Source: Acidobacteriota bacterium (GTDB lineage Bacteria; Acidobacteriota; Thermoanaerobaculia; UBA5066). Taken from it: 64,000 nt of DNA. Positions 1 through 64,000 of this stretch are shown piece by piece; position 1 is the stretch's first letter, and each line of letters opens with the position of its first letter. The stretch lies in the NCBI GenBank assembly GCA_029781975.1, contig JAKOVQ010000053.1, forward strand, positions 62,001 through 126,000. Direction: 5' to 3'. A program made the position numbers and the translations under genes. The notes below the pieces were generated by a model. That model was not told the DNA's origin. It searched no databases and was given only the letters and a program-made list of their open reading frames with translations.

Positions 1-74
1 CTGGTGACGTTCGGCGTCCGCCGCGTCGCGGGCACCCGGGCGGCGGTCGAGCTCCGGCCGGGCTCCGTCCGGCC

Positions 75-1112
75 TCAGCTCCACCTGAAGAGGCGGAGCG
101 CCAGGCCGAAGCTGACCGCCGCCCAGACGCAGAGGAGGACGAGCTCGGGGAGGACTCCGCCGAGCCCGTGCCCCTCGGTCATGACGGCGCGCAGGGCGTC
201 GTTGAGGGCGGTGAGCGGGAGGAGCCGGATCCAGGGCCGGGCCGCCTCGGGGAAGCGCTCGTAGGAGAAGAACGTCCCCGACAGGAGCCACATCGGGAGC
301 ATCACGACGTTCATCAGGCCGCTCACCCCTTCGACGGTCCGCGCGCGCGCCGCGACGAGGAGGCCCAGGCCGGCGAAGGCGAAGGTCCCCGCCAGGATGG
401 CGAGGGCCAGGGCGACGAACGGCCCGCGGACCGCGACGCCGAAGGCGAGCCACCCGAACCCGACGAGCGCCGTCACCTCGGCGACGAGGAAGACGAGGCG
501 AGCCAGGACCAGCGCGAGGAGGTAGTCGCGCTTGCGCATGGGCGTGGCCACGAGGCGCTTCAGGAGCTTCTTCGTCCGGGCCGTGACGACCGTGAAGCCG
601 AGCCCCCACATCCCGGTTCCCATCAGGTTGAGCCCGAGGAGGCCCGGCAGGAGGAAGTCGATGTACCGAGCCCCCGGCTCGGTCACCGGCTCCTCGCGGG
701 GCCGGAGGGGATCGGTGCGGCCGGCCGCCCGCTGGAGCGCGTCGTCCACCTCGAGGCGCGCCGCGCGGGCGTCGGGGCGGGTGGGGTCGAGGCGGTAGGT
801 CGGGGGCGGGCCGGGCTCGACGAGGAGGGCGATCCGTCCCGTCCTCAGGGCCTCCCGGCCGTCGCCGGGGGAGAGCGTCGAGACCGCGAGCGCGGGCGAG
901 CGGGAGAGGGCGGCGGCCGCGGCGCCGGCCCCGGGCCCCTCCGCGACGGCGACGGGGATCCTGTCGGGAGGGCGGGAGCGGAACGCCAGCCCGAGGCCGA
1001 CGGCGAGGATCAGCGGGAAGACGAGGACCCAGAAGACCGCCTCCGGCTCGCGGACGAACTCCTTCGTCCGGACGAGGGCGAGCTCGGCGAGGGGGGGCAT
1101 GGGCCTACGCAT
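75..1112 (-). CDS. ABC-2 type transporter permease
   Basis: This 345-residue inner-membrane protein has the topology of ABC-2 export permeases: one hydrophobic helix near residues 27-44, a long extracytoplasmic stretch (about 45-150), then a C-terminal block of about five helices (about 155-340). Its ATG lies inside the end of the ATPase gene (8-bp overlap), so the two are translationally coupled and almost certainly form one transporter. The family exports drugs, lipids or polysaccharides; the substrate cannot be read from sequence. The gene ends a co-directional run of glycosyltransferases and a sugar deacetylase, so a glycolipid or glycan substrate is a reasonable inference. Nothing callable lies in bases 1-74. 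Confidence 0.88.
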   Translation of the reverse strand: MRRPMPPLAELALVRTKEFVREPEAVFWVLVFPLILAVGLGLAFRSRPPDRIPVAVAEGPGAGAAAAALSRSPALAVSTLSPGDGREALRTGRIALLVEPGPPPTYRLDPTRPDARAARLEVDDALQRAAGRTDPLRPREEPVTEPGARYIDFLLPGLLGLNLMGTGMWGLGFTVVTARTKKLLKRLVATPMRKRDYLLALVLARLVFLVAEVTALVGFGWLAFGVAVRGPFVALALAILAGTFAFAGLGLLVAARARTVEGVSGLMNVVMLPMWLLSGTFFSYERFPEAARPWIRLLPLTALNDALRAVMTEGHGLGGVLPELVLLCVWAAVSFGLALRLFRWS

Positions 1113-2046
1113 CGCGGAGGTGCCTCCCGGTCAGCGCGACGAAGAGGTCCTCGAGCGTCGCGCGATGCGTCGCGAGAGAGACGAGGCGCGCGCCTGCCGC
1201 GTCGGCGGACGCGAGGAGGGCCGGCACCGTCTCGGCGAGGGAGCGGACCGCCAGCGCGGTCGAGGAGCCGTTGACGTGCTCCTCGGCCACTCCGGGGAGG
1301 GAGCGGAGGAGGGAGGGCGGGAGCGGCGGGTCGGTCTGGAACTCCAAGACGTGGGGCGCGTGGAGCCGCGCGACGAGCTCGTCCGGCGTCCCGAGGGCGA
1401 TCACCCGGCCGTGGTCGACGATCGCCACCCGGTCGCAGAGCCTCTCGGCCTCCTCCATGTAGTGGGTCGTCAGCAGCACCGTCCCGCCGGACGCCTTGAA
1501 CCTCTCCACGACGGCCCAGAGCTCGCGCCGGCTCTGGGGGTCGAGCCCGGTCGTCGGCTCGTCGAGGAAGAGGAGCTCCGGGTCGCCGACGAGGGCGCAC
1601 GCGACGGCGAGGCGCTGCCTCTGGCCCCCGGAGAGCTTGCCGACCCGCGCGTGCCGCTTCTCCCCGAGGGAGAGGGCGGCGACGACCTCCTCCGGGTCGC
1701 GCCCCTGCGGGTAGAACGACCGGAAGAGGAGGAGGGTCTCCTCCACCGTCAGCTTCTCCGCGAGCTGCGTCTCCTGGAGCGAGATGCCGAGCCGCTCCCG
1801 CAGCCGGGAGCCGCCGTCGTGCCACGTCGAGCCGAGCACCTCGACCTCGCCGCCGTCGGCGCCGGTGAGCCCCTCGAGGATCTCGATCGTCGTGGTCTTG
1901 CCGGCGCCGTTCGGACCGAGAAGGCCGAAGCACTCGCCGCGGGCGACCTCGAGGTCGAGCCCGTCGACCGCCCGGACGTCGCCGTAGCTCTTCCGGAGCC
2001 CGCGACAGCGGATCGCAGCCTCGCGCACCGGCGGATGGTACGGCAC
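1105..2046 (-). CDS. ABC transporter ATP-binding protein (ABC-2 export type)
   Basis: This is the 313-aa cytoplasmic ATPase of an ABC-2 exporter. The Walker A motif GPNGAGKTT is at residues 44-52, the signature LSGGQ at 138-142 and Walker B LLFLDEP at 158-164, followed by the D-loop and the H-loop (TTHYMEEAE). The C-terminal ~90 residues form the extra domain typical of CcmA/DrrA-like ATPases, ending in the ATLEDLFVALTG motif. The start is GTG at 2046; no convincing ribosome-binding site is visible. It precedes and overlaps the permease gene and sits 40 nt after the deacetylase gene on the same strand, so it may be the last part of that operon. Confidence 0.93.
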   Translation of the reverse strand: MPYHPPVREAAIRCRGLRKSYGDVRAVDGLDLEVARGECFGLLGPNGAGKTTTIEILEGLTGADGGEVEVLGSTWHDGGSRLRERLGISLQETQLAEKLTVEETLLLFRSFYPQGRDPEEVVAALSLGEKRHARVGKLSGGQRQRLAVACALVGDPELLFLDEPTTGLDPQSRRELWAVVERFKASGGTVLLTTHYMEEAERLCDRVAIVDHGRVIALGTPDELVARLHAPHVLEFQTDPPLPPSLLRSLPGVAEEHVNGSSTALAVRSLAETVPALLASADAAGARLVSLATHRATLEDLFVALTGRHLRDA

Positions 2047-2086
2047 CGGCCCGGACCGACCGGTGTCGGCGGAGGGGGGGGCCTCG

Positions 2087-2953
2087 TCAGCTCGACGCCG
2101 GGCGCGGGGCCAGCGAGGCGAAGCTCGCGACGACGGCGCCCTTCGCCTCGAGGAGCGCCCGGAAGCCGGCGCCGCGGAGCGCCTCGGACTCCTCGGGCCA
2201 GCGGTATCCCCAGCGGTACCGGGCCGGCGTCTCGGCGTCGTCGCCGCCGGGGTGGAGGACGACCTCCCAGGTGCCGTCGTCCGGGAGGCGCGGCAGGAGC
2301 CGCTCCCAGCGCTCGGGAGTCATCCCCCCCGCCTCGGCGAGACCCAGGACCCGCGGCGGCTCGGGGAAGCCGGCGCGGGCCAGCGACCTCCGGGCAGCCG
2401 CGCCGAAGAGCGCGAGGAGCCGGGCGCGCGCGGCCCCGGCGAAATTGGACGAGCCCGCCGCGGCCGGGTCGTCGGCGCGCGGGGCGCGGACGAAGGGAAC
2501 GCCGAACCGGCGGGCGAGCGAGAGGGCGAGCGGGAAGAGGCGCGGGAGGAGGTGGAGGTGCTGGTGGCCGTCGAGGTGGGTGACGGCGAGGCCCGACGCG
2601 AGGACCCGCTCCACCTGGGCCTCCCACTCGCGCTCGACGTCGGCCCGGCGGATCCGCCCCGCCGCCACCGCCGCCGCGACGGCCGGCCACGACGGGCGGA
2701 AGCGGCCGCCCCGCACGAGGCTCGGGACGGTCGCGGGGTCCGAGACCGGCGCCTCGCCTCCGACCAGGGCGAGGTGGACGCCGGCCGTCGTCACGCCCGC
2801 CGCGCGGAGCGCCTCGACGGCCTCGCCGAAGGCGCTCCCGCACGCGAGGAGGCTCGTGTCGGTCAGGGCGCCGGCCGAAAGGAGCCCCCCGATCGCGCGG
2901 GAGACCCCCGGGGTCAGCCCCGCGTCATCGGCGTTGAGGACGAGGCGGATCAC
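2087..2953 (-). CDS. YdjC/ChbG/HpnK-family carbohydrate deacetylase
   Basis: This 288-aa protein belongs to the YdjC/ChbG metal-dependent deacetylases, which remove N-acetyl groups from amino sugars or related groups from glycolipids. Seen directly: the N-terminal LNADDAG motif (metal-binding Asp pair), the THLDGHQHLH block near residue 120 with the metal-binding histidines, and a HPGG motif near the C-terminus. GTG at 2953 overlaps the stop of the upstream glycosyltransferase (GTGA), so translation is coupled. HpnK members act in hopanoid biosynthesis and ChbG on chitooligosaccharides. With a DPM1-like and a PIG-V-like transferase in the same run, a glycolipid substrate is the best guess. 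Confidence 0.85.
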   Translation of the reverse strand: MIRLVLNADDAGLTPGVSRAIGGLLSAGALTDTSLLACGSAFGEAVEALRAAGVTTAGVHLALVGGEAPVSDPATVPSLVRGGRFRPSWPAVAAAVAAGRIRRADVEREWEAQVERVLASGLAVTHLDGHQHLHLLPRLFPLALSLARRFGVPFVRAPRADDPAAAGSSNFAGAARARLLALFGAAARRSLARAGFPEPPRVLGLAEAGGMTPERWERLLPRLPDDGTWEVVLHPGGDDAETPARYRWGYRWPEESEALRGAGFRALLEAKGAVVASFASLAPRPASS

Positions 2954-3672
2954 GGCCGGCGCCGCCCGCGCCGGAGGTCCGGGGCGAGGCGGACGAGGTC
3001 GCGGAGGATCCGGAGGATGACGCGGGGCGAGGAGAGGGTGGAGACCCCGCGCGTCCTGGGGAAGTAGTCGAGCCCCACTTGCTGGATCAGCGCGCCTCGG
3101 TTCCGGAGCCTCACGATCAGCTCGGCGTCGATGAAGGAGCCGTCGCTCTCGAGAGGGAGGCCCGCGAGGAGCTCTCGCCGGATCAGCTTGCACGAGAAGT
3201 TGACGTCGCGGATCGGGATCGAGAAGACGAGGTGGACGAGGCCGTTGTAGAGGAAGGAGTAGAGCGTCCGGAGCGTCCCCTCCCCGGTCCGGTCGTGGCG
3301 GTAGCCCGAGATGACGTCCGCCCCGGTGATCTCCGCCGCCCGGAGGACGCGCCCCGCCTCGTCGAGGTCCCACGGCAGGTCGCAGTCGGTGTAGAGGACC
3401 CAGCTCTTGCTCGCCGCGCCGAAGCCGCTCTTCAGGGCGCCGCCGAGCCCGCGGTTCACGTCGTGCGCGACGAGCCGGATCCTCGGGTCGGCCGCGGCGC
3501 GCTCCGCCGCCAGGGCGCGCGTCCCGTCGCGCGAGGCGTCGTCGACGAGGACGATCTCCCAGCTGTCGGCGTGGCGCGAGAGGGCGTCGACCGCGACGTC
3601 GAGGAGGTGGGGGAGGCTCCGCTCCTCGTCGTGCATCGGGACCACCAGCGAGACGGAGCGCTCCGGCCTCAC
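2950..3672 (-). CDS. family 2 glycosyltransferase, DPM1 (polyprenyl-phosphate mannose synthase)-like
   Basis: This 240-aa GT-A enzyme has the DPM1/GT2 layout: SLVVPMHDEE at the N-terminus, VDDASRDGT (first nucleotide-binding Asp pair), LGGALKSGF and a TDCDLPW metal-binding DxD-like motif around residue 95. It lacks the C-terminal membrane helices of the longer DPM1 and GtrB forms. The family moves a sugar from a nucleotide donor to polyprenyl phosphate, making the lipid-linked donor used by GT-C enzymes. GTG at 3672 overlaps the stop of the PIG-V-like gene (GTGA), and its own stop overlaps the deacetylase start. Coupling to a GT-C mannosyltransferase supports a Pol-P-hexose synthase role; mannose specificity is inferred. 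Confidence 0.85.
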   Translation of the reverse strand: MRPERSVSLVVPMHDEERSLPHLLDVAVDALSRHADSWEIVLVDDASRDGTRALAAERAAADPRIRLVAHDVNRGLGGALKSGFGAASKSWVLYTDCDLPWDLDEAGRVLRAAEITGADVISGYRHDRTGEGTLRTLYSFLYNGLVHLVFSIPIRDVNFSCKLIRRELLAGLPLESDGSFIDAELIVRLRNRGALIQQVGLDYFPRTRGVSTLSSPRVILRILRDLVRLAPDLRRGRRRP

Positions 3673-4829
3673 GAGACGAACCTCCAGTTGACGAAGAAGG
3701 CGATCCTCACGAGGAGGAGCGCGGCCGAGGCTCCGAGCCAGACGCGCCCGAGCCAGGGCCTTTCGGCCCCGAGCTCGCCGGCGAGGGTGAAGCAGGGGTA
3801 GATCGTCAGGGTGTAGCGCGGGATCCCCGCGGCGGTCCCGGTCAGGATCGGGAGCGAGAGGACCCCGGCGGTCCAGGCGGCGTCGGCCCAGCGGCGGCGC
3901 GCGGCCTGGAGGGCGCCGAGGACGGCGAAGAGGAGGAGGTGGAAGTAGGGCGCCACCGCGCCCGGATGCGCGGTGAAGTGCCCGCGCCTGACGTCCCGGA
4001 CGAGCTCCGCGACGAAGGCGGCCGGGCCCCCCGCGGCCTCGGCGACGCCGGGCCGCCAGGCCTCCATCACCCGGAAGAAGAGCATCGGCTCCCCCTTCCA
4101 GAGGCCGACGCCGAAGACCCACGAGAGGACCCCGGCGAGCGGGAGGAGGGCGAGGAGCGCCGCGCCGGCCACGCGGCCCCGTGTCGGCTTCCGCCCCGCG
4201 AGCCACGTGAGCGCGAGGGCGGGGCCGATGGCGACGGCGGGGGCCCGCGTCAGCCCGAGGAGGAACGCGAAGACGGCGGCGCCCCCGAGCCCGTCGCGGC
4301 GGACGGAGCGGAACGCGAGGAGGGCGAGGAGGAGGAAGAGGGACTCGGTGTAGACCGCCGCGAAGAAGAAGGCGACGGGGTAGAGGAGGAGGTAGGGGAG
4401 CGCCTCGCGCCCCCGCCCCTCGCCGAGCCGCTCGCGCGCCTCCTCGGCGAAGAGCGGGATCGCGAGGAGGAGCGCCGCCCAGCTGACCGCGAGCCCCAGC
4501 CGGAACGACTCGATCCCCGTCGCCAGGTGGAGCGCCCGGACCGTGAGCGGGTAGAGGGGGAAGAAGGCGTGCGGCGCCTCGTGGCCGGGAGGGGGCGGGG
4601 GCGGATAGCCGTTCCGGGCGATGGTGTCGTACCAGCCGGAGTCGAAGCGGGCGAGGAGGGGGGCGCGCGCCACCACGTCGGGGCTCCACTGGGCCTCCCG
4701 CGCGATCGGGGCGACGCCGAAGACGGCGAGCGCCCAGAGGTGGACGGCGGCGATCCAGCCGAGGACGAGGAGAGAGAGCCGGCGGTTCTCCGGTCCTCGC
4801 CAGGGCCAGGGGAAGGCGCTCTCGCTCAC
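3669..4829 (-). CDS. PIG-V-like polytopic (GT-C) mannosyltransferase
   Basis: This 386-aa protein has about nine hydrophobic helices and the hallmarks of the PIG-V/mannosyltransferase family: a first-loop RFDSGWYDTIARNGY motif near residue 62, FFPLYPL near 90, and AVYTESLFLLLALLAF near 160. Eukaryotic PIG-V adds the second mannose of the GPI anchor from dolichol-phosphate-mannose; bacterial relatives use polyprenyl-phosphate sugars. It is the first gene of a minus-strand operon, feeding by GTGA overlap into a DPM1-like synthase that could make its donor. The start is GTG at 4829. The 93-nt divergent gap upstream shows no clear -10 for this strand. Confidence 0.82.
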   Translation of the reverse strand: MSESAFPWPWRGPENRRLSLLVLGWIAAVHLWALAVFGVAPIAREAQWSPDVVARAPLLARFDSGWYDTIARNGYPPPPPPGHEAPHAFFPLYPLTVRALHLATGIESFRLGLAVSWAALLLAIPLFAEEARERLGEGRGREALPYLLLYPVAFFFAAVYTESLFLLLALLAFRSVRRDGLGGAAVFAFLLGLTRAPAVAIGPALALTWLAGRKPTRGRVAGAALLALLPLAGVLSWVFGVGLWKGEPMLFFRVMEAWRPGVAEAAGGPAAFVAELVRDVRRGHFTAHPGAVAPYFHLLLFAVLGALQAARRRWADAAWTAGVLSLPILTGTAAGIPRYTLTIYPCFTLAGELGAERPWLGRVWLGASAALLLVRIAFFVNWRFVS

Positions 4830-4887
4830 GGTGTCGTGCTCCGGGGCCGTCGGGGCGTACGGGTGGCGGCCGGGGAGCTTAACCTAC

Positions 4888-4914
4888 GGCCCGGGCGGAC
4901 GGAGCGCCCGGGCC
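4888..4914 (+). promoter_or_regulatory. perfect 10-bp hairpin directly before the ribosome-binding site
   Basis: Two perfect inverted 10-mers, GGCCCGGGCG at 4888-4897 and CGCCCGGGCC at 4905-4914, enclose a 7-nt loop. The right arm abuts the ggagga ribosome-binding site (4915-4920) of the methyltransferase gene starting at 4923. As RNA it would be a very stable stem immediately 5' of the Shine-Dalgarno, able to affect initiation or mRNA stability. The same layout recurs before two other genes in the window. Confidence 0.6.
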
Positions 4915-4922
4915 GGAGGAGC

Positions 4923-5603
4923 ATGAGGATCGACACGAGGACCGAGGGGGCCGAGCTGCGGCGACGGATCGCAGGAAGGCCGCTCCGGGAGAGGGTTCAC
5001 CTCGCCGCGCGGCTCTCGAGCGTCCCCTGGGACCGCGTCCTCGCCGCCTTCGAGCCCGAGGGCGACCTCCTCGACGTCGGCTGCGGGCCGGGCCTCCTCG
5101 CCCACCTCCTCGAGCGGGCCGGGTTCCGCGGGACCTACCGGGGGATCGATGTCGACCCGCGCAAGATCGACCGCGCGCGCGCCACCCCCGGGGAGAGGCC
5201 GGGGCGGCGGTTCGACGTCCTCCCGCTGGAGGAGGCGCCGCCCGGCGCCTTCGACCAGGTGGCGCTGCTCGACGTCCTCTACCTCGTCCCGAGGGCCGGC
5301 CGGGCGGGCTTCGTCGCGCGCGCGGCCGGGTGCCTGAAGCCGGGAGGACGCCTCGTGGCGCTGACGAGCGGGGGAGGGCCGTCGTGGAAGCGCGCGCTCG
5401 ACCGGCTCCAGGAGCGGGTCGCCGTCTTCGCCCTCCGGATGACGGCCGGGGCCGCCGTCGAGACGTGCGACGGGGCCGAGGTGGCGGCGCTGATGACCGA
5501 GGCGGGGCTCGCCGACGTCGAGGTCCGCGGGATCGGGGCCGGATACCTCCACGGGTTCGAGCTCGTCTCCGGGCGCAGGGGAGCCGCGGGGGCGGTTCCT
5601 TAG
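4923..5603 (+). CDS. class I SAM-dependent methyltransferase
   Basis: This 226-aa cytoplasmic protein carries the SAM-binding motif I (LLDVGCGPG, residues 49-57), an acidic motif II (GIDVDPRKI) and motif VI-like LKPGGRLV, which define a Rossmann-fold class I methyltransferase of the methyltransf_11/25 type. The substrate cannot be told from sequence. ATG at 4923 has a strong ggagga ribosome-binding site 2 nt upstream of its spacer and a stable hairpin just before it. It diverges from the PIG-V-like gene and lies 9 nt before the LpxH-like gene, so it could modify the same envelope lipids, but that is only context. Confidence 0.88.
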   Translation: MRIDTRTEGAELRRRIAGRPLRERVHLAARLSSVPWDRVLAAFEPEGDLLDVGCGPGLLAHLLERAGFRGTYRGIDVDPRKIDRARATPGERPGRRFDVLPLEEAPPGAFDQVALLDVLYLVPRAGRAGFVARAAGCLKPGGRLVALTSGGGPSWKRALDRLQERVAVFALRMTAGAAVETCDGAEVAALMTEAGLADVEVRGIGAGYLHGFELVSGRRGAAGAVP

Positions 5604-5606
5604 AAT
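5601..5606 (+). promoter_or_regulatory. candidate -10 of a leaderless promoter (LpxH-like gene)
   Basis: TAGAAT at 5601-5606 overlaps the methyltransferase stop codon and lies 6 nt before GTG 5613. No Shine-Dalgarno precedes that start. Transcription initiating the usual 6-7 nt after the -10 would begin at the start codon. Confidence 0.5.
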
Positions 5607-5612
5607 CCGGCG

Positions 5613-6398
5613 GTGGTCCCGCTCCCGCCTCCCGTCCGCGTCGCCGAAGGCGGCGTCGCCGTCTTCGCCGACGCCCACCTCGGGCAGGCCGAGGGAGACG
5701 GCGACGACTTCCTCCTTGCGCTCGACGAGGTCGCCGCGCGCGGCTTCAGGACGATCGTCCTCCTCGGCGACATCTTCCACTACTTCATCGGCAGCTCGAA
5801 GTTCGAGACGCCACTCGTCAGGAAGCTCCTCGACGGCTGGGCCTCGCTCGCCGCGCGGGGGGTCTCCCTCCGCTACGTCGAGGGGAACCGGGACTTCTTC
5901 GTCGGCGGGTCCCCCTTCTCCGCCTCGTTCGCCTCGTACGGCGACGCGGACGGCCTCGCCGTGGGGGAGAGGCGCTACGCGTTCGTCCACGGCGACCGGA
6001 TCAACACGGGAGACCTCCCGTACCGCTTCTGGCGGCGCCTGTCGAAGAACCCGGTCTCCGAGGCGGTCCTCCACCTCCTCCCCGGCCGGGCCGCCCGGTT
6101 CATCGTCTCGCGCACCGAGGCTCGGCTCTACCGGACGAACTTCCGCCACAAGTCGCGGCTCCCGGAGGCGGCGCTCGTGGAGGAGGGCCGGAGGGCCCGC
6201 CGGGCGGGTTACGACGCCGTCCTGGTGGGGCACTTCCACGTCGGGTGGCTGCGGGAGGGGCCGGACTACGTCACCCGGATCCTCCCGGCGTGGCTCGAGG
6301 AGCGGACGCACGCGGAGATCGCCCCGGACGGGACGCTGACCCTCGTCGAGGAGCCGTCCGCCTCGCGCGCCGTCCGCCGCGGCCGCCACGGGGCGTGA
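5613..6398 (+). CDS. LpxH-like metallophosphoesterase (probable UDP-2,3-diacylglucosamine diphosphatase)
   Basis: This is a 261-aa calcineurin-fold phosphoesterase with all dinuclear-metal motifs: D20xH22, GD (D53), GNRD (N92-D94), HGD (H126) and GHFH (H207, H209). The GNRDF signature, the spacing and the basic segment around residues 140-185 match LpxH, which cleaves UDP-2,3-diacylglucosamine to lipid X in lipid A biosynthesis at the inner membrane face. A GTG start at 5613 fits the TAGAAT hexamer 6 nt upstream better than any ribosome-binding site. Next comes aroA after a 10-nt gap. A generic nucleotide-sugar pyrophosphatase of the same fold is the alternative. Confidence 0.75.
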   Translation: MVPLPPPVRVAEGGVAVFADAHLGQAEGDGDDFLLALDEVAARGFRTIVLLGDIFHYFIGSSKFETPLVRKLLDGWASLAARGVSLRYVEGNRDFFVGGSPFSASFASYGDADGLAVGERRYAFVHGDRINTGDLPYRFWRRLSKNPVSEAVLHLLPGRAARFIVSRTEARLYRTNFRHKSRLPEAALVEEGRRARRAGYDAVLVGHFHVGWLREGPDYVTRILPAWLEERTHAEIAPDGTLTLVEEPSASRAVRRGRHGA

Positions 6399-6408
6399 GG
6401 GGAGCGAG

Positions 6409-7662
6409 GTGAGCTTCCCCTTCCTCCTCCCGGGCGGCCGGCTCGTGGGAACGGTCCGGATCCCGGGCTCCAAGAGCCTCACGAATCGCGCCCTGGTCGC
6501 CGCGGCGCTCGCGCCCGGGACGAGCGTGATCCGCGGGCCCCTCGCCTCCGACGACACGGCCACCCTCGCAGCGGCGCTCCGCCGCCTCGGGGCCTCGATC
6601 GACGAGGGCGAGGACGCGTGGCGCGTGACGGGACCGCTCCGTCCACCGGAGGGCGAGGTCGTCCTCGACGTCGGGCCCGCGGGGACGCCGGCCCGGTTCC
6701 TCGCCGCGCTCGCCGCGGCCCTCCCCGGCCGGACGGTCCTCGACGGTTCGCCACGGATGAGGGAGCGGCCGATGGGACCGCTCGTCGAGGCGCTCCGGGA
6801 CCTCGGCGCCCCGATCACCTGCCTCGGCCGCGAGGGGCACCTCCCGCTCCGGATCGACGGGGGGCGCCTTCGCGGGGGCGAGGTGACGATCCGCGCGGAC
6901 GTCTCGTCGCAGTTCGTCTCCGCGCTCCTCCTCGTCGCGCCCCTCGTCCGCGGGGGGCTGGAGGTGAAGCTCTCGGGCCCGCTCGTCTCGCCCGCCTACG
7001 TCACCCTCACCCGCGAGGTGATCGCCGTCTTCGCGCCGGGCGGGACCCCGCGCCCTTCCGCCTACGACGTCCCCGGCGACGACTCGGCGGCCTGCTTCCC
7101 GATCGCGGGAGCCGTCGTCTCCGGGGGAGAGGTCCGGCTCCGGGGCCTCGTCCGGGAGTCGGCCCAGCCGGACGCCGTCTTCCGCTCGTGGGCCGAGAGC
7201 GCCGGCGGCCAGCTCTCGTGGCGGGACGGCGACCTCGTGGTCCGCGGCCCCTCGGCGGGCGTCCGCCCGGTGGACGCGGACGTCGACCCGGCTCCCGACG
7301 CGGCCCTGCCGCTCGCGGCCCTCGTCGCCTTCTCGACGGGGGTGTCGCGCCTCGGCGGGACGTCGCGCCTCGGGGAGAAGGAGTCCGACCGGCGGGCGGC
7401 GGCGCTCGAGCTGCTGGCGGCGTGCGGGGCCGCGGGAGCCGCGGCGGGCGACGTCGTGACGATCGACGGCCCGGCGGGGCGCCCCCGCCCGGCCTCCTTC
7501 CGCGCGAGGGACGACCACCGCGTGGCGATGGCGGCCGGGGTGCTCGCCCTCCGCCTCCCCGCGGGGAGCACGCTCGACGACCCGGGCTGCGTCTCCAAGT
7601 CGTGGCCCGGTTTCTGGGACGCCTGGCGGCAGCTCCTCGCGGCCGCGCCTCCGTCCTCCTGA
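6409..7662 (+). CDS. aroA: 3-phosphoshikimate 1-carboxyvinyltransferase (EPSP synthase)
   Basis: AroA transfers the enolpyruvyl group of PEP to shikimate-3-phosphate, the sixth shikimate-pathway step. The 417-aa protein shows [11 protein letters not shown] near the N-terminus (PEP and phosphate binding), the AGTPARFL loop, [10 protein letters not shown], the KESDRRAA motif and the C-terminal DDHRVAMA segment. The usual GNAGT loop reads GPAGT here. The GTG start at 6409 has a ggggagcgag ribosome-binding region. It lies 10 nt after the LpxH-like gene. A second shikimate/aromatic gene, the CM-PDT-DAHPS fusion, lies about 37 kb away, so the pathway is dispersed. Confidence 0.95.
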
Positions 7663-7733
7663 CGCGGGCGTCTCGCCGGGCCCTCCCCGCCCGTGAGAGG
7701 ATTGGGACACCATCGGTGCGGGGGAGCGAGCGG

Positions 7734-10700
7734 ATGAGCGGCATCGGGCGCGTCGCGCGCCCCTGGAGGCTGTCGCACGAGGAGATCGCGGGGGGATCGG
7801 CGGAGCTCCTGCGGCTGGAGCACGCCCTCCTCCCTCGATTCACCTCGGCGGTCGCGGGCGCGGCGGGGCTGGAGCTCGGCCCCGCGCCGCTGCCGCCCGC
7901 GCCGCTCCCCTCGGCGGGAGCGGAGGGTGTCCGGCGCTCCTACCTCGCCCGGTTCCTGGGCCTCTCCGCGTTCCTCTCCTCGCGCGGGCTCGGCGTCTCG
8001 ACGGGCGGCGTCCTGTCGGCGGGCGTCCGGCCGGGGACCGCGGACGTCCCCTGGCTCGCCTCGCCTCCGGTGCCCCGGTGGCGGGCCGTCCCTCCCGCGC
8101 TGGCGGCCGCCGCGCTGACGGTTCGCCTCGATGGGAAGGAGCTCGAGGCAGAGGACGCCGCGTCGCTCGCGGGGGCCGTCGAAGGAGCGCTCGCGAGGAC
8201 GTCGGCGGGCGCCGCGCGGGACGGCCTGGGCTACCTCCGGGCGCACGAGAGGGGGACGAGGGCCGAGGCGCTCCTGGCGGCTCTCCTCGAGCGGGACGGG
8301 CTGCCCGCGCGGATCACGCGAGACTTCCTCGGCCTCGTCTACCCGTCGTCGTTCAGGGACCTCCCCCAGCCCGGAGGCCCGTCCGCGGCGGCCTGGGGAC
8401 CTGCCGCGCACTACGTGGCCCGAGGGGCGGCGCGCCGCGAGCCGGGGGTGGCCGGGTTCGTCGAGATCGACGCCGTGACACCGGCGGGCCTGGGGGCGCT
8501 GGCCCGTCGTCTCGGGTCCGACCCTCGAGCGGCCGCCGTCGACGCGATCGCCGCGGGGCGCCTCGCCACGCTGCCGCCGGGGCCGCCTCTCTCGCTCCTC
8601 GTCGAAGGGCGGGCCGGCTGGGAGGGGAGCTGCCGGGAGGCCTGGGCGCGGCTCGGCGGCGAGGGGATCGTCCGGCTCGAGGTCCGCGCCGAGCAGCCCC
8701 CGCCCTGGGAGGCGGTCGCGCCCCTCCGGCCGCTCCTCGGGCGCGACGAGATGGCGGGGCTCGCCTTCCTCCCGTTCCCGTCCCTCGGGGCCTCCGTCGC
8801 CTTCTGGGAGGATCTGAGCCGCGCGGCCGCGGGAGACGCGGCCCGCTTCCTCTCCGCGGCGGACGCCGCGGCGCGAGGCTTCCGCCCTGGGGGAGCGGCC
8901 GATCCCGCGCCGCGGTCCCGTCGACCGGCGAGGACCCGGGACCCGGTGCTCCGCGCCGCGGCGCTCCTGGCTCCCGGCTTCGCGGCTGCGGAGGCCGCCG
9001 AGGCCGCCGGCGTGCCGGCCGCGCGGGCCGAGGCGGCGCTTCGTGCGGGGGCGGCGGCGGGAGCCCTGGGCGAGGAGGCCGGCCGGTACCGCTTCGTCGA
9101 CGAGGGGGCACGGACCGCGCTCGTGGGCGCCGCCTCCGCCGACGAGCGCCGGGACGTCGTCGAGCGGCTGGAGCGCGCCGGGATCGCCGGGCCTCGCCTC
9201 GTCGTCGCGGCGCTTTCGCGGGCGGCGGAAGCGGACGTCTGCGCGGCGCGCGCTCTCTTCTCCTCGCTCCTTCCCGGCGGCGATCCCGCGCTCGCCCGGT
9301 CGCTCCTCTCCCGCGCGCCGGAGGGAGATCCCGACCTGGGCGACCCGCTGGCAGCGGCCGCGACGTGGTTCGCGTTCGGCGAACGGGACCGCGCCCGCCG
9401 CTCGGCCCGGAGGGTCGAGCCGGGGGAGCTCCTGTCGAGGCCCCTCGAGGAGCGCGAGGCCGGCGCACGCCTCCTCGCGAGGCTCGGCGAGGAGGAGCGG
9501 GCCCTCGCGCTCCTCCCGGGCGCCGGTTCCCCGTCGGAGGTCCTCGCCCGCGCTCAGCTCCTCGCCCGGATCCGCCGCGCCGACGATGCGGAGCGGCTCC
9601 TCGGCGGGCTCGAGCCGGTGGAGCCGGCCGACCGCGTCCGCTACCACCTCGTCGCCGCCGAGCTCGCGCAGGGGCGGCAGCAGCTCGGTGTCGCCGAGGC
9701 GGCGCTGGAGTGCCTCTCCTCCCTCCTCCCCGTCGCGGGGGAGGACCCGTGGCGCGGCGATGCCGCCTTCCTCGCGGGGTGGATCGCAAACGACCTGGGG
9801 CGCAGCGTCGAGGCGATGGCGTTCTTCCGGAGGGCGGCCGAGGAGGCGGAGACCCCGGCGCGGCGCGCGGACGCCCTCTTCGACCTCGCGTCCGCGGCGA
9901 GCGACGCCGGGCGGGGAGAGGTGGCCGGACAGGCCCTGGAGGAGGCGCTCGCGCTCTTCGCGGGAACCGGCGAGCGGGAGCGCTACCTCTCGGCCCTCGG
10001 CCTGAGGGCGGAGATCGCGTTCCGCGAGGGCGACGCCGCCGCGGCCCGGCGGGACGTGGCCCGCGTCCTGGAGCATGACCGCGAGCCGGGCCGCGACCAT
10101 CAGCTCCTCCTGACGGTCCCGCTCTGGCAGCGGCTCGCCCTGGCCGACGGCGACCTGTCGGAGGCCCGGGAGGCGTTCGAGGAGGCGGTGCGTCGCGAGG
10201 CCCTCTTCGCCGCCCACCCCGCCCGGAGGGAGATCCTCGTCCTCGAGGCTCTCCGCGTCCTCGTGGCCGGACGCGCGATCGACTCTCTCGCGCTCTGCGA
10301 GACGGCCCGGCCCCTCCCGGACGCGCGGACGCGCGTCGAGCCCCTCCGGCTCCGGCTCGAGGCCTCCGCGCGGCTCCACCTGGGGCGGTCGGATCCGGAC
10401 GCACCGAAGCTGCCGCCATCGGAGCGCGAGCTCCTCGAGGCGGAGGCGCGGCTCGCCCGGGGAGCGGCGCCGGAGGCCCGTCTCCTCTCCCGGGCCGTCC
10501 GAGAGGCGCGCACGGCCCGAGGCGCGCTGCCGTGGGCCGCGCGCCTCGTCGAGTGGCGGCTCAGGTTCCCCGCGTTCTTCGGGTCCGGGGAGGCTGCCCC
10601 CTTCCGCGAGGCCGGAGCGCGCGCGGCCCGGCGGGCGGGCCTCGCCGGCGCGGAGTCGCTCCTTTCGGCGCCCCCGCCGCCGTCCGGCACCCCGCCGGCG

Positions 10701-11723
10701 CCGGCGGTCCCCGCCGGCCTGGTGGCGGAGGACGAACGGACGCAGGAGGCCTTCGACCTGGCGGCGCGTCTCGCGCCGCTCGCCATGCCGGTCCTCGTCC
10801 TGGGCGAGACGGGGACCGGGAAGGAGCTCGTCGCGCGGGCGCTCCACCGCCTCTCCGGGCGGACCGGCCCCTTCGTGGCGCTCAACGTCGCCGCCCTGAC
10901 CGAGACGCTCGTCGACTCCGAGCTCTTCGGCCACGCCCGCGGCGCCTTCACCGGCGCCGACCGCGACAGGGCGGGCGTCTTCGAGGCGGCCTCCGGGGGG
11001 ACCCTCTTCCTCGACGAGATCGGCGAGCTCTCCCCGGTCGCGCAGGCCAAGCTCCTGCGCGTCCTTCAGGAGAAGGAGGTCCGCCGCGTCGGGGAGACCC
11101 GGACGCGGAAGGTCGACGTGAGGGTCGTCGCCGCCACCCACCGCGACCTCGCGGCCCGGGTGGAGGAGGGGGCTTTCCGTCAGGACCTCTACTACCGGAT
11201 CGCCGGGATGACCGTCACGCTCGAGCCGCTCCGGAAGAGGCCCCGCGACCTCGCCCGCCTGATCGACCTCGCCCTCGCGGGCGCGTCCCTCACGCCGCAG
11301 GCCCGCGAGGCGCTCCTCTCGCACCGGTGGCCGGGGAACGTCCGCGAGCTCTTCGGCGTCCTCGAGGCGGCCCGGGCGCTGGCGGCCCCTTCCGGGCGGA
11401 TCGGCGTCTCGCACCTCCGGCCCGCGCTCCGGTCCACCCTCCCCTCTCCGGCCGCAAGGGACGACGGAGCCGACGGACCGGACGGCTCCCGGGCCGTCGC
11501 GAGCTGGGTCTCGGGGATCGAGGAGAGGAAGACGCGGATGATCGTCGACGCGCTGGAGGCCGAAGGGGGGAACCGGACGCGCGCCGCCCGCCGTCTCGGC
11601 ATCTCGCGGCAGACGCTCGTCCTCGAGATCCGGAAGCGAGGGCTCTCCCGGGAGGTCCGCCCGGCTACACTCGGACGGTGCGGGGAGAGGGGAGGGAAAC
11701 GCGAGCGGCCGGACGGCTCCTGA
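7734..11723 (+). CDS. large sigma-54-dependent transcriptional activator with N-terminal helical/TPR region
   Basis: This is a 1329-aa bacterial enhancer-binding protein. The C-terminal AAA+ module has Walker A GETGTGKE (1024-1031), the sigma-54 contact loop GAFTGA (1070-1075), Walker [11 protein letters not shown] and the WPGNVREL motif, followed by a Fis-type helix-turn-helix ([16 protein letters not shown]) near the end. The first ~1000 residues contain no receiver, GAF or PAS motif. They are Ala/Leu/Arg-rich and helical, with TPR-like repeats from about residue 580 to 900, and resemble the STAND/MalT-like sensory halves of giant regulators without a visible Walker A. ATG at 7734 follows a ggggagcgag site. 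The end overlaps the permease gene by 46 bp, so it may control those transporters. Confidence 0.9.
11666..11671 (+). promoter_or_regulatory. candidate -10 of a leaderless promoter (permease gene)
   Basis: TACACT at 11666-11671, inside the regulator's coding end, lies 6 nt before GTG 11678. No Shine-Dalgarno is present. No sigma-54 -24/-12 element was recognised by eye in this stretch. Confidence 0.4.
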
Positions 11724-12655
11724 GGGGAGCCGCCGCTCGGGCCCTCTCCCTCGCGATCCTCCTCCTCTCCGCCGGGACCGCCGTCTTCTTCCTCATCCAC
11801 CTCGTCCCGGGCGATCCCGCGGCCGCGATGCTCGGGGAGGGGGCGTCGCCGGGCGACGTCGCGGCGCTGAAGCACGACCTCGGGCTCGACCGCCCCGTCC
11901 CCGAGCAGTACGTCTCCTGGATCGGCGGGCTCGTCCGGGGGAGCCTCGGGACCTCGATCCTGACGCGCAAGCCGGTGACGGGGGAGATCCTCCGCGCCTT
12001 CCCGGCCACCCTCTCCCTCGCCCTGGCCGCCTTCGCGGCGGGCCTCCTCGTGGCGGTCCCGGCGGGCGTGGTCGCCGCCTTCCGGAGCGGCCGGACGGTC
12101 GACCACGCCCTGCGGATGGTCGCCCTCGCGGGCGTGTCGACCCCCAACTACGTCTCGGGCCCGCTCTTCGTCCTCCTCTTCTCGGTGACGCTCGGCCTCC
12201 TGCCGGTCTCGGGGCGGGAGGCGCCCCTCTCCATCGTCCTGCCGGCGGCGACGCTCGGCCTGACGGTTGCCGCGCTCCTCACCCGGATGGTCCGGGCGTC
12301 GCTCCTCGAGGAGCTGGGCAAGCCGTACGTCCTCGCCGCGCGGGCCCGCGGCGAGAGCGCCGTCGGCGCGGCGCTCCGCCACGCGGGGTGGAACGCGATC
12401 CCGCCCGTCCTCGTCGTGGCCGGGCTCCAGTTCGGGTCGCTCCTGACGGGGGCCGTGGTGACCGAGACGATCTTCTCGTGGCCGGGGGTCGGGCGCCTCC
12501 TCGTCCAGTCGATCCAGCGGCGCGACTACCCGATGGTCCAGGGGTGCGTCCTCTTCATCGCGGCGGTCTACGTCCTCGTCAACGCCGGAGTCGACGCCCT
12601 CGCCGCCGCGCTCGACCCGCGCGCGGCGGCCCGCCGCTCGGGGGAGGGGGGGTGA
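11678..12655 (+). CDS. DppB/OppB-type ABC transporter permease
   Basis: This 325-aa inner-membrane permease of the peptide/nickel importer family has an N-terminal helix followed by [13 protein letters not shown] (the DppB signature after the first helix), five further helices and the EAA loop [20 protein letters not shown] near residue 225. It would pair with DppC to form the channel. GTG at 11678 overlaps the end of the sigma-54 activator gene, and its stop overlaps dppC as GTGA. Unusually, no substrate-binding lipoprotein or ATPase gene accompanies the pair here, so partners must be encoded elsewhere. The substrate (peptides, nickel or other) cannot be decided. Confidence 0.9.
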
Positions 12656-13521
12656 GCGTCGCCGCCGCGCTCCCGGCCGTCCGGGCGGGGCGAACGCCGC
12701 TCCCGCTCCCGGCGCGCGTCGCCGCGGCGATCCTCGCGTTCGCGTTCGCGTCGGCCCTCGCCGCCGCCTTCGTCCCGGCCTCGGCCGCGACCAGGATCGA
12801 CCTCGAGAGGCGCCTCCTGCCCCCCTCGGCGGCGCCGCCTCTCGGCACCGACGAGCTGGGGCGCGACGTCCTGGCGCGCCTCTTCTTCGGGGCGTCGGTC
12901 TCCCTCGGCGTCGCCGGCGCGGCGGTCGCGGTCTCGGCGACCGTGGGGTCGCTCCTGGGGCTCGTGGCCGGCGAGCGGGGCGGCGTCCTGGACGCCGCCG
13001 TGGGACGCCTGGTCGACCTCGTCCTCGCCTTTCCCGGGCTCCTCCTGGCGGTCGCCCTCGCCGCCGTGCTGGGTCCCTCGGCGCGCAACACGGTCCTGGC
13101 GCTGGCCGCCTCGGGCTGGGTCCCGTACGCCCGGCTCGCCCGCGCGGAGGCGCGCCGCGTCTCGAGCCTCGACTTCGTCGCGGCGGCGCGCGCGGCGGGT
13201 GCGCGGCTCCCGAGGATCGTCCTCCGGCACCTCCTCCCGAACGTGGCGGGCCCGCTCCTCGTGCAGGCGGCCCTCCACGTGGCGGGGGCGATCCTGGCCG
13301 AGTCGGCGCTCTCGTTCCTCGGCCTCGGCGTGCCGCCGCCGACCCCGTCGTGGGGGGTGATGCTCGCGGGGGGGAGGACCCACGTCCTCGACGCGCCGCA
13401 CGTCGTCCTCGCCCCGGCCCTCGCCCTCTTCGTGGTCGTCCTGTCGACGAACGTCCTCGGAGACGCCCTCGTGCAGCGCCTCGGCCCGGTCCGGGCGGGG
13501 AGCCGCCCGGCCGAGACGTGA
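12652..13521 (+). CDS. DppC/OppC-type ABC transporter permease
   Basis: This 289-aa partner permease shows an N-terminal helix, the DppC motif PPLGTDELGRDVLARLFFGASVS near residue 60, and the EAA loop ARAAGARLPRIVLRHLLPN near residue 180, which docks on the ATPase. The C-terminal ESALSFLGLGVPPPTPSWG block is diagnostic of DppC/OppC. GTG at 12652 overlaps the dppB-like stop, and the stop overlaps the next gene's GTG, so three genes are coupled by 4-nt overlaps. As with its partner, no binding protein or ATPase lies nearby. Confidence 0.92.
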   Translation: MSVAAALPAVRAGRTPLPLPARVAAAILAFAFASALAAAFVPASAATRIDLERRLLPPSAAPPLGTDELGRDVLARLFFGASVSLGVAGAAVAVSATVGSLLGLVAGERGGVLDAAVGRLVDLVLAFPGLLLAVALAAVLGPSARNTVLALAASGWVPYARLARAEARRVSSLDFVAAARAAGARLPRIVLRHLLPNVAGPLLVQAALHVAGAILAESALSFLGLGVPPPTPSWGVMLAGGRTHVLDAPHVVLAPALALFVVVLSTNVLGDALVQRLGPVRAGSRPAET

Positions 13522-15611
13522 GGGACGCGCTCGCCCCGCGGCCGCGCCTGGGAGGCCGCGCCGCGCTCCTCCTGGCCTTCGTCGCGGTCGTCCCGTTCCT
13601 GAACGGGCTGAACGCCGACTTCACCTACGACGACAAGGTCATCATCCGCGACAACCCGCGGCTCGCCTCGCCCGACCGGGCGGGGGAGATCTTCACCACC
13701 CACTACTTCAGCAACTCGCTCGCGGCCGGGACCGCCTACCGTCCGCTGGTCCTCCTCACCTACGCCGTCCAGCGCTGGGCCCACGGCAACAGGGCGATCC
13801 TCTTCCGCGCCGTCAACGTCGCGCTCCACGCCGCGACGACCGTCCTCCTCGCCTCCTGGCTCCTCGCCCTCGGCTTCCCCCGCGCGCCCGTCCTCGCCGC
13901 GGGCGCCCTCTTCGGCGCGGTGACGATCCACGTGGAGGCGGTGACGGGGCTCGTCGGACGCGCCGAGATCCTCGCCGCGCTCCTCGTCCTCCTCTCGGCC
14001 GACCTCTGGCGGCGGGCGACGGCCGCCCAGGGGCGCCTCGCCCCCCTTCCCTACGCGGGGTGCGTCCTGTCGTTCCTCGCGGCCGTCTTCGTGAAGGAGA
14101 GCGCCATCGTGGTCCCCGGCGTCGTCCTCCTCGCCGAGGCGTTCCGGGGAGGGACCGTCGCGACCCCCTTCTTCCGGCGGATGGCGGCGACGCTCCGCGC
14201 CCGGGCCCTTCCCCTCGCGGGCCTCCTCGTCCCGGTCGCTGCCGTCTTCGCCGCCCGCCGGGTCGTCCTCAAGGGCTTCCTCTTCTCGAAGCAGGCGGCG
14301 ATCTTCGACCTCGACAACCCCCTCGTGGCGTTCCCGCCGCTCGTGAGGATCGCCGACGCCTCCTGGCTCCTCCTCCGCTACGCCGCGAAGACCCTCGTGC
14401 CGGTCGGCCTCTCCGCGGACCACTCGGCCTACGCCCTCCCCCTGGCCGCGCGCCTCTCCGAGCCGCTGGCGCTCGCAGGGCTCGGCGGTCTCCTCCTGCT
14501 GGTGGCCGCAGCCGTTCTCCTGGCCCGGCCGAGACCGGCCGCCTCGTTCGGAATCCTCTTCTTCCTCGGGACGTTCTTCCCGGCGTCGAACCTCCCGTTC
14601 GCCATCGGCACGGTCTACGCGGAGCGGCTCGCCTACCTGCCGTCGGCCGGGCTCCTCCTGGCGGTGACGACCATCCTGACCCCGCGGCTCCGGGCGGTCC
14701 CCCGGCCGACCCGCATCCGCTGGGGCGCGCTGGCCCTCGCGGCGGCGCTCCTCGCCTACGGGACCGCCACGGTCCTGCGGAACCGGGTCTTCGCGAACGA
14801 CCGTTCCCTCTACGAGGACATGGTGTCGAAGATGCCCCGCTCGGCCAAGGCCCGGTACAACCTCGGCTACGACGACCAGCGGCGAGGCGACCTGACCGGG
14901 GCGGAGGCGCAGCTGACGGAGGCGACGCGGATCTTCCCCCGCTACTACGACGCCTGGGCGGTCCTCGGAAGCGTCCTTTCGAAGGAGAAGAGGTGGGACC
15001 AGGCGATCGCGGCCTACCGCCGGTCGGTCCAGCTCCTCCCGTCCTACGAGAACGGCCGCTGGGGCCTCGCCAAGACCCTGGAGGCGGCGGGACGGGGAGG
15101 CGAGGCGGAGAAGGCCTTCCGGGAGGCGCTGAAGGCGCTCCCCGACTCCTACCCGCTGCTCTACCACTACGCCTCGTTCCTCGACGCCGCGCGGCGCCAC
15201 GCGGAGGCCCTTCCGGAGTGGAGGAAGGCGCTCCGAGCGGGGAAGGAGGCGCCGCTCTCGTACCTCGGCCTCGCCCGCTGCCTCGCGGCGCTCGGCCGCG
15301 ACGGCGAGGCGGTGGAGGAGGCGAGGCAGGCGCTCGTCCGCTCGCCGGGGCTGGTCTCGGCCCGCCTCTTCCTGGCCGAGCGCTACGAGGCGGACGGCAA
15401 GGAGCTCGCGGCGGGAGGAGAGCTGTCCCGCGCGCTGGCGAGCGCCCCGAAGGACCCGGCCGTGGCGACGGCCCTCCTCGAGCTCGGGGCCCGGCAGCCG
15501 CGCCTGAAGGCGCGCGTCGCGGCGCGGGTCCCGTCGATCCTCCGGGCTTTCGGCGACCCGCCGCGGGAGGCGGCCGTCGCAAGGGCGCTGGCCCTCTTCA
15601 GGGGCGCCTGA
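13518..15611 (+). CDS. TMTC-like membrane O-mannosyltransferase with C-terminal TPRs
   Basis: This 697-aa protein has about ten membrane helices (residues ~13-440) and then TPRs (~450-690). The membrane half matches the TMTC/DUF1736 layout: an early FTYDD motif after helix 1, a YRPLVLLTY segment, HVEAVTGLVGRAEILAALLVLLS and ERLAYLPSAG. Eukaryotic TMTC proteins are ER O-mannosyltransferases using lipid-linked mannose; in bacteria the activity would face the periplasm with polyprenyl-phosphate-mannose as donor. That transfer is inferred from family likeness. GTG at 13518 overlaps the DppC-like stop (GTGA). The DPM1-like enzyme at 2950-3672 could supply a donor. Confidence 0.8.
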   Translation: MRDALAPRPRLGGRAALLLAFVAVVPFLNGLNADFTYDDKVIIRDNPRLASPDRAGEIFTTHYFSNSLAAGTAYRPLVLLTYAVQRWAHGNRAILFRAVNVALHAATTVLLASWLLALGFPRAPVLAAGALFGAVTIHVEAVTGLVGRAEILAALLVLLSADLWRRATAAQGRLAPLPYAGCVLSFLAAVFVKESAIVVPGVVLLAEAFRGGTVATPFFRRMAATLRARALPLAGLLVPVAAVFAARRVVLKGFLFSKQAAIFDLDNPLVAFPPLVRIADASWLLLRYAAKTLVPVGLSADHSAYALPLAARLSEPLALAGLGGLLLLVAAAVLLARPRPAASFGILFFLGTFFPASNLPFAIGTVYAERLAYLPSAGLLLAVTTILTPRLRAVPRPTRIRWGALALAAALLAYGTATVLRNRVFANDRSLYEDMVSKMPRSAKARYNLGYDDQRRGDLTGAEAQLTEATRIFPRYYDAWAVLGSVLSKEKRWDQAIAAYRRSVQLLPSYENGRWGLAKTLEAAGRGGEAEKAFREALKALPDSYPLLYHYASFLDAARRHAEALPEWRKALRAGKEAPLSYLGLARCLAALGRDGEAVEEARQALVRSPGLVSARLFLAERYEADGKELAAGGELSRALASAPKDPAVATALLELGARQPRLKARVAARVPSILRAFGDPPREAAVARALALFRGA

Positions 15612-15615
15612 CCGG

Positions 15616-15627
15616 CGGGAGCTCCCG
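15616..15627. terminator. palindrome between convergent genes
   Basis: The 19-nt gap between the convergent TMTC-like and DUF2062 genes is almost filled by the perfect palindrome CGGGAGCTCCCG. It could end transcription from both sides, but no T-run follows on either strand. Confidence 0.35.
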
Positions 15628-15630
15628 GAG

Positions 15631-16224
15631 CTACTCCAGGTCCTCGTCCTCGGGCGCGGCGCGGCCGGACGGGGCGGGGCGGAGGGCGGCGACGCGCTCG
15701 CGGTGCGCGCGGATCAGCTGGACGAGGACGAAGTAGGTGAGGGCCCCCGCGACGACGGCGAGCGCGAGCATCCCGACGGCCCACTGGATGCCGATGGCCC
15801 GCATCGCCGGGCGCGCCTGCTGCCAGAACTCCTTCCGCAGGAGGTCGCCCCAGGGGAGGTGTCCCGCCGCCTCGTGCCGCGCCTTCAGGATCCAGCGGCC
15901 GAACGGGAGCGCCACGGCGCTGACCGGCCCGAAGGTGAGCGGGTTGACGACGAAGGTGCCGAGGACGACGTCGAGCTTGTTCAGCTTGAGGAGGAACGCG
16001 AGGGCCAGCGCCATGACGAGGTGGAGGCCGAACAGCGGCGTGAACGCGATGAAGACCCCCACCGCGAAGGAGGCGGCGACCAGCTCCGCCGGGTCGTCGC
16101 GCCCCAGCATCTCGAGGAATCGCTCGCGGAACGAGCGGCGTCGCGACGGCTCCGGCCCCGGCGGGCCCCAGGGCCCCTTCGCGACGTTGTCCCGCCGGGC
16201 GGGCTCGCTCCGGGGAGGGCTCAC
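15631..16224 (-). CDS. DUF2062 small membrane protein
   Basis: This 197-aa protein has a basic, proline-rich N-terminus (~1-50) and three hydrophobic helices. The central FAVGVFIAFTPLFGLH and NPLTFGPVS segments identify DUF2062, a family of unknown function often found near lipid or polysaccharide genes. The C-terminus is acidic (PEDEDLE). The GTG start at 16224 overlaps the thiL stop as GTGA, making this the last gene of a six-gene minus-strand run. A longer in-frame reading from 16341 would add an Arg/Pro-rich stretch typical of a shadow reading, so the coupled GTG is preferred. Confidence 0.85.
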   Translation of the reverse strand: MSPPRSEPARRDNVAKGPWGPPGPEPSRRRSFRERFLEMLGRDDPAELVAASFAVGVFIAFTPLFGLHLVMALALAFLLKLNKLDVVLGTFVVNPLTFGPVSAVALPFGRWILKARHEAAGHLPWGDLLRKEFWQQARPAMRAIGIQWAVGMLALAVVAGALTYFVLVQLIRAHRERVAALRPAPSGRAAPEDEDLE

Positions 16225-17261
16225 GGGCGGTCCGGCCCGAAGTGGTCGAACCCGGCGTCGCGGACGGGCTCGACGCGCCCGTCGCGGGCGAGCGCGACCC
16301 GACCGGTGTCGTCGAGGTGGCCGATCGGGCGGACCGGCCATCGGCCGGAGATCCGGGTCATCTGCGGCATCCGGGCGGAGGGTACCGCAAAGAGGAGCCC
16401 GAAGTCCTCGCCGCCGTAGAGGGCCAGGTCGAGCGGGTCCGCCGAGGTCAGCTTCGCGAGGGGAGCGAGGGCCGTGTCGACGGGGAGCGCCGAGGCGTCG
16501 AGGCGGGCCCCCGTCCCGGAGGCCCGGCAGAGCCGGTGGAGGTCGCGTGCGAGGCCGTCCGAAAGGTCGATCGCCGCGGACGCGACCTTCCCCTCGGCGA
16601 GGGCGCGCCCCAGCTCCACGGCGGGGCGCGGGTTCACCTGGTGCCGGAGGAGGCGCGCCACCTCGGCCTCCTTCCCTTGCGGGACGCGGCGCCGGGGGGG
16701 CGTGGATACGGAGCCGTCGCGGCCCAGCCGGAACCCCAGTCCCGAGAGGGCGAGGCCGGCTCCGGCGGCCCCGAGCGTCCCGGAGACGAAGAGCGTGTCG
16801 CCCGCGCGGCCGCCGGAGCGGCGGAGGGGGCCGCCCGCGGCCACCCGCCCCACGACCGTGACGGCCGCGAAGCGGACGGGGGCGGCGGTGAGGTCCCCCC
16901 CGACGACGGCGACCCCGTGCTCGCGCGCGGCGCTCCGGAACCCTTCGGCGAACGAGTCGATCCAGTCGAGGTCCGTGTCGCGCGGGAGGCCCAGGGCGAG
17001 GAGGGCGTGGAGCGGGAGCGCGCCCATCGCCGCGAGGTCCGAGAGGTTGACCGAGAGGGCCTTCCTCCCGAGGAGGTAGGGGTCCGTCCGGTCCGTGAAG
17101 TCCTCGCCCTCGACCAGGACGTCCGTCGAGACGGCGACCTCCGGGGGGGCGGTCAGGACGGCGGCGTCGTCGCCGATGCCGACGCGGACGTCCCGCCGCC
17201 GCGTCGCGAAGAGCGAGCGGAGCCGCTCGACGAGCTCGTCCTCGGGAGGGAGCGGGCTCAC
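16221..17261 (-). CDS. thiL: thiamine-monophosphate kinase
   Basis: ThiL phosphorylates thiamine monophosphate to thiamine diphosphate, the last step of cofactor synthesis. The 346-aa protein has the PurM/AIR-synthase fold signatures: VGIGDDAAVL near residue 24, STDVLVEGEDFT, NLSDLAAMGA, VVGGDL, AIDLSDGLARDL and GGEDFGLLFAV. GTG at 17261 overlaps the lon stop as GTGA, and its own stop overlaps the DUF2062 start. Length and motif order are normal for the family. Confidence 0.95.
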   Translation of the reverse strand: MSPLPPEDELVERLRSLFATRRRDVRVGIGDDAAVLTAPPEVAVSTDVLVEGEDFTDRTDPYLLGRKALSVNLSDLAAMGALPLHALLALGLPRDTDLDWIDSFAEGFRSAAREHGVAVVGGDLTAAPVRFAAVTVVGRVAAGGPLRRSGGRAGDTLFVSGTLGAAGAGLALSGLGFRLGRDGSVSTPPRRRVPQGKEAEVARLLRHQVNPRPAVELGRALAEGKVASAAIDLSDGLARDLHRLCRASGTGARLDASALPVDTALAPLAKLTSADPLDLALYGGEDFGLLFAVPSARMPQMTRISGRWPVRPIGHLDDTGRVALARDGRVEPVRDAGFDHFGPDRP

Positions 17262-19762
17262 GCGCGCCTCCGAGTGGCCTTCCTGCGTCCGGCCCTCCGC
17301 TCGGCGGGAGCCGCTGCCTTCGCTGCCTTCGTGGCGTTCGCCGCCTTCGCCGCCTTCGTCGTTCTCGCTGCCTTCGTCACCTTCCCCTTGCCGGGCCGGG
17401 CCGGCTTCGCGGGGACGAGGGCGGCGTCGAGGACCTCGTCCACCCGTGACGCGAAGACGAACCGGACCCCCCCGCGCAGCTCCTCCGGGATCTCCGCGAG
17501 GTCCCGCTCGTTCTGGCTCGGGAGGATCACGGTGCCGATCCCGGCTCGCCGCGCCGCGAGGACCTTCTCCTTCACCCCGCCGATCGGCAGGACCTCGCCC
17601 CGGAGGGTGATCTCGCCGGTCATCGCGACGTCGCGGCGGACGGCGCGCCCCGACAGGGCCGAGACGATGGTCGTGGCCATCGTGACGCCCGCCGACGGGC
17701 CGTCCTTCGGGATCGCCCCCTCGGGGACGTGGATGTGGAGGTCGGTCCCCTCGAACGTGTCGGGGGAGAGGCCGAACTCCGCGGCGCGCGACCGCGCCCA
17801 GGTCAGGGCGGCCTGCGCGGACTCCTTCATCACGTCCCCCAGCTGTCCGGTGAGCTGGAGGCGCCCCTTCCCCTTGACCGCGCGCGCCTCCACGATCAGG
17901 ACGTCGCCGCCGACCGCGGTCCAGGCGAGGCCCGTCGCCGCGCCGACCTCGTCGCGCGCGAGCTTCTCGTCGCTCCGGAACCGCGGGACGCCGAGGAGCG
18001 AGCGCGCCACCTCGGGCGTCACCCTCACCGGCTTCGTCTCGCCCGAGGCGAAGCGGACGGCCACCTTCCGGCAGCACGACCCGATCTCGCGCTCGAGGTT
18101 CCGGAGGCCCGCCTCGCGGGTGTACTCCTCGACGATGGTCCGGAGCCCGTCCTCCGTGAACGCGATCCCCTTGTCGCCGAGGCCGTTCTCCTTCCGCTGC
18201 TTCGGGATCAGGTGGCGAGCCGCGATGGCCAGCTTCTCCTCGAGCGTGTAGCCCGAGAGCCGGATCACCTCCATCCGGTCGAGGAAGGCCGGCTGGATCG
18301 TGTCGAGGACGTTCGCCGTCGTGATGAAGAGGACCTTCGAGAGGTCGTAGGGGACCCCCAGGTAGTGGTCTCGGAACGCCCGGTTCTGCTCGGGGTCGAG
18401 GACCTCGAGGAGGGCGGAGGAGGGGTCGCCCCGGAAGTCGGCGCCGATCTTGTCGACCTCGTCGAGGATGAAGACGGGGTTCGACGTCCCGGCCTGCGAG
18501 AGCCCCTGGATGATCCGGCCGGGGAGCGCGCCCACGTAGGTCCGGCGGTGGCCGCGGATCTCCGCCTCGTCGCGGACGCCGCCGAGCGACATCTGGACGA
18601 ACTTCCGGCCCAGCGCCCGGGCGACCGACTTCCCGAGCGAGGTCTTGCCGACGCCCGGGGGGCCGACGAAGCAGAGGATCGGCCCCTTCGACTCGGGCGC
18701 GAGCTTCCTCACGGCGAGGAACTCGAGGATCCGCTCCTTGATCTTCTCGAGGCCGTAGTGGTCCTCCTCGAGGATCTGCCGGGCGCGCGGGAGGTCGAGG
18801 TTGTCCTCGGAGACGACGCTCCAGGGAAGGCCGGTGATCCAGTCGAGGAAGGTCCGGAGCATCGCGTTCTCGGCCGAGTCCGGGTTCCCGCGCTCGAGCC
18901 GCTTCAGCTGCTTCTCGATCTCCTGCGCGGCCTCTTCCGGGACGTGCCTCTCCGCCACCTTCTTCCGGTAGGCCTCGATCTCCTCGGCCAGCTCGTCGGT
19001 CGTCCCGAGCTCCTGCTGGATCGCCTTCAGCTGCTGCCTCAGGAAGTACTCGCGCTGGCTCTTGTCGATCTCGCCGCGCGCCATCCCCGTGATCTCCTGC
19101 TGGACCGTGAGGACGCGGATCTCGCGGCGGAGGATCTCGAGGACCGCCTTCAGCCGGTCGAGCGCCGGGACGGTCTCGAGGATCTTCTGGGCCTCGTCGA
19201 GCTTCAGGTCGAGGTTCGAGGCGGCGAGGTCGGCGAGCCGCGCCGGGTCGTCGAGCCCGGCCGCGACCAGCATCACCTCGGGGGAGATCTGCTTGCCGAG
19301 GGAGACGGTCTTCTCGAGCCCCTCCTTGACGGCGCGGACCAGGGCCTCCATCTCCTCGCTCAGGCTCTTCGCCGGCTCCGGCTCGGTGACCCGGACGCAC
19401 TTGGCGCGCAGCGAGGGGGACTCCTGGACGAAGGCCTCGACCTTCATCCGGGAGAGCCCCTGGACGAGGAGCCGGACCCGGCCGTCCGGCAGCTTGAGCA
19501 TCCGCATGACCGCCGCGGCGGTCCCCATCCCGTGGAGGTCCGCCGGCGCCGGGTCCTCGACCGAGGCGTCCCTCTGGGAGACGATGAGGAGGATCCGCTG
19601 CTCCGCGAGCGCGGCGTCGACCGCCGCGATCGCCTTCTCGCGGGAGACCGAGAGCGGCACGATGACGTACGGGAAGAGGACGACGTCCTTCAGCGGCAGG
19701 ACCGGGAGGAGGTCCGGGATCTGGACGCTCTCGGCCCCGCCGAGGGTCTCCTCCGACGTCAT
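17258..19762 (-). CDS. lon: ATP-dependent protease La with a basic C-terminal tail
   Basis: Lon degrades misfolded and regulatory proteins in the cytoplasm. The 834-aa protein contains the LonN domain (~15-210), the AAA+ module with Walker A GPPGVGKTS and Walker B PVFILDEVDK, and the protease domain with catalytic Ser690 (KDGPSAGV) and Lys733 (GGVKEKV). A Lys/Ala/Arg-rich tail of about 45 residues follows the normal end (near VLDAALVP), with repeated KAAK units and a final RRKATRRRA; this is absent from standard Lon and looks like a histone-H1-type DNA-binding extension. ATG at 19762 overlaps the hsp20 stop (ATGA), linking chaperone and protease synthesis. Confidence 0.97.
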   Translation of the reverse strand: MTSEETLGGAESVQIPDLLPVLPLKDVVLFPYVIVPLSVSREKAIAAVDAALAEQRILLIVSQRDASVEDPAPADLHGMGTAAAVMRMLKLPDGRVRLLVQGLSRMKVEAFVQESPSLRAKCVRVTEPEPAKSLSEEMEALVRAVKEGLEKTVSLGKQISPEVMLVAAGLDDPARLADLAASNLDLKLDEAQKILETVPALDRLKAVLEILRREIRVLTVQQEITGMARGEIDKSQREYFLRQQLKAIQQELGTTDELAEEIEAYRKKVAERHVPEEAAQEIEKQLKRLERGNPDSAENAMLRTFLDWITGLPWSVVSEDNLDLPRARQILEEDHYGLEKIKERILEFLAVRKLAPESKGPILCFVGPPGVGKTSLGKSVARALGRKFVQMSLGGVRDEAEIRGHRRTYVGALPGRIIQGLSQAGTSNPVFILDEVDKIGADFRGDPSSALLEVLDPEQNRAFRDHYLGVPYDLSKVLFITTANVLDTIQPAFLDRMEVIRLSGYTLEEKLAIAARHLIPKQRKENGLGDKGIAFTEDGLRTIVEEYTREAGLRNLEREIGSCCRKVAVRFASGETKPVRVTPEVARSLLGVPRFRSDEKLARDEVGAATGLAWTAVGGDVLIVEARAVKGKGRLQLTGQLGDVMKESAQAALTWARSRAAEFGLSPDTFEGTDLHIHVPEGAIPKDGPSAGVTMATTIVSALSGRAVRRDVAMTGEITLRGEVLPIGGVKEKVLAARRAGIGTVILPSQNERDLAEIPEELRGGVRFVFASRVDEVLDAALVPAKPARPGKGKVTKAARTTKAAKAANATKAAKAAAPAERRAGRRKATRRRA
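17310..17382. repeat. 9-nt degenerate repeats encoding the Lon Lys/Ala tail
   Basis: About eight imperfect units of GCYGCCTTC (on the plus strand) encode the KAA repeats of the Lon C-terminus. The register is a multiple of three, so copy number could change by slippage without a frameshift. Confidence 0.6.
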
Positions 19763-20199
19763 GGCGCGCCGTGGCCGCCGGCGCCCGTCCCGCGCCGGAC
19801 GGGGCCCCGCTGGATCGGGATGAGGCGGCTGCGGCTCGCGGCGCGGCGCGGCACCTCGAGGCTGAGGAGCCCGTCGGCGTAGGACGCGCGCGCGCCGTCC
19901 GCGTCGGGATCGTCGGGGAGCTCCACCGACCGCTCGAACGGCCCGGCCGCCCGTTCCACCCGGAGGAAGACGCCGGACCCGCCGTCCGTCGGAAGCCGCT
20001 CCCCCCGCACCGACACCACGCGTCCGAGGACCTCGACGGTGGTCTTGTCGGCGACGGCCCCCGGGACCTCGAAGACGAGCCGCCAGGAGGTCCCCGTGTC
20101 GACGACGTCGACCGGGGGGACGTGGGGGGGCACGCCACCGTTCGCCGCGTGCGCGTGGTAGACGGGACGGGACGGGGGGCCGGCGGCTCGCTGCTTCAT
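19759..20199 (-). CDS. Hsp20/alpha-crystallin family small heat-shock protein
   Basis: This 146-aa ATP-independent holdase has a short N-terminal arm, an alpha-crystallin domain (~35-125; RLVFEVPGAVADKTTVEVLGRVVSVRGER, cut here by family knowledge into beta strands 2-5) and a C-terminal IPI motif matching the IxI oligomerisation signal. ATG at 20199 has a gaggagcc ribosome-binding site. It lies 20 nt downstream of nrdR and overlaps lon by ATGA, so the holdase and Lon protease are coupled. Confidence 0.92.
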   Translation of the reverse strand: MKQRAAGPPSRPVYHAHAANGGVPPHVPPVDVVDTGTSWRLVFEVPGAVADKTTVEVLGRVVSVRGERLPTDGGSGVFLRVERAAGPFERSVELPDDPDADGARASYADGLLSLEVPRRAASRSRLIPIQRGPVRRGTGAGGHGAP

Positions 20200-20219
20200 C
20201 GGCTCCTCACCTCTCCTTC

Positions 20220-20690
20220 TCACTTCGGCTCGGCCGGGACCTCGCCGAGGAGGCTCCGGACCTCGTCGACGAAGTCCCCGAGGTCCTCGAACCTCCGGTA
20301 GACGGAGGCGAACCGGACGTACGCCACGCTGTCGAGGCCGCGGAGCCGCTCCATCACGCGGCTCCCCAGCTCGGCCGTCGTCATCTCGCGGGGCTCCCGG
20401 GCCTGGAGGGCGGCCTCGAGCTCGTCGCAGAGCGCCTCGAGCGCCTGCGTCGGCACGGGGCGCTTCTCGCACGCCTTGCGGAGCCCCCGGAGGAGCTTCC
20501 CCCGGTCGAACTCCTCGCGGCGGCCGTCGCGCTTGACGACGAGGAGGGGGATCTCCTCCACGCGCTCGTACGACGTGAAGCGCCGCTGGCACGAGACGCA
20601 CTCCCGGCGCCTCCTCACGACCGCCCCCTCGCGGCTCTCGCGGGAGTCGACGACGCGATCGTCCACGGAGCCGCAGAAGGGGCACCTCAC
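20220..20690 (-). CDS. nrdR: transcriptional repressor NrdR
   Basis: NrdR is a zinc-ribbon/ATP-cone repressor of ribonucleotide reductase genes that senses dATP and ATP. The 156-aa protein starts with the CPFCG zinc knuckle, has a second CVSCQ pair near residue 32, and then the ATP-cone (VVKRDGRREEFDRGKLLRGL onward). GTG at 20690 overlaps the upstream membrane-protein stop as GTGA. No ribonucleotide reductase genes or obvious NrdR boxes are in the window, so its targets are elsewhere. Confidence 0.96.
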   Translation of the reverse strand: MRCPFCGSVDDRVVDSRESREGAVVRRRRECVSCQRRFTSYERVEEIPLLVVKRDGRREEFDRGKLLRGLRKACEKRPVPTQALEALCDELEAALQAREPREMTTAELGSRVMERLRGLDSVAYVRFASVYRRFEDLGDFVDEVRSLLGEVPAEPK

Positions 20691-21769
20691 GGCGAGAGCG
20701 TACTCCGGGCCGGGGCCTCGGGCGAGGAGCTCGCCGGCGCCGGCCCCGCGCCGGCGAGGCCCCTGAGCGACAGCCCGCTCGCCGCCAGGAAGAGGATCCC
20801 GAACAGGGTGATCGGGACGAAGGAGATCGCGTGGGCCACGAGGGCCGCGGCGGCGGCCGTCTCCGCCTTCACGGCGAAGAACCCGGTGAGGGCGTAGGCG
20901 AACGCGGTGTGGTAGCCGCCGACGCCGCCGGGCGTCGGGATCGCGAGACCGAGGACCGCCCACGTCAGGACGAAGAAGGAGACGGGATAGGGGAGCTGGA
21001 TGGCGAACGCCCGGAGGACCGCGTGGAGGACGAAGGCGTTGACGAGCCACATCGACCCGGACGTGAGGGCGACGAGGGCCGCGTCGGGCGCCGTCCGGAC
21101 GGCCGAGAGGCCCGAGAGGAACGACCGGAGGACGTCGACGACCCGGTCTGCGAAGCGGTGCGGGACGAGCCGCCGGACGACCCTCAGGAACGGCTCCGAG
21201 AGGCCGGGCCTCAGGCCGAGCGCCGTCAGGACGGCGAACGCGGCGAGCGTCCCGGACCCGACGATCCAGGCGGAGCGCCGGAGGAGCGCGAGGCGCCCCG
21301 CCTCGTCGCTGGCGAGCCCGGCGGGCGAGTACCCGCCGGCGACGAAGGCGACGAAGAGGGCGAGGACGCAGAGGAGGTCGATCAGCCTCTCGAGCCCGAT
21401 CGAGGCGAGGGCCGGGGTGAAGGGGATCCTGAGGCGCCGCGCCAGGACGGCGGGACGGACGATCTCGCCCGCCCGGGCGGGGAGGAGCGTCGTCGCCGCG
21501 AAGCCGATGCAGGTCGCCCCGAGCGACTCCATCTGCGGGACCGGCCCGGCCGGCCGGAGGAGGATCGTCCAGCGGTACGAGCGGAGCGGGATCGCCACGA
21601 GGCTGACGAGGAGGGCCGTCGCCAGCCAGCCGCGGTCCGCCGACCTCAGGGCCCCGCCGACGGCTGCGAGGTCCAGGTGACGCAGGAAGAGGTAGAGGAG
21701 GAGGGCGGCGAGGCCGATCGAAAGGCCGATCTTCCAGGCCCGCCCGGCAGACGGCGACACGCGGCGCAT
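20687..21769 (-). CDS. UPF0104/lysylphosphatidylglycerol-synthase transmembrane-domain protein
   Basis: This 360-aa protein has about eight helices and matches the flippase-like transmembrane domain of LPG synthases: SYRWTILLRP in an early loop, LLPARAGEIVRPAVLARR near residue 95, and the GVGGYHTAFAYAL motif near 300. It has no cytosolic aminoacyl-transferase domain, so a lipid-flipping or glycolipid-related role is more likely than lysyl transfer. ATG at 21769 is the first conventional start; a GTG three codons later is the alternative. It opens the nrdR-hsp20-lon-thiL run and diverges from the deacetylase-like gene. Confidence 0.85.
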   Translation of the reverse strand: MRRVSPSAGRAWKIGLSIGLAALLLYLFLRHLDLAAVGGALRSADRGWLATALLVSLVAIPLRSYRWTILLRPAGPVPQMESLGATCIGFAATTLLPARAGEIVRPAVLARRLRIPFTPALASIGLERLIDLLCVLALFVAFVAGGYSPAGLASDEAGRLALLRRSAWIVGSGTLAAFAVLTALGLRPGLSEPFLRVVRRLVPHRFADRVVDVLRSFLSGLSAVRTAPDAALVALTSGSMWLVNAFVLHAVLRAFAIQLPYPVSFFVLTWAVLGLAIPTPGGVGGYHTAFAYALTGFFAVKAETAAAAALVAHAISFVPITLFGILFLAASGLSLRGLAGAGPAPASSSPEAPARSTLSP

Positions 21770-21806
21770 GGTAGCCCACGCGGCCGCCCGCGTCCGTGGA
21801 CCGGAC

Positions 21807-21812
21807 GATAAT
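21807..21812 (+). promoter_or_regulatory. candidate -10 of a leaderless promoter (deacetylase-like gene)
   Basis: GATAAT lies 8 nt before GTG 21821 in a 51-bp divergent gap. There is no Shine-Dalgarno before that start. Confidence 0.45.
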
Positions 21813-21820
21813 CTTCGTCC

Positions 21821-22801
21821 GTGGGCCGGTTCGCCCTCTACCACGACCCGCTCGTCCTCGAGCACGGGACGGGGCGCTTCCATCCCGAGGGACCGGGGCG
21901 GGTCGCGGCCTGCGTGGCCCGGCTCTCGGGGGAAGGGTTCCTCCCGGAGGCGCCCCCGTCCCCGTCGCGGACCCGCCGCGCGATCGAGAGGGTCCACGCC
22001 GCGCCCTACGTCGAGAGGCTCCGGGAAGCGTCGGAGGCGGCGCCCGACGGCTTCCCCCGGGACCAGGCCTTCACGTTCTTCGACTCGCCCGACAACGCGG
22101 CCTCCGCGGCGACCTTCGACGCCGCCGTCCGGGCGGTGGGGCTCTCCCTGGCCGCCTCCGACGCCGTCCTGGCGGGGGAGGCGCGGAGCGCGTTCGTCGC
22201 GGTGCGCCCCCCCGGGCACCACGCGCGGGCGCGGTCGGCCATGGGCTTCTGCTTCCTCAACGCGGTCGCCGTCGTCGCGCGCGACCTGGTCGAGGAGCGG
22301 GGCGTCTCGCGCGTCCTCGTCGCCGACTTCGACGTCCACCACGGGAACGGCACGCAGGAGACCTTCTGGGAGGACGGGCGGGTCGCCTTCCTCTCGGTTC
22401 ACCGGTACCCGTTCTACCCGGGGACCGGAGGGGCGGACGAGACGGGGGCCGGGCGCGGCGCCGGCCTCACGAGGAACGTCCCCCTCCCGGCCGGGTCGGA
22501 CGACGCGTCGTACGCGGGCGGCTTCGTCGCCGCCCTCGAGGAGCTGGCCGACCGCTTCAGGCCCGAGGTCGTCCTCGTCAGCGCCGGATTCGACGCCCAC
22601 GTCAGGGACCCGCTCGGGGGGATGGCCGTGACCGCCGAGGGGTACCACGCGATGGTGACGGCCCTCCGATCGGTGGCCGGCGCCCACGCCGACGGACGCC
22701 TCGTCGCCCTCCTGGAGGGGGGGTACGACCACCAGGGAACCGCCGAGGGGGCCCTGACCCTCGCCCGGGTCCTGGCGGACGGGGGCGAAACGACTCATTG
22801 A
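21821..22801 (+). CDS. class II-like histone deacetylase family hydrolase
   Basis: This 326-aa zinc amidohydrolase has all arginase/deacetylase-fold signatures: HPEGPGR near residue 21, the charge-relay PGHHAR (H133, H134), zinc ligands D171 and H173 (DFDVHHGNGT) and D258 (SAGFDAH), and the C-terminal LEGGYD tyrosine. Bacterial members include acetylpolyamine amidohydrolases, acetoin-utilisation AcuC and protein lysine deacetylases. The GFCFLNAVAV and HRYPFYPGTG segments are closest to the class II/HdaH type, but the acyl substrate is unknown. GTG start at 21821. Its stop codon overlaps the -35 of the next gene's promoter. Confidence 0.93.
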   Translation: MGRFALYHDPLVLEHGTGRFHPEGPGRVAACVARLSGEGFLPEAPPSPSRTRRAIERVHAAPYVERLREASEAAPDGFPRDQAFTFFDSPDNAASAATFDAAVRAVGLSLAASDAVLAGEARSAFVAVRPPGHHARARSAMGFCFLNAVAVVARDLVEERGVSRVLVADFDVHHGNGTQETFWEDGRVAFLSVHRYPFYPGTGGADETGAGRGAGLTRNVPLPAGSDDASYAGGFVAALEELADRFRPEVVLVSAGFDAHVRDPLGGMAVTAEGYHAMVTALRSVAGAHADGRLVALLEGGYDHQGTAEGALTLARVLADGGETTH

Positions 22802-22827
22802 CGGCCGTTTGGGGGCAGTCCTAGAAT
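22798..22827 (+). promoter_or_regulatory. sigma-70-type promoter of the repeat surface protein
   Basis: TTGACG at 22798-22803 and TAGAAT at 22822-22827 are separated by 18 nt and are the best -35/-10 pair I found. They imply a 5' untranslated region of about 90 nt before ATG 22925. The -35 begins in the preceding gene's stop region. Confidence 0.65.
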
Positions 22828-22924
22828 CTCTCGTCAAAGACAGCGCCCTCGAGTTTCCGGAGCCGGACCGACACGAGTCGTCACCCGAGAACCTGAGGCC
22901 GCGTGGATCGACGGAGGAAGACCG

Positions 22925-24616
22925 ATGAAGCTCAAGGCTGTAGTCCTCCCGGTGATGGTGGCGGTCGTGGGCCTTTCTTCCGCTCCGGTGGCCGCCCAGT
23001 GCCCGACGGATGGGTGCCCGGCCCAGACGATCGGGACCATCGAGGCTCCCGCCGAGGGCGCGCTCGTCTCCGGATACGTCCGCGTCGCGGGCTTCGCGCT
23101 GGACGGGAACCTCGTCTCGAACGTTGACCTCTACATCGACGGGACGGACGAGGCGAACCGCGTGACGCCGGCGGGAGGGGCGAACATCAACCTCCCGCGC
23201 CCCGACGTCACCCAGGCCTTCCCGAACTACGCGGGAACGCCGGGGAAGGACCCCGGGTTCCAGATGTCCTTCAAGGCGGCCAACTACGCGAACGGGTCGC
23301 ACCGCCTCTACGTCAGGATCACCGACGTCACCGGCTGCTGCTACTTCCTCGAGCCGCGGACGGTGCGGATCGACAACTCCCGGAACCAGGCGCCGTTCGG
23401 CCAGCTCGACTTCCCGCAGGCGGACTCGTCCGTGAACAGCAACGGGGTCCTTCAGGTGGCGGGCTGGGCCCTCGACGACAAGGCCGTCGACCACGTCGAC
23501 GTCTTCATCGACGGCCTGATCGAGCGGCAGGCGGTCCTCGGCGTGAGCCGGCCCGACGTCGCCGGCTACTTCCCGAACGTCCCCGAGGCGATCAACTCCG
23601 GCTTCGTCATCTTCATCGACTCGACCCGGCTCACCAACGGAGTCCACACGGTGACGGTGAAGGTCACCGACAACCAGGGGCAGCAGGGCCTCCTCGGGAC
23701 CCGCCGCTTCCAGGTCTTCAACAACGCCCCGAACCTCCCGCCGTTCGGCGTGGTCGAGTACCCCCTCACCCAGGCCACCTGGTTCGGGAACTGCCTCTCC
23801 TTCCAGCCGGGCCTCCCCTCCGGGAGCCCGGGTGAGATCCGCGACCCCCGCTACCTGATGTTCGTGAACGGGTGGGCGCTCGACACGTCGGTCTACCAGG
23901 AGCGCGGCGGCGTCTCGCACGTCTTCCTCGAGGTCGACGGCGTCGTCATCAAGGACACGCGCGGCGCGTACGGGACCCTCGGCTGCCGGCGGGAGTTCAA
24001 CCTCGGGAACGCCCTCGTCGACTGCTACGGCTTCTACCGCCCCGACGTCGAGCAGCTCTACCCCGGCTTCCCGCAGTCCACCTACCCCGGCTTCAGCTTC
24101 GCGGTCGACGTCGGCCTCCTCGTCACCGAGAAGGGCTTCAAGGAAGGGAACCACATCCTCCAGGTCAAGGCGGTCGACAAGGAGGACAACCAGACCCTCC
24201 TGAAGGAGCTCCCGGTCACGTTCGAGTGCGCGACCGGCCAGTACGACCCGCCGCCCCTCGGCTACGTCGACGACCCGACCAACTACAAGTTCATCAACGG
24301 CATCTACCCGGTGATCGGGTGGGCCCTGGACCTCGACACGGTCATGCGCGTCCGGGTCCTGGTCGACGGCGTCCCGCAGGTCGACGCGGTCCGCGGCGTC
24401 GACTACGCCGAGTACGGGCTCCCGAGCCCGGACGTCGAGGCGGTCTACCCGGCCTACCCGCAGAAGGCGAACGCCCGGTGGCGCTTCTACCTCGACACGA
24501 CCAAGCTCGCCAACAGCGAGCACGACCTGATGGTCGAGGTCTGGGACATGCGCTACCACAAGCTCTCGGCGGGCGTCCGCCGGTTCATCGTCAACAACAA
24601 CACGCTGGTCCGGTAA
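22925..24616 (+). CDS. secreted protein of four Ig-like GWALD/RPDV repeats
   Basis: This 563-aa exported protein has a signal peptide (KLK, hydrophobic core, cleavage after APVAAQ near residue 25). Four modules follow, at about 35-150, 155-270, 275-435 and 440-560. Each has a GWALD or GFALD strand, a V-D-(V/L)-x-I/V-DG strand, an (R/S)PDV turn, an aromatic-P-x-x-P stretch and an L-x-N-(G/S)-x-H strand. The third module is expanded with extra cysteines. Similar RPDV...YP repeats occur in large secreted actinobacterial wall proteins. No enzyme domain or anchor is visible, so it is probably a structural or binding protein. It has a strong ggaggaag site, its own promoter and a terminator. Confidence 0.85.
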   Translation: MKLKAVVLPVMVAVVGLSSAPVAAQCPTDGCPAQTIGTIEAPAEGALVSGYVRVAGFALDGNLVSNVDLYIDGTDEANRVTPAGGANINLPRPDVTQAFPNYAGTPGKDPGFQMSFKAANYANGSHRLYVRITDVTGCCYFLEPRTVRIDNSRNQAPFGQLDFPQADSSVNSNGVLQVAGWALDDKAVDHVDVFIDGLIERQAVLGVSRPDVAGYFPNVPEAINSGFVIFIDSTRLTNGVHTVTVKVTDNQGQQGLLGTRRFQVFNNAPNLPPFGVVEYPLTQATWFGNCLSFQPGLPSGSPGEIRDPRYLMFVNGWALDTSVYQERGGVSHVFLEVDGVVIKDTRGAYGTLGCRREFNLGNALVDCYGFYRPDVEQLYPGFPQSTYPGFSFAVDVGLLVTEKGFKEGNHILQVKAVDKEDNQTLLKELPVTFECATGQYDPPPLGYVDDPTNYKFINGIYPVIGWALDLDTVMRVRVLVDGVPQVDAVRGVDYAEYGLPSPDVEAVYPAYPQKANARWRFYLDTTKLANSEHDLMVEVWDMRYHKLSAGVRRFIVNNNTLVR

Positions 24617-24661
24617 GCCCGGCCCCGCGGGGCGTCCCGCGGCCGCTCCCTGAACCCGCCC

Positions 24662-24693
24662 CCGGCCCCGCTCGCGCGGGGCCGGTCGTTTTT
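24662..24693 (+). terminator. intrinsic terminator of the repeat-protein gene
   Basis: A perfect 10-bp stem (CCGGCCCCGC / GCGGGGCCGG) with the loop TCGC is followed by TCG and five Ts. It is the only textbook rho-independent terminator seen in the window. It lies just before the stop of the convergent helicase gene. Confidence 0.88.
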
Positions 24694-27216
24694 CTACCGG
24701 GGGGGAGCGGACGGACGGCGCCGCCGCCGGGGGGTGGTCTCGGCCACGGCGTTCCCGGGGACGGATCGCGCCGCCGCCTCCGCCCGCCGGGCGGCGAAGA
24801 AGGCCGTCGTCGCCCCCTCGAGGTCGGGCGTCGCCAGCTCCCCCGGCTCCTCGCCGTACCAGTCGCGCGGCAGGAAGCTCCGGTAGGGCTTCTGGAGGAA
24901 CCGGCGGCAGAGGAGCGCGATCACCCCGACATCGGTCTCCGACCGGATGAGGCGGCCGGCGCTCTGGACGACCTTCGCCATCCCGGGGACGACGTAGGCG
25001 TACTCGAACCCCTTCCCGAACCGCTCCTCGAAGTAGGCGCGCATTCTCTCCTGCTCGAACGAGACGAGGGGGAGGGTGGGGGAGACGACGACGACCCCGC
25101 TGAGCATCTCTCCCGGGTAGTCCACCCCCTCGGAGAAGGGGCCGCCGGAGACGGCGAGCAGCAGGACGCGCGATCCCCCGTCACGGAGGGCCGCGAGGAC
25201 CTGGTTCCTCTCGAGCTCCGTCGAGCGGTCGGACGGGCGGAGGACCCGGTGGCCCGGGAGCGGGGGGAGGAGCGCGCGGACCTCGTCGAGGAACCGGTAG
25301 GAGGGGAAGAGGGCGAGGACGTTGCCGGGACAGCCCCGCGCGACGCCGGCGACGATGCGGGAGAGCTCGGGGGCCGCCGCCCGCCGGGAGCTGAAGCGGG
25401 TGTCGACGTGGCTCGCGACGAGGACGGTCCGGTTCTCGCGCGGGAACGGGCTGGGGAGGCTGAGGACGGACGTCCTCTCGGGGTCGAGGCCGAGGAGGTC
25501 CCGGTAGAACTCCGGCGGGCTGAGGGTCGCAGACATCCCGACGGCCGCCCACGCGGCGCGGAACGTCTCCCCGAGCGGTCCGGACGGGTCCTTGCAGAGG
25601 AGCGCCAGCGAGCGGCCCGAGGCGTCGCGGGAGGCGACGAGGTCGAAGGCGTCGGAGAGCCGGCCGCGGGGGGCCGCGACGCGCGAGACGTCGTGGAACC
25701 GGGCGAAGAGGAAATAGAGCCCGAGGACCGGGTCCTCCGGAATCCTCTCCCCTCCCGCGTTCAGGTCGGCGAGGTGGCGGACCAGGACCGACTCCAGCTC
25801 GAGGCGGAGGTCGTCCAGCCGGTCGGGATCGAGGGCGACGAGCTCGGCGGCCGTCTCGCCCGGCCCCGGGGCGGGGAGCCCCGACGCGGCGTCGGCCACC
25901 AGCTCCATCACCGCCCGCCCCGCCTCGACCGCCGCGGCGGCCGTCCGGGCAGCCGAGACGCCGAGGGCCCCGACGAATCGAGTCAGCTCGGCCTCGCGCA
26001 GGGCCGGCGAGTAGATCGCGCGGCCCCTCTCGACGAGGTTGTGGACCTCGTCGACGAGGAGGAGGGCGCCCGAGAGGGAGTCGGGGTCCTTGAGCGACGA
26101 GAGCGCCACGACCGGGTCGAAAGCGTAGTTGTAGTCCGCGACGACGACGTCGGCCCTCTCGGCGAGCTCGAGCGACACCTCGAAGGGGCAGACCGTCTCG
26201 GCCCGGGCCTCCTCGAAGACCGCGTCCGGCTCCAGGTGCGCCCGTCCCAGGAGGAGGCGGTCGACGAGCCCGGACGCCTCCATCTTGGCGCCGTAGTCCT
26301 TCGCGAAGGCGCAGTGGTCCTCGTGGCAGAGGACGACGCCGTTCGCGCACATCCGCTCCTTGGCCCGGAGCCTCACCGAGCGCGCCGAGCCGCAGTCGAT
26401 CGCCTCGAGGGTCTTCCGGTAGATCTCCTGCTGCGTCGTCTTCGACGTGAGGACGTAGAGGCGCCGCCCGTCGCGGAGGGCGGCGCGAAGGAGCGGGTGG
26501 AGCGCGGCCGCCGTCTTGCCGATCCCCGTCGGCGCCTCGACGAGGAGGTGCTCCCCCTCCCGCGCCGCGCGCTCCACCGCCGCGGCCAGCTCCCTCTGTC
26601 CCGGCCGGAGCGTCTCGAACGGGAAGGGGAGGTCCTCGGCCTCCGCGGCCTTCGCCTCGGCGAGGGCCTCGTCCGCGAGCCAGAGGTCGAGGAGCCCCTC
26701 CACGCGGGCGACGAGGTCCGCAGCGACGGCGGGCTCGTCGAGGGCGACGTCCCGGATCCGCGTGGCCCCCGTCTCGATGTCGGCGAGGACGAGGCGTCCC
26801 CTCACCGCCCGCTTCTCCGAACGGGCGACGGCCAGGAGGTACCAGGCGAGCTGGGCCTCGAACCGGGCGAGCCGGGGCGAGCCGGCGAGGCGCGGCAGGT
26901 CCTCGGCGAAGTGGAGGGACTTCACCTCGTCGACGACGACGGTCCCGTCGGCGTCCTCGTAGCGGCCGTCGACCCGCCCCTCGAGGACGGCCGTGAAGTC
27001 GCGGACCGCGAACTCCAGCCGGACCCCTCGCTCCGCCTGGTAGCCCGGGACCGTCGCCAGGGCCTCCGTCAGGGCGCGGCGGTGGACGGCCTGGCCGATC
27101 CATCGGCGCTCGATCCCGTTCCCCGACCCGGCGCCGATGCGCCGGAAGGAGGGGGCGAGGAGGGCTCCGGGAGAGACGAAGATCGCCTTCCTCGCGAGAT
27201 CGATCCTCACGCCCAT
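24694..27216 (-). CDS. PD-(D/E)XK nuclease fused to an XPD/DinG-family DNA helicase
   Basis: The 840-aa protein begins with a PD-(D/E)XK-like nuclease fold (~60-180): GRVD (D83), the DEVKS active-site motif (E97, K99) and QLAWY (Q122, Y126). An SF2 helicase follows: Walker A APTGIGKT (228-235), DEVH box (389-392), and the C-terminal motifs FPSYRFLDEV, GPFSEGVDYPGE and QSAGRLIR. Cysteines 290, 297, 302 and 343 between motifs I and II are placed like the XPD iron-sulfur cluster ligands. The likely role is 5'-3' unwinding plus strand cleavage in repair or recombination. The start ATG 27216 has a TACAAT hexamer 6 nt upstream and no Shine-Dalgarno. Confidence 0.9.
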   Translation of the reverse strand: MGVRIDLARKAIFVSPGALLAPSFRRIGAGSGNGIERRWIGQAVHRRALTEALATVPGYQAERGVRLEFAVRDFTAVLEGRVDGRYEDADGTVVVDEVKSLHFAEDLPRLAGSPRLARFEAQLAWYLLAVARSEKRAVRGRLVLADIETGATRIRDVALDEPAVAADLVARVEGLLDLWLADEALAEAKAAEAEDLPFPFETLRPGQRELAAAVERAAREGEHLLVEAPTGIGKTAAALHPLLRAALRDGRRLYVLTSKTTQQEIYRKTLEAIDCGSARSVRLRAKERMCANGVVLCHEDHCAFAKDYGAKMEASGLVDRLLLGRAHLEPDAVFEEARAETVCPFEVSLELAERADVVVADYNYAFDPVVALSSLKDPDSLSGALLLVDEVHNLVERGRAIYSPALREAELTRFVGALGVSAARTAAAAVEAGRAVMELVADAASGLPAPGPGETAAELVALDPDRLDDLRLELESVLVRHLADLNAGGERIPEDPVLGLYFLFARFHDVSRVAAPRGRLSDAFDLVASRDASGRSLALLCKDPSGPLGETFRAAWAAVGMSATLSPPEFYRDLLGLDPERTSVLSLPSPFPRENRTVLVASHVDTRFSSRRAAAPELSRIVAGVARGCPGNVLALFPSYRFLDEVRALLPPLPGHRVLRPSDRSTELERNQVLAALRDGGSRVLLLAVSGGPFSEGVDYPGEMLSGVVVVSPTLPLVSFEQERMRAYFEERFGKGFEYAYVVPGMAKVVQSAGRLIRSETDVGVIALLCRRFLQKPYRSFLPRDWYGEEPGELATPDLEGATTAFFAARRAEAAARSVPGNAVAETTPRRRRRPSAPPR

Positions 27217-27222
27217 CCTCGG

Positions 27223-27228
27223 ATTGTA
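27223..27228 (-). promoter_or_regulatory. candidate -10 of a leaderless promoter (helicase gene)
   Basis: On the minus strand TACAAT (27228 to 27223) lies 6 nt before ATG 27216. It sits in a 71-bp divergent gap with the dacB promoter. Confidence 0.5.
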
Positions 27229-27272
27229 GGCAGGCGGGGACGGGGGGAAGGCGCCCCGGGACGGGAGGCCGG

Positions 27273-27278
27273 TAGAAT
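27273..27278 (+). promoter_or_regulatory. candidate -10 of a leaderless promoter (dacB-like gene)
   Basis: TAGAAT lies 9 nt before ATG 27288, with no Shine-Dalgarno in between. Confidence 0.5.
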
Positions 27279-27287
27279 AGGCGGTCG

Positions 27288-28796
27288 ATGGCTCGCTGGA
27301 TTCCCCGCCCGGTCCTCGCGACCGCCCTCGGCATCGCCGTGCTGGCCGCGTGGGCGCCCGCCGGGGCTGCCGCCGGCAGCGGCCGGCGCGCCCCCGCGCC
27401 CCGGCGCGAGCCGACGCTCGCCGAACGTCTGCAGGCCCTCGCCCGCCGGCCGCCGGTCCGCACGTCCGAGTTCTCGGTCGCCGTGGCGAAGGTGGGGGAC
27501 CCCGACCCGCTCCTGGCGGTGAACGCGGACGCGCCGCTCATCCTCGCCTCCACGACCAAGCTCTTCACGACCGCCGCGGCCCTCGACCGGCTGGGCGCGG
27601 GCTATCGCTTCCGGACGACGATCGTCGCCGACGGCCCCGTGACCCCGGACGGGACGCTCGAAGGGCCGCTCGTCGTTCGGGGCGGGGGAGACCCGGCGAT
27701 CTCGGGGCGGCTCTACGACAACGACCCGTTCGAGGTCTTCCGGCCCTGGTCGGCGGCCCTCGTGAGGAGCGGGATCCGGCGGATCCGGGACGGGCTCCTG
27801 CTCGACACCTCGTTCTTCGACGACCAGCGGATCCACCCCGACTGGCCGCGTGACCAGGCGCAGCACTGGTGGCAGGCGCCGGTGTCTGCCCTGTCGTACA
27901 ACGACAACGTCGTCCTCGTCCGCGTGAGCGGAGGGCTCAGGCCGGGCGGCCCCGCGAGCCTCGGCTTCTACCCGGCCGGGCCGCCCCTGATGTCGGTCAT
28001 CGGCCGGGTCGTCACCCTCTCCGGCGGCGGAGCGCGGGTCGGGATCTCGCGCAAGGCCGGGAGCCGGACGGTCGTGGCGGCCGGCGCCGTGGGGCGCAAC
28101 CGGACGTGGATGGGAGACGTCACCGTTCCCGACCCGCCCCTCTACCTCGCGGCGGCCCTCACGAAGGTGCTCCGCGAGGACGGGATCGAGGTGGACGGGG
28201 AGCCGACGGTCCGGAACGACCCGGCGGGCGACCCGGCGGTCGCCGCCCGCCCCCTCTACGTCCACGAGACGCCGCTCCTCCCGGTCCTCTCGGTCTGCAA
28301 CAAGCGGTCGCAGTCCTTCTACGCCGAGCAGATCCTGAAGACGCTCGGCGCCGAGCGCCGGGGCCGCGGCACCTGGGGGAACGGTCTCCTCGAGGTGGCC
28401 GGCTTCCTCCGCTCGCTCGGCCTCGACCCGGCCCGCTACAGGCTCGCCGACGGCTCGGGGCGGTCGCGCGAGAACCGCGCCAGCGCCCGCGCCTACCTCG
28501 ACTTCCTCCAGGCCCTCGCGACCCGCTGGGGCCCCTTCCCCAGGTTCGAGCCGACGCTGGCGGTCTCCGGGGACCAGGACGGGTCCCTCCGGCACCGCCT
28601 CCTCGGCCCGGCCACCCGCGGCAAGGTCTTCGCCAAGACGGGCAACATCGCCGGCGTCGTCACGCTCGCGGGCTACGTGACGGCCCAGAGCGGCGCCCGC
28701 TACGCCTTCGTCATCCTCGTGAACGGAGGGTGCCCGGAAGGCCGGGGCCACGCCTGGCAGGACCGCTTCCTGACCGAGCTCGCGCGCCAGGGCTGA
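27288..28796 (+). CDS. dacB: D-alanyl-D-alanine carboxypeptidase/endopeptidase (PBP4 type)
   Basis: This is a 502-aa periplasmic penicillin-binding protein with an N-terminal signal sequence (ending near AGAAAG, residue 30). It has the acylation motif STTK (S88, K91), the family-specific ALSYNDN segment (201-207) and the KTG motif (K450). PBP4 enzymes trim and cleave peptidoglycan peptide stems. The second active-site motif, SxN in NKxSxN, reads NKRSQS here (S341, S343), so the usual Asn is Ser; the effect is unknown. DGSG near residue 388 is conserved. Start ATG 27288, probably leaderless. A short inverted repeat (28795-28811) overlaps its end before the next gene. Confidence 0.88.
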   Translation: MARWIPRPVLATALGIAVLAAWAPAGAAAGSGRRAPAPRREPTLAERLQALARRPPVRTSEFSVAVAKVGDPDPLLAVNADAPLILASTTKLFTTAAALDRLGAGYRFRTTIVADGPVTPDGTLEGPLVVRGGGDPAISGRLYDNDPFEVFRPWSAALVRSGIRRIRDGLLLDTSFFDDQRIHPDWPRDQAQHWWQAPVSALSYNDNVVLVRVSGGLRPGGPASLGFYPAGPPLMSVIGRVVTLSGGGARVGISRKAGSRTVVAAGAVGRNRTWMGDVTVPDPPLYLAAALTKVLREDGIEVDGEPTVRNDPAGDPAVAARPLYVHETPLLPVLSVCNKRSQSFYAEQILKTLGAERRGRGTWGNGLLEVAGFLRSLGLDPARYRLADGSGRSRENRASARAYLDFLQALATRWGPFPRFEPTLAVSGDQDGSLRHRLLGPATRGKVFAKTGNIAGVVTLAGYVTAQSGARYAFVILVNGGCPEGRGHAWQDRFLTELARQG

Positions 28797-28845
28797 GGCG
28801 GCTTCCGCCTCCCGCCGCCACGAGAGCTCAGAGGCACGGACTCTG

Positions 28846-30120
28846 ATGGACTATCGCGCCCTCCTGAAGAACGTGGAGAAGACCCTCACCGCGATCGAGC
28901 GGAGCGAGGACGTCCTCTCGACCATCCTCAACCTCGGCGAGGCCGTCGTCCGGAACTTCCGGCGGGAGCTCGGCATCGCCGGCGGCCGCCTCTACGTCCT
29001 CGACGAGAACGAGTACGTCCTGAGGGCCGGCTTCGGCCGCTCGCGGAAGGTCCCGCAGGGGCTCGCGGTCCAGCGGACGTACGGCCCGATCCACCGCGCC
29101 GAGGAGGAGGGAGTCGTCCTCCTCGAGCCGGGCGACCCGTCGATCGACAGGGAGCTCGAGGGGCGGCTGGGGGTCACGCGGTTCGCCGCGGTCTCGTTCG
29201 GCGAGGGGCGGTTCCTCCTCTCCTTCGACGTCCACCCGCGCGTCGTCGCCGACGACCTCTTCGTCTCGCTCGGGATCATCCGGACCGTCCTCGACTCGAA
29301 GGTCCGGACGGAGAAGCTCGAGGAGCTGCTCAACGACGCGCGCCGGATCCAGCAGTCGATCCTTCCCAAGGCCCCCCCTTCGGTGGGGGACTACGACGTC
29401 TGCGGCCTCTCGGTCCCCGCGGAGGTCGTCGGCGGCGACTTCTACGACTTCATCCCGATCAGCGACTCGACCTTCGGCGCGGCGGTGGCCGACGCCTCGG
29501 GGCACGGGCTCCTCGCGGCCCTCCTCGTGCGGGACGTCTACGTCGGCCTCCGGATGGCGATCGGGGGGGACCTGAAGATCTCCCGGACCGTCGAGAGGCT
29601 GAACCGGATCCTGAACAAGAGCCGCCTGACCACGAAGTTCGTCTCCCTCTTCTACGGGGAGTTCGAGAGCGGCGGCGAGATCATCTACGTCAACGCGGGG
29701 CATCCCGGGCCGCTCCACTACCACGCGAGGAGCCGGTCGTTCACCGAGCTCGAGTCGACCGGCATGGTCCTGGGCCCGAGCCCCGCCTCGACCTACGGCC
29801 GCAGGGCCTTCCGGATGGCCCCGGGCGACCTCCTCCTCCTCTACACCGACGGCATCCCCGAGGCGCGGGACTCGAGCGGGCGGGAGTTCGGGACGGCGCG
29901 GCTCAAGCGGATCCTCGTCGCGAACCGGAGGCGGCACGCGCGCGAGATCGCCGACCGGATCGTCGCCGCCGCGCGGGACTTCACCGGCGGCCGCGCCCAG
30001 GAGGACGACCAGACCGTCGTGGTGATCAAGCGAGCGCGACCGGCCCACCCGGCGGGTCCGGGGACGGGCGGCAGGCACGAGACCGTGACCTTCCCGCCCC
30101 TCCAGCACCCACCGGCCTGA
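28846..30120 (+). CDS. GAF-like sensor/PP2C-type serine phosphatase (SpoIIE/RsbU family)
   Basis: This 424-aa cytoplasmic protein has a GAF-like N-terminal half (~20-155), a coiled linker containing the typical RIQQSILP motif (~170), and a SpoIIE domain with VVGGDFYD (metal-binding Asp), VADASGHG, and a C-terminal LLYTDGIPEA and EDDQTVVV. Family members dephosphorylate anti-anti-sigma factors in partner-switching pathways. No anti-sigma or STAS gene is adjacent, so its partner is elsewhere. ATG 28846 follows dacB by 49 nt and is probably co-transcribed. A proline/glycine-rich tail of about 30 residues ends the protein. Confidence 0.9.
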   Translation: MDYRALLKNVEKTLTAIERSEDVLSTILNLGEAVVRNFRRELGIAGGRLYVLDENEYVLRAGFGRSRKVPQGLAVQRTYGPIHRAEEEGVVLLEPGDPSIDRELEGRLGVTRFAAVSFGEGRFLLSFDVHPRVVADDLFVSLGIIRTVLDSKVRTEKLEELLNDARRIQQSILPKAPPSVGDYDVCGLSVPAEVVGGDFYDFIPISDSTFGAAVADASGHGLLAALLVRDVYVGLRMAIGGDLKISRTVERLNRILNKSRLTTKFVSLFYGEFESGGEIIYVNAGHPGPLHYHARSRSFTELESTGMVLGPSPASTYGRRAFRMAPGDLLLLYTDGIPEARDSSGREFGTARLKRILVANRRRHAREIADRIVAAARDFTGGRAQEDDQTVVVIKRARPAHPAGPGTGGRHETVTFPPLQHPPA

Positions 30121-30185
30121 CGGCCGTCGCCCGCGCGCCTCGCGGGTCCCTGCCCGCGGACCTCGTACGGCCCGCGTCCCGGCGA

Positions 30186-30216
30186 GGGGGCCTTCCCCTG
30201 AGGGGGGGTCCGGGGG
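30186..30216. terminator. GC-rich hairpin element between convergent genes
   Basis: Alternative stems GGGG-CCTT-CCCC and CCCC-TGA-GGGG overlap here and are followed by G-rich GGTCCGGGGGG. A closely similar arrangement occurs at 62949-62990, also between convergent genes. It could serve as a two-sided, T-less terminator. Confidence 0.4.
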
Positions 30217-30266
30217 GATCGAGAAACCCCCGGGAACACGGCTGCCGATCGAGAAACTCCCGGGAA
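30217..30266. repeat. two direct copies of a 20-bp sequence
   Basis: GATCGAGAAACCCCCGGGAA (30217-30236) is repeated at 30247-30266 with one change (C to T), 30 bp apart. It lies in the 148-bp gap between the SpoIIE-phosphatase and epimerase genes. The function is unknown; two copies are too few for a CRISPR. Confidence 0.75.
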
Positions 30267-30268
30267 AA

Positions 30269-31249
30269 CTAGCGGTTCCCGAGCCCCTGCCCCGCCCGGT
30301 GGAGCCGGAACCACTCCGCCGTCGCGTTGAGGCCGTGCGAGAGCTCCACCGGATCGTGGACGCCGAGGACTTCGACCATCCGGGTCGGATCGAGGACGCT
30401 TCGTCTCTGCTCGCCGGGCTTGGCCGCGGCGTGGCGCGGCTCCCTGCCCGACCCGCAGGCCGTCGCGACGAGCCGGTAGAGGGTGGAGATCCGGGTCTCG
30501 ACTCCCGTGCCGACGTTGAAGGTCCCCGCGATCCGTCCCTGGAAGGCGCTCTGGAGAGCGCGGACGACGTCGGAGACGTGGACGAAGTCGCGCGTCTGGC
30601 TGCCGTCGCCGTTGATCACGGCGTCCTCTCCGCCCAGGAGGCGGTTCATCCAGATCCCGATCACCCCGGCCTCGCCGGTCCCGTCCTGCCGGGGCCCGTA
30701 GACGTTCGCGAACCTCAGCACGGTGAGGGCGTAGCCGTCCTCCGGCCTGAGGGCCTCGAGGTACTTCTCCCCGGCCAGCTTCGCCGCGCCGTAGGCGGAG
30801 CACGGGTGAAGCGGGTGGTCCTCGTCCGCCTTCTCCCCGATCGGGTCGCCGTAGATCGCTCCCCCGCTCGAGGCGAAGACGACCTGGCGGACGCCCGCGG
30901 CGGCGGCGGCCACGGCGACGCGGATCGTCCCGAGGACGTTGACCTCGGCGTCGAAGACCGGGTCGGCCACCGACTTCCTGACGTCGACCTGCGCGGCGAG
31001 GTGGAAGACGGTGTCGACCCGCTCCTCGCGGAGGAGGGCGTCCAGCCCGGCATCGCGGACGTCCCCCTTGACGAAGCGGACCTCCTGGGTGATCCGCCGG
31101 AGGTCGCCGCTCGACAGGTCGTCGAGGACGACGACGCGGTGGCCGAGGGCGACGAGCCCGTCCGACAGGTGTGACCCGATGAACCCCGCGCCGCCCGTCA
31201 CCAGGACCGCGCGGCCTGGCCCGGGGGCGGGAAGCGTCCTCTCTGCCAT
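30269..31249 (-). CDS. NAD-dependent epimerase/dehydratase (UDP-glucose 4-epimerase-like)
   Basis: This 326-aa extended short-chain dehydrogenase has the NAD-binding motif TGGAGFIGSH near residue 18, an acidic LDDLSSG after strand 2, an SSGGAIYG segment and the catalytic SAYGAAK (Tyr and Lys of YxxxK). FANVYGPRQ and RDFVHVSDV are typical of nucleotide-sugar epimerases (GalE/WbpP-like). Substrate specificity cannot be set, but UDP-hexose 4-epimerisation or a related step in surface glycan synthesis is likely. ATG 31249 has TATTCT 10 nt upstream and no Shine-Dalgarno. Confidence 0.88.
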   Translation of the reverse strand: MAERTLPAPGPGRAVLVTGGAGFIGSHLSDGLVALGHRVVVLDDLSSGDLRRITQEVRFVKGDVRDAGLDALLREERVDTVFHLAAQVDVRKSVADPVFDAEVNVLGTIRVAVAAAAAGVRQVVFASSGGAIYGDPIGEKADEDHPLHPCSAYGAAKLAGEKYLEALRPEDGYALTVLRFANVYGPRQDGTGEAGVIGIWMNRLLGGEDAVINGDGSQTRDFVHVSDVVRALQSAFQGRIAGTFNVGTGVETRISTLYRLVATACGSGREPRHAAAKPGEQRRSVLDPTRMVEVLGVHDPVELSHGLNATAEWFRLHRAGQGLGNR

Positions 31250-31259
31250 GTGGTCCGCG

Positions 31260-31265
31260 AGAATA
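31260..31265 (-). promoter_or_regulatory. candidate -10 of a leaderless promoter (epimerase gene)
   Basis: TATTCT on the minus strand lies 10 nt before ATG 31249. On the plus strand the same stretch gives GAGAAT (31259-31264), 6 nt before ATG 31271 of the divergent glycosylase gene. Confidence 0.4.
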
Positions 31266-31270
31266 GCGGC

Positions 31271-31924
31271 ATGCCCTGCGCCCGTAAAGAAGACAGCCCC
31301 GTCCCGCCCGTCTTCTACGACAGGCCGACGGAGGAGGTCGCGAGGGACCTCCTCGGCTGCCGGCTGCTCCGCCGGCTTCCGGACGGCGGGAGCCGGACGC
31401 TCGTCCTCGTCGAGGTCGAGGCGTACCTCGGCGTCGGGGACCGCGCCGCCCACACCTGGAACGGGCGGAGGACGAGGCGCGTCGAGCCGATCTGGGGTCC
31501 GCCGGGACGGGCGTACGTCTACCGGGTCTACGGACGCAACGACTGCCTCAACGTGGTGACGCGCGAGGAAGGGGTGCCCGAGGCCGTCCTCGTCCGGGCC
31601 GCGGTCCCGGAGAGCTGGTGGGCCGGGGAGCCGTGCGGCCGGGAGGAGCTCCGCGCGGCCTCCGGGCCGGGGAGGCTCTGTCGCGCCCTCGAGATCACGA
31701 CGGCGCTCTCCGGGGCCTCGCTCGCGGGTCCCGAGCTGACGCTCCTCCCTCCGCGCGAGCCGCGCCGCCGCTTCGAGCTCCATGCCGGGCCGCGCGTCGG
31801 CGTCGACTACGCCGGCCCCGCCGCGGCGTGGCCGCTCCGGTTCGCGGTGGGGGGGTGCCCCGCCGTGACGCGCCCCCGGAGCCTCGCGCCCCTCGGGCCC
31901 CGGGGCCGCTCGCCCCGCCGTTGA
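31271..31924 (+). CDS. DNA-3-methyladenine glycosylase (MPG/AAG family)
   Basis: This 217-aa base-excision repair enzyme excises alkylated purines. It has the AAG signatures: an N-terminal RDLLGCRLLR, LVEVEAYLG (catalytic Glu region), DRAAHTWNGRR and GRAYVYRVYG, followed by a CLNVVT strand with the nucleotide-flipping pocket. The ATG at 31271 is chosen because the family begins close to it; a GTG at 31250 would add seven residues. The C-terminus is Arg/Pro-rich. It diverges from the epimerase gene by 21 bp and converges on the GGDEF gene. Confidence 0.92.
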   Translation: MPCARKEDSPVPPVFYDRPTEEVARDLLGCRLLRRLPDGGSRTLVLVEVEAYLGVGDRAAHTWNGRRTRRVEPIWGPPGRAYVYRVYGRNDCLNVVTREEGVPEAVLVRAAVPESWWAGEPCGREELRAASGPGRLCRALEITTALSGASLAGPELTLLPPREPRRRFELHAGPRVGVDYAGPAAAWPLRFAVGGCPAVTRPRSLAPLGPRGRSPRR

Positions 31925-31942
31925 GGGGCCTCCCCGGGTGGC

Positions 31943-33592
<1,650 letters not shown>

Positions 33593-33594
33593 GG

Positions 33595-35049
33595 TCAGCG
33601 CCAGCGGACCAGGCCGCCCCCGTGGAGCCGCTCGAAGACCCGGTAGACCTCCGCCTCCGGGAACGGGCTGATCTTCGCGATCGACCGGACGTCCCAGATC
33701 CCGTTGATCCGCGACACGATGAACGCCTCGTTCGGCGTGAACGACCAGGACATCAGCTCCTCCATGGGCTTCGTGAGCGACGGGACCGCGTGGGGCGCGA
33801 TGGTGGAGCCGGTCGGCGGGCCCGTGAGGCTCACCGAGACGGGGCCGGCGGGCCGCCCCTCGCGCGACGGCCCGCCGGGGGGCGCGAACGAGCCGGAGCG
33901 CGGGCCGGACCCGGCCCCGAGGGAGGGGGGGCCGGACTCCCTCGCGGCGGTGCGGGGCGGGACCCGGATCGACCCGGAGCGGGGGGGAGCGGGCCTGTCG
34001 AACCCGCCGGAGCGGGGACCCTTCTCGAAGCCTCCGGACCGCGGGGGGACCGGGACCGTCACCGAGGGAGGGGGAGGGAGCGTCTCCGCGGGCTTCGGGC
34101 GGGCCGGAGCCTGGACGGGAGAGAACGACGTCGTGATCGGCCCGGCGGGCCGGACGAGCTCTCCGCTCGCCTCGGTCGGCTTCCTGAGGAACCGGCTGAA
34201 GTCCTTCGGCACGGGTCGGACCTCCTCCGGCGGCGGCGCGAACTCGTCGGCGGCGTCGGCGAGGGGGTACGGCGGGGCGACGGCGTCCTCGAAGACGGTC
34301 TCGTAGGGGTCCTCGGGGGTCAGCTCCGAGCTGGGGGGGGGCGCCTCGGGCTTCGGGAGCCCGAGCTCCGCGTGCCCGCTCTCCAGGAGCTCGAAGACGA
34401 GCTTGGCCACGTGGAAGTCCGCGTTGTGGGTCGCCTCCCCGATCTCCTTCAGGGAGCGGACGCCGTCGATCGCCTGCAGGATGTACCGCTCCCGCTCCGG
34501 AAGGCTCGAGAGCGGGACGGGCTGGACGATGACCGGGACCTCCCTGTGGGACGGGAGGCGGGTCCGGATCCGCTGCCATTCGTCGAAGCGGCGGAGGCCC
34601 TCCATCACGATCCCGGTGACGTCGAGCGAGATGGGGACCATCGGGCGGGTCGGGATCTCCCCGTCGATGAAGTGGAAGGCCCCTTCCTTCCAGAGGAAGA
34701 TGTCGTAGATCGTCTCGGCCGCCTTCATCCGGATGAGCTCCGCGAGCTCGTCCTCGGAGACGGCGCCGATCATCACCAGGATCTTCCCGAGGAGGATCTT
34801 CGACTCCTCCTGGACCTCCATGGCGCGGGTCAGCTCGTCCTCGGTGATGTAGCCGAACGAGACGAGGAAGTGCCCCAGGTACTCGCGCTCGTTCGTCGAG
34901 GACGAGGAGATGATCCTCCCCCCCTCGAAGGAGATGGTCTTCTCCCCCGTCGCCCCCCGGATCGCCAGCGTCCCGGTCTTCTGCCCCATCGACAGCCACT
35001 GGAGCAGCTCGGACAGCTGCATCGTCCGGAGGTTTCCGGTGATCGCCAT
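33595..35049 (-). CDS. DUF4388 (PatA-N-like) signalling protein with disordered linker
   Basis: This 484-aa protein starts with a DUF4388 domain (~1-100; LSELLQWLSMGQKTGTLAI), continues with helical and winged-helix-like regions to ~230, and has a long Pro/Gly/Ser/Arg-rich linker (~240-430) containing five RSG(G/S) repeats. A C-terminal helix-turn-helix-like domain follows (~435-484; AFIVSRINGIWDVRSIAKISPF). DUF4388 proteins are common in delta-proteobacterial and acidobacterial motility and gliding signalling, but the biochemical role is unknown. ATG 35049 has TACAAT 9 nt upstream and no Shine-Dalgarno. It pairs with the diguanylate cyclase downstream. Confidence 0.85.
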   Translation of the reverse strand: MAITGNLRTMQLSELLQWLSMGQKTGTLAIRGATGEKTISFEGGRIISSSSTNEREYLGHFLVSFGYITEDELTRAMEVQEESKILLGKILVMIGAVSEDELAELIRMKAAETIYDIFLWKEGAFHFIDGEIPTRPMVPISLDVTGIVMEGLRRFDEWQRIRTRLPSHREVPVIVQPVPLSSLPERERYILQAIDGVRSLKEIGEATHNADFHVAKLVFELLESGHAELGLPKPEAPPPSSELTPEDPYETVFEDAVAPPYPLADAADEFAPPPEEVRPVPKDFSRFLRKPTEASGELVRPAGPITTSFSPVQAPARPKPAETLPPPPSVTVPVPPRSGGFEKGPRSGGFDRPAPPRSGSIRVPPRTAARESGPPSLGAGSGPRSGSFAPPGGPSREGRPAGPVSVSLTGPPTGSTIAPHAVPSLTKPMEELMSWSFTPNEAFIVSRINGIWDVRSIAKISPFPEAEVYRVFERLHGGGLVRWR

Positions 35050-35058
35050 CGAACCGCC

Positions 35059-35064
35059 ATTGTA
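35059..35064 (-). promoter_or_regulatory. candidate -10 of a leaderless promoter (DUF4388 gene)
   Basis: TACAAT on the minus strand (35064 to 35059) lies 9 nt before ATG 35049, in the 63-nt gap after the acyl-CoA dehydrogenase stop. Confidence 0.5.
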
Positions 35065-35112
35065 CCGGCGCCCCCGTCTCCCGCCGCCGGGAGCTGCGAG
35101 CTCGTTCGCGGG

Positions 35113-36300
35113 CTACTCGGCCGGAGGGTTGTAGGACGGGATCCCGGTCACGGCCTGCCCCAGCACCAGCGTGTGGATGTCGTGCGTCCCCTCGTAGGTG
35201 AAGACCGACTCGATGTTGGCGAGGTGGCGGAAGACGGGGTACTCCCCGACGATCCCGTTGGCCCCGAGGATCTCGCGGGCCAGGCGCGCGCACTCGCGGG
35301 CCACCCAGACGTTGTTCCGCTTGGCCATCGAGACGTGGTGCGGCCTCATCGTCCCGCCGTCCTTCATCCGGCCCAGCTGGAGGGCGAGGAGCTGCCCCTT
35401 CGTGATCTCGGTGATCATGAAGGCGAGCTTCTCCTGGACCATCTGGTGGGAGGCGATCGGCCGGTCCTGGAACTGCTTGCGGCTCTTGGCGTAGTCGAGG
35501 GCGCAGGTGTAGGTCGCCATCGCCGATCCGAGCGCCCCCCAGGAGATGCCGTAGCGGGCCTGCGTCAGGCAGGAGAGCGGGCCCTTCAGCCCCTCGACCC
35601 CCGGAAGGACGTTCTCCTCGGGGACCCGGCAGTCCTCGAAGGCGAGCTGGGAGGTGACGGAGGCCCTCAGCGACATCTTCATCCGGTGCTCGGAGGTCGT
35701 GAAGCCGGGAGTCCCCTTCTCGACGAGGAAGCCGCGGACCGGGGCGTCCGGCCCGCCGGCCTTCGCCCAGACGACGGCGACGTCCGCGATGGAGCCGTTG
35801 GTGATCCACGCCTTGGCGCCGTTGAGGACCCAGGACGACCCGTCCTTCCGCGCGACCGTCCGCATCCCGCCGGGGTTCGACCCGAAGTCCGGCTCGGTGA
35901 GGCCGAAGCAGCCGATCGCCTCCCCCTTGGCGAGGGCGGGAATCCAGCGGTCCTTCTGGGCCTTCGAGCCGTAGGTGTAGATCGGGTACATCACGAGCGC
36001 CGACTGGACCGAGACGAAGGACCTCAGGCCCGAGTCGCCCCGCTCGAGCTCCTGCATGATGAGCCCGTAGGCGACGTTGTCGAGGCCGGGCAGCCCGTAC
36101 TCGGGGATCGTCGCCCCGAAGAGGTTCAGGGCTGCCATCTGGGGGACCAGCTCCCGCGGGAACCGTCCCTCCCACGCGCACTCCTCGATGATCGGGAGGA
36201 TCTCGGAATCGACGAAGTCGCGAACGAGGTCCCGGACCGCCTTCTCCTCGTCGGAGAGGAGCGCTTCGATCTGGTAGAAGTCGACGCCCGAAAAGGCCAC
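35113..36300 (-). CDS. glutaryl-CoA dehydrogenase
   Basis: This 395-aa FAD enzyme of the acyl-CoA dehydrogenase family oxidatively decarboxylates glutaryl-CoA to crotonyl-CoA in lysine, tryptophan and benzoyl-CoA breakdown. Along its whole length it resembles the mitochondrial enzyme: SVQSALVM preceded by Arg93 (equivalent to the glutarate-binding Arg94), CFGLTEPDFGSNP, the RYGISWGALG segment, and the catalytic base Glu370 in TYEGTHDIH. GTG 36300 has a strong AGAGGAGGT site 6 nt upstream, so the longer reading from 36411 is rejected. It stands alone; the electron-transfer flavoprotein genes are not here. Confidence 0.93.
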   Translation of the reverse strand: MAFSGVDFYQIEALLSDEEKAVRDLVRDFVDSEILPIIEECAWEGRFPRELVPQMAALNLFGATIPEYGLPGLDNVAYGLIMQELERGDSGLRSFVSVQSALVMYPIYTYGSKAQKDRWIPALAKGEAIGCFGLTEPDFGSNPGGMRTVARKDGSSWVLNGAKAWITNGSIADVAVVWAKAGGPDAPVRGFLVEKGTPGFTTSEHRMKMSLRASVTSQLAFEDCRVPEENVLPGVEGLKGPLSCLTQARYGISWGALGSAMATYTCALDYAKSRKQFQDRPIASHQMVQEKLAFMITEITKGQLLALQLGRMKDGGTMRPHHVSMAKRNNVWVARECARLAREILGANGIVGEYPVFRHLANIESVFTYEGTHDIHTLVLGQAVTGIPSYNPPAE

Positions 36301-36414
36301 GCACGTACCTCCTCTGGTCCCTGCGCCGGGAGGGATCGCCCGGACGGGGGCGGAATCTAGCACGGGGCTCCTCGCCGCCTTGACGGACGCCGGCCGGCGA
36401 CGGATGCTCAAGCG

Positions 36415-36666
36415 ATGGCGCTCCCCGCGTGGAAGATCGCTGCCGACGTGGCCGACGGCTACCTGACGCTGAACGTCGTCATGCTGAAGAAGTTCTCCCC
36501 GGGAGAGATCACCGCCGTGGCGGCGGAGATCGACCGGGCGATGAGGGAGGCGCGGAGCCAGGTCATCCCGGTGGACGACCAGGACGCGACGCAGAAGCGC
36601 AACCGGCGCCTCCTCCGGCTCTCCCAGGCCGCGACGATCCTCCAGACGAGCCGGTCGAGGCGCTGA
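36415..36666 (+). CDS. small uncharacterised protein (83 aa)
   Basis: I do not recognise this protein. It is a soluble, mostly helical 83-residue chain with a hydrophobic N-terminal segment (AWKIAADVADGYLTLNVVMLKKF) and a basic C-terminus (KRNRRLL...SRSRR). Codon usage and third-position GC look like the neighbours. TTGACG (36380-36385) and GATGCT (36403-36408) are spaced 17 nt apart, with 6 nt from the latter to ATG 36415, so a leaderless promoter is plausible. It diverges from the glutaryl-CoA dehydrogenase gene and precedes asnS by 49 nt. Confidence 0.65.
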   Translation: MALPAWKIAADVADGYLTLNVVMLKKFSPGEITAVAAEIDRAMREARSQVIPVDDQDATQKRNRRLLRLSQAATILQTSRSRR

Positions 36667-36700
36667 GGGCCTTGCGGGGGGGGCCGCGCGGCCCCTCTGC

Positions 36701-36706
36701 TAAATT
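36701..36706 (+). promoter_or_regulatory. candidate -10 of a leaderless promoter (asnS)
   Basis: TAAATT lies 9 nt before ATG 36716 without a Shine-Dalgarno. Just upstream is a 16-bp perfect palindrome GGGGCCGCGCGGCCCC (36680-36695) that could terminate the preceding small gene or act as an operator. Confidence 0.4.
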
Positions 36707-36715
36707 CCGCCGGTC

Positions 36716-38029
<1,314 letters not shown>

Positions 38030-38100
38030 TCGGGAAGGCGCTCCACGAGCGCCGCGGCGGCGGGCCCGGGCTCGGCCGCTCGGATCGACGCCAAAGCGAT

Positions 38101-38126
38101 CGCCCCGGGACCGGGGTCCCGGGGCG
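38101..38126. terminator. 12-bp inverted repeat between convergent asnS and mdh
   Basis: CGCCCCGGGACC at 38101-38112 and its exact complement at 38115-38126 are separated by 2 nt and form a very stable stem. It has no T-run, so it is a candidate two-sided GC terminator in the 148-bp convergent gap. Confidence 0.45.
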
Positions 38127-38177
38127 GTCCGTCGGGCCGTCGTCCCCCGAGGCGAGACGCCCGGGGCGACTCCCGGC

Positions 38178-39128
38178 CTAGGAGAGGGTGGCGACGGGCT
38201 CGAGGAGCTTCCTGGCCTCCTGGATCGACTCGGAGCAGAGCTTGACGGAGTTCTCGAGCATCACCTTCTCCTCGGCGGTCAGGTCGACCTCGAACACCTT
38301 CTCGACCCCCTTCGCCCCGAGGAGGACGGGGACGCCGAGGTAGATGTCCTTCGCGCCGTACTCGCCCTCGAGGTAGGCGGAGCAGGGGACGACCCGCTTC
38401 TCGTCCTTCAGGACGGCCTGGACCATCTCGGCCGCGGCCGCCGCCGGCGAGAAGTAGGCGGAGAAGCCGAGGAGCTTGACGATCTCGCCCCCCGCCCCGC
38501 GGGTCCGCTTGACGATCGCGTCGATCTTCTCCTTCGGCATCAGCTTCTCGATCGGGATGCCGCCCACGGACGCGTACCTCACGAGCGGGACCATCTCGTC
38601 GCCATGCCCGCCGAGGACGAAGGCGTTGACGTCCTTGACCGAGACGCCGAGCTCCATCGCGATGAAGCAGCGCAGGCGCGCCGTGTCGAGGATCCCTGCC
38701 ATGCCGAAGACGCGGTTCTTGGGCCACCCGGTCGCCCTGTGCGCGACCCAGGTCATCGTGTCGAGCGGGTTCGCCACCATCACGAGGAACGCGTTCGGCG
38801 AGAACTTCTTCACCTGCTCGGCGACCGGCTTGACGATGGCGATGTTCTTCCGGAGGAGGTCCTCGCGGCTCTCTCCCGGCTTGCGCGGCATCCCCGACGT
38901 GACGACGACGACGTCCGAGCCGGCCGTCTCCTCGAACCCGGTGGTCCCCGTGATCGTGACGTCGGAGTCGTCGATCGGCCGGAGCTGCATCAGGTCGAGG
39001 GCCTTGCCGGCGGCGAGGTTCGGGACGATGTCCACGAGGACGACGTCGCCGAGGGCCTTCTTGGCGAGGATGTGGGCCGTGGTCTCCCCGACGCGTCCCG
39101 CGCCGACGACGGTGATCTTCTTGCGCAT
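38178..39128 (-). CDS. mdh: malate dehydrogenase (LDH-like type)
   Basis: This 316-aa cytoplasmic NAD-dependent enzyme interconverts malate and oxaloacetate. It has the dinucleotide motif GAGRVG (9-14), Asp33 after strand 2 (NAD preference), the malate-type substrate loop MPRKPGESRED with Arg82 and Arg88 (lactate dehydrogenases have Gln in place of the first), Arg152/Asp149, and the catalytic His175 in GGHGDEMVP. ATG 39128 follows AAAAGGAGT 8 nt upstream; an upstream in-frame start (39236) has no ribosome-binding site. A GATAAT -10 candidate lies at 39234-39229. Confidence 0.93.
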   Translation of the reverse strand: MRKKITVVGAGRVGETTAHILAKKALGDVVLVDIVPNLAAGKALDLMQLRPIDDSDVTITGTTGFEETAGSDVVVVTSGMPRKPGESREDLLRKNIAIVKPVAEQVKKFSPNAFLVMVANPLDTMTWVAHRATGWPKNRVFGMAGILDTARLRCFIAMELGVSVKDVNAFVLGGHGDEMVPLVRYASVGGIPIEKLMPKEKIDAIVKRTRGAGGEIVKLLGFSAYFSPAAAAAEMVQAVLKDEKRVVPCSAYLEGEYGAKDIYLGVPVLLGAKGVEKVFEVDLTAEEKVMLENSVKLCSESIQEARKLLEPVATLS

Positions 39129-39385
39129 GGTGATCGACTCCTTTTCTGTCGTGCCGCTCGAACGGGACGAACGGCGGGTTTTGCCCCTTCCTGGCCCTCT
39201 CGACGTGACCTCGCCGGGGCGGAGAGGAATTATCACCCCGGCCCGCCACGGCGGAACGTTTCGAAGTGTCGAACGGCGAGGACCTCGGCGCCCGGAAGGC
39301 GACTCGATCTCCGGGGGGCGGGGTCGGCTGGAGACGCCATCTCCGCGGCCGGCTCCCCGCAGGCTTCCGTGGAGCCCCGGGTCGA

Positions 39386-41599
39386 TCAGGCCACGCGGAT
39401 CCGCCCCGGTCCCGGCGACGTGAATCCCCCGATCCGGCTCGCGTCCGCGACGCCTCTCGAACGGAGCGCGGCGAGGAGGGCGTCGCAGCGCTCCTCGGGA
39501 ACGGCGACGAGGAGCCCCCCCGAGGTCTGCGCGTCGGCGAGGAGGAGGCGGTCGACGCGGGAGAGTCCCGCGGCGAAGTCGACGTGCGGGGAGACGTGGG
39601 CGAGGTTCTCGAGGGTCCCGCCCGGGACGACGTCGGCGGCCGCGAGGTCTCGGGCGGGGTCGAGGACGGGGACGGCACGGGCCTCGACGAGGGCGTCGAC
39701 CCCGGACGCGGCCGTCATCTCGCGGAGGTGGCCGAGGAGGCCGAAGCCGGTCACGTCGGTGCAGGCGGAGACGCCCGTCTCGAGCATCGCCTCAGCCGCC
39801 GCCCGGTTCAGGCGGCGCATGACGGCGACGAGCCGGCGCGCCACGTCGTCGCCGGCCTGGCCGCGCTTGACTGCGGTGGCTAGGATCCCGGTCCCGATCG
39901 GCTTCGTCAGGACGAGGGCGTCGCCCGGGCGGGCGGTCGCGTTCGTCACCACGTGGTCGGGATGGACGATGCCCGTCGCCGCGAGGCCGAACTTCGGCTC
40001 GGTGTCGTCGACGGTGTGTCCGCCGACGATCGCGATCCCCGCCTCGGCCGCCACCTCGGCCGCCCCCGCGAGGATCCGCGCCAGGACCGAGAGCGGGAGC
40101 CGCCGCGACGGGAAGCCGACGACGCTGAGGGCGAAGAGGGGCCGCGCCCCCATGGCGTAGACGTCGCTCAACGAGTTGGCCGCGCTGATCGCCCCGAAGT
40201 CGAACGGGTCGTCGGCGATCGGCGTGAAGAAGTCGACCGTCTGTACGATCGCGAGGTCGTCGGTCAGGCGGTAGACCGCCGCGTCGTCGGAGCGGTCGGG
40301 CCCGACGAGGACGGCGGGGTCGGTCACCTTCGGGAGCGACCTGAGCACCGCCTCGAGGTCCTGCGGCCGCAGCTTGCAGGCGCACCCCATCCCGTGCGTG
40401 TACCGGGTCAGCCTCATGGGACCGTCGAGCTCCGCGGGAGCCGGGACCCCCCGGCCCTCGGGCTGCAGGCGCCGGACGGCGGCCGCGACGACCGCGGCGG
40501 CCGCGTCGACCTCGGCCTCGGTCGTCGCGCGCCCGACGGAGAAGCGGACCGTCCCCATCGCGTACTCCATCGGGACGCGCATGGCCTGGAGGACGGTCGA
40601 GACGTCGACGCCGGCCGCGTGGCAGGCCGCTCCCGCGGAGGCGGCCACCTCTCCGCCGACCTCCGCGAGGAGGGCCGACGCGTCGACGCCGCGGAACGAG
40701 ACGCTGAGCGTGTTCGGGAGGGACCGCTCGCGCGGGCCGTTCCGGCGCAGCTCGGGGACGTCGCGGGAGAGCGCCTCGAAGAGCCGCTCCCGGAGGGCCT
40801 CGAGGCGGGGGGCGTCGAGCGCGAGCCGCTCCCTGGCGATCGCGCAGGCCCTGCCGAGCCCGACGACCTCGAGGACGTTTTCCGTCCCGGCGCGGCGCCC
40901 CGCCTCGTGGGAGGCGCCGTGGAGGAGGCGGGGGAGCTCGACGCCCGAGCGGATGTAGAGGGCTCCGACCCCCTTCGGCGCGTACAGCTTGTGCCCGGCG
41001 AGGCTCAGGAAATCGACGCCCAGGGCCCCGACGTCGACCGGGACCTTCCCGGCCGACTGCGCGGCGTCGGTGTGGACGAGGACGCCGCGCGCCCGGGCGA
41101 TCCGGGCGATCTCCGCGATCTCCTGGATCGTCCCCACCTCGTTGTTGGCGTGCATCACCGTGACGAGGATCGTCTCGGGCGTGAGGGCGGCCTCGACGTC
41201 GCGCGGGTCGACTCGCCCGTCGGCGTCGACCGGAAGCCGGGTGATCCGGAACCCCTCGGCCTCGAGGACGGCGCACGGCTCGAGGACCGCGGGGTGCTCG
41301 ATCGCCGAGGTGACGAGGTGCCGCCCCCGGGAGCGGAGGAGACGCGCCACGCCGAAGATCACCGTGTTGCTCCCCTCGGTCCCGCCGCTCGTGAAGACGA
41401 TCTCCTCCGGCCGGGCGCCCAGGAGCGCGGCGACCTGCCGGCGGGCCTCCTCCACCGCGGCGCGCGCCCGCGCGCCGTAGGGGTGGGCGCTCGACGGGTT
41501 GCCGAAGTCCGTCGTGAGGAACGGGAGCATCGCCTCGGCGACCGCCGGGTCGACGGGGGTGGTGGCGTTGTAGTCCAGGTAGATCGGGCGCTCGGCCAT
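39386..41599 (-). CDS. cysteine desulfurase (NifS/IscS-like) fused to selenophosphate synthase (SelD)
   Basis: A 737-aa two-domain protein. Residues 1-~382 are a group I cysteine desulfurase with SAIEHPA, the PLP lysine Lys204 (AGHKLYAPKG) and the persulfide Cys326 (SAGAACHAAG). Residues ~397-737 are SelD, with the HGMGCACKL motif (Cys406 and Lys409, equivalent to E. coli Cys17 and Lys20), a Gly-rich GHTVDD and VTGFGLLGHL. Fusion would pass selenium, released from selenocysteine or carried as persulfide, directly to selenophosphate synthesis. The catalytic residue is Cys, not Sec. ATG 41599 has AATAAT 6 nt upstream. No selA, selB or selU lies nearby. Confidence 0.93.
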   Translation of the reverse strand: MAERPIYLDYNATTPVDPAVAEAMLPFLTTDFGNPSSAHPYGARARAAVEEARRQVAALLGARPEEIVFTSGGTEGSNTVIFGVARLLRSRGRHLVTSAIEHPAVLEPCAVLEAEGFRITRLPVDADGRVDPRDVEAALTPETILVTVMHANNEVGTIQEIAEIARIARARGVLVHTDAAQSAGKVPVDVGALGVDFLSLAGHKLYAPKGVGALYIRSGVELPRLLHGASHEAGRRAGTENVLEVVGLGRACAIARERLALDAPRLEALRERLFEALSRDVPELRRNGPRERSLPNTLSVSFRGVDASALLAEVGGEVAASAGAACHAAGVDVSTVLQAMRVPMEYAMGTVRFSVGRATTEAEVDAAAAVVAAAVRRLQPEGRGVPAPAELDGPMRLTRYTHGMGCACKLRPQDLEAVLRSLPKVTDPAVLVGPDRSDDAAVYRLTDDLAIVQTVDFFTPIADDPFDFGAISAANSLSDVYAMGARPLFALSVVGFPSRRLPLSVLARILAGAAEVAAEAGIAIVGGHTVDDTEPKFGLAATGIVHPDHVVTNATARPGDALVLTKPIGTGILATAVKRGQAGDDVARRLVAVMRRLNRAAAEAMLETGVSACTDVTGFGLLGHLREMTAASGVDALVEARAVPVLDPARDLAAADVVPGGTLENLAHVSPHVDFAAGLSRVDRLLLADAQTSGGLLVAVPEERCDALLAALRSRGVADASRIGGFTSPGPGRIRVA

Positions 41600-41605
41600 G
41601 GGCGG

Positions 41606-41611
41606 ATTATT
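41606..41611 (-). promoter_or_regulatory. candidate -10 of a leaderless promoter (NifS-SelD gene)
   Basis: AATAAT on the minus strand (41611 to 41606) lies 6 nt before ATG 41599 in the 36-nt gap after the decarboxylase stop. No Shine-Dalgarno is visible. Confidence 0.4.
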
Positions 41612-41635
41612 GGCCCGGCGGGCGAGGCGGCCGGC

Positions 41636-43147
41636 TCATCCCGCGCCGGCGCCGCCCCGTTCCTGCTCGAGCTGGCGTCCCAGGCGGACGACGATCCCGG
41701 GCAACGCCTCGACGTCGGCGAGGGCCGTCCGGAAGTTGACGATGCAGGCCCGGAGGAGGAAGTCGCCCCCCGCAACCGCGTTCGAGACGTAGGCCTCCCC
41801 TCCCTGCTGGAGCCGGGCGAGGAGCTCGGCGTTGAGCTCGTTGAGCTCCTCCCGGCTCTCGGCCCTCCGGCCCGCGAGACGCGGCGGGACGTAGCGGAAC
41901 GTGGCGATGCTGAGGTGGCGCGTCCGGGCCTCGAGCTCGGCGTGGCGCGACACGGCCTCGAAGAGGGCGCGGGCCAGCGCCACGTCGTCGCCGATCATCC
42001 GGGCGTACCCGTCCCGCCCGGCGTGCTGCAGGGCGAGCCAGACCTTCAGCGCCCGGAAGCTCCGCGAGTTCTCCATCCCGTGCTCGTAGTAGTTGGTCCC
42101 CCCGGCGCGCTCCTCGTCCTCGAACCTGTAGTACGGCGGACGGTAGGAGAAGGCGGCGGGGAGGTGCGCGCTGTCGCGGACCAGGGCGCAGCCGGCATCG
42201 AGGGGGGAGTAGAGCCACTTGTGGGGGTCGACGGCGACGGAGTCCGCCCGCGAGAGCGCCTTCAGGTCGTCGGGGGCGTCCGGGAGGACGGCCGCGAGGC
42301 CGCCGTAGGCTCCGTCGACGTGGAGCCAGATCCCGCGCTCGCGGCAGAGGTCCGCGAGCGCGCCGATCGGGTCGACCGTGCCGGTCGAGACCGTCCCGGC
42401 CGAGGCCACGACCGCGAGGGGGCGTGCCCCCCCCGCGGCGTCCGCCTCGAGCGTCCGCCGGAGGGCCGCGACGTCGAGCCGCCCGTCGGCGTCCGCCGCG
42501 ACCTCGCGGACCGCGTCGGTCCCGAAGCCGTGGAGGTCGGCCGCCTTCTTCAGCCAGGTGTGGACCTCGGGCGAGGCGTAGAGAGTCAGCGGCGGCCCGC
42601 CGCGGAGCCCCTCCGTCCTGACGTCCCAGCCCGCCCGTGCCCGGCGCGCGGCCAGGAGCCCCACCACGTTCGCCGCCGTGCCGCCGCTGACGAGGAGCCC
42701 GCCGCAGCCCGCGGGGAATCCGATCATCTCGGCGATCCACCGGACGGTCTGCGCCTCGACCTCCGAGGCGACGGGGGAGAGGCCCCAGGCGCCGACGTTC
42801 GGGTTCACGGCGGCGGCGAGGAGCTCGCCGAGGATTCCGACCGGCGCCGGGCCGGCCGTGACGTATCCGAAGAACCTGGGGTGCCCGTTGTAGAGGGAGT
42901 GCTCCGCGAGGAGGTCGGCCGCCCTCTCGAGGAGGGGGCCGGGGTCGGTCCCCGCCGCCGGCAGGCTGCCCCCGCCCAGCACCTCGCGGATGCGGGCGGG
43001 CGGCTCGCCCGGCGTAACGGGACGGTCGGGGAGCGAGGCGACGAGGGAGGCGATCCGGTCGACCAGCGCGTGGCCCAGGCGGCGGAACTCCTCGGGGTCG
43101 ATCTCGAGCGGGGCGATCCGCCCCGGCGGAGCAGCTGGCGCAGGCAT
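41636..43147 (-). CDS. aromatic L-amino acid decarboxylase (group II PLP decarboxylase)
   Basis: This 503-aa PLP enzyme has the aromatic amino acid decarboxylase layout: an N-terminal helical clamp (FRRLGHALVDRIASL), HPRFFGYVTAGP, His196 (ring-stacking), HVDGAYGG (Asp278) and the Schiff-base Lys310 in DPHKWLYSPLDAG. It decarboxylates substrates such as tryptophan, tyrosine, DOPA or phenylalanine to amines; which one cannot be settled from sequence. ATG 43147 has a strong aggaggacctc site. It diverges by 79 bp from an arylamine N-acetyltransferase gene, a pairing that suggests amine production followed by acetylation. Confidence 0.9.
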   Translation of the reverse strand: MPAPAAPPGRIAPLEIDPEEFRRLGHALVDRIASLVASLPDRPVTPGEPPARIREVLGGGSLPAAGTDPGPLLERAADLLAEHSLYNGHPRFFGYVTAGPAPVGILGELLAAAVNPNVGAWGLSPVASEVEAQTVRWIAEMIGFPAGCGGLLVSGGTAANVVGLLAARRARAGWDVRTEGLRGGPPLTLYASPEVHTWLKKAADLHGFGTDAVREVAADADGRLDVAALRRTLEADAAGGARPLAVVASAGTVSTGTVDPIGALADLCRERGIWLHVDGAYGGLAAVLPDAPDDLKALSRADSVAVDPHKWLYSPLDAGCALVRDSAHLPAAFSYRPPYYRFEDEERAGGTNYYEHGMENSRSFRALKVWLALQHAGRDGYARMIGDDVALARALFEAVSRHAELEARTRHLSIATFRYVPPRLAGRRAESREELNELNAELLARLQQGGEAYVSNAVAGGDFLLRACIVNFRTALADVEALPGIVVRLGRQLEQERGGAGAG

Positions 43148-43211
43148 GAGGTCCTCCTGTCGGGTGGCCGATTCTCCTCCCCGCCCCTGGAACCCGACGC
43201 AGGCTCCTGCG

Positions 43212-43217
43212 TATCCT
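43212..43217 (+). promoter_or_regulatory. candidate -10 of a leaderless promoter (N-acetyltransferase gene)
   Basis: TATCCT lies 9 nt before ATG 43227, with no purine-rich ribosome-binding site. Confidence 0.45.
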
Positions 43218-43226
43218 CCCGGGCGG

Positions 43227-44117
43227 ATGGACGAGACGACACGGGAGGTCCCGGCCGGCCCCGCCGGCGCAGCCGGCGCGGCCAGCGCCGCGGCGGCCCC
43301 CGCGCCCGCCCCGGTGCTCGACCTCGACGCCTACCTGGGGCGGATCGGGTACGACGGGCCCGTCGAGCCCTCGCGCGAGGTCCTCTTCGGCCTCCACCGG
43401 CAGCACGCCACGCGCGTCCCGTTCGAGAACCTCGACGTCCTCCTGGGACGCCCCGTCCGCCTCGACCTGGCGAGCCTCCAGGCCAAGCTCGTCTCGGCGC
43501 GCCGCGGCGGGTACTGCTTCGAGCAGGACCTCCTCTTCTCGGCGGTCCTCCGCGAGATCGGGTTCCCGGTGACGATGCTGGCGGCGCGGGTCCGCGCCGG
43601 GACGACCCGGCTCCTCCCGCGGACCCACATGACACTCCTCGTGACCGCCGGAGGGCGCGAGTGGCTCGCCGACGTCGGTTTCGGCGCGGGAGGTCTCCTC
43701 GAGCCGGTGCCGTTCGGAGCGGGGGAGGAGGCGCGGCACGGCGCCTGGAGCTATCGGGCGGTGCGGACCGCCGGGGCGTGGGTCCTTCAGTCGCGCGTGA
43801 CCGGCGACTGGGCGGACCTCTACGCCTTCACGCTCGAGCCGCAGGAGGTCGTCGACTACGAGGTGGCGAACCACTACGTCTCGACCCATCCCTCCTCCCG
43901 CTTCGTGAAGACGCTGACCGCCCAGAGGATGACGGAGGAACGCCGCATCACGCTCCGCGACCGCGAGCTCCTCGTCGACGACGGGACCACCGCCGCGAGC
44001 AGCCTCGTCCCGGGAGGCGACCCCCTCCTCGACCTCCTCCGGGAGACGTTCGGCATCGAGCTCCCCGCCGGAACGCGCTTCCCCGTCCTCGAGGCCTCGC
44101 CGGAGCCGGCGGACTGA
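43227..44117 (+). CDS. nat: arylamine N-acetyltransferase
   Basis: This 296-aa acetyl-CoA-dependent enzyme acetylates arylamines and hydrazines. The catalytic triad is visible: Cys97 (RRGGYCFEQ), His134 (RTHMTLLV) and Asp149 (LADVGFG), with VPFENLDVLLG near residue 64. A 30-residue Ala/Pro-rich N-terminal extension precedes the family start near LDLDAYLGRIG. ATG 43227 is chosen from the TATCCT hexamer and the family start; longer readings from 42990 run antisense into the decarboxylase gene. It faces the aromatic decarboxylase divergently and precedes the Phe-pathway fusion gene. Confidence 0.93.
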   Translation: MDETTREVPAGPAGAAGAASAAAAPAPAPVLDLDAYLGRIGYDGPVEPSREVLFGLHRQHATRVPFENLDVLLGRPVRLDLASLQAKLVSARRGGYCFEQDLLFSAVLREIGFPVTMLAARVRAGTTRLLPRTHMTLLVTAGGREWLADVGFGAGGLLEPVPFGAGEEARHGAWSYRAVRTAGAWVLQSRVTGDWADLYAFTLEPQEVVDYEVANHYVSTHPSSRFVKTLTAQRMTEERRITLRDRELLVDDGTTAASSLVPGGDPLLDLLRETFGIELPAGTRFPVLEASPEPAD

Positions 44118-44199
44118 GGGGGCGTGTCGATCCGCTCCCGCGGGGAGGCGGACGCGGTCGATTGACGCGGACGGCCCCGCCTTGCTGCAATGGACCCTT

Positions 44200-44220
44200 C
44201 CCCCGGGTGCGCCCCGGGGG
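44200..44220 (+). promoter_or_regulatory. hairpin before the ribosome-binding site of the CM-PDT-DAHPS gene
   Basis: CCCCCGGG (44200-44207) and CCCGGGGG (44213-44220) form a perfect 8-bp stem with a TGCGC loop, abutting the gggaggaaggg ribosome-binding site. Upstream, TTGACG (44162-44167) and a weak TGCAAT (44186-44191), 18 nt apart, could be the promoter. No leader peptide rich in Phe codons was recognised. Confidence 0.5.
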
Positions 44221-44233
44221 GCGGGAGGAAGGG

Positions 44234-46285
44234 ATGACGGACCTCGACGGGGTGCGGGCGGCGCTCGACCGGATCGACGCGGCCCTGCTCGACCTCCTGG
44301 CCGAGCGGTCGGCGGTGGTCGAGGAGGTCGCCGCGCTGAAGAGCCGCGACCAGGAGCTCCTCCTGCGCGACCTGGAGCGCGAGCGGGACCTGCTGTCGAA
44401 GGTCGGGCGCGACGCGCAGCGCCGGGGGCTGAACGCCTTCCACGTCGTGAGGATCTTCAGGGACGTCGTCGAGGCGTCGGTGAGGCAGCAGGAGAGCCGC
44501 CTCACGCGCGACGCGAACACCGGGGCGGAGCCGCCGCTCCTGAGGGTCGCCTACCAGGGGACGGACGGGGCCTACAGCCACCTCGCCGGCCGGAAGTTCT
44601 TCGGCGACCGGAAGGAGGAGCCGATCTTCGTCGGGTACCGCTCCTTCCGGCAGGCCGTCGAGGCGGTGGAGCGCGACGAGTGCGACTACGCGATCCTGCC
44701 GCTGGAGAACTCGGTGGCGGGGAGCATCAACGAGACCTACACGCTCCTCGGGAGCTCGAAGCTCCACGTCGTCGGCGAGGAGGTCTGGCAGGTCGAGCAC
44801 TGCCTCCTCGGCCTCGCCCCCGTGCCGCTCTCGCGGATCCGCCGCGTCTACTCGCATCCCCAGGCGCTGATGCAGTGCAGCGAGTTCCTCGACGGGCTCC
44901 CCGGCGTCACCGCCGAGAGCTTCATCGACACCGCGGCCAGCGTCCAGAAGGTCAAGGAGCTCGGGAGCGAGGAGAACGCCGCGATCGCCAGCGCCGAGGC
45001 GGGGGAGCTGCACGGCCTCGTCGTCCTGAGGCGCGACATCGCGAACCAGCGGAACAACCAGACCCGCTTCGTCGTCGTCCACCGGAAGAGGTTCCAGTTC
45101 GACCCGCGCATCCCCTGCCGGACCTCCCTCCTCCTGGTGACGGACCACAAGGAGGGGGCGCTCGAGCGCTGCCTCTCCGAGCTCGCCCGGGCCCAGATCA
45201 ACATGACCAAGCTCGAGAGCCGCTCGATGACGAACACCCCGTGGGAGTACCAGTTCTACGTCGACATCGAGGGGAACGTCGACGAGCCGCGGGTCGCCCG
45301 GGCGCTCGAGGGGATCGGGCACAACGCCCGGTACCTCAGGGTCCTCGGCTGCTACCCGCGCAAGACCGACGCGGCGCTCGACGTCCCGCGCGACGTCGAC
45401 CTCTCGCCGCCCCAGGCCCCGCCGGCCCCCGTGGAGACGAGCGTCCCCGTCGCGGCCGAGTCGAAGGTCGCCTACCCCCTCGCGGCCCGCCGCGCGGGCG
45501 GCGCCGAGCGGACGCAGGTGAAGGTGGGGGACGTCCTGTTCGGGGAGGGCTTCGTGGTCGTCGCCGGGCCGTGCGCCGTCGAGAACGAGCGGCAGGTCTT
45601 CGAGACGGCCCGCGTCGTCCGGGAGGGGGGCGGCCGGGTCCTCCGCGGAGGGGTCTTCAAGCCCCGGACGAGCCCCTACGCGTTCCAGGGGCTCGGCTGG
45701 GAGGGCCTCGACATCCTCTGGCGCGCCGGGCAGGAGTACCACCTCCCGATCGTGACCGAGGTGATGGCGCCGGAGGACGTCGCGCGGGTCGCCGAGCGGG
45801 CCGACATGCTCCAGGTGGGCGCGCGGAACATGCAGAACTTCTCGCTCCTGAAGGAGGTGGGGCAGAGCAAGCGCCCCGTCCTCCTCAAGCGCGGCATGAT
45901 GTCGTCGATCGAGGAGCTCCTCCTGGCCGCCGAGTACGTCCTGGCCGCCGGGAACCGCCACGTCGTCCTCTGCGAGCGCGGGATCCGGACCTTCGAGACC
46001 TCGACCCGCAACACCCTCGACCTCGGGGCGGTCCAGGTCCTGAAGTCGAAGACGCACCTCCCGGTGATCGTCGACCCGTCCCACGCGCTCGGGATCACCG
46101 CCTACGTCGCGCCGATGGCACGCGCCGCCCTGGCGGCCGGCGCCGACGGGGTCATCGTCGAGGTCCACCCCCGGCCGGCGGAGGCGCTCTGCGACGGGCC
46201 CCAGGCGCTCACGCCGGACCTCTTCGCGGCGATGATGGGCGACCTGAAGAGGATGGGGGCGGCGCTCGGGATCCCGGTCCGCTGA
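44234..46285 (+). CDS. trifunctional chorismate mutase / prephenate dehydratase / DAHP synthase
   Basis: The 683-aa chain joins the first step of aromatic synthesis to the Phe branch. Residues ~1-90 are an AroQ chorismate mutase. Residues ~102-285 are prephenate dehydratase, with the NQTRF motif at 275-279. Residues ~295-372 are an ACT domain with EGAL (307-310) and LESRS (327-331), which match the Phe-binding GAL and ESRP motifs. After a Pro/Ala linker (~375-425) comes a type I-beta DAHP synthase (~428-683) with GPCAVE (445-450), KPRTSP (476-481), RNMQNF (531-536) and KRG (552-554). One ACT domain could let phenylalanine tune all three activities. ATG 44234 has gggaggaaggg. Confidence 0.95.
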   Translation: MTDLDGVRAALDRIDAALLDLLAERSAVVEEVAALKSRDQELLLRDLERERDLLSKVGRDAQRRGLNAFHVVRIFRDVVEASVRQQESRLTRDANTGAEPPLLRVAYQGTDGAYSHLAGRKFFGDRKEEPIFVGYRSFRQAVEAVERDECDYAILPLENSVAGSINETYTLLGSSKLHVVGEEVWQVEHCLLGLAPVPLSRIRRVYSHPQALMQCSEFLDGLPGVTAESFIDTAASVQKVKELGSEENAAIASAEAGELHGLVVLRRDIANQRNNQTRFVVVHRKRFQFDPRIPCRTSLLLVTDHKEGALERCLSELARAQINMTKLESRSMTNTPWEYQFYVDIEGNVDEPRVARALEGIGHNARYLRVLGCYPRKTDAALDVPRDVDLSPPQAPPAPVETSVPVAAESKVAYPLAARRAGGAERTQVKVGDVLFGEGFVVVAGPCAVENERQVFETARVVREGGGRVLRGGVFKPRTSPYAFQGLGWEGLDILWRAGQEYHLPIVTEVMAPEDVARVAERADMLQVGARNMQNFSLLKEVGQSKRPVLLKRGMMSSIEELLLAAEYVLAAGNRHVVLCERGIRTFETSTRNTLDLGAVQVLKSKTHLPVIVDPSHALGITAYVAPMARAALAAGADGVIVEVHPRPAEALCDGPQALTPDLFAAMMGDLKRMGAALGIPVR

Positions 46286-46348
46286 CGCGCGACGGCCGTC
46301 TCCGACCCCGCGGCGTCCCCCAAAAGCCGGGCCGCGGCGCGCGGCGGA

Positions 46349-46389
46349 TATAATAAAAAGTTCTGATCGCGCCTCTTCCGGGAGGCGCG
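46349..46389 (+). promoter_or_regulatory. TATAAT -10 and 5' UTR hairpin of rimO
   Basis: A perfect TATAAT (46349-46354) is followed by an 8-bp stem CGCGCCTC / GAGGCGCG (46368-46375 and 46382-46389) with loop TTCCGG, then aggaa and ATG 46403. No TTGACA-like -35 is visible 16-18 nt upstream. The untranslated leader would be about 40 nt. Confidence 0.6.
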
Positions 46390-46402
46390 AGGAACCCTCT
46401 TC

Positions 46403-47755
46403 ATGCCGCTGAAGCTCCCCTCCGTCGGAATCGTCTCGCTCGGGTGCCCGAAGAACCTCGTCGACACCGAGGTCATGCTGGGGTACCTGAAGCGGGAAGG
46501 CCACCCGCTCGCCGATCCCGACGGCGCGCGGGTCGTCATCGTCAACACCTGCGGCTTCATCGACCAGGCGAAGGAGGAGTCGGTCAACGCCGTCCTCGAG
46601 CAGGTCCGCCGCAAGGAGGCGGGCGAGATCGACCGCGTGGTGGTGGCGGGGTGCATGGTCCAGAAGTACGGCGCCGAGCTGGCGGCGGAGCTCCCCGAGG
46701 TGGACCACTTCATCGGTCTCGACGAGCTCGAGAAGGCGCCGGCCGCCGCGCTCGGGCTCCCCGGCCTGCCGCGCTTTACCGACAAGCCCCTCGCGACGCG
46801 GCTCTACGACGACCGGGCGCCGCGCGTCCTGACGGGCCGGCGCGGCTACGCGTACCTCAAGGTGGCGGAGGGCTGCAACAACCCGTGCACCTTCTGCACC
46901 ATCCCTCAGATGCGCGGGCTCCAGCGCTCCCGGTCGGTCGAGTCGCTCGTGGCCGAGGCGCGAGGGCTCGAGGCGCAGGGGGTCCGCGAGCTCGTCCTCG
47001 TCTCGCAGGACACCACGCGCTACGGAGAGGACGCCGGCCTGGGCCGGGAGGGGCTCGCGACCCTCGTCCGCGCGCTCGTCGCCGGGACCTCGGTCCCCTG
47101 GATCCGGTTCCTCTACGCCTACCCGAAGACGCTCCACCCCTCCGTCCTCGACCTGATGGCCGCGGAGCCGCGCTTCGTCCCCTACGTCGACATCCCGCTC
47201 CAGCACGTCTCGCGCGGCGTCCTGGCCGCCATGCAGAGGGGGGGCGACCCGGCGAGCTACGCCCGCCTCCTCCACGGCATGCGGGAGAAGGTGCCCGGCA
47301 TCGCCCTGAGGACGACCTTCATCGTCGGGTTCCCCACGGAGAGCGACGCCGACTTCGCCGAGCTCGTCTCCTTCGTGAGGGAGGTCGAGCTCGACCACCT
47401 CGGGGTCTTCCCCTACTCGCCGGAGCCGGGCTCCGGCGCCGAGCCTCTCGGCGACCCGGTGCCGGCCGCGGTGAAGGAGGAGCGGGTCGGGACGCTGATG
47501 GAGCTGCAGAGGAAGATCTCCCGCGCGAGGAACCGCGCCCTGAAGGGGCAGGTGCTGGACGCCATCGTGGAGGGGCCGGCGGACGAGTCGGAGCTCCTCC
47601 TCGCCGGGCGGCTGAAGCGGCAGGCCCCGGAGATCGACGGCCGCCTCCTCCTGAACGACGCCCCGGAGGGGTTCGAGCCCCTGCCCGGGTCGATCGTCCG
47701 CGTGAAGGTGACGTCGGCTCATGACTACGACCTCGTGGGCCGGGTCGTCGGGTGA
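46403..47755 (+). CDS. rimO: ribosomal protein S12 methylthiotransferase RimO
   Basis: RimO is a radical-SAM enzyme that methylthiolates Asp88 of ribosomal protein S12. The 450-aa protein has the N-terminal MTTase cluster cysteines Cys15, Cys50 and Cys84, the radical-SAM CxxxCxxC at Cys158, Cys162 and Cys165 (CNNPCTFC), and a C-terminal TRAM domain. The QRSRS and FPYSPEPGS segments favour RimO over MiaB. The leader holds a TATAAT box and a hairpin. Its stop lies inside an 11-bp tandem repeat shared with the ribF start. Confidence 0.94.
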   Translation: MPLKLPSVGIVSLGCPKNLVDTEVMLGYLKREGHPLADPDGARVVIVNTCGFIDQAKEESVNAVLEQVRRKEAGEIDRVVVAGCMVQKYGAELAAELPEVDHFIGLDELEKAPAAALGLPGLPRFTDKPLATRLYDDRAPRVLTGRRGYAYLKVAEGCNNPCTFCTIPQMRGLQRSRSVESLVAEARGLEAQGVRELVLVSQDTTRYGEDAGLGREGLATLVRALVAGTSVPWIRFLYAYPKTLHPSVLDLMAAEPRFVPYVDIPLQHVSRGVLAAMQRGGDPASYARLLHGMREKVPGIALRTTFIVGFPTESDADFAELVSFVREVELDHLGVFPYSPEPGSGAEPLGDPVPAAVKEERVGTLMELQRKISRARNRALKGQVLDAIVEGPADESELLLAGRLKRQAPEIDGRLLLNDAPEGFEPLPGSIVRVKVTSAHDYDLVGRVVG

Positions 47756-47779
47756 TCGTCGGGTGACCGTCCGGTGATC
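47747..47779 (+). repeat. three tandem 11-bp repeats at the rimO-ribF junction
   Basis: GTCGGGTGATC, GTCGGGTGACC and GTCCGGTGATC lie head to tail. Each contains GTGA. The first holds the rimO TGA, and the third supplies the ribF GTG. Removing two units would recreate a normal 4-nt GTGA overlap with the identical RibF N-terminus, so the gap looks like a duplication by slippage. Confidence 0.85.
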
Positions 47780-48718
47780 GTCGTCCAGGACCCGCTCCGG
47801 CGGACCGACCTCCCGAAGGGGGGCGTCGTCACCATCGGGAACTTCGACGGGGTCCACCTCGGGCACCAGGAGATGCTCCGGGGCGTCGTGGCGCGGGCGC
47901 GGGAGCTCGACGCCCCGGCGATCGTCCTGACGTTCACCCCGCACCCGCTCCGGGTCCTCCACCCGCAGCGCGCGCCGAAGCTGATCCAGACCCTGAGGCA
48001 GCGCGAGGAGTCGATCGCCGAGCAGGGCGTCGACGCCCTCCTCGTCGTCCCCTTCACGCGCGCGTTCGCGTCCCTTCCCGCGGAGGAGTTCGTCCGCGAC
48101 TTCCTCGGCCGCCGGCTCGCGGCCCGCGAGGTCCACGTCGGGTCGAACTTCGTCTTCGGCTGCGGGAAGCGGGGGAACGTCGGGATGATGGCGGAGATCG
48201 GGGCGGCGATCGGTCTGACGGTGGTGCCGCTCCCGCTCGTCGGCGACGGGGCCGACGCGGTCTCCTCCACGAGGATCCGGAGCCTCCTCGAGCAGGGGGA
48301 CGTCGCCCGCGCCAACGCCCTCCTGGGCCGCCCCTACGCGATGGACGGGACCATCGCCAAGGGGGACCGGATGGGGCGCCGGATCGGCTTCCCGACGATC
48401 AACCTCAAGCCCGAGAACGAGCTCTACCCGCGCGACGGGGTCTACGTCACCACCGTCCTCATCCGTTCGTTCGAGCGGACGTTCACCTGCGTCACGAACA
48501 TCGGCCGGCGGCCGACCGTCTACGAGGAGTACGCCACGACGATCGAGTCGTACATCCTCGATTTCTCGTCGGACGTCTACGGCGAGTCGGTCCGGCTGGC
48601 CTTTCACGACAGGCTCCGGGAGGAGAGGGTCTTCCCGTCGATGCTGGAGCTGACCGCGCAGATCCGGAGCGACGTCGAGGCGACGCGCGCCTGGTTCGGC
48701 GCGAGGGGCGGGGCGTGA
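47774..48718 (+). CDS. ribF: bifunctional riboflavin kinase / FAD synthetase
   Basis: RibF converts riboflavin to FMN and then FAD. The 314-aa protein has the nucleotidyl-transferase motif TIGNFDGVHLGHQ (HxGH) near residue 20 and SSTRIR near 165, then the C-terminal flavokinase domain with GRRIGFPTINL near 200 and DGVYVT. GTG 47774 comes from the third unit of the tandem repeat. The stop overlaps the next gene's GTG. Flavin supply is relevant to the flavoenzyme glutaryl-CoA dehydrogenase elsewhere in the window, but there is no operon link. Confidence 0.95.
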   Translation: MIVVQDPLRRTDLPKGGVVTIGNFDGVHLGHQEMLRGVVARARELDAPAIVLTFTPHPLRVLHPQRAPKLIQTLRQREESIAEQGVDALLVVPFTRAFASLPAEEFVRDFLGRRLAAREVHVGSNFVFGCGKRGNVGMMAEIGAAIGLTVVPLPLVGDGADAVSSTRIRSLLEQGDVARANALLGRPYAMDGTIAKGDRMGRRIGFPTINLKPENELYPRDGVYVTTVLIRSFERTFTCVTNIGRRPTVYEEYATTIESYILDFSSDVYGESVRLAFHDRLREERVFPSMLELTAQIRSDVEATRAWFGARGGA

Positions 48719-49581
48719 CCGCGGACCCGCTCGTGAGGCTGGCGGCGCTCGGCGCGGCGGTCTTCGCGGCGCGGCGCGGCTCGGTCCGGTCCCTGGCGGT
48801 CGCTGGCGCCGCCGCGGGCCTCGCCGCGTTCGGGCTCCTGCCGCGGCAGCTGCCGGCGCCTCTCTGGGGAGCGGGCGCGGCCGTCCTGGCGTTCTCGGCG
48901 GCCGCGCTCCTCCTCCACGGCACGTGGTCGCCCCTGACGGCCGAGGCGCTCCCGGACGGCTTCGCCCTCGCCGTGCCGAGCGCCCTGGTGGCCGCGGCGT
49001 CCCTGAGGGGCCAGCCCTTCCCGGCGATCGCCTTCGGCGCCCTCGTGGTCCTCGCCTCGGTCTCGCTCTTCGCCGCGGAGGGGTGCCGCGCGAACGCGGA
49101 AGCGGGGTGGCGGCGGGTCGCCGGCTGGGTGACCGCCGTCGGCGCCCCGTCCGCGGCGACCCTCGCGCTCCTCGAAGGGGGCCGGAGGGCGCAGGAGCGG
49201 CTGGCCTGGCTCCCGCCGCTCGCGGCCGCGCTCCTGGCGCTCGCCGCGTGGGCCCTCCCGCACCTCTCGGAATCGCGGCGCGTCCGCCGCGAGCTCTCCG
49301 AGGAGGCGGGGCTCGGGATCCTCCCGGCGGAGGACGTCGAGGTCCTCGTGAACCCGTGGCGGAGGCTTCGCGAGGGGCGCCTGGGGCGGGCGGACGAGCG
49401 CCGGACGTACGTGAGGAGCGCCCTCCTCCTGGCCGTGGTCCGTCAGCAGCAGCGGCGGCGGTCGGGCGAGTCGAACAGGCTCCGCCAGCTCGAGGTGATC
49501 TCCTTCCGGACCCGGCTGCGCCGGACGGTCAACGCCCGGATGGAGAACCGAGCGGCGCCGGTGCCGGAAGAGCTGCAGTAG
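48715..49581 (+). CDS. uncharacterised membrane protein (288 aa)
   Basis: I do not recognise this protein. It has about six Ala/Leu-rich helices (residues ~5-185), then a ~100-residue basic cytoplasmic tail rich in Arg (RRELSEEAGLG, VVRQQQRRRSGESNRLRQLEV) that could be a coiled coil or RNA/lipid-binding segment. GTG 48715 overlaps ribF by GTGA, so it is co-translated with ribF. It converges on the M16 genes. Codon use matches the neighbours. Confidence 0.75.
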   Translation: MTADPLVRLAALGAAVFAARRGSVRSLAVAGAAAGLAAFGLLPRQLPAPLWGAGAAVLAFSAAALLLHGTWSPLTAEALPDGFALAVPSALVAAASLRGQPFPAIAFGALVVLASVSLFAAEGCRANAEAGWRRVAGWVTAVGAPSAATLALLEGGRRAQERLAWLPPLAAALLALAAWALPHLSESRRVRRELSEEAGLGILPAEDVEVLVNPWRRLREGRLGRADERRTYVRSALLLAVVRQQQRRRSGESNRLRQLEVISFRTRLRRTVNARMENRAAPVPEELQ

Positions 49582-49629
49582 CGAAGGCCGGGAACGGGAG
49601 CGGCCGGCGCCCGGAGGAGACGCGGCCCG

Positions 49630-50991
49630 TCAGCCCCGGACGCGCTCGCCGGCCGCCGTCCAGACGGTCACGGGGCCGAGGGCCTCGAGCGCCGGGACGA
49701 TCGCCGCGGCCTCCCCGACGGCCGAGAGGACTCCTCGGTCCGGGGCGAAGAGGGCGGCGGCCGTCTCCCGCGCCTCCTCCCGGGTCACGGACTCGACCCG
49801 CTCGCGCCACGTCGCCGTGTCGTCCTCGCCGAGCCCGAAGAGGACCCGGGTCGCCTCCTCCGCGACGAGGGCGCCGGGCGTCTCGTGCGCGAGGGCGAAG
49901 GTGCCGCGGAGGTAGCTCTTCGCCCGGGCCTGCTCGTCGTCGGTCGGGCCCTCCGCCGCGAAGCGGGAGAGCTCGTCGAGGAGGGCCCGCGCCGCCTCGC
50001 CCGTCACCTCCGTCCGGCAGTCGACCGAGGCGACGAAGTGGCCGGCGACGAGGCGCGCCACGAGCCCCGAGAAGGCGCCGTAGGTCAGGCGGCGCTCCTC
50101 GCGGAGGACGGTGAAGAGGCGGGACGCCGCGTCGCCTCCGAGGGACTGGTTGGCCACCGTCGCGGCGACGAACCTCGGGTCCGAGCGCCGGACGGCGGGG
50201 CGCCCGAAGAGGAGGCTCGTCTGGACGGAGCCCGGCCGGTCGACGACGTGCACCTCGAGGGCCGCCGGCCCCGGCGGCGCCGGCGCGAGGACGGCGCGGG
50301 GATCGGCCGGGGACGGCGCCGCCCGGAGGGCGCGTCCGGCCGCCTCGACGAGCTCGGAGGGGTCCCGGGGACCGCAGAGGGTGACGATGGCGCCGTCGAG
50401 CCGCCAGCCCAGGCGGTGGAAGGAGACGACGTCCTCCCTCGTGAGGGCCTCGACCGACTCCTCGTGCGGCGCCAGCCTCCCGTACGGGTGGCCGGGGTAG
50501 AGCTCGGAGAGGAGCCGTTCGCGGGCGAGGAAGTCGGGCTCGGAACGCTGCTCCGCCAGCGACTCGACGATCCGGCCGCGGCTCCTCTCGATCTCCTCGG
50601 GAGGGAACGAGGGCTCGAGGAGCGCCTCCGCGAGGAGGGCCAGCGCCTCGTCGAGCTCGTCCGGCAGCGCGCTCAGCCGCGCGACCGCGGCGTCGAACCC
50701 GGCGGAGGCGTCGACCGACGCGGCCCGGTCGTCGATCGCCTCGGCCCACGCCGTGGCCGACCTCCGGCGGGTGCCCGAGCCGAAGAGGTCGGCGACCAGG
50801 TCGGCCAGCCCCTCGCGCCCTTCCGGGTCGCTCGCGCTCCCCGCCCCGGGGAGGAGGATCGTCACGGAGACGACCGGCCTCCGGCCCCAGCGGGCGGCGC
50901 GGAGGAGCGGGCCCGCCGTCCCCGGCGGCCCCTCGAACCGCGGAGCGTCGAAACGCCGCGGGGGGCCGACCGCCGGGAGGCCGCCCGTCAC
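49630..50991 (-). CDS. M16-family peptidase-like protein, catalytic motif lost
   Basis: This 453-aa protein has the two-lobe M16 fold pattern but no HxxEH: the expected position reads EGLADLVADLF. The C-lobe substrate-binding RLTYGAFSG (Arg/Tyr pair) is retained. It therefore resembles the beta or regulatory subunit of processing peptidases such as YmxG/PqqL-type pairs and the mitochondrial alpha/beta pair. GTG 50991 overlaps the stop of the active M16 gene (GTGA), so a heterodimer is likely. No signal peptide is evident, so its compartment is unclear. Confidence 0.88.
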   Translation of the reverse strand: MTGGLPAVGPPRRFDAPRFEGPPGTAGPLLRAARWGRRPVVSVTILLPGAGSASDPEGREGLADLVADLFGSGTRRRSATAWAEAIDDRAASVDASAGFDAAVARLSALPDELDEALALLAEALLEPSFPPEEIERSRGRIVESLAEQRSEPDFLARERLLSELYPGHPYGRLAPHEESVEALTREDVVSFHRLGWRLDGAIVTLCGPRDPSELVEAAGRALRAAPSPADPRAVLAPAPPGPAALEVHVVDRPGSVQTSLLFGRPAVRRSDPRFVAATVANQSLGGDAASRLFTVLREERRLTYGAFSGLVARLVAGHFVASVDCRTEVTGEAARALLDELSRFAAEGPTDDEQARAKSYLRGTFALAHETPGALVAEEATRVLFGLGEDDTATWRERVESVTREEARETAAALFAPDRGVLSAVGEAAAIVPALEALGPVTVWTAAGERVRG

Positions 50992-52289
50992 GCCTCCGCC
51001 CCCGCCGTCCCCTCCGCGCCGGGCCGGACCTCGACGACGGAGTAAGCCTCGGGGCGGAGGAGCCGGGCGGCCGCGTCGCGCACCTCGGCGGCGGTCAGGG
51101 AGAGGAGGCGCCCGAGGTCGTCGCGGAAGAGGCCGGGCTCCCCGTCGTAGAGGCCGTACTCCGAGAGGACGAAGGCGACGGACTGGGACGTCTGCAGCGC
51201 CCGCACCGCGTCCGCCTCCAGCATCCGGCGCGCCCTCTCCATCTCGCGGGGGGAGAGCCCGTCCCCCGCGACCCGGGCGAGGTCTTCGCGGATCTCGCGC
51301 TCGAGGAGATCGAGCCCCACCCCGTCCCGCGCGATCGCGAAGACGCGCAGGAGGGAGGGCCCCCGGCGCTCGTCGACGCTGATGGAGAGGCTGAGAGCGC
51401 GCTCCTCGTCCTTCACGAGGCGACGCCAGAGCCGTCCGCTCTCCCCTCCGCCGAGGACCTTCTCGACGTAGGCGAGGGCCAGGAGGTCCCCGTGCCGCCG
51501 CGGCGGCGCCTTCACGTCGAGGTGGAGGGCAGGGAAGAGCGCATGCGGGTCGGTCACCGAGAGGCGCCGCTCGCCGGCGGGGGGCGGCTCGACGACCTCG
51601 ACCGGCGCGGGCCGCTCGCGCGCGGGGAGCTCGCCGAACTGCTCGCGGACGGCCTGGAGCGCCGCGGCCGGCTCGACGTCGCCCGTCACGCAGAGGAGGG
51701 CGTTGGCCGGAGAGTAGTGGCGGCGGTGGAAGTCCCGCGCGTCGGCGAGAGAGGCCGCGTCGAGGTCCTCCATCGACCCGATGACGGGGTGCCGGTACGC
51801 GAACGATTCGTAGGCGAGGGAGTCGGCCTCCTGGAACGAGAGGCCGTACGGCTGGTTGTCGATCCGGAGGCGCTTCTCCTCCTTGACCGCCTCGCGCTGG
51901 CGGTCGAGGTTCTCCTGGGTGAGGTCGAGCGCCCGCATCCGGTCGGCCTCGAGGAAGAGCCCGAGCTCGAGGGCCTCGGCGGGCAGGGTCGCGAAGTAGT
52001 TGGTCCTCTCCTCGGTGGTCGTCCCGTTGAAGACGCCCCCCGCGGAGGTGACGAGGCGGGCGTGCTCCCCCTTCGGGACCCGTTCGGACCCCTCGAACAT
52101 CAGGTGCTCGAAGAGGTGGGCGAGGCCGGTCCGCCCCGGCTCCTCGACCCGGCTCCCGACGTCGTAGGTCACGTCCACCGTCACGACCGGGACGCCGGGC
52201 AGCGGAGCCACGACGACCGCCAGGCCGTTCCGGAGGCGCTCGGTGACGAAGGGGACCTCGAGCCCCGCGGGAATCGGTGCGGACGCCAA
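50988..52289 (-). CDS. M16-family zinc metallopeptidase (active subunit)
   Basis: This 433-aa protein has the inverted zinc motif HLFEH (H58, E61, H62) preceded by GRTGLA, and the distal Glu region around EAVKEEKR, so it should be catalytically competent. M16 enzymes cleave small unfolded peptides. The start is uncertain: TTG 52289 is used, with TATGAT (52303-52298) 8 nt upstream and no good Shine-Dalgarno; an ATG at 52302 is in another frame. It is coupled to the inactive M16 gene and diverges from an outer-membrane barrel gene 24 bp away. Confidence 0.9.
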   Translation of the reverse strand: MASAPIPAGLEVPFVTERLRNGLAVVVAPLPGVPVVTVDVTYDVGSRVEEPGRTGLAHLFEHLMFEGSERVPKGEHARLVTSAGGVFNGTTTEERTNYFATLPAEALELGLFLEADRMRALDLTQENLDRQREAVKEEKRLRIDNQPYGLSFQEADSLAYESFAYRHPVIGSMEDLDAASLADARDFHRRHYSPANALLCVTGDVEPAAALQAVREQFGELPARERPAPVEVVEPPPAGERRLSVTDPHALFPALHLDVKAPPRRHGDLLALAYVEKVLGGGESGRLWRRLVKDEERALSLSISVDERRGPSLLRVFAIARDGVGLDLLEREIREDLARVAGDGLSPREMERARRMLEADAVRALQTSQSVAFVLSEYGLYDGEPGLFRDDLGRLLSLTAAEVRDAAARLLRPEAYSVVEVRPGAEGTAGAEA

Positions 52290-52296
52290 GGCTGCG

Positions 52297-52303
52297 TATC
52301 ATA
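52297..52303. promoter_or_regulatory. shared palindromic -10 for divergent M16 and outer-membrane protein genes
   Basis: GTATCATAC is a palindrome. On the plus strand TATCAT lies 11 nt before ATG 52314. On the minus strand TATGAT lies 8 nt before TTG 52289. Only one polymerase could occupy it at a time. Confidence 0.4.
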
Positions 52304-52313
52304 CGGGGCTCCG

Positions 52314-53357
52314 ATGCGCGCCCGTCCCGGTGCCGCCGCCCTCCTCCTCGTCCTCACCGGCCTCCTGGCCCCCGCGGCAGCCGCCCAGGCGCCCGCGGCG
52401 AGGTCCGGGGGGCCGACCTTCGCGTTCTCCGTCGTCCTCTCGGACCTCGAGCCGACGCGGGAGCGCGATCAGAGGAAGGCGGAGCTCTTCTGGGCGTCGG
52501 TGGCCGCGTCCTTCGAGCGAGGCTCGTTCGGCGCCCGCGCCGACCTCCGCGCGCGGGAAGGGACGTTCAGGGACTACTACCCCGGGAGCGTCTGGCTCTG
52601 GGAGGGGTACGCCTGGGCGAAGACCCCCGCGGGGGAGCTCCGGGCGGGAAAGCTCCCGACGATCCTGGGTCTCGACGACATCTCGTTCGGCGGCGACCTC
52701 TTCTCCCTCAACGGCGTCGGCCGAAACCCCGACTGGGGCGCGGGCCTCTGGGGCGACGTCCGTCTGGGCTGGAACAGCCTCGCCTGGGCCGCCCGTTTCG
52801 TCGGGGAGAACGACCACGTCGCCTTCGAGGAGGAGGGGCGGGGGGTCGAGTCCGACCCGGGAGCCGTCCTGAGGGACGGACTCGAGGGGAAGGTGTCGTT
52901 CGTCCTCGACAAGGGGCTCTGGAAGCTCCACCCCGCCCTCTCCGCCGGAACCGCCCGGATCGTCCGGGACGCGGGGGCGGAAGAGCTCCGCAGGAGCGAC
53001 GCGATCGCGGAGCTGACGGCGAGCCTCGGCCCGCTTTCGGTCTTCGTCGAGGGGCTCTCGCGGTCCGGGGACCCTTCGGTGGCGCGCGAGGCGGGCGGCC
53101 GCCTCGGGTACGACGACGCCGCGGCCTGGCTCACGGGCCTCAGCTTCGAGCTTCCGACCATCCTCGTCCGCTACGTCTACAGCGAGTGGCGGTACCAGGG
53201 CCTCGACGGGAACGAGCGGCTCCACCAGCCCGCCGTCGTCTGGACGCCGGCCAGGGGAATCCACGCTACCATCGAGTACGCGGCCCGCCGCCTGAGGCTG
53301 GGGCCGGCCGTCTCGACGTTCAACGCCTTCCGCTTCGGTCTGTCGTGCACCTTTTGA
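52314..53357 (+). CDS. outer-membrane beta-barrel protein, porin-like
   Basis: This 347-aa protein has a signal peptide (MRARPG, hydrophobic core, AAAAQAPA near residue 25), many amphipathic alternating strands with aromatic girdle residues (e.g. VWLWEGYAW, GLWGDVRLGWNSLAWAARF) and a final Phe, as in outer-membrane proteins. No named family is recognised; phosphate-porin and channel-like barrels share this look. It may transport a small solute. It lies beside the M16 pair, divergently, and 91 bp before macA, so a link to MacAB export is possible but not shown. Confidence 0.75.
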   Translation: MRARPGAAALLLVLTGLLAPAAAAQAPAARSGGPTFAFSVVLSDLEPTRERDQRKAELFWASVAASFERGSFGARADLRAREGTFRDYYPGSVWLWEGYAWAKTPAGELRAGKLPTILGLDDISFGGDLFSLNGVGRNPDWGAGLWGDVRLGWNSLAWAARFVGENDHVAFEEEGRGVESDPGAVLRDGLEGKVSFVLDKGLWKLHPALSAGTARIVRDAGAEELRRSDAIAELTASLGPLSVFVEGLSRSGDPSVAREAGGRLGYDDAAAWLTGLSFELPTILVRYVYSEWRYQGLDGNERLHQPAVVWTPARGIHATIEYAARRLRLGPAVSTFNAFRFGLSCTF

Positions 53358-53448
53358 ACCCGTCCGCGTCTCTAGATCGTAGAGGGGAGGGGCCGTCCGG
53401 CTCCTCCCGTTCGGTCGTCCGGGGACAGCCTCCCCCAGAAGAGGGTCC

Positions 53449-54768
53449 ATGTCGAAGAAAGTCCTCGTCATCGCAGCCGCGATCGTGGTGGTCGGCGTCG
53501 CCGTCTGGGCCGTCCGGAAGGAGAAGGCGAACGGGGGGCCCCGCTTCCGCCTCGAGAAGGTCACCCGCGGCGAGGTCGTCGCCACCGTCACGGCCACGGG
53601 CTCGCTCTCGGCCGTCACCACCGTCAAGGTGGGGAGCCAAGTCTCGGGGATCATCGCCAGCCTCCACGCCGACTTCAACTCCGAGGTGAAGAAGGGCCAG
53701 CTCCTCGCCGAGCTCGACCCGACGCCCTTCCAGGCCACGGTCGACCAGCGGCGCGCCGACGTGCAGAAGGCGAAGGTCGACCTGCTGAACGCCGAGCTGA
53801 CGTTCGCGCGCGCCAAGAACCTCCTCGACCAGCAGCTCAACGCCCAGGCGGACTTCGACGCCGCGAAGGCCGCCCGGGACGGCGCCGCGGCGATGCTCGA
53901 GCAGTCGGAGGCGTCCCTCAAGCAGGCCCAGACGAACCTCGGCTACACGAAGATCGTCTCGCCGATCGACGGCGTCGTGGTCGACCGGCAGTACGACATC
54001 GGCCAGACCGTCGCCGCGTCGTTCTCCGCCCCGACGCTCTTCACGATCGCGCAGGACCTGACGAAGATGCAGGTCCTCATCAACGTTGACGAGGCCGACA
54101 TCGGGAGGGTCCGGGTGGGCCAGGACGCCTCGTTCACCGTCGACGCCTTCCCCGACCGGAAGTTCGACGGGGCCGTCTCGCAGATCCGCCTGGCGCCGCA
54201 GATCGTCCAGAACGTCGTCACCTACCCGGTGGTCGTCGACGTCTCCAACCCGAACCTCGCGCTGAAGCCGGGGATGACCGCCAACGTCCTGATCCCGGTC
54301 GACAAGCGCGAGGGCGTCCTCCGGGTCGCCAACGCCGCCCTCCGCTTCCGGCCGGACCCCGCGGACCTCGTCCCCGGAGCGTCCGGGGGCAAGCCGGGCG
54401 GGAAGGGCGCGGCCGCGGGCGGCGCGGCGAAGGAGCCGGAGGGCGCCTCGGCCGCCGCCGCGGCTCCGGCGTCCCAGGGGGAGGGCCGGCGGCGCGAAGG
54501 CGGCCCCGGAGGAATGGCCGGGCGGCCGAACGGACGGCCGGGCGCCGGGAGCGGCCACCCGGGCGGGGCCGGCCGGACCCAGGAGGTCTACGTCGAGGTC
54601 GCGGGCGGGAAGCTCAGGCCGGTGAAGGTGAGGACGTCGATCACCGACGGGAACTACACGGCGGTCCAGTCGGACGAGCTGAAGGAGGGCGACTCGATCG
54701 TCCTGGGCCTGGCGACGGCCCGCGCCATGAGCAACCCCGGCGGCGGGCGCGGCCCGGGCCGCTTCTGA
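53449..54768 (+). CDS. macA: MacA-like periplasmic adaptor (HlyD/RND family) with Gly/Ala-rich insert
   Basis: This 439-aa membrane-fusion protein has an N-terminal anchor helix (5-22), the first lipoyl half (GSLSAVTTVKVGSQVSG), an alpha-hairpin coiled coil (~95-165; two or so heptad arms), the second lipoyl half (TKIVSPIDGVVVDR) and a beta-barrel (~200-295). An unusual low-complexity insert rich in Gly, Ala, Pro and Arg (~305-380) separates this from the terminal domain, which ends in GGGRGPGRF. It would connect the MacB transporter to a TolC-type channel. ATG 53449 has an agagggtcc site. It heads a three-gene export operon. Confidence 0.92.
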   Translation: MSKKVLVIAAAIVVVGVAVWAVRKEKANGGPRFRLEKVTRGEVVATVTATGSLSAVTTVKVGSQVSGIIASLHADFNSEVKKGQLLAELDPTPFQATVDQRRADVQKAKVDLLNAELTFARAKNLLDQQLNAQADFDAAKAARDGAAAMLEQSEASLKQAQTNLGYTKIVSPIDGVVVDRQYDIGQTVAASFSAPTLFTIAQDLTKMQVLINVDEADIGRVRVGQDASFTVDAFPDRKFDGAVSQIRLAPQIVQNVVTYPVVVDVSNPNLALKPGMTANVLIPVDKREGVLRVANAALRFRPDPADLVPGASGGKPGGKGAAAGGAAKEPEGASAAAAAPASQGEGRRREGGPGGMAGRPNGRPGAGSGHPGGAGRTQEVYVEVAGGKLRPVKVRTSITDGNYTAVQSDELKEGDSIVLGLATARAMSNPGGGRGPGRF

Positions 54769-54785
54769 GATCGCGGGGCTCGAGA

Positions 54786-55565
54786 ATGGACGAGCCGGTC
54801 ATCCTCATCGAGGACCTCCACCGCGTCTACACGATGGGCGAGACGGAGGTGCGCGCTCTCGACGGCGTGAGCCTCTCCATCGGGCGGGGCGAGTTCGTCG
54901 CCGTGATGGGGCCGTCGGGCTCGGGGAAGTCGACCTTCATGAACATCGTCGGCTGCCTCGATCGCCCGACCTCGGGGAGGTACGTCCTGGAAGGGGTGGA
55001 CGTCTCCTCGCTCGACCGCGACGCGCGGGCGCTGATCCGGAACGACAAGATCGGGTTCGTCTTCCAGAACTTCAACCTCCTCCCCCGGACGAGCGCCCTC
55101 GAGAACGTCGAGCTGCCGCTCCTCTACTCGAGGAAGCACCGCCTCTCCGACGCGGGGCAGCTCGAGCGGGCCCGCGCGGCGCTCGGCCACGTGGGGCTCG
55201 CCGAGCGGTGGGACCACACGCCGGCGCAGCTGTCGGGCGGCCAGCAGCAGCGGGTGGCGATCGCGCGCGCGCTCGTGAACGAGCCGACCATCCTCCTCGC
55301 CGACGAGCCGACGGGGAACCTCGACTCGCGCACGTCGGACGAGGTGATGGAGATCTTCCAGAAGCTGAACGACGAGGGCCGGACCGTCATCCTCATCACG
55401 CACGAGCCCGACATCGCCGAGTACGCCCGGCGCGTCATCTCGTTCCGCGACGGCCGGCTGGTCGGCGACGTGCCCGTCGGGCAGCGGCGCGTGGCGGGCC
55501 GCCTCGCGGCCCCGGCGCCGGTCGCGCCCGGCCCCGGCCCGCGGGCCCCGGAGGTCCATCCATGA
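54786..55565 (+). CDS. MacB-type ABC exporter ATPase
   Basis: This 259-aa ATPase of the LolD/MacB-N type has Walker A GPSGSGKST near residue 43, the LSGGQQQRVAIARAL signature near 145 and Walker B ILLADEPTGNLD near 172, ending in a Pro-rich tail. MacB is usually a single ATPase-permease chain, but here the two halves are separate genes, as in LolCDE/YknYZ-type systems. ATG 54786 follows macA by 17 nt, and its stop overlaps the permease ATG (ATGA). Confidence 0.95.
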   Translation: MDEPVILIEDLHRVYTMGETEVRALDGVSLSIGRGEFVAVMGPSGSGKSTFMNIVGCLDRPTSGRYVLEGVDVSSLDRDARALIRNDKIGFVFQNFNLLPRTSALENVELPLLYSRKHRLSDAGQLERARAALGHVGLAERWDHTPAQLSGGQQQRVAIARALVNEPTILLADEPTGNLDSRTSDEVMEIFQKLNDEGRTVILITHEPDIAEYARRVISFRDGRLVGDVPVGQRRVAGRLAAPAPVAPGPGPRAPEVHP

Positions 55566-56788
55566 CCAAGACGTCCAGCATCCTCAAGGTCGCGTTCCGG
55601 GCCATGGGGCGCAACAAGCTCCGGTCGCTCCTGACCGCCCTCGGCATCATCATCGGCGTCGCCTGCGTCGTCGCCACGATCGGGATCGGCGAGGGGGCCC
55701 GGATCCAGACCGAGTCCCAGCTGAGGTCCCTCGGGACCAACTTCCTCATGGTCTTCCCCGGCACCGTCACCTCCTCGGGAGCGCGCTCGGGCTGGGGCTC
55801 GAACTCGAAGCTGTCCGAGGAGGACGTCGTGGCGATCCGGAACGAGGTCCCGACCGCCGCCTACGTCTCCGCTTCGATCCGGACGGTGGCGCAGGTCGTC
55901 TACGGCAACCAGAACTGGTCGACCTCGATCCAGGGCGGGGAGGTCGACTGGCCGCTGATCCGGTCGTGGAACGTCGCGCAGGGACAGTTCTTCACCGACG
56001 CCGACAACCGCGCCGCGGCCAAGGTCTGCGTCCTCGGGCAGACGGTGGCGACCACGCTCTTCGGGAGCGACGACCCGGTCGGCCAGACGATCCGGATCAA
56101 GAACATCCCCTTCAAGGTGGTCGGCGTCCTCGAGGCGAAGGGCGGCTCGATGATGGGCCAGGACCAGGACGACACCGTCATCGCCCCCTACGAGACGGTC
56201 CGGAAGAAGATCATGGGGACGACGGCCGTCGGGATGATCATGGTGGCCGTCTCCTCCGAGGACCTCGTCCAGCGGACGCAGGACGACATCACCGCCCTCC
56301 TCCGCCAGCGCCACCGGATCAACCGGGCCGCGGGGCAGGAGGACGACTTCATGATCCGCTCCCAGACCGAGATGCTCCAGCACGCGGACGAGCAGGCGAA
56401 CACGATGAAGGTCCTCCTCTGGTCGATCGCGGGAGTCTCGCTCCTGGTCGGCGGGATCGGGATCATGAACATCATGCTCGTCTCGGTGACGGAACGGACC
56501 CGCGAGATCGGCGTGAGGATGGCCATCGGCGCGCGCGGCGGCGACATCCGCGCGCAGTTCCTCGTCGAGGCGGTCGTCCTCGCCGTCTTCGGAGGCCTCG
56601 TCGGCATCGCCCTCGGGATCGGGATCCAGAGCCTCGTGGCGAAGTACGCGCACTGGCCGACGTCCGTCCCCCCGACCGCGGTGGCGCTGGCCTTCCTTTT
56701 CTCCGCGCTCGTCGGCGTGACGTTCGGGTTCTACCCGGCGCTCAAGGCGTCGCGCCTCGACCCGATCGAGGCCCTCCGCTACGAGTAG
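55562..56788 (+). CDS. MacB-type ABC exporter permease (FtsX fold)
   Basis: This 408-aa protein has a first helix (~20-40; RSLLTALGIIIGVACVVATI), a ~240-residue periplasmic MacB_PCD domain, and three C-terminal helices containing GIGIMNIMLVSVTERTREIG, the FtsX-family signature. With the upstream ATPase and adaptor it forms a tripartite mechanotransmission exporter. YknZ, MacB and LolC/E are the alternatives; adaptor presence favours MacB/YknZ. ATG 55562 overlaps the ATPase stop. The substrate (macrolide, peptide, lipoprotein or siderophore) is not determinable. Confidence 0.94.
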   Translation: MTKTSSILKVAFRAMGRNKLRSLLTALGIIIGVACVVATIGIGEGARIQTESQLRSLGTNFLMVFPGTVTSSGARSGWGSNSKLSEEDVVAIRNEVPTAAYVSASIRTVAQVVYGNQNWSTSIQGGEVDWPLIRSWNVAQGQFFTDADNRAAAKVCVLGQTVATTLFGSDDPVGQTIRIKNIPFKVVGVLEAKGGSMMGQDQDDTVIAPYETVRKKIMGTTAVGMIMVAVSSEDLVQRTQDDITALLRQRHRINRAAGQEDDFMIRSQTEMLQHADEQANTMKVLLWSIAGVSLLVGGIGIMNIMLVSVTERTREIGVRMAIGARGGDIRAQFLVEAVVLAVFGGLVGIALGIGIQSLVAKYAHWPTSVPPTAVALAFLFSALVGVTFGFYPALKASRLDPIEALRYE

Positions 56789-56966
56789 CGGGCCGGGGGC
56801 CTTCCTGGGGCGCTGGGCCTACGGGCTGCTGCTGGTCGAGGCGATCCTCGCCGCCGGCGCGGTCGGCTGCTGGCGCCTCGGAGTCTCGCGGGGGCGGTTC
56901 CGGACGGGAGCGACGGGGAAGCTCCTGACGGCCGGCCGGACGCTGGCCCGCCGCCGCCCGCTGGCG

Positions 56967-58532
56967 GTGGCGGCCGTCTTCCTCGTCACGCTCGCCGCCC
57001 AGCTCCTGGCGCTCCCCCTCGTCGGGATCCCGGTCCCGTACGTCCACGACGAGTTCGGGTACCTCCTGGCAGGCGCGACGTTCGCTCTCGGAAGGCTGAC
57101 GAACCCCGCGCACCCGATGTGGGTCCACTTCGAGACGTTCCACGTCCTCATGCAGCCGACGTACATGGCGATGCACCCGCCCGCCCAGGGCGCGGTCCTC
57201 GCCCTGGGGATCCTCCTCGCCCACCTGCCGGTCGCCGGCGTCTGGCTCTCGTGCGCGCTCTTCTGCGCGGCGGTCTGCTGGGCCCTGCAGGCCTGGGTGC
57301 CGCCGGGATGGGCCCTCCTGGGGGGCTTCCTCGCCACGCTCCGGATCGGCGTCCTGAGCTATTGGGCGACGAGCTACTGGGGGGGCGCCGTCGCAGGCAT
57401 CGGGGGCGCGCTCGTCCTCGGCGCGGTGGGCCGGCTCCGCCGCGGTCCCCGGCCCCTGGCGGGAGGCGTCCTCGGCGTCGGCCTCTCCCTCCTCGCGCTC
57501 TCGCGCCCGTTCGAGGGGTTCGTCTCCGCGCTCCCCGTCGCCGGCTGGCTCCTCTGGCGCCTGGCGCGGCCGGGGACGTGGTCTCGCGGGGCCTGGATCC
57601 GCTCGGCCCTCGTCCCGGCGTCCCTCGTCGTCGCGCTGGCGGGCGCCTTCCTCCTCCGCTACGACCTGGCCATCACCGGCCACGCCCTGAAGCTCCCGTA
57701 CCAGCTCGACCGGGAGACGTACGCCGTGGGGCAGCACTTCGTCTGGCAGGCCCCGCGCCCGGCCCCCGCCTACCGTCACGAGGTGATGCGGCGCTTCTAC
57801 ACGAGCTGGGAGCTCTCCGGCTACCAGGGGAGCCGCAGGCTGTCGGACCTCGCCACGCGGGCGGCGGGCAAGTTCGGTGTCCTCTGGCTCTTCTTCGTGG
57901 GGCCGCTCCTGACGCCCGCGCTCCTCGCCGGCCTCGTGGGCCTCCGAAGCAGGCGGCTGAGGATCCCTGCGGCGATCCTCGGGCTCTCTGCCGTCGGGTG
58001 GGTGATCGTGGCGTGGTGGATGTTCCCGCACTACGCGGCCCCGGTCGCGGCCGTCCTCGTCCTGGTCCTCGTGGAGGGGCTCCGCCGCCTCGCCGCGTGG
58101 CGTCCGGCGGGGGCGCGCCGGGCGGGACGGCCCCTCGTCGCCGCGTTCGCCGCGGCCGGCTTCGCGACCCTGGCGGTCCGTCTCGCGGCGGCCCCGCTCG
58201 GCCTGCAGCTCGGCGGCTGGCCGCCCGCCTGGTACACCCTCGTGAGGTACGCGGGGTTCGCCCGCGCCGACATCGAGGCGCGGCTCGAGTCCCTCGGGGG
58301 CCGGCACCTCGTCCTCGTGCGCTACGCGAAGAGCCACTCGCCGCACCTCGAGTACGTCTACAACGGGCCCGACATCGACGCCGCTCCCGTCGTCTGGGCG
58401 CGCGAGATGGGGGGGAAGGCGGATTCGGACCTCCTCTCCTACTTCCGCGGCCGGACCGCCTGGCTCCTCGAGGCCGACGCCAGGCCCCCGAAGCTCGTCC
58501 CTTACTCCCCGGAGGCGGCCCCTCGGGATTAG
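56967..58532 (+). CDS. polytopic membrane protein, GT39-like; start probably upstream
   Basis: The 521-aa reading from GTG 56967 has about ten helices. After the first comes a VPYVHDEFGYLL motif (acidic pair as in GT-C active sites), NPAHPMWVHFE and HPPAQG, characteristic of a family of ArnT/PMT-like glycosyltransferase-fold proteins. The same frame stays open upstream to a stop at 56718. Bases ~56805-56966 encode a further hydrophobic helix (GLLLVEAILAAGAVGCW) and a basic loop, with no ATG, GTG or TTG; CTG 56805 after a G-rich stretch is a possible start. Function unknown beyond likely lipid-linked sugar transfer. Confidence 0.78.
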   Translation: MAAVFLVTLAAQLLALPLVGIPVPYVHDEFGYLLAGATFALGRLTNPAHPMWVHFETFHVLMQPTYMAMHPPAQGAVLALGILLAHLPVAGVWLSCALFCAAVCWALQAWVPPGWALLGGFLATLRIGVLSYWATSYWGGAVAGIGGALVLGAVGRLRRGPRPLAGGVLGVGLSLLALSRPFEGFVSALPVAGWLLWRLARPGTWSRGAWIRSALVPASLVVALAGAFLLRYDLAITGHALKLPYQLDRETYAVGQHFVWQAPRPAPAYRHEVMRRFYTSWELSGYQGSRRLSDLATRAAGKFGVLWLFFVGPLLTPALLAGLVGLRSRRLRIPAAILGLSAVGWVIVAWWMFPHYAAPVAAVLVLVLVEGLRRLAAWRPAGARRAGRPLVAAFAAAGFATLAVRLAAAPLGLQLGGWPPAWYTLVRYAGFARADIEARLESLGGRHLVLVRYAKSHSPHLEYVYNGPDIDAAPVVWAREMGGKADSDLLSYFRGRTAWLLEADARPPKLVPYSPEAAPRD

Positions 58533-58535
58533 AGT
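58530..58535 (+). promoter_or_regulatory. candidate -10 of a leaderless promoter (sensor kinase gene)
   Basis: TAGAGT overlaps the preceding gene's TAG and lies 6 nt before ATG 58542. No Shine-Dalgarno is present. Confidence 0.4.
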
Positions 58536-58541
58536 GAGCGG

Positions 58542-61169
58542 ATGGAGCAGCCGGGCGGGACCCGTCCCCGTTCCGCGGCCGTCCTCGAGCGACTCTCCTC
58601 GTTCGACCCCCGGTCGTCCCTCGGCGCGCGCCTCGCCCTCGTCTCGCTGCCGTTCCTGCTCGTCCCGGTCGCCGTCTGGGGCGTCCTGTCGGTCCGGCTC
58701 GCGTCGCGCTCCGAGCGGCAGCTGACCGCCATCGTGGAGACCGAGGCGATCCGCCAGGGCCGCGCGGAGCTCCAGCGCGCGGCGGACCAGCGGCGCGAGG
58801 ACCTGGAGGAGAAGGCGTGGGAGGCGCTGGGCGTCCTCTCGGAGGCCGTTCAGGCGACGGGCGCGGCCCTGAGCGCCCCCGCGGGGCTCGCGGGTCCGAA
58901 GGAGGAGCTCGACGACGAGGCCGGCCGCCCGTACCTGGCCCGGCGGCGGGAGGGGTCGGGCGCCGCCGTCTCCCGCCGCTACGGCCTGACGCCCGCGGCC
59001 CTCTCGGACCTCGCGGCGACCCGGACGCTCGAGGGCCGCTTCACGGGGCTGATGGCGGGCCACCGCCTGATCTCGGCCATCTTCGTCACCACGTCGTCCG
59101 GAGTCCTGCGCGCGGTCCCGTGGCAGGACCTCTCGCGGCTCTTCGCGACCCGAAGCCTCCCCCCGGACTTCGCGTTCACCACGCGATGGCCCGCGGTCCT
59201 TCCGCCGGGAGGGACGGCGGACCGGAGGCGGGTCGAGTGGACGCGGCCCTACCTGGACGTCTACCTGGGGCGAGGCCAGATCGTCTCGGCTCTCGCCCCG
59301 GTGTACGGTCCGGACGGGAGGCTCCGGGCCGAGGTCGGGATCGACTTCGCGCTGGAGGAGTTCTTCCGCCGCGGGGTCCTCCAGGCCGACCCGGAGGGGA
59401 CCGAGTACGTCTTCACGCGCGACGGAGGCGTCCGCGCCATCTACGTGAGCCGTCCCGGGGAGGCCGAAGGGGGCGCCGCGGCCCGGCGCGTCGAGGCCCT
59501 CGCGGCCCTCGTCGGCGCGGCGGGAGGGGATGGCCCCCGGGACACGACCGTCGATCCGGACGGCGAGGAGCTCCTCGCCTCCTTCCGCCCGCTGACGGCG
59601 GTCCGGTGGACCTACGTCCGGACCCTCCCGGTCTCCGCTGTTCGGGCAGCCGTCGTGGCCCGGCTCGCCCCCGTCTTCGAGAAGGCGCACGAGCGCCGCG
59701 TCCGCGACGCCGTCCTGGCTCTCGCCCTCCTCCCGATCGTCGCCGCGGGGGTCGTCCTGATGACCCGCCGGGCGGTCTCCCCCCTCCGCCGCGCCGCGCG
59801 ATACGCCGATGCCGTCGCGGCGGGCTCGGCTCCGGAAGACCTGCCCGAGGCCGGCCGCCGGGACGAGGTCGGGAGGCTCGCATCGGCCCTCGTCGCGCTC
59901 GACCGGCGCGTCCGCCGGAGGATCCGCTCGATGCAGGGAGCGCACGACCTCGCCGTCGGCGCGAGCCTGCGGACGGCGCCGGAGGAGACCAGCGCGCGCC
60001 TGGCCCGGGCCGCGGCGGAGCTCGTCGGCGCCACGAAGGCGTTCGTCTACGCCTGGGAGCCGGACTCCCGCCGGCTCGTGGCGTCCCGGCCCGGCTACGG
60101 GGTCGCCGACGACCGCCTCCGGGGGCTCGTCCTCGGCCCGTCCGACCACGGGCTCGCGCCCCTCGCCTTCGAGAGCGGGGAGACCTTCGTCTCGAACGCG
60201 CCCTTCGCCGACCCCAAGGTCTCCCTGCCGCTCGCGCGGCTCGTCGGGCTCGACCGCAACGCCGTCTTCGTCCCGCTCCGGACGGACGCCGGGCCGGTCG
60301 GCGTCCTCGTCGTCCTCGACAAGCCCGCCGACCTCGACGAGGAGGACGTGGCCGCCCTGGAGACCCTCGCGGACGAGGGAGCCCTCCTGCTGCGGAACGC
60401 CCGGCTCTTCGACGAGCTCCAGGGGAGCTACGACAGGCTCCGGGACGCGAACCGGAACCGGGACCACTTCATCCAGAACGTGAATCACGAGCTCCGGACG
60501 CCGCTGACGGCCATCCTCGGCTGGAGCGAGATCCTGGCCGAGGACGAGCCGGACCGGGCCACGGTGGCGACCGCGGTGGAGCAGATCCGCCGGTCGGCGG
60601 AGTTCCTGCAGGCCCTCATCTCCGACCTCCTCGACCTCTCCCGGGTGGAGGAGGGGCTGGCGCGGATCGAGAGGGCGCCCGCCGACCTCGGACGCCTCGT
60701 TCGCGACGCCGTCGAGCCGGCCGCCGTGATGGCGGAGGGGCGAGGGATCGCGCTCCACGTCTCCGCGCCCGGGCCGTCGGAGGTGGTCGTCCCCCTCGAC
60801 GGCCTGAGGATGCGCCAGGTCCTCTGGAACCTCGTCCACAACGCCGTCAAGTTCACGCACAAGGGGGGCCGCATCGACGTCGACGCCCGTCGCGAGGCCG
60901 ACGCGGTGGTCCTTCGCGTGAGCGACGACGGCGTCGGGGTCGATCCGGCCGACCTCCCGTTCATCTTCGACCGGTTCCGTCAGGGGGACGGCTCGACGAC
61001 CCGGGCGTGGCGCGGGACGGGGATCGGGCTGACCCTGGCGAAGGGGTACGTCGAGCTCCACGGGGGGACGATCGGCGTGGAGAGCCGCCCCGGGCGCGGC
61101 ACCCTCTTCACGGTCAGGATCCCGGTGCCGGGAGGGCCCCCGGCGGCCGGGTCGGCCGGGCCTAGCTGA
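58542..61169 (+). CDS. membrane sensor histidine kinase (dCACHE-HAMP-GAF-HisKA-HATPase)
   Basis: This 875-aa transmembrane kinase has a first helix (~29-50), a long periplasmic dCACHE-like sensor (~60-385), a second helix (~388-408), HAMP (~410-465), GAF (~470-625), HisKA with VNHELRTPLTAILGW (phospho-His) and a HATPase domain with N box (LVHNAVKF), G1 (DDGVGV), F and G2 (GTGIGLTLAKG) boxes. It should autophosphorylate in response to a periplasmic ligand, but no response regulator is adjacent. ATG 58542 is probably leaderless. Its last codons overlap the convergent hydrolase gene by 8 bp. Confidence 0.93.
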   Translation: MEQPGGTRPRSAAVLERLSSFDPRSSLGARLALVSLPFLLVPVAVWGVLSVRLASRSERQLTAIVETEAIRQGRAELQRAADQRREDLEEKAWEALGVLSEAVQATGAALSAPAGLAGPKEELDDEAGRPYLARRREGSGAAVSRRYGLTPAALSDLAATRTLEGRFTGLMAGHRLISAIFVTTSSGVLRAVPWQDLSRLFATRSLPPDFAFTTRWPAVLPPGGTADRRRVEWTRPYLDVYLGRGQIVSALAPVYGPDGRLRAEVGIDFALEEFFRRGVLQADPEGTEYVFTRDGGVRAIYVSRPGEAEGGAAARRVEALAALVGAAGGDGPRDTTVDPDGEELLASFRPLTAVRWTYVRTLPVSAVRAAVVARLAPVFEKAHERRVRDAVLALALLPIVAAGVVLMTRRAVSPLRRAARYADAVAAGSAPEDLPEAGRRDEVGRLASALVALDRRVRRRIRSMQGAHDLAVGASLRTAPEETSARLARAAAELVGATKAFVYAWEPDSRRLVASRPGYGVADDRLRGLVLGPSDHGLAPLAFESGETFVSNAPFADPKVSLPLARLVGLDRNAVFVPLRTDAGPVGVLVVLDKPADLDEEDVAALETLADEGALLLRNARLFDELQGSYDRLRDANRNRDHFIQNVNHELRTPLTAILGWSEILAEDEPDRATVATAVEQIRRSAEFLQALISDLLDLSRVEEGLARIERAPADLGRLVRDAVEPAAVMAEGRGIALHVSAPGPSEVVVPLDGLRMRQVLWNLVHNAVKFTHKGGRIDVDARREADAVVLRVSDDGVGVDPADLPFIFDRFRQGDGSTTRAWRGTGIGLTLAKGYVELHGGTIGVESRPGRGTLFTVRIPVPGGPPAAGSAGPS

Positions 61170-61821
61170 GCCGGCGCGAGGGGTCGCCGACGAACGGGTT
61201 GAGGCGCGACTCCTCGGCGATCGTCGTCGGCTCGCCGTGGCCGGGGAGGACCCATGCGTCGCCCGGGAGCGTGAAGAGCCGGCTCTCGATGGACGTGACG
61301 AGGTCCTCGAAAGACCCGCCGGGGAGGTCGGTGCGGCCGATCGACCGGCGGAAGAGCGTGTCTCCGGAGAGGAGGACCGGCCGGGGGCCGTCCAGCCGGA
61401 AGCAGACGCTCCCCGCGGTGTGCCCGGGGGTGTGGAGCACCTCGAGGGACCCGGACCCGCAGGCCACGCGCTCCCCGTCGGCCAGCGTCCGCGTCACCTC
61501 TCCGGGCCGCTCCAGCCGGAAGCCGAACAGGCGCCCCTGGGACTCGAGGCCTGCGTAGAGCGGGACGTCGCCCGCGTGGAGGAGGAGCGGCGCGCCGGTC
61601 TCGGCGGCGAGGCGCGCGGAGCCGCCCACGTGGTCGAAGTGGGCGTGGGTGTGGACGAGGGCGACGGCGCGCAGGCGCGAGCGGTCGAGGGAAGCCAGGA
61701 TCCGGTCGACCTCGTCGCCCGGGTCGACCACCACGGCCTCGCCCGTCGCCGGGTCGGCGACGATCACGCAGTTGCACCCGAGGAGCCCGACGGGGAAGGT
61801 CTCGACGATCTCGAGCGGCAT
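61162..61821 (-). CDS. metallo-beta-lactamase-fold hydrolase (glyoxalase II-like)
   Basis: This 219-aa hydrolase has the THAHFDHVGG zinc motif (near residue 58), HTPGHTAGS, SGDTLF (bridging Asp) and PGHGEPT, typical of small YcbL/GloB-like thioesterases that hydrolyse lactoyl- or persulfide-type thiol esters. The start is either ATG 61821 (used) or GTG 61839, six codons earlier; neither has a Shine-Dalgarno. It diverges from the threonine aldolase gene by about 50 bp and converges on the sensor kinase. The substrate is not defined. Confidence 0.88.
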   Translation of the reverse strand: MPLEIVETFPVGLLGCNCVIVADPATGEAVVVDPGDEVDRILASLDRSRLRAVALVHTHAHFDHVGGSARLAAETGAPLLLHAGDVPLYAGLESQGRLFGFRLERPGEVTRTLADGERVACGSGSLEVLHTPGHTAGSVCFRLDGPRPVLLSGDTLFRRSIGRTDLPGGSFEDLVTSIESRLFTLPGDAWVLPGHGEPTTIAEESRLNPFVGDPSRRLS

Positions 61822-61872
61822 CGGCGTCGAGTCTGCCACGGGCGCGCCGTACACTGCCCGGGAGGAGGAGAG

Positions 61873-62925
61873 ATGACGACGAGCCCCCCGTCCGACTTCC
61901 GTTCCGACACCGTCACCCGGCCCACCCCGGCGATGCGCCGCGCCATGGCGGAGGCCGAGGTCGGTGACGACGTTTATGGAGAGGACCCGACCGTCCGGCG
62001 GCTCGAGGAGCGGACGGCGGAGGTCCTGGGGCTCGAGGCGGCCCTCTTCGTCCCGACCGGCTCCATGGGGAACCAGATCTCCCTGAGGGTCCACGCCCCG
62101 GCCGGGAGCGAGGTGATCGTCGAGGCCAAGAGCCACGTCTTCCACTACGAGATGGGGGCGATGGCCGCCCTCTCGGGGCTCCTGCCGCGCCCGGTCGCCG
62201 GCGAGCGGGGCCGGATGCCGGTCGCCGAGGTCGAGGCGTGGATCCGCCCCGAGAGCACCTACTACCTCCCCCGGACGGCGCTCATCGCCGTGGAGAACAC
62301 CCACAACTTCGCCGGGGGGACGGTCCTGCCGCGGCCGGCGATCGACGAGACCCTCGCGCTCGCGCGGAGGCGGGGGCTCAAGGTCCACATGGACGGCGCC
62401 CGGCTCTGGAACGCGGCGGCGGCGCTCGGCGTCCCGGAGGCCGAGCTCGCCCGCGGCCTCGACTCGGTCATGGTCTGCTTCTCGAAGGGGCTGAGGGCCC
62501 CCGTGGGGAGCGCCGTCGCCGGGTCCCGGGCCTTCGTCGAGGAGGCGCGGCGGGTCCGGAAGCTGTTCGGCGGCGGGATGCGGCAGGTCGGGGTGATCGC
62601 GGCCGCCGCCCTCGTCGCCCTGGAATCGGAGCGGTCCCGGCTCCCCGAGGACCACGCCCGCGCCCGGCGGCTCGCCGGCCTTCTGGCCGAGGTGCCGGGA
62701 GTCTCGGCCGACCCGTCGGCCGTCGAGACGAACATCCTGATGGTCACGCTGGACGAGGCGGTCTGGGGGGGCGCCGCGGTCGCCCTGGCCCGGCTGGCGC
62801 GCCGGGGGGTCCTGGCCGGGTCGGCCGGCGAGCGGGCGCTCCGCCTCGTCACCCACGCGGACGTCGGGGACCCCGACGTCGAGCGCGCGGCGCAGGCCTT
62901 CCGCGACGCGGCGGCCGAGCGCTGA
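61873..62925 (+). CDS. low-specificity L-threonine aldolase
   Basis: This 350-aa fold-type I PLP enzyme cleaves threonine or allo-threonine to glycine and acetaldehyde. It has an N-terminal DFRSDTVTRPTPAM, GDDVYGEDPTV, PTGSMGNQ, ring-stacking His88 (SHVFHYE), HMDGARLWN (D174, R177) and the Schiff-base Lys205 (CFSKGLRAPVGS). ATG 61873 has a strong ggaggaggag site, and TACACT (61850-61855) is a possible -10. It ends 99 bp before the convergent ridA gene; RidA handles PLP-derived enamines, a sensible metabolic neighbour. Confidence 0.94.
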   Translation: MTTSPPSDFRSDTVTRPTPAMRRAMAEAEVGDDVYGEDPTVRRLEERTAEVLGLEAALFVPTGSMGNQISLRVHAPAGSEVIVEAKSHVFHYEMGAMAALSGLLPRPVAGERGRMPVAEVEAWIRPESTYYLPRTALIAVENTHNFAGGTVLPRPAIDETLALARRRGLKVHMDGARLWNAAAALGVPEAELARGLDSVMVCFSKGLRAPVGSAVAGSRAFVEEARRVRKLFGGGMRQVGVIAAAALVALESERSRLPEDHARARRLAGLLAEVPGVSADPSAVETNILMVTLDEAVWGGAAVALARLARRGVLAGSAGERALRLVTHADVGDPDVERAAQAFRDAAAER

Positions 62926-62948
62926 CCGGGTGGCGGGAAGGCTCCCGT

Positions 62949-62990
62949 CCCGTCGCCGACGGGCCCCCTCCGAGGGGGTCTCGGGGGGAA
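62949..62990. terminator. double-hairpin GC element between convergent genes
   Basis: CCCGTC-GCC-GACGGG (62949-62963) is followed by CCCCCTC-C-GAGGGGG (62964-62978) and GTCTCGGGGGG. It closely resembles 30186-30216 (CCCCT-GAGGGGG then GTCCGGGGGG), also between convergent genes. It is a probable two-sided terminator without T-run. Confidence 0.45.
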
Positions 62991-63024
62991 CGGGCGCCCG
63001 GAGGCGAGGGGGCGGCCGCCCGGA

Positions 63025-63414
63025 TCAGGGGATCTTCGCGACCAGCTCGATCTCGATCCGGGCCCCCGCCGGGAGCCTGCCGACCTGGACGGTCGACCGC
63101 GCCGGGCGGTGGTCGCCGAACCTGGCGGCGAAGACGCCGTTCATCTCGGCGAAGTCCCCGAGGTCCGTCAGGAAGACGGTCGCCTTGGCGACGTCCGGGA
63201 ACCCGCAGCCCGCGCCGGCCAGGATCGCCTCGAGGTTGTCGAAGACCCGGTTGGTCTCCTCCGCGACGGTCCCCGAGAGGAGCTTCCCGGTCGCGGGGTC
63301 GAGGGGGACCTGCCCGGCGGTGAAGAGGAGCCCCCCTGCCACGATCCCCTGGGCATAGGGGCCGATGGCCTTGGGGGCTCCGGGGACGGCGATGGTCTTC
63401 AGCGGTTCGCTCAT
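63025..63414 (-). CDS. ridA: RidA family enamine/imine deaminase
   Basis: This 129-aa trimeric enzyme hydrolyses reactive 2-aminoacrylate and other enamines from PLP enzymes. It has the N-terminal KAIGPYAQG, FTAGQVPLDPATG, and the C-terminal RSTVQVGRLPAGARIEIE containing the carboxylate-binding Arg and the conserved Glu. ATG 63414 overlaps the hpt stop (ATGA), so it is coupled to hpt. Length is standard. Confidence 0.94.
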   Translation of the reverse strand: MSEPLKTIAVPGAPKAIGPYAQGIVAGGLLFTAGQVPLDPATGKLLSGTVAEETNRVFDNLEAILAGAGCGFPDVAKATVFLTDLGDFAEMNGVFAARFGDHRPARSTVQVGRLPAGARIEIELVAKIP

Positions 63415-63929
63415 TTCGTCGGGTCCCAGATGGCGACGTAGGGAAGGTTGCGGTAGCGCTCGTCGAGGTCGAGGCCGTAGCCGACGACGAACTCGGGGCC
63501 GATGGTGAAGCCGAGGAAGTCGACCGGGATGTCCCGGTTCTCGGGGAGGTCCTTCTTGAGGAGGGCGGCGATCCGGAGGGAACGGGGGCGCCGGGAGGCC
63601 AGGAGCTCGAGCAGGCGGCGCAGGGTCAGGCCGGTGTCGACGACGTCCTCGAAGAGGAGGACGTCCTTCCCCTCGATGTCGGTGGAGAGGTCCCGGACGA
63701 CCTGGAAGTTCCCGGTGGAGGAGGTCCCCGAGTAGGTCCTCACCTGGAGGAAGTCCAGGGCGACGGGGGACCGGAGCCGCTTGAGGAGGTCGGTCAGGAA
63801 GAAGACCGACCCCTTGAGGATCCCGACGGCCAGGATCTCCCCCCCCGCGTAGCGGGCGTCGATCTCCCGGGCGAGCTCGTCGAGGCGGGACGAGATGGCG
63901 CTTTCGGACAGCAGGACGCGGTCGATCAC
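63411..63929 (-). CDS. hpt: hypoxanthine phosphoribosyltransferase
   Basis: This 172-aa purine-salvage enzyme converts hypoxanthine or guanine plus PRPP to IMP or GMP. It has the PRPP-binding signature LLFEDVVDTGLTL near residue 93, the flexible loop RTYSGTSSTG near 64-73, and a C-terminal FVVGYGLDLDERYRNLPYVAI that contacts the base. GTG 63929 has TATAGT (63943-63938) 8 nt upstream and no Shine-Dalgarno, suggesting a leaderless transcript. It precedes ridA by a 4-nt overlap. Confidence 0.95.
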   Translation of the reverse strand: MIDRVLLSESAISSRLDELAREIDARYAGGEILAVGILKGSVFFLTDLLKRLRSPVALDFLQVRTYSGTSSTGNFQVVRDLSTDIEGKDVLLFEDVVDTGLTLRRLLELLASRRPRSLRIAALLKKDLPENRDIPVDFLGFTIGPEFVVGYGLDLDERYRNLPYVAIWDPTK

Positions 63930-63937
63930 GGGGTGCC

Positions 63938-63945
63938 ACTATAAT
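63938..63945. promoter_or_regulatory. overlapping -10 elements of two divergent leaderless genes
   Basis: The stretch CTATAATG contains TATAAT (63940-63945) 9 nt before TTG 63955 on the plus strand, and TATAGT (63943-63938) 8 nt before hpt GTG 63929 on the minus strand. The two cannot be used simultaneously. Confidence 0.45.
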
Positions 63946-63954
63946 GCACGCACC

Positions 63955-64000
63955 TTGAGCTCATCGATCTTCGACCTGCGGGAGCTCCACAACGCCTACA
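63955..64000 (+). CDS. start of a gene cut by the window edge
   Basis: A TTG start gives 15 codons (SSSIFDLRELHNAY after the initiator) and runs off the window. An ATG at 63944 meets a stop after four codons. The TATAAT hexamer 9 nt before TTG supports a start here. Too short for identification. Confidence 0.35.
   Translation, partial: MSSSIFDLRELHNAY

Follow-up and report, generated by a model that had tools for sequence, protein, structure and literature searches.

A single-copy ortholog of Thermoanaerobaculia with four predicted Ig-like modules and a recurring promoter

The locus described here lies in a 64-kb stretch of DNA (the window, 64,000 nucleotides, analysed over its full length) from an Acidobacteriota genome of 5.37 Mb in 54 contigs. 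Its central feature is a gene for a 563-residue protein built of four repeated modules, which stands between a promoter and a terminator of its own and downstream of a histone-deacetylase-like (HDAC-like) gene. The features, all on the forward strand and in window coordinates, are as follows.

21821–22801, + strand: histone-deacetylase-like gene (PF00850), the upstream syntenic neighbour, judged a separate unit
22798–22827, + strand: sigma-70-type promoter, TTGACG-18-TAGAAT (sequence scan)
22913–22920, + strand: ribosome-binding site, GGAGGAAG (read from the sequence)
22925–24616, + strand: gene of the four-module Ig-like protein, 563 aa, probably exported (ATG at 22925, stop codon ending at 24616)
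22925–22996, + strand: putative Sec-type signal peptide, residues 1–24, with V-A-A before Q25 (by eye)
23027–23383, + strand: module 1, GFALD...RPDV
23387–23725, + strand: module 2, GWALD...RPDV, AlphaFold pLDDT 93.1
23735–24235, + strand: module 3, expanded, with Cys290, Cys354, Cys367 and Cys435
24254–24601, + strand: module 4, GWALD...SPDV
24662–24693, + strand: intrinsic terminator, 10 G-C pairs, loop of 4, T-run (sequence scan)

The -35 box of the promoter overlaps the stop codon of the HDAC-like gene and the terminator (stem 24662–24685, followed by TCGTTTTTCT) lies 3' of the four-module gene, and for these two reasons an operon with the HDAC-like gene was judged unlikely. The sequence-only reading of this DNA had called the promoter the strongest in the window, and indeed nowhere else in the 64 kb does a site reach 10 of 12 consensus bases; the scan lists just one further promoter-like site, with 9/12. 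The same reading had described the terminator as the only one with a T-run. The strong stem followed by five T stands, but the claim is true just in the strict sense because nine weaker terminator-like sites also occur in the window, where the total count of such sites does not exceed that of shuffled sequences. The ggaggaag site that had been pointed out is present, and the proposed anatomy of the locus is right. In the orthologs, GGAGG-like sites were seen by eye (uncounted) 5' of the chosen starts. The hydrophobic N-termini of these orthologs are not independent support for the signal peptide, since the script that picked their start codons favoured one. A lipoprotein was considered and rejected because the lipobox is missing: on inspection, the residues before C26 are A-A-Q, and a Cys occupies that alignment column in 5 of the 41 orthologs.

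The repeats share the signature GWALD...DG...RPDV...P...GF...H and are 26.5–35.6% identical to one another in pairwise comparison (BLASTP E 0.002 to 2.5e-20). The four repeats reported earlier as GWALD...RPDV modules are therefore real, but the motif does not hold throughout, module 1 having GFALD and module 4 SPDV. This variation recurs among orthologs: the W and the R are each found in 41/41 for module 2 and in 40/41 for module 3, whereas the W position of module 1 is F in 19/41 and W in 14/41, and the R position of module 4 is R in 20/41 and S in 20/41. Mean pairwise identity among orthologs (38 of the 41 compared) is 0.431, 0.452, 0.383 and 0.375 for modules 1 to 4, highest for module 2. 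Module 3 is enlarged, as had been noticed, and carries the pair C354 and C367; both cysteines are present in 31/41 orthologs and both missing in the other 10, a joint presence or absence that fits a disulfide. The chain ends four residues past module 4. Each of the 140 modules examined carries a negative net charge, and the pI is acidic (median 4.64 across 41 orthologs).

A Pfam scan of the 563-residue protein found only Ig-like families above cut-off, namely Big_7 (PF17957; 68.6 bits against a cut-off of 24.1, E 7.6e-19, in three stretches) and Big_13 (34.6 bits against 27), with DUF6941 falling under its cut-off (22.2 against 27). Since Pfam already names these Ig-like repeats Big_7, the module is not new. 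The sequence-only reading had regarded a named Pfam domain with known ligand as evidence against its proposal of a transferable binding module: the name exists, but a general ligand for Big_7 was not found. Among the papers listed for Big_7 or Ig-like domains together with Acidobacteria, S-layers or metaproteomics, none has a title on this protein.

Structure prediction, which had been proposed as a check on the repeats, gave four Ig-like beta-sandwiches for the whole protein (AlphaFold, 14 sequences, pLDDT 78.3, pTM 0.59), and in every one of them a short helix sits at the RPDV segment. For module 2 alone (33 module sequences) the pLDDT is 93.1, and the Ig-like fold of the module is a confident prediction. 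The structural neighbours are Ig-like modules from secreted enzymes, adhesins and an S-layer protein. In VIA-align, module 2 is matched best by CelAly B1 (9kvu; Z 12.3, 1.9 A, 91 residues, 20% identity), and within 1 Z of it stand a CbhA module (3pdd, 12.1), a mannanase (6tn6, 12.1) and a glucodextranase (1ug9, 12.0), tied also with C-terminal domains of sulfite oxidases or dehydrogenases at Z 11.8 and below; the HPI S-layer protein (8cka_A) follows at Z 10.7, 2.2 A and 91 residues. Because such unlike proteins tie within 1 Z, these matches show an Ig-like fold and not a ligand. The model of the module (window 23387–23731) superposes on the sulfite oxidase/dehydrogenase C-terminal domain over 96–103 residues at 18–23% identity. 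With the whole model, Foldseek TM-scores are low (0.13–0.30, the first row being 4p99 at 0.14). A sequence search of the PDB gave no relative (one row, E 0.2), and a profile search of the PDB had a best E of 0.028.

Among 60 relatives, 48 match the protein at E <= 0.001, several of them through single modules in other proteins. The ortholog set (n=41) consists of the window and 40 loci, and profile A1, built from 40 ortholog rows with L069 left out, picks out 97 of the 148 genomes of the class at E <= 1e-40. One match each is found in 96 of these 97, the remaining one (G269) having the gene split across two contigs, and in a phylum-wide search of 396 genomes all 32 matches fall inside the class. 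The four-module protein is a single-copy ortholog inherited within the class. By match extent, 66 of the 97 take in the full four-module length (G269 counted, and also G008 with its interrupted gene), 29 start near module 2 and represent a three-module form, and 2 cover the second half only. At E <= 1e-40 the other 51 of the 148 lack a match, whole clades among them, so the protein is not indispensable in the class. Within the window's own family, 3 of 14 genomes have no match to the profile at this threshold, and the ortholog is missing at the same threshold from all 14 genomes listed for one genus (g17) and all 15 listed for one family (f71), which suggests loss in entire clades. A 2.0-Mb genome of the class retains a three-module ortholog adjoining an HDAC-like gene in a locus (L070; G019 C47) with a G+C content of 37%, against 60–74% in the other loci.

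In 26 of the 40 flanking loci the upstream side carries an HDAC-like gene, a membrane protein that we take to be flippase-like, or both, and lon is also present in 18 of those 26; some of the remaining 14 are short contigs. The neighbourhood differs in family f7, where sequence reading places a RarA-like ATPase and a threonine-dehydratase-like enzyme in 9/9 loci. A tblastn search of the protein against plasmid and phage collections found no match, nor did two further module sequences against plasmids. An origin from a mobile element was rejected on the strength of the search with the protein and of the neighbourhood common to 26/40 loci.

The promoter recurs with the gene. In 11 of 11 loci of the window's family (seven genera, some represented more than once: L034–L036 belong to one genus and L040, L041 and L043 to another), a site with at least 10/12 consensus bases lies 5' of the ortholog at -84 to -146, and only two other such sites occur in the 161,659 bases scanned on both strands. 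The recurrence rests on the scan, because the upstream DNA of the family proved unalignable with MAFFT and the promoters do not line up base by base. In 162,807 bases of the host genome (the window with L149–L152 and L120–L122), one other site of at least 10/12 was found, directly preceding a cluster that we named by eye as rpsL-rpsG-fusA-tuf. Among 4000 random 300-base stretches, 1.0% contain a site of at least 10/12 and 3.2% one of at least 9/12, a background that is too favourable (low) because these stretches are mostly coding DNA with a G+C content higher than that of intergenic DNA. Of 30 loci from outside the family, 18 show a site of at least 9/12 and 12 lack one. By codon usage, the gene ranks third among 21 window genes (picked by script and by hand) in likelihood ratio and fifth in CAI, with tiny differences; this mildly ribosome-like usage is a weak sign of abundance. 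High expression is made likelier by the promoter sites of at least 10/12 in all 11 family loci, and the gene is probably strongly expressed.

A FastTree tree was built from 140 modules of 36 of the 41 orthologs, leaving out near-duplicates, L069 and modules shorter than 85 residues. The modules fall into four groups that coincide exactly with their positions and have 32, 36, 36 and 36 members. Support is 0.98 (module 1), 0.682 (module 3) and 0.865 (module 4); module 2, at the root, has no support value. This position-wise grouping gives moderate support to a divergence of the modules that predates that of the sampled families, and since the groups are exact, each module appears to have retained a role of its own.

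The module itself is spread more widely than the four-module protein. A profile built from 29 modules, searched across the phylum at E <= 1e-8, matches 16 of 149 genomes, 8 of them outside the class. From 31 loci, 34 module-bearing ORFs were collected, of which 27 were scanned with Pfam. Its partners are subtilase S8, matrixin M10 and M23 peptidases, a metallo-beta-lactamase fold and NHL repeats; it also occurs alongside Ig arrays (He_PIG, I-set), on two methyltransferases with no obvious signal peptide and on four PMT_2-like membrane proteins, whose PMT_2 matches are all under the Pfam cut-off. Nothing besides Big_7 was found in 8 of the 27 scanned ORFs, and several modules recognised by our own profile have no Big_7 match or one under cut-off. 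The earlier suggestion of a transferable module is borne out by these related copies on S8, M10 and M23 peptidases, a lactamase-fold protein, methyltransferases and PMT_2-like proteins.

Some of these proteins can be described individually. One methyltransferase (L117:2187-3290, identical with L150:9687-10790; G000 C14) carries one RPDV-type module at its C-terminus, which shares 41% identity with module 2; an FHA-domain gene and genes of type VI secretion (PF05936, PF14331) are found at a distance of about 2.5 to 7 kb. The PMT_2-like proteins of L118, L119 and L122 (G000 C24, C39 and C11) and of L123 (G002 C22) each end in one RPDV-type module, which we infer would lie outside the inner membrane. 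A genome outside the class (G117; L131–L136 and L147) has 18 module matches, some on subtilase and M10 peptidase. In another locus, a protein of 1650 aa (L137:4631-9580) combines an M23 peptidase with PKD and BACON domains and two RPDV-type modules near its C-terminus; this protein, from Acidobacteriota, comes close to the large actinobacterial wall enzymes named in the sequence-only reading. A profile search of a single Rhodococcus megaplasmid found no candidate, one replicon being uninformative for Actinomycetota.

Taken together, these results lead us to favour, by a little over an even chance, a strongly transcribed single-gene product that is exported and non-enzymatic, an Ig rod of the envelope or matrix. 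Strong transcription of the single gene would be followed by removal of the signal peptide to leave a mature chain of about 59 kDa, which would fold into four Big_7-type beta-sandwiches joined by short conserved linkers into a rod. Most likely the rod would be plentiful in the cell envelope or extracellular matrix, with a structural or adhesive function, and, because no anchor is visible, would be held there by contacts between its modules and glycan or protein partners. We infer the export, abundance, location and binding role of the protein, and its rod shape would follow from a full model with a pTM of just 0.59. A purely extracellular role for the module does not fit with the same type of module on methyltransferases that have no obvious signal peptide. 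The protein might instead be a free-standing carbohydrate-binding protein whose modules bind an envelope or environmental glycan, making it a multivalent lectin-like scavenger or cross-linker. This reading has a lesser but real chance of being right, as related modules end the membrane proteins of the host genome with a weak PMT_2 glycosyltransferase match and occur on secreted hydrolases elsewhere in the phylum, and the top structural match of module 2, CelAly B1, is a domain reported to bind alginate gels (PMC13235733). However, the binding face of B1 is described there as positively charged, against the negative net charge of all 140 modules here; the CbhA, mannanase, glucodextranase and sulfite oxidase rows tie with B1 within 1 Z; and modules on methyltransferases and peptidases point to no single sugar.

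A self-assembling S-layer or coat subunit, like the HPI Ig-array S-layer of Deinococcus, appears distinctly unlikely. It would agree with the good structural match to an HPI domain (8cka_A, Z 10.7), the strong promoter in the family and the acidic pI (median 4.64), but HPI homologs are reported to have a predicted lipoprotein signal and an N-terminal Cys, where the present protein has a Q before its first Cys; no anchor, whether SLH, transmembrane or of another kind, was seen; and the protein has just three or four Ig domains of a kind whose fold matches are very common. Least probable in our view is a periplasmic partner, chaperone-like or inhibitory, of an envelope enzyme, with modules made for protein-protein contacts. 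Fusions of like modules to peptidases, a lactamase-fold enzyme and PMT_2-like proteins, where a free-standing copy might dock, would suit such a partner, as would the lack of a visible surface-sorting signal; against it, no conserved candidate partner gene was recognised adjoining the gene in the 40 loci. A wider form of the favoured structural or adhesive rod, which we put forward as speculative and rather unlikely, would make it a major unnamed coat or matrix protein of Thermoanaerobaculia: an anchorless rod of three or four Ig domains, vertically inherited with its modules in a fixed order and transcribed from a near-consensus promoter. Its RPDV-type module would also have been lent to glycan-building and protein-cutting envelope enzymes, and all of these proteins would recognise the same envelope component.

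What is new here is the single-copy, class-restricted ortholog with its recurring promoter, the fold and domain (Big_7) being already known. Little is known of the surfaces of these cells, because the 13 named relatives found are all metagenome-assembled genomes, and the protein may offer a first handle on the make-up of their envelope or matrix. As a single-copy and probably strongly expressed protein found within one class among 396 genomes of the phylum, it could also serve as a practical marker. Since the RPDV-type Big_7 module occurs on several kinds of envelope enzyme, its ligand would explain several proteins at once.

Among known systems, the giant adhesins (ice adhesin 4p99 and SiiE 2yn5) likewise carry Ig-like modules in tandem, but are far longer and have ligand-binding tips and anchors. 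The profile of a Ca2+-stabilised adhesin repeat (NF033510, Ca_tandemer) scores 16.5 bits against the protein, below its NCBIfam cut-off of 50. Fibrillar adhesins combine a stalk with an adhesive domain and a cell anchor, whereas this chain stops four residues after module 4, with no further Pfam domain above cut-off and no SLH, transmembrane, sorting signal or other anchor seen in the sequence or the Pfam scan. HPI of Deinococcus radiodurans resembles it in having consecutive Ig-like domains (predicted here) in one chain. However, seven consecutive domains are reported for most HPI homologs, and a lipoprotein signal with an N-terminal Cys is predicted for all of them (PMC10120038); neither the seven domains nor the signal is seen in the present protein. 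The closest kinship is with Big_7 (PF17957), given a profile score above the curated cut-off and a predicted Ig-like beta-sandwich with Z 12.3 to 9kvu, although the best match here uses 86 residues for 67 profile positions, the surplus being read as the extra RPDV segment. CelAly B1 (PDB 9KVU) is a Big_7 domain reported to bind alginate gels through a positively charged flat face with Lys40, Arg49 and Arg75 (PMC13235733). B1 is an accessory domain of an enzyme with a positive face, whereas the protein described here is free-standing and net acidic.
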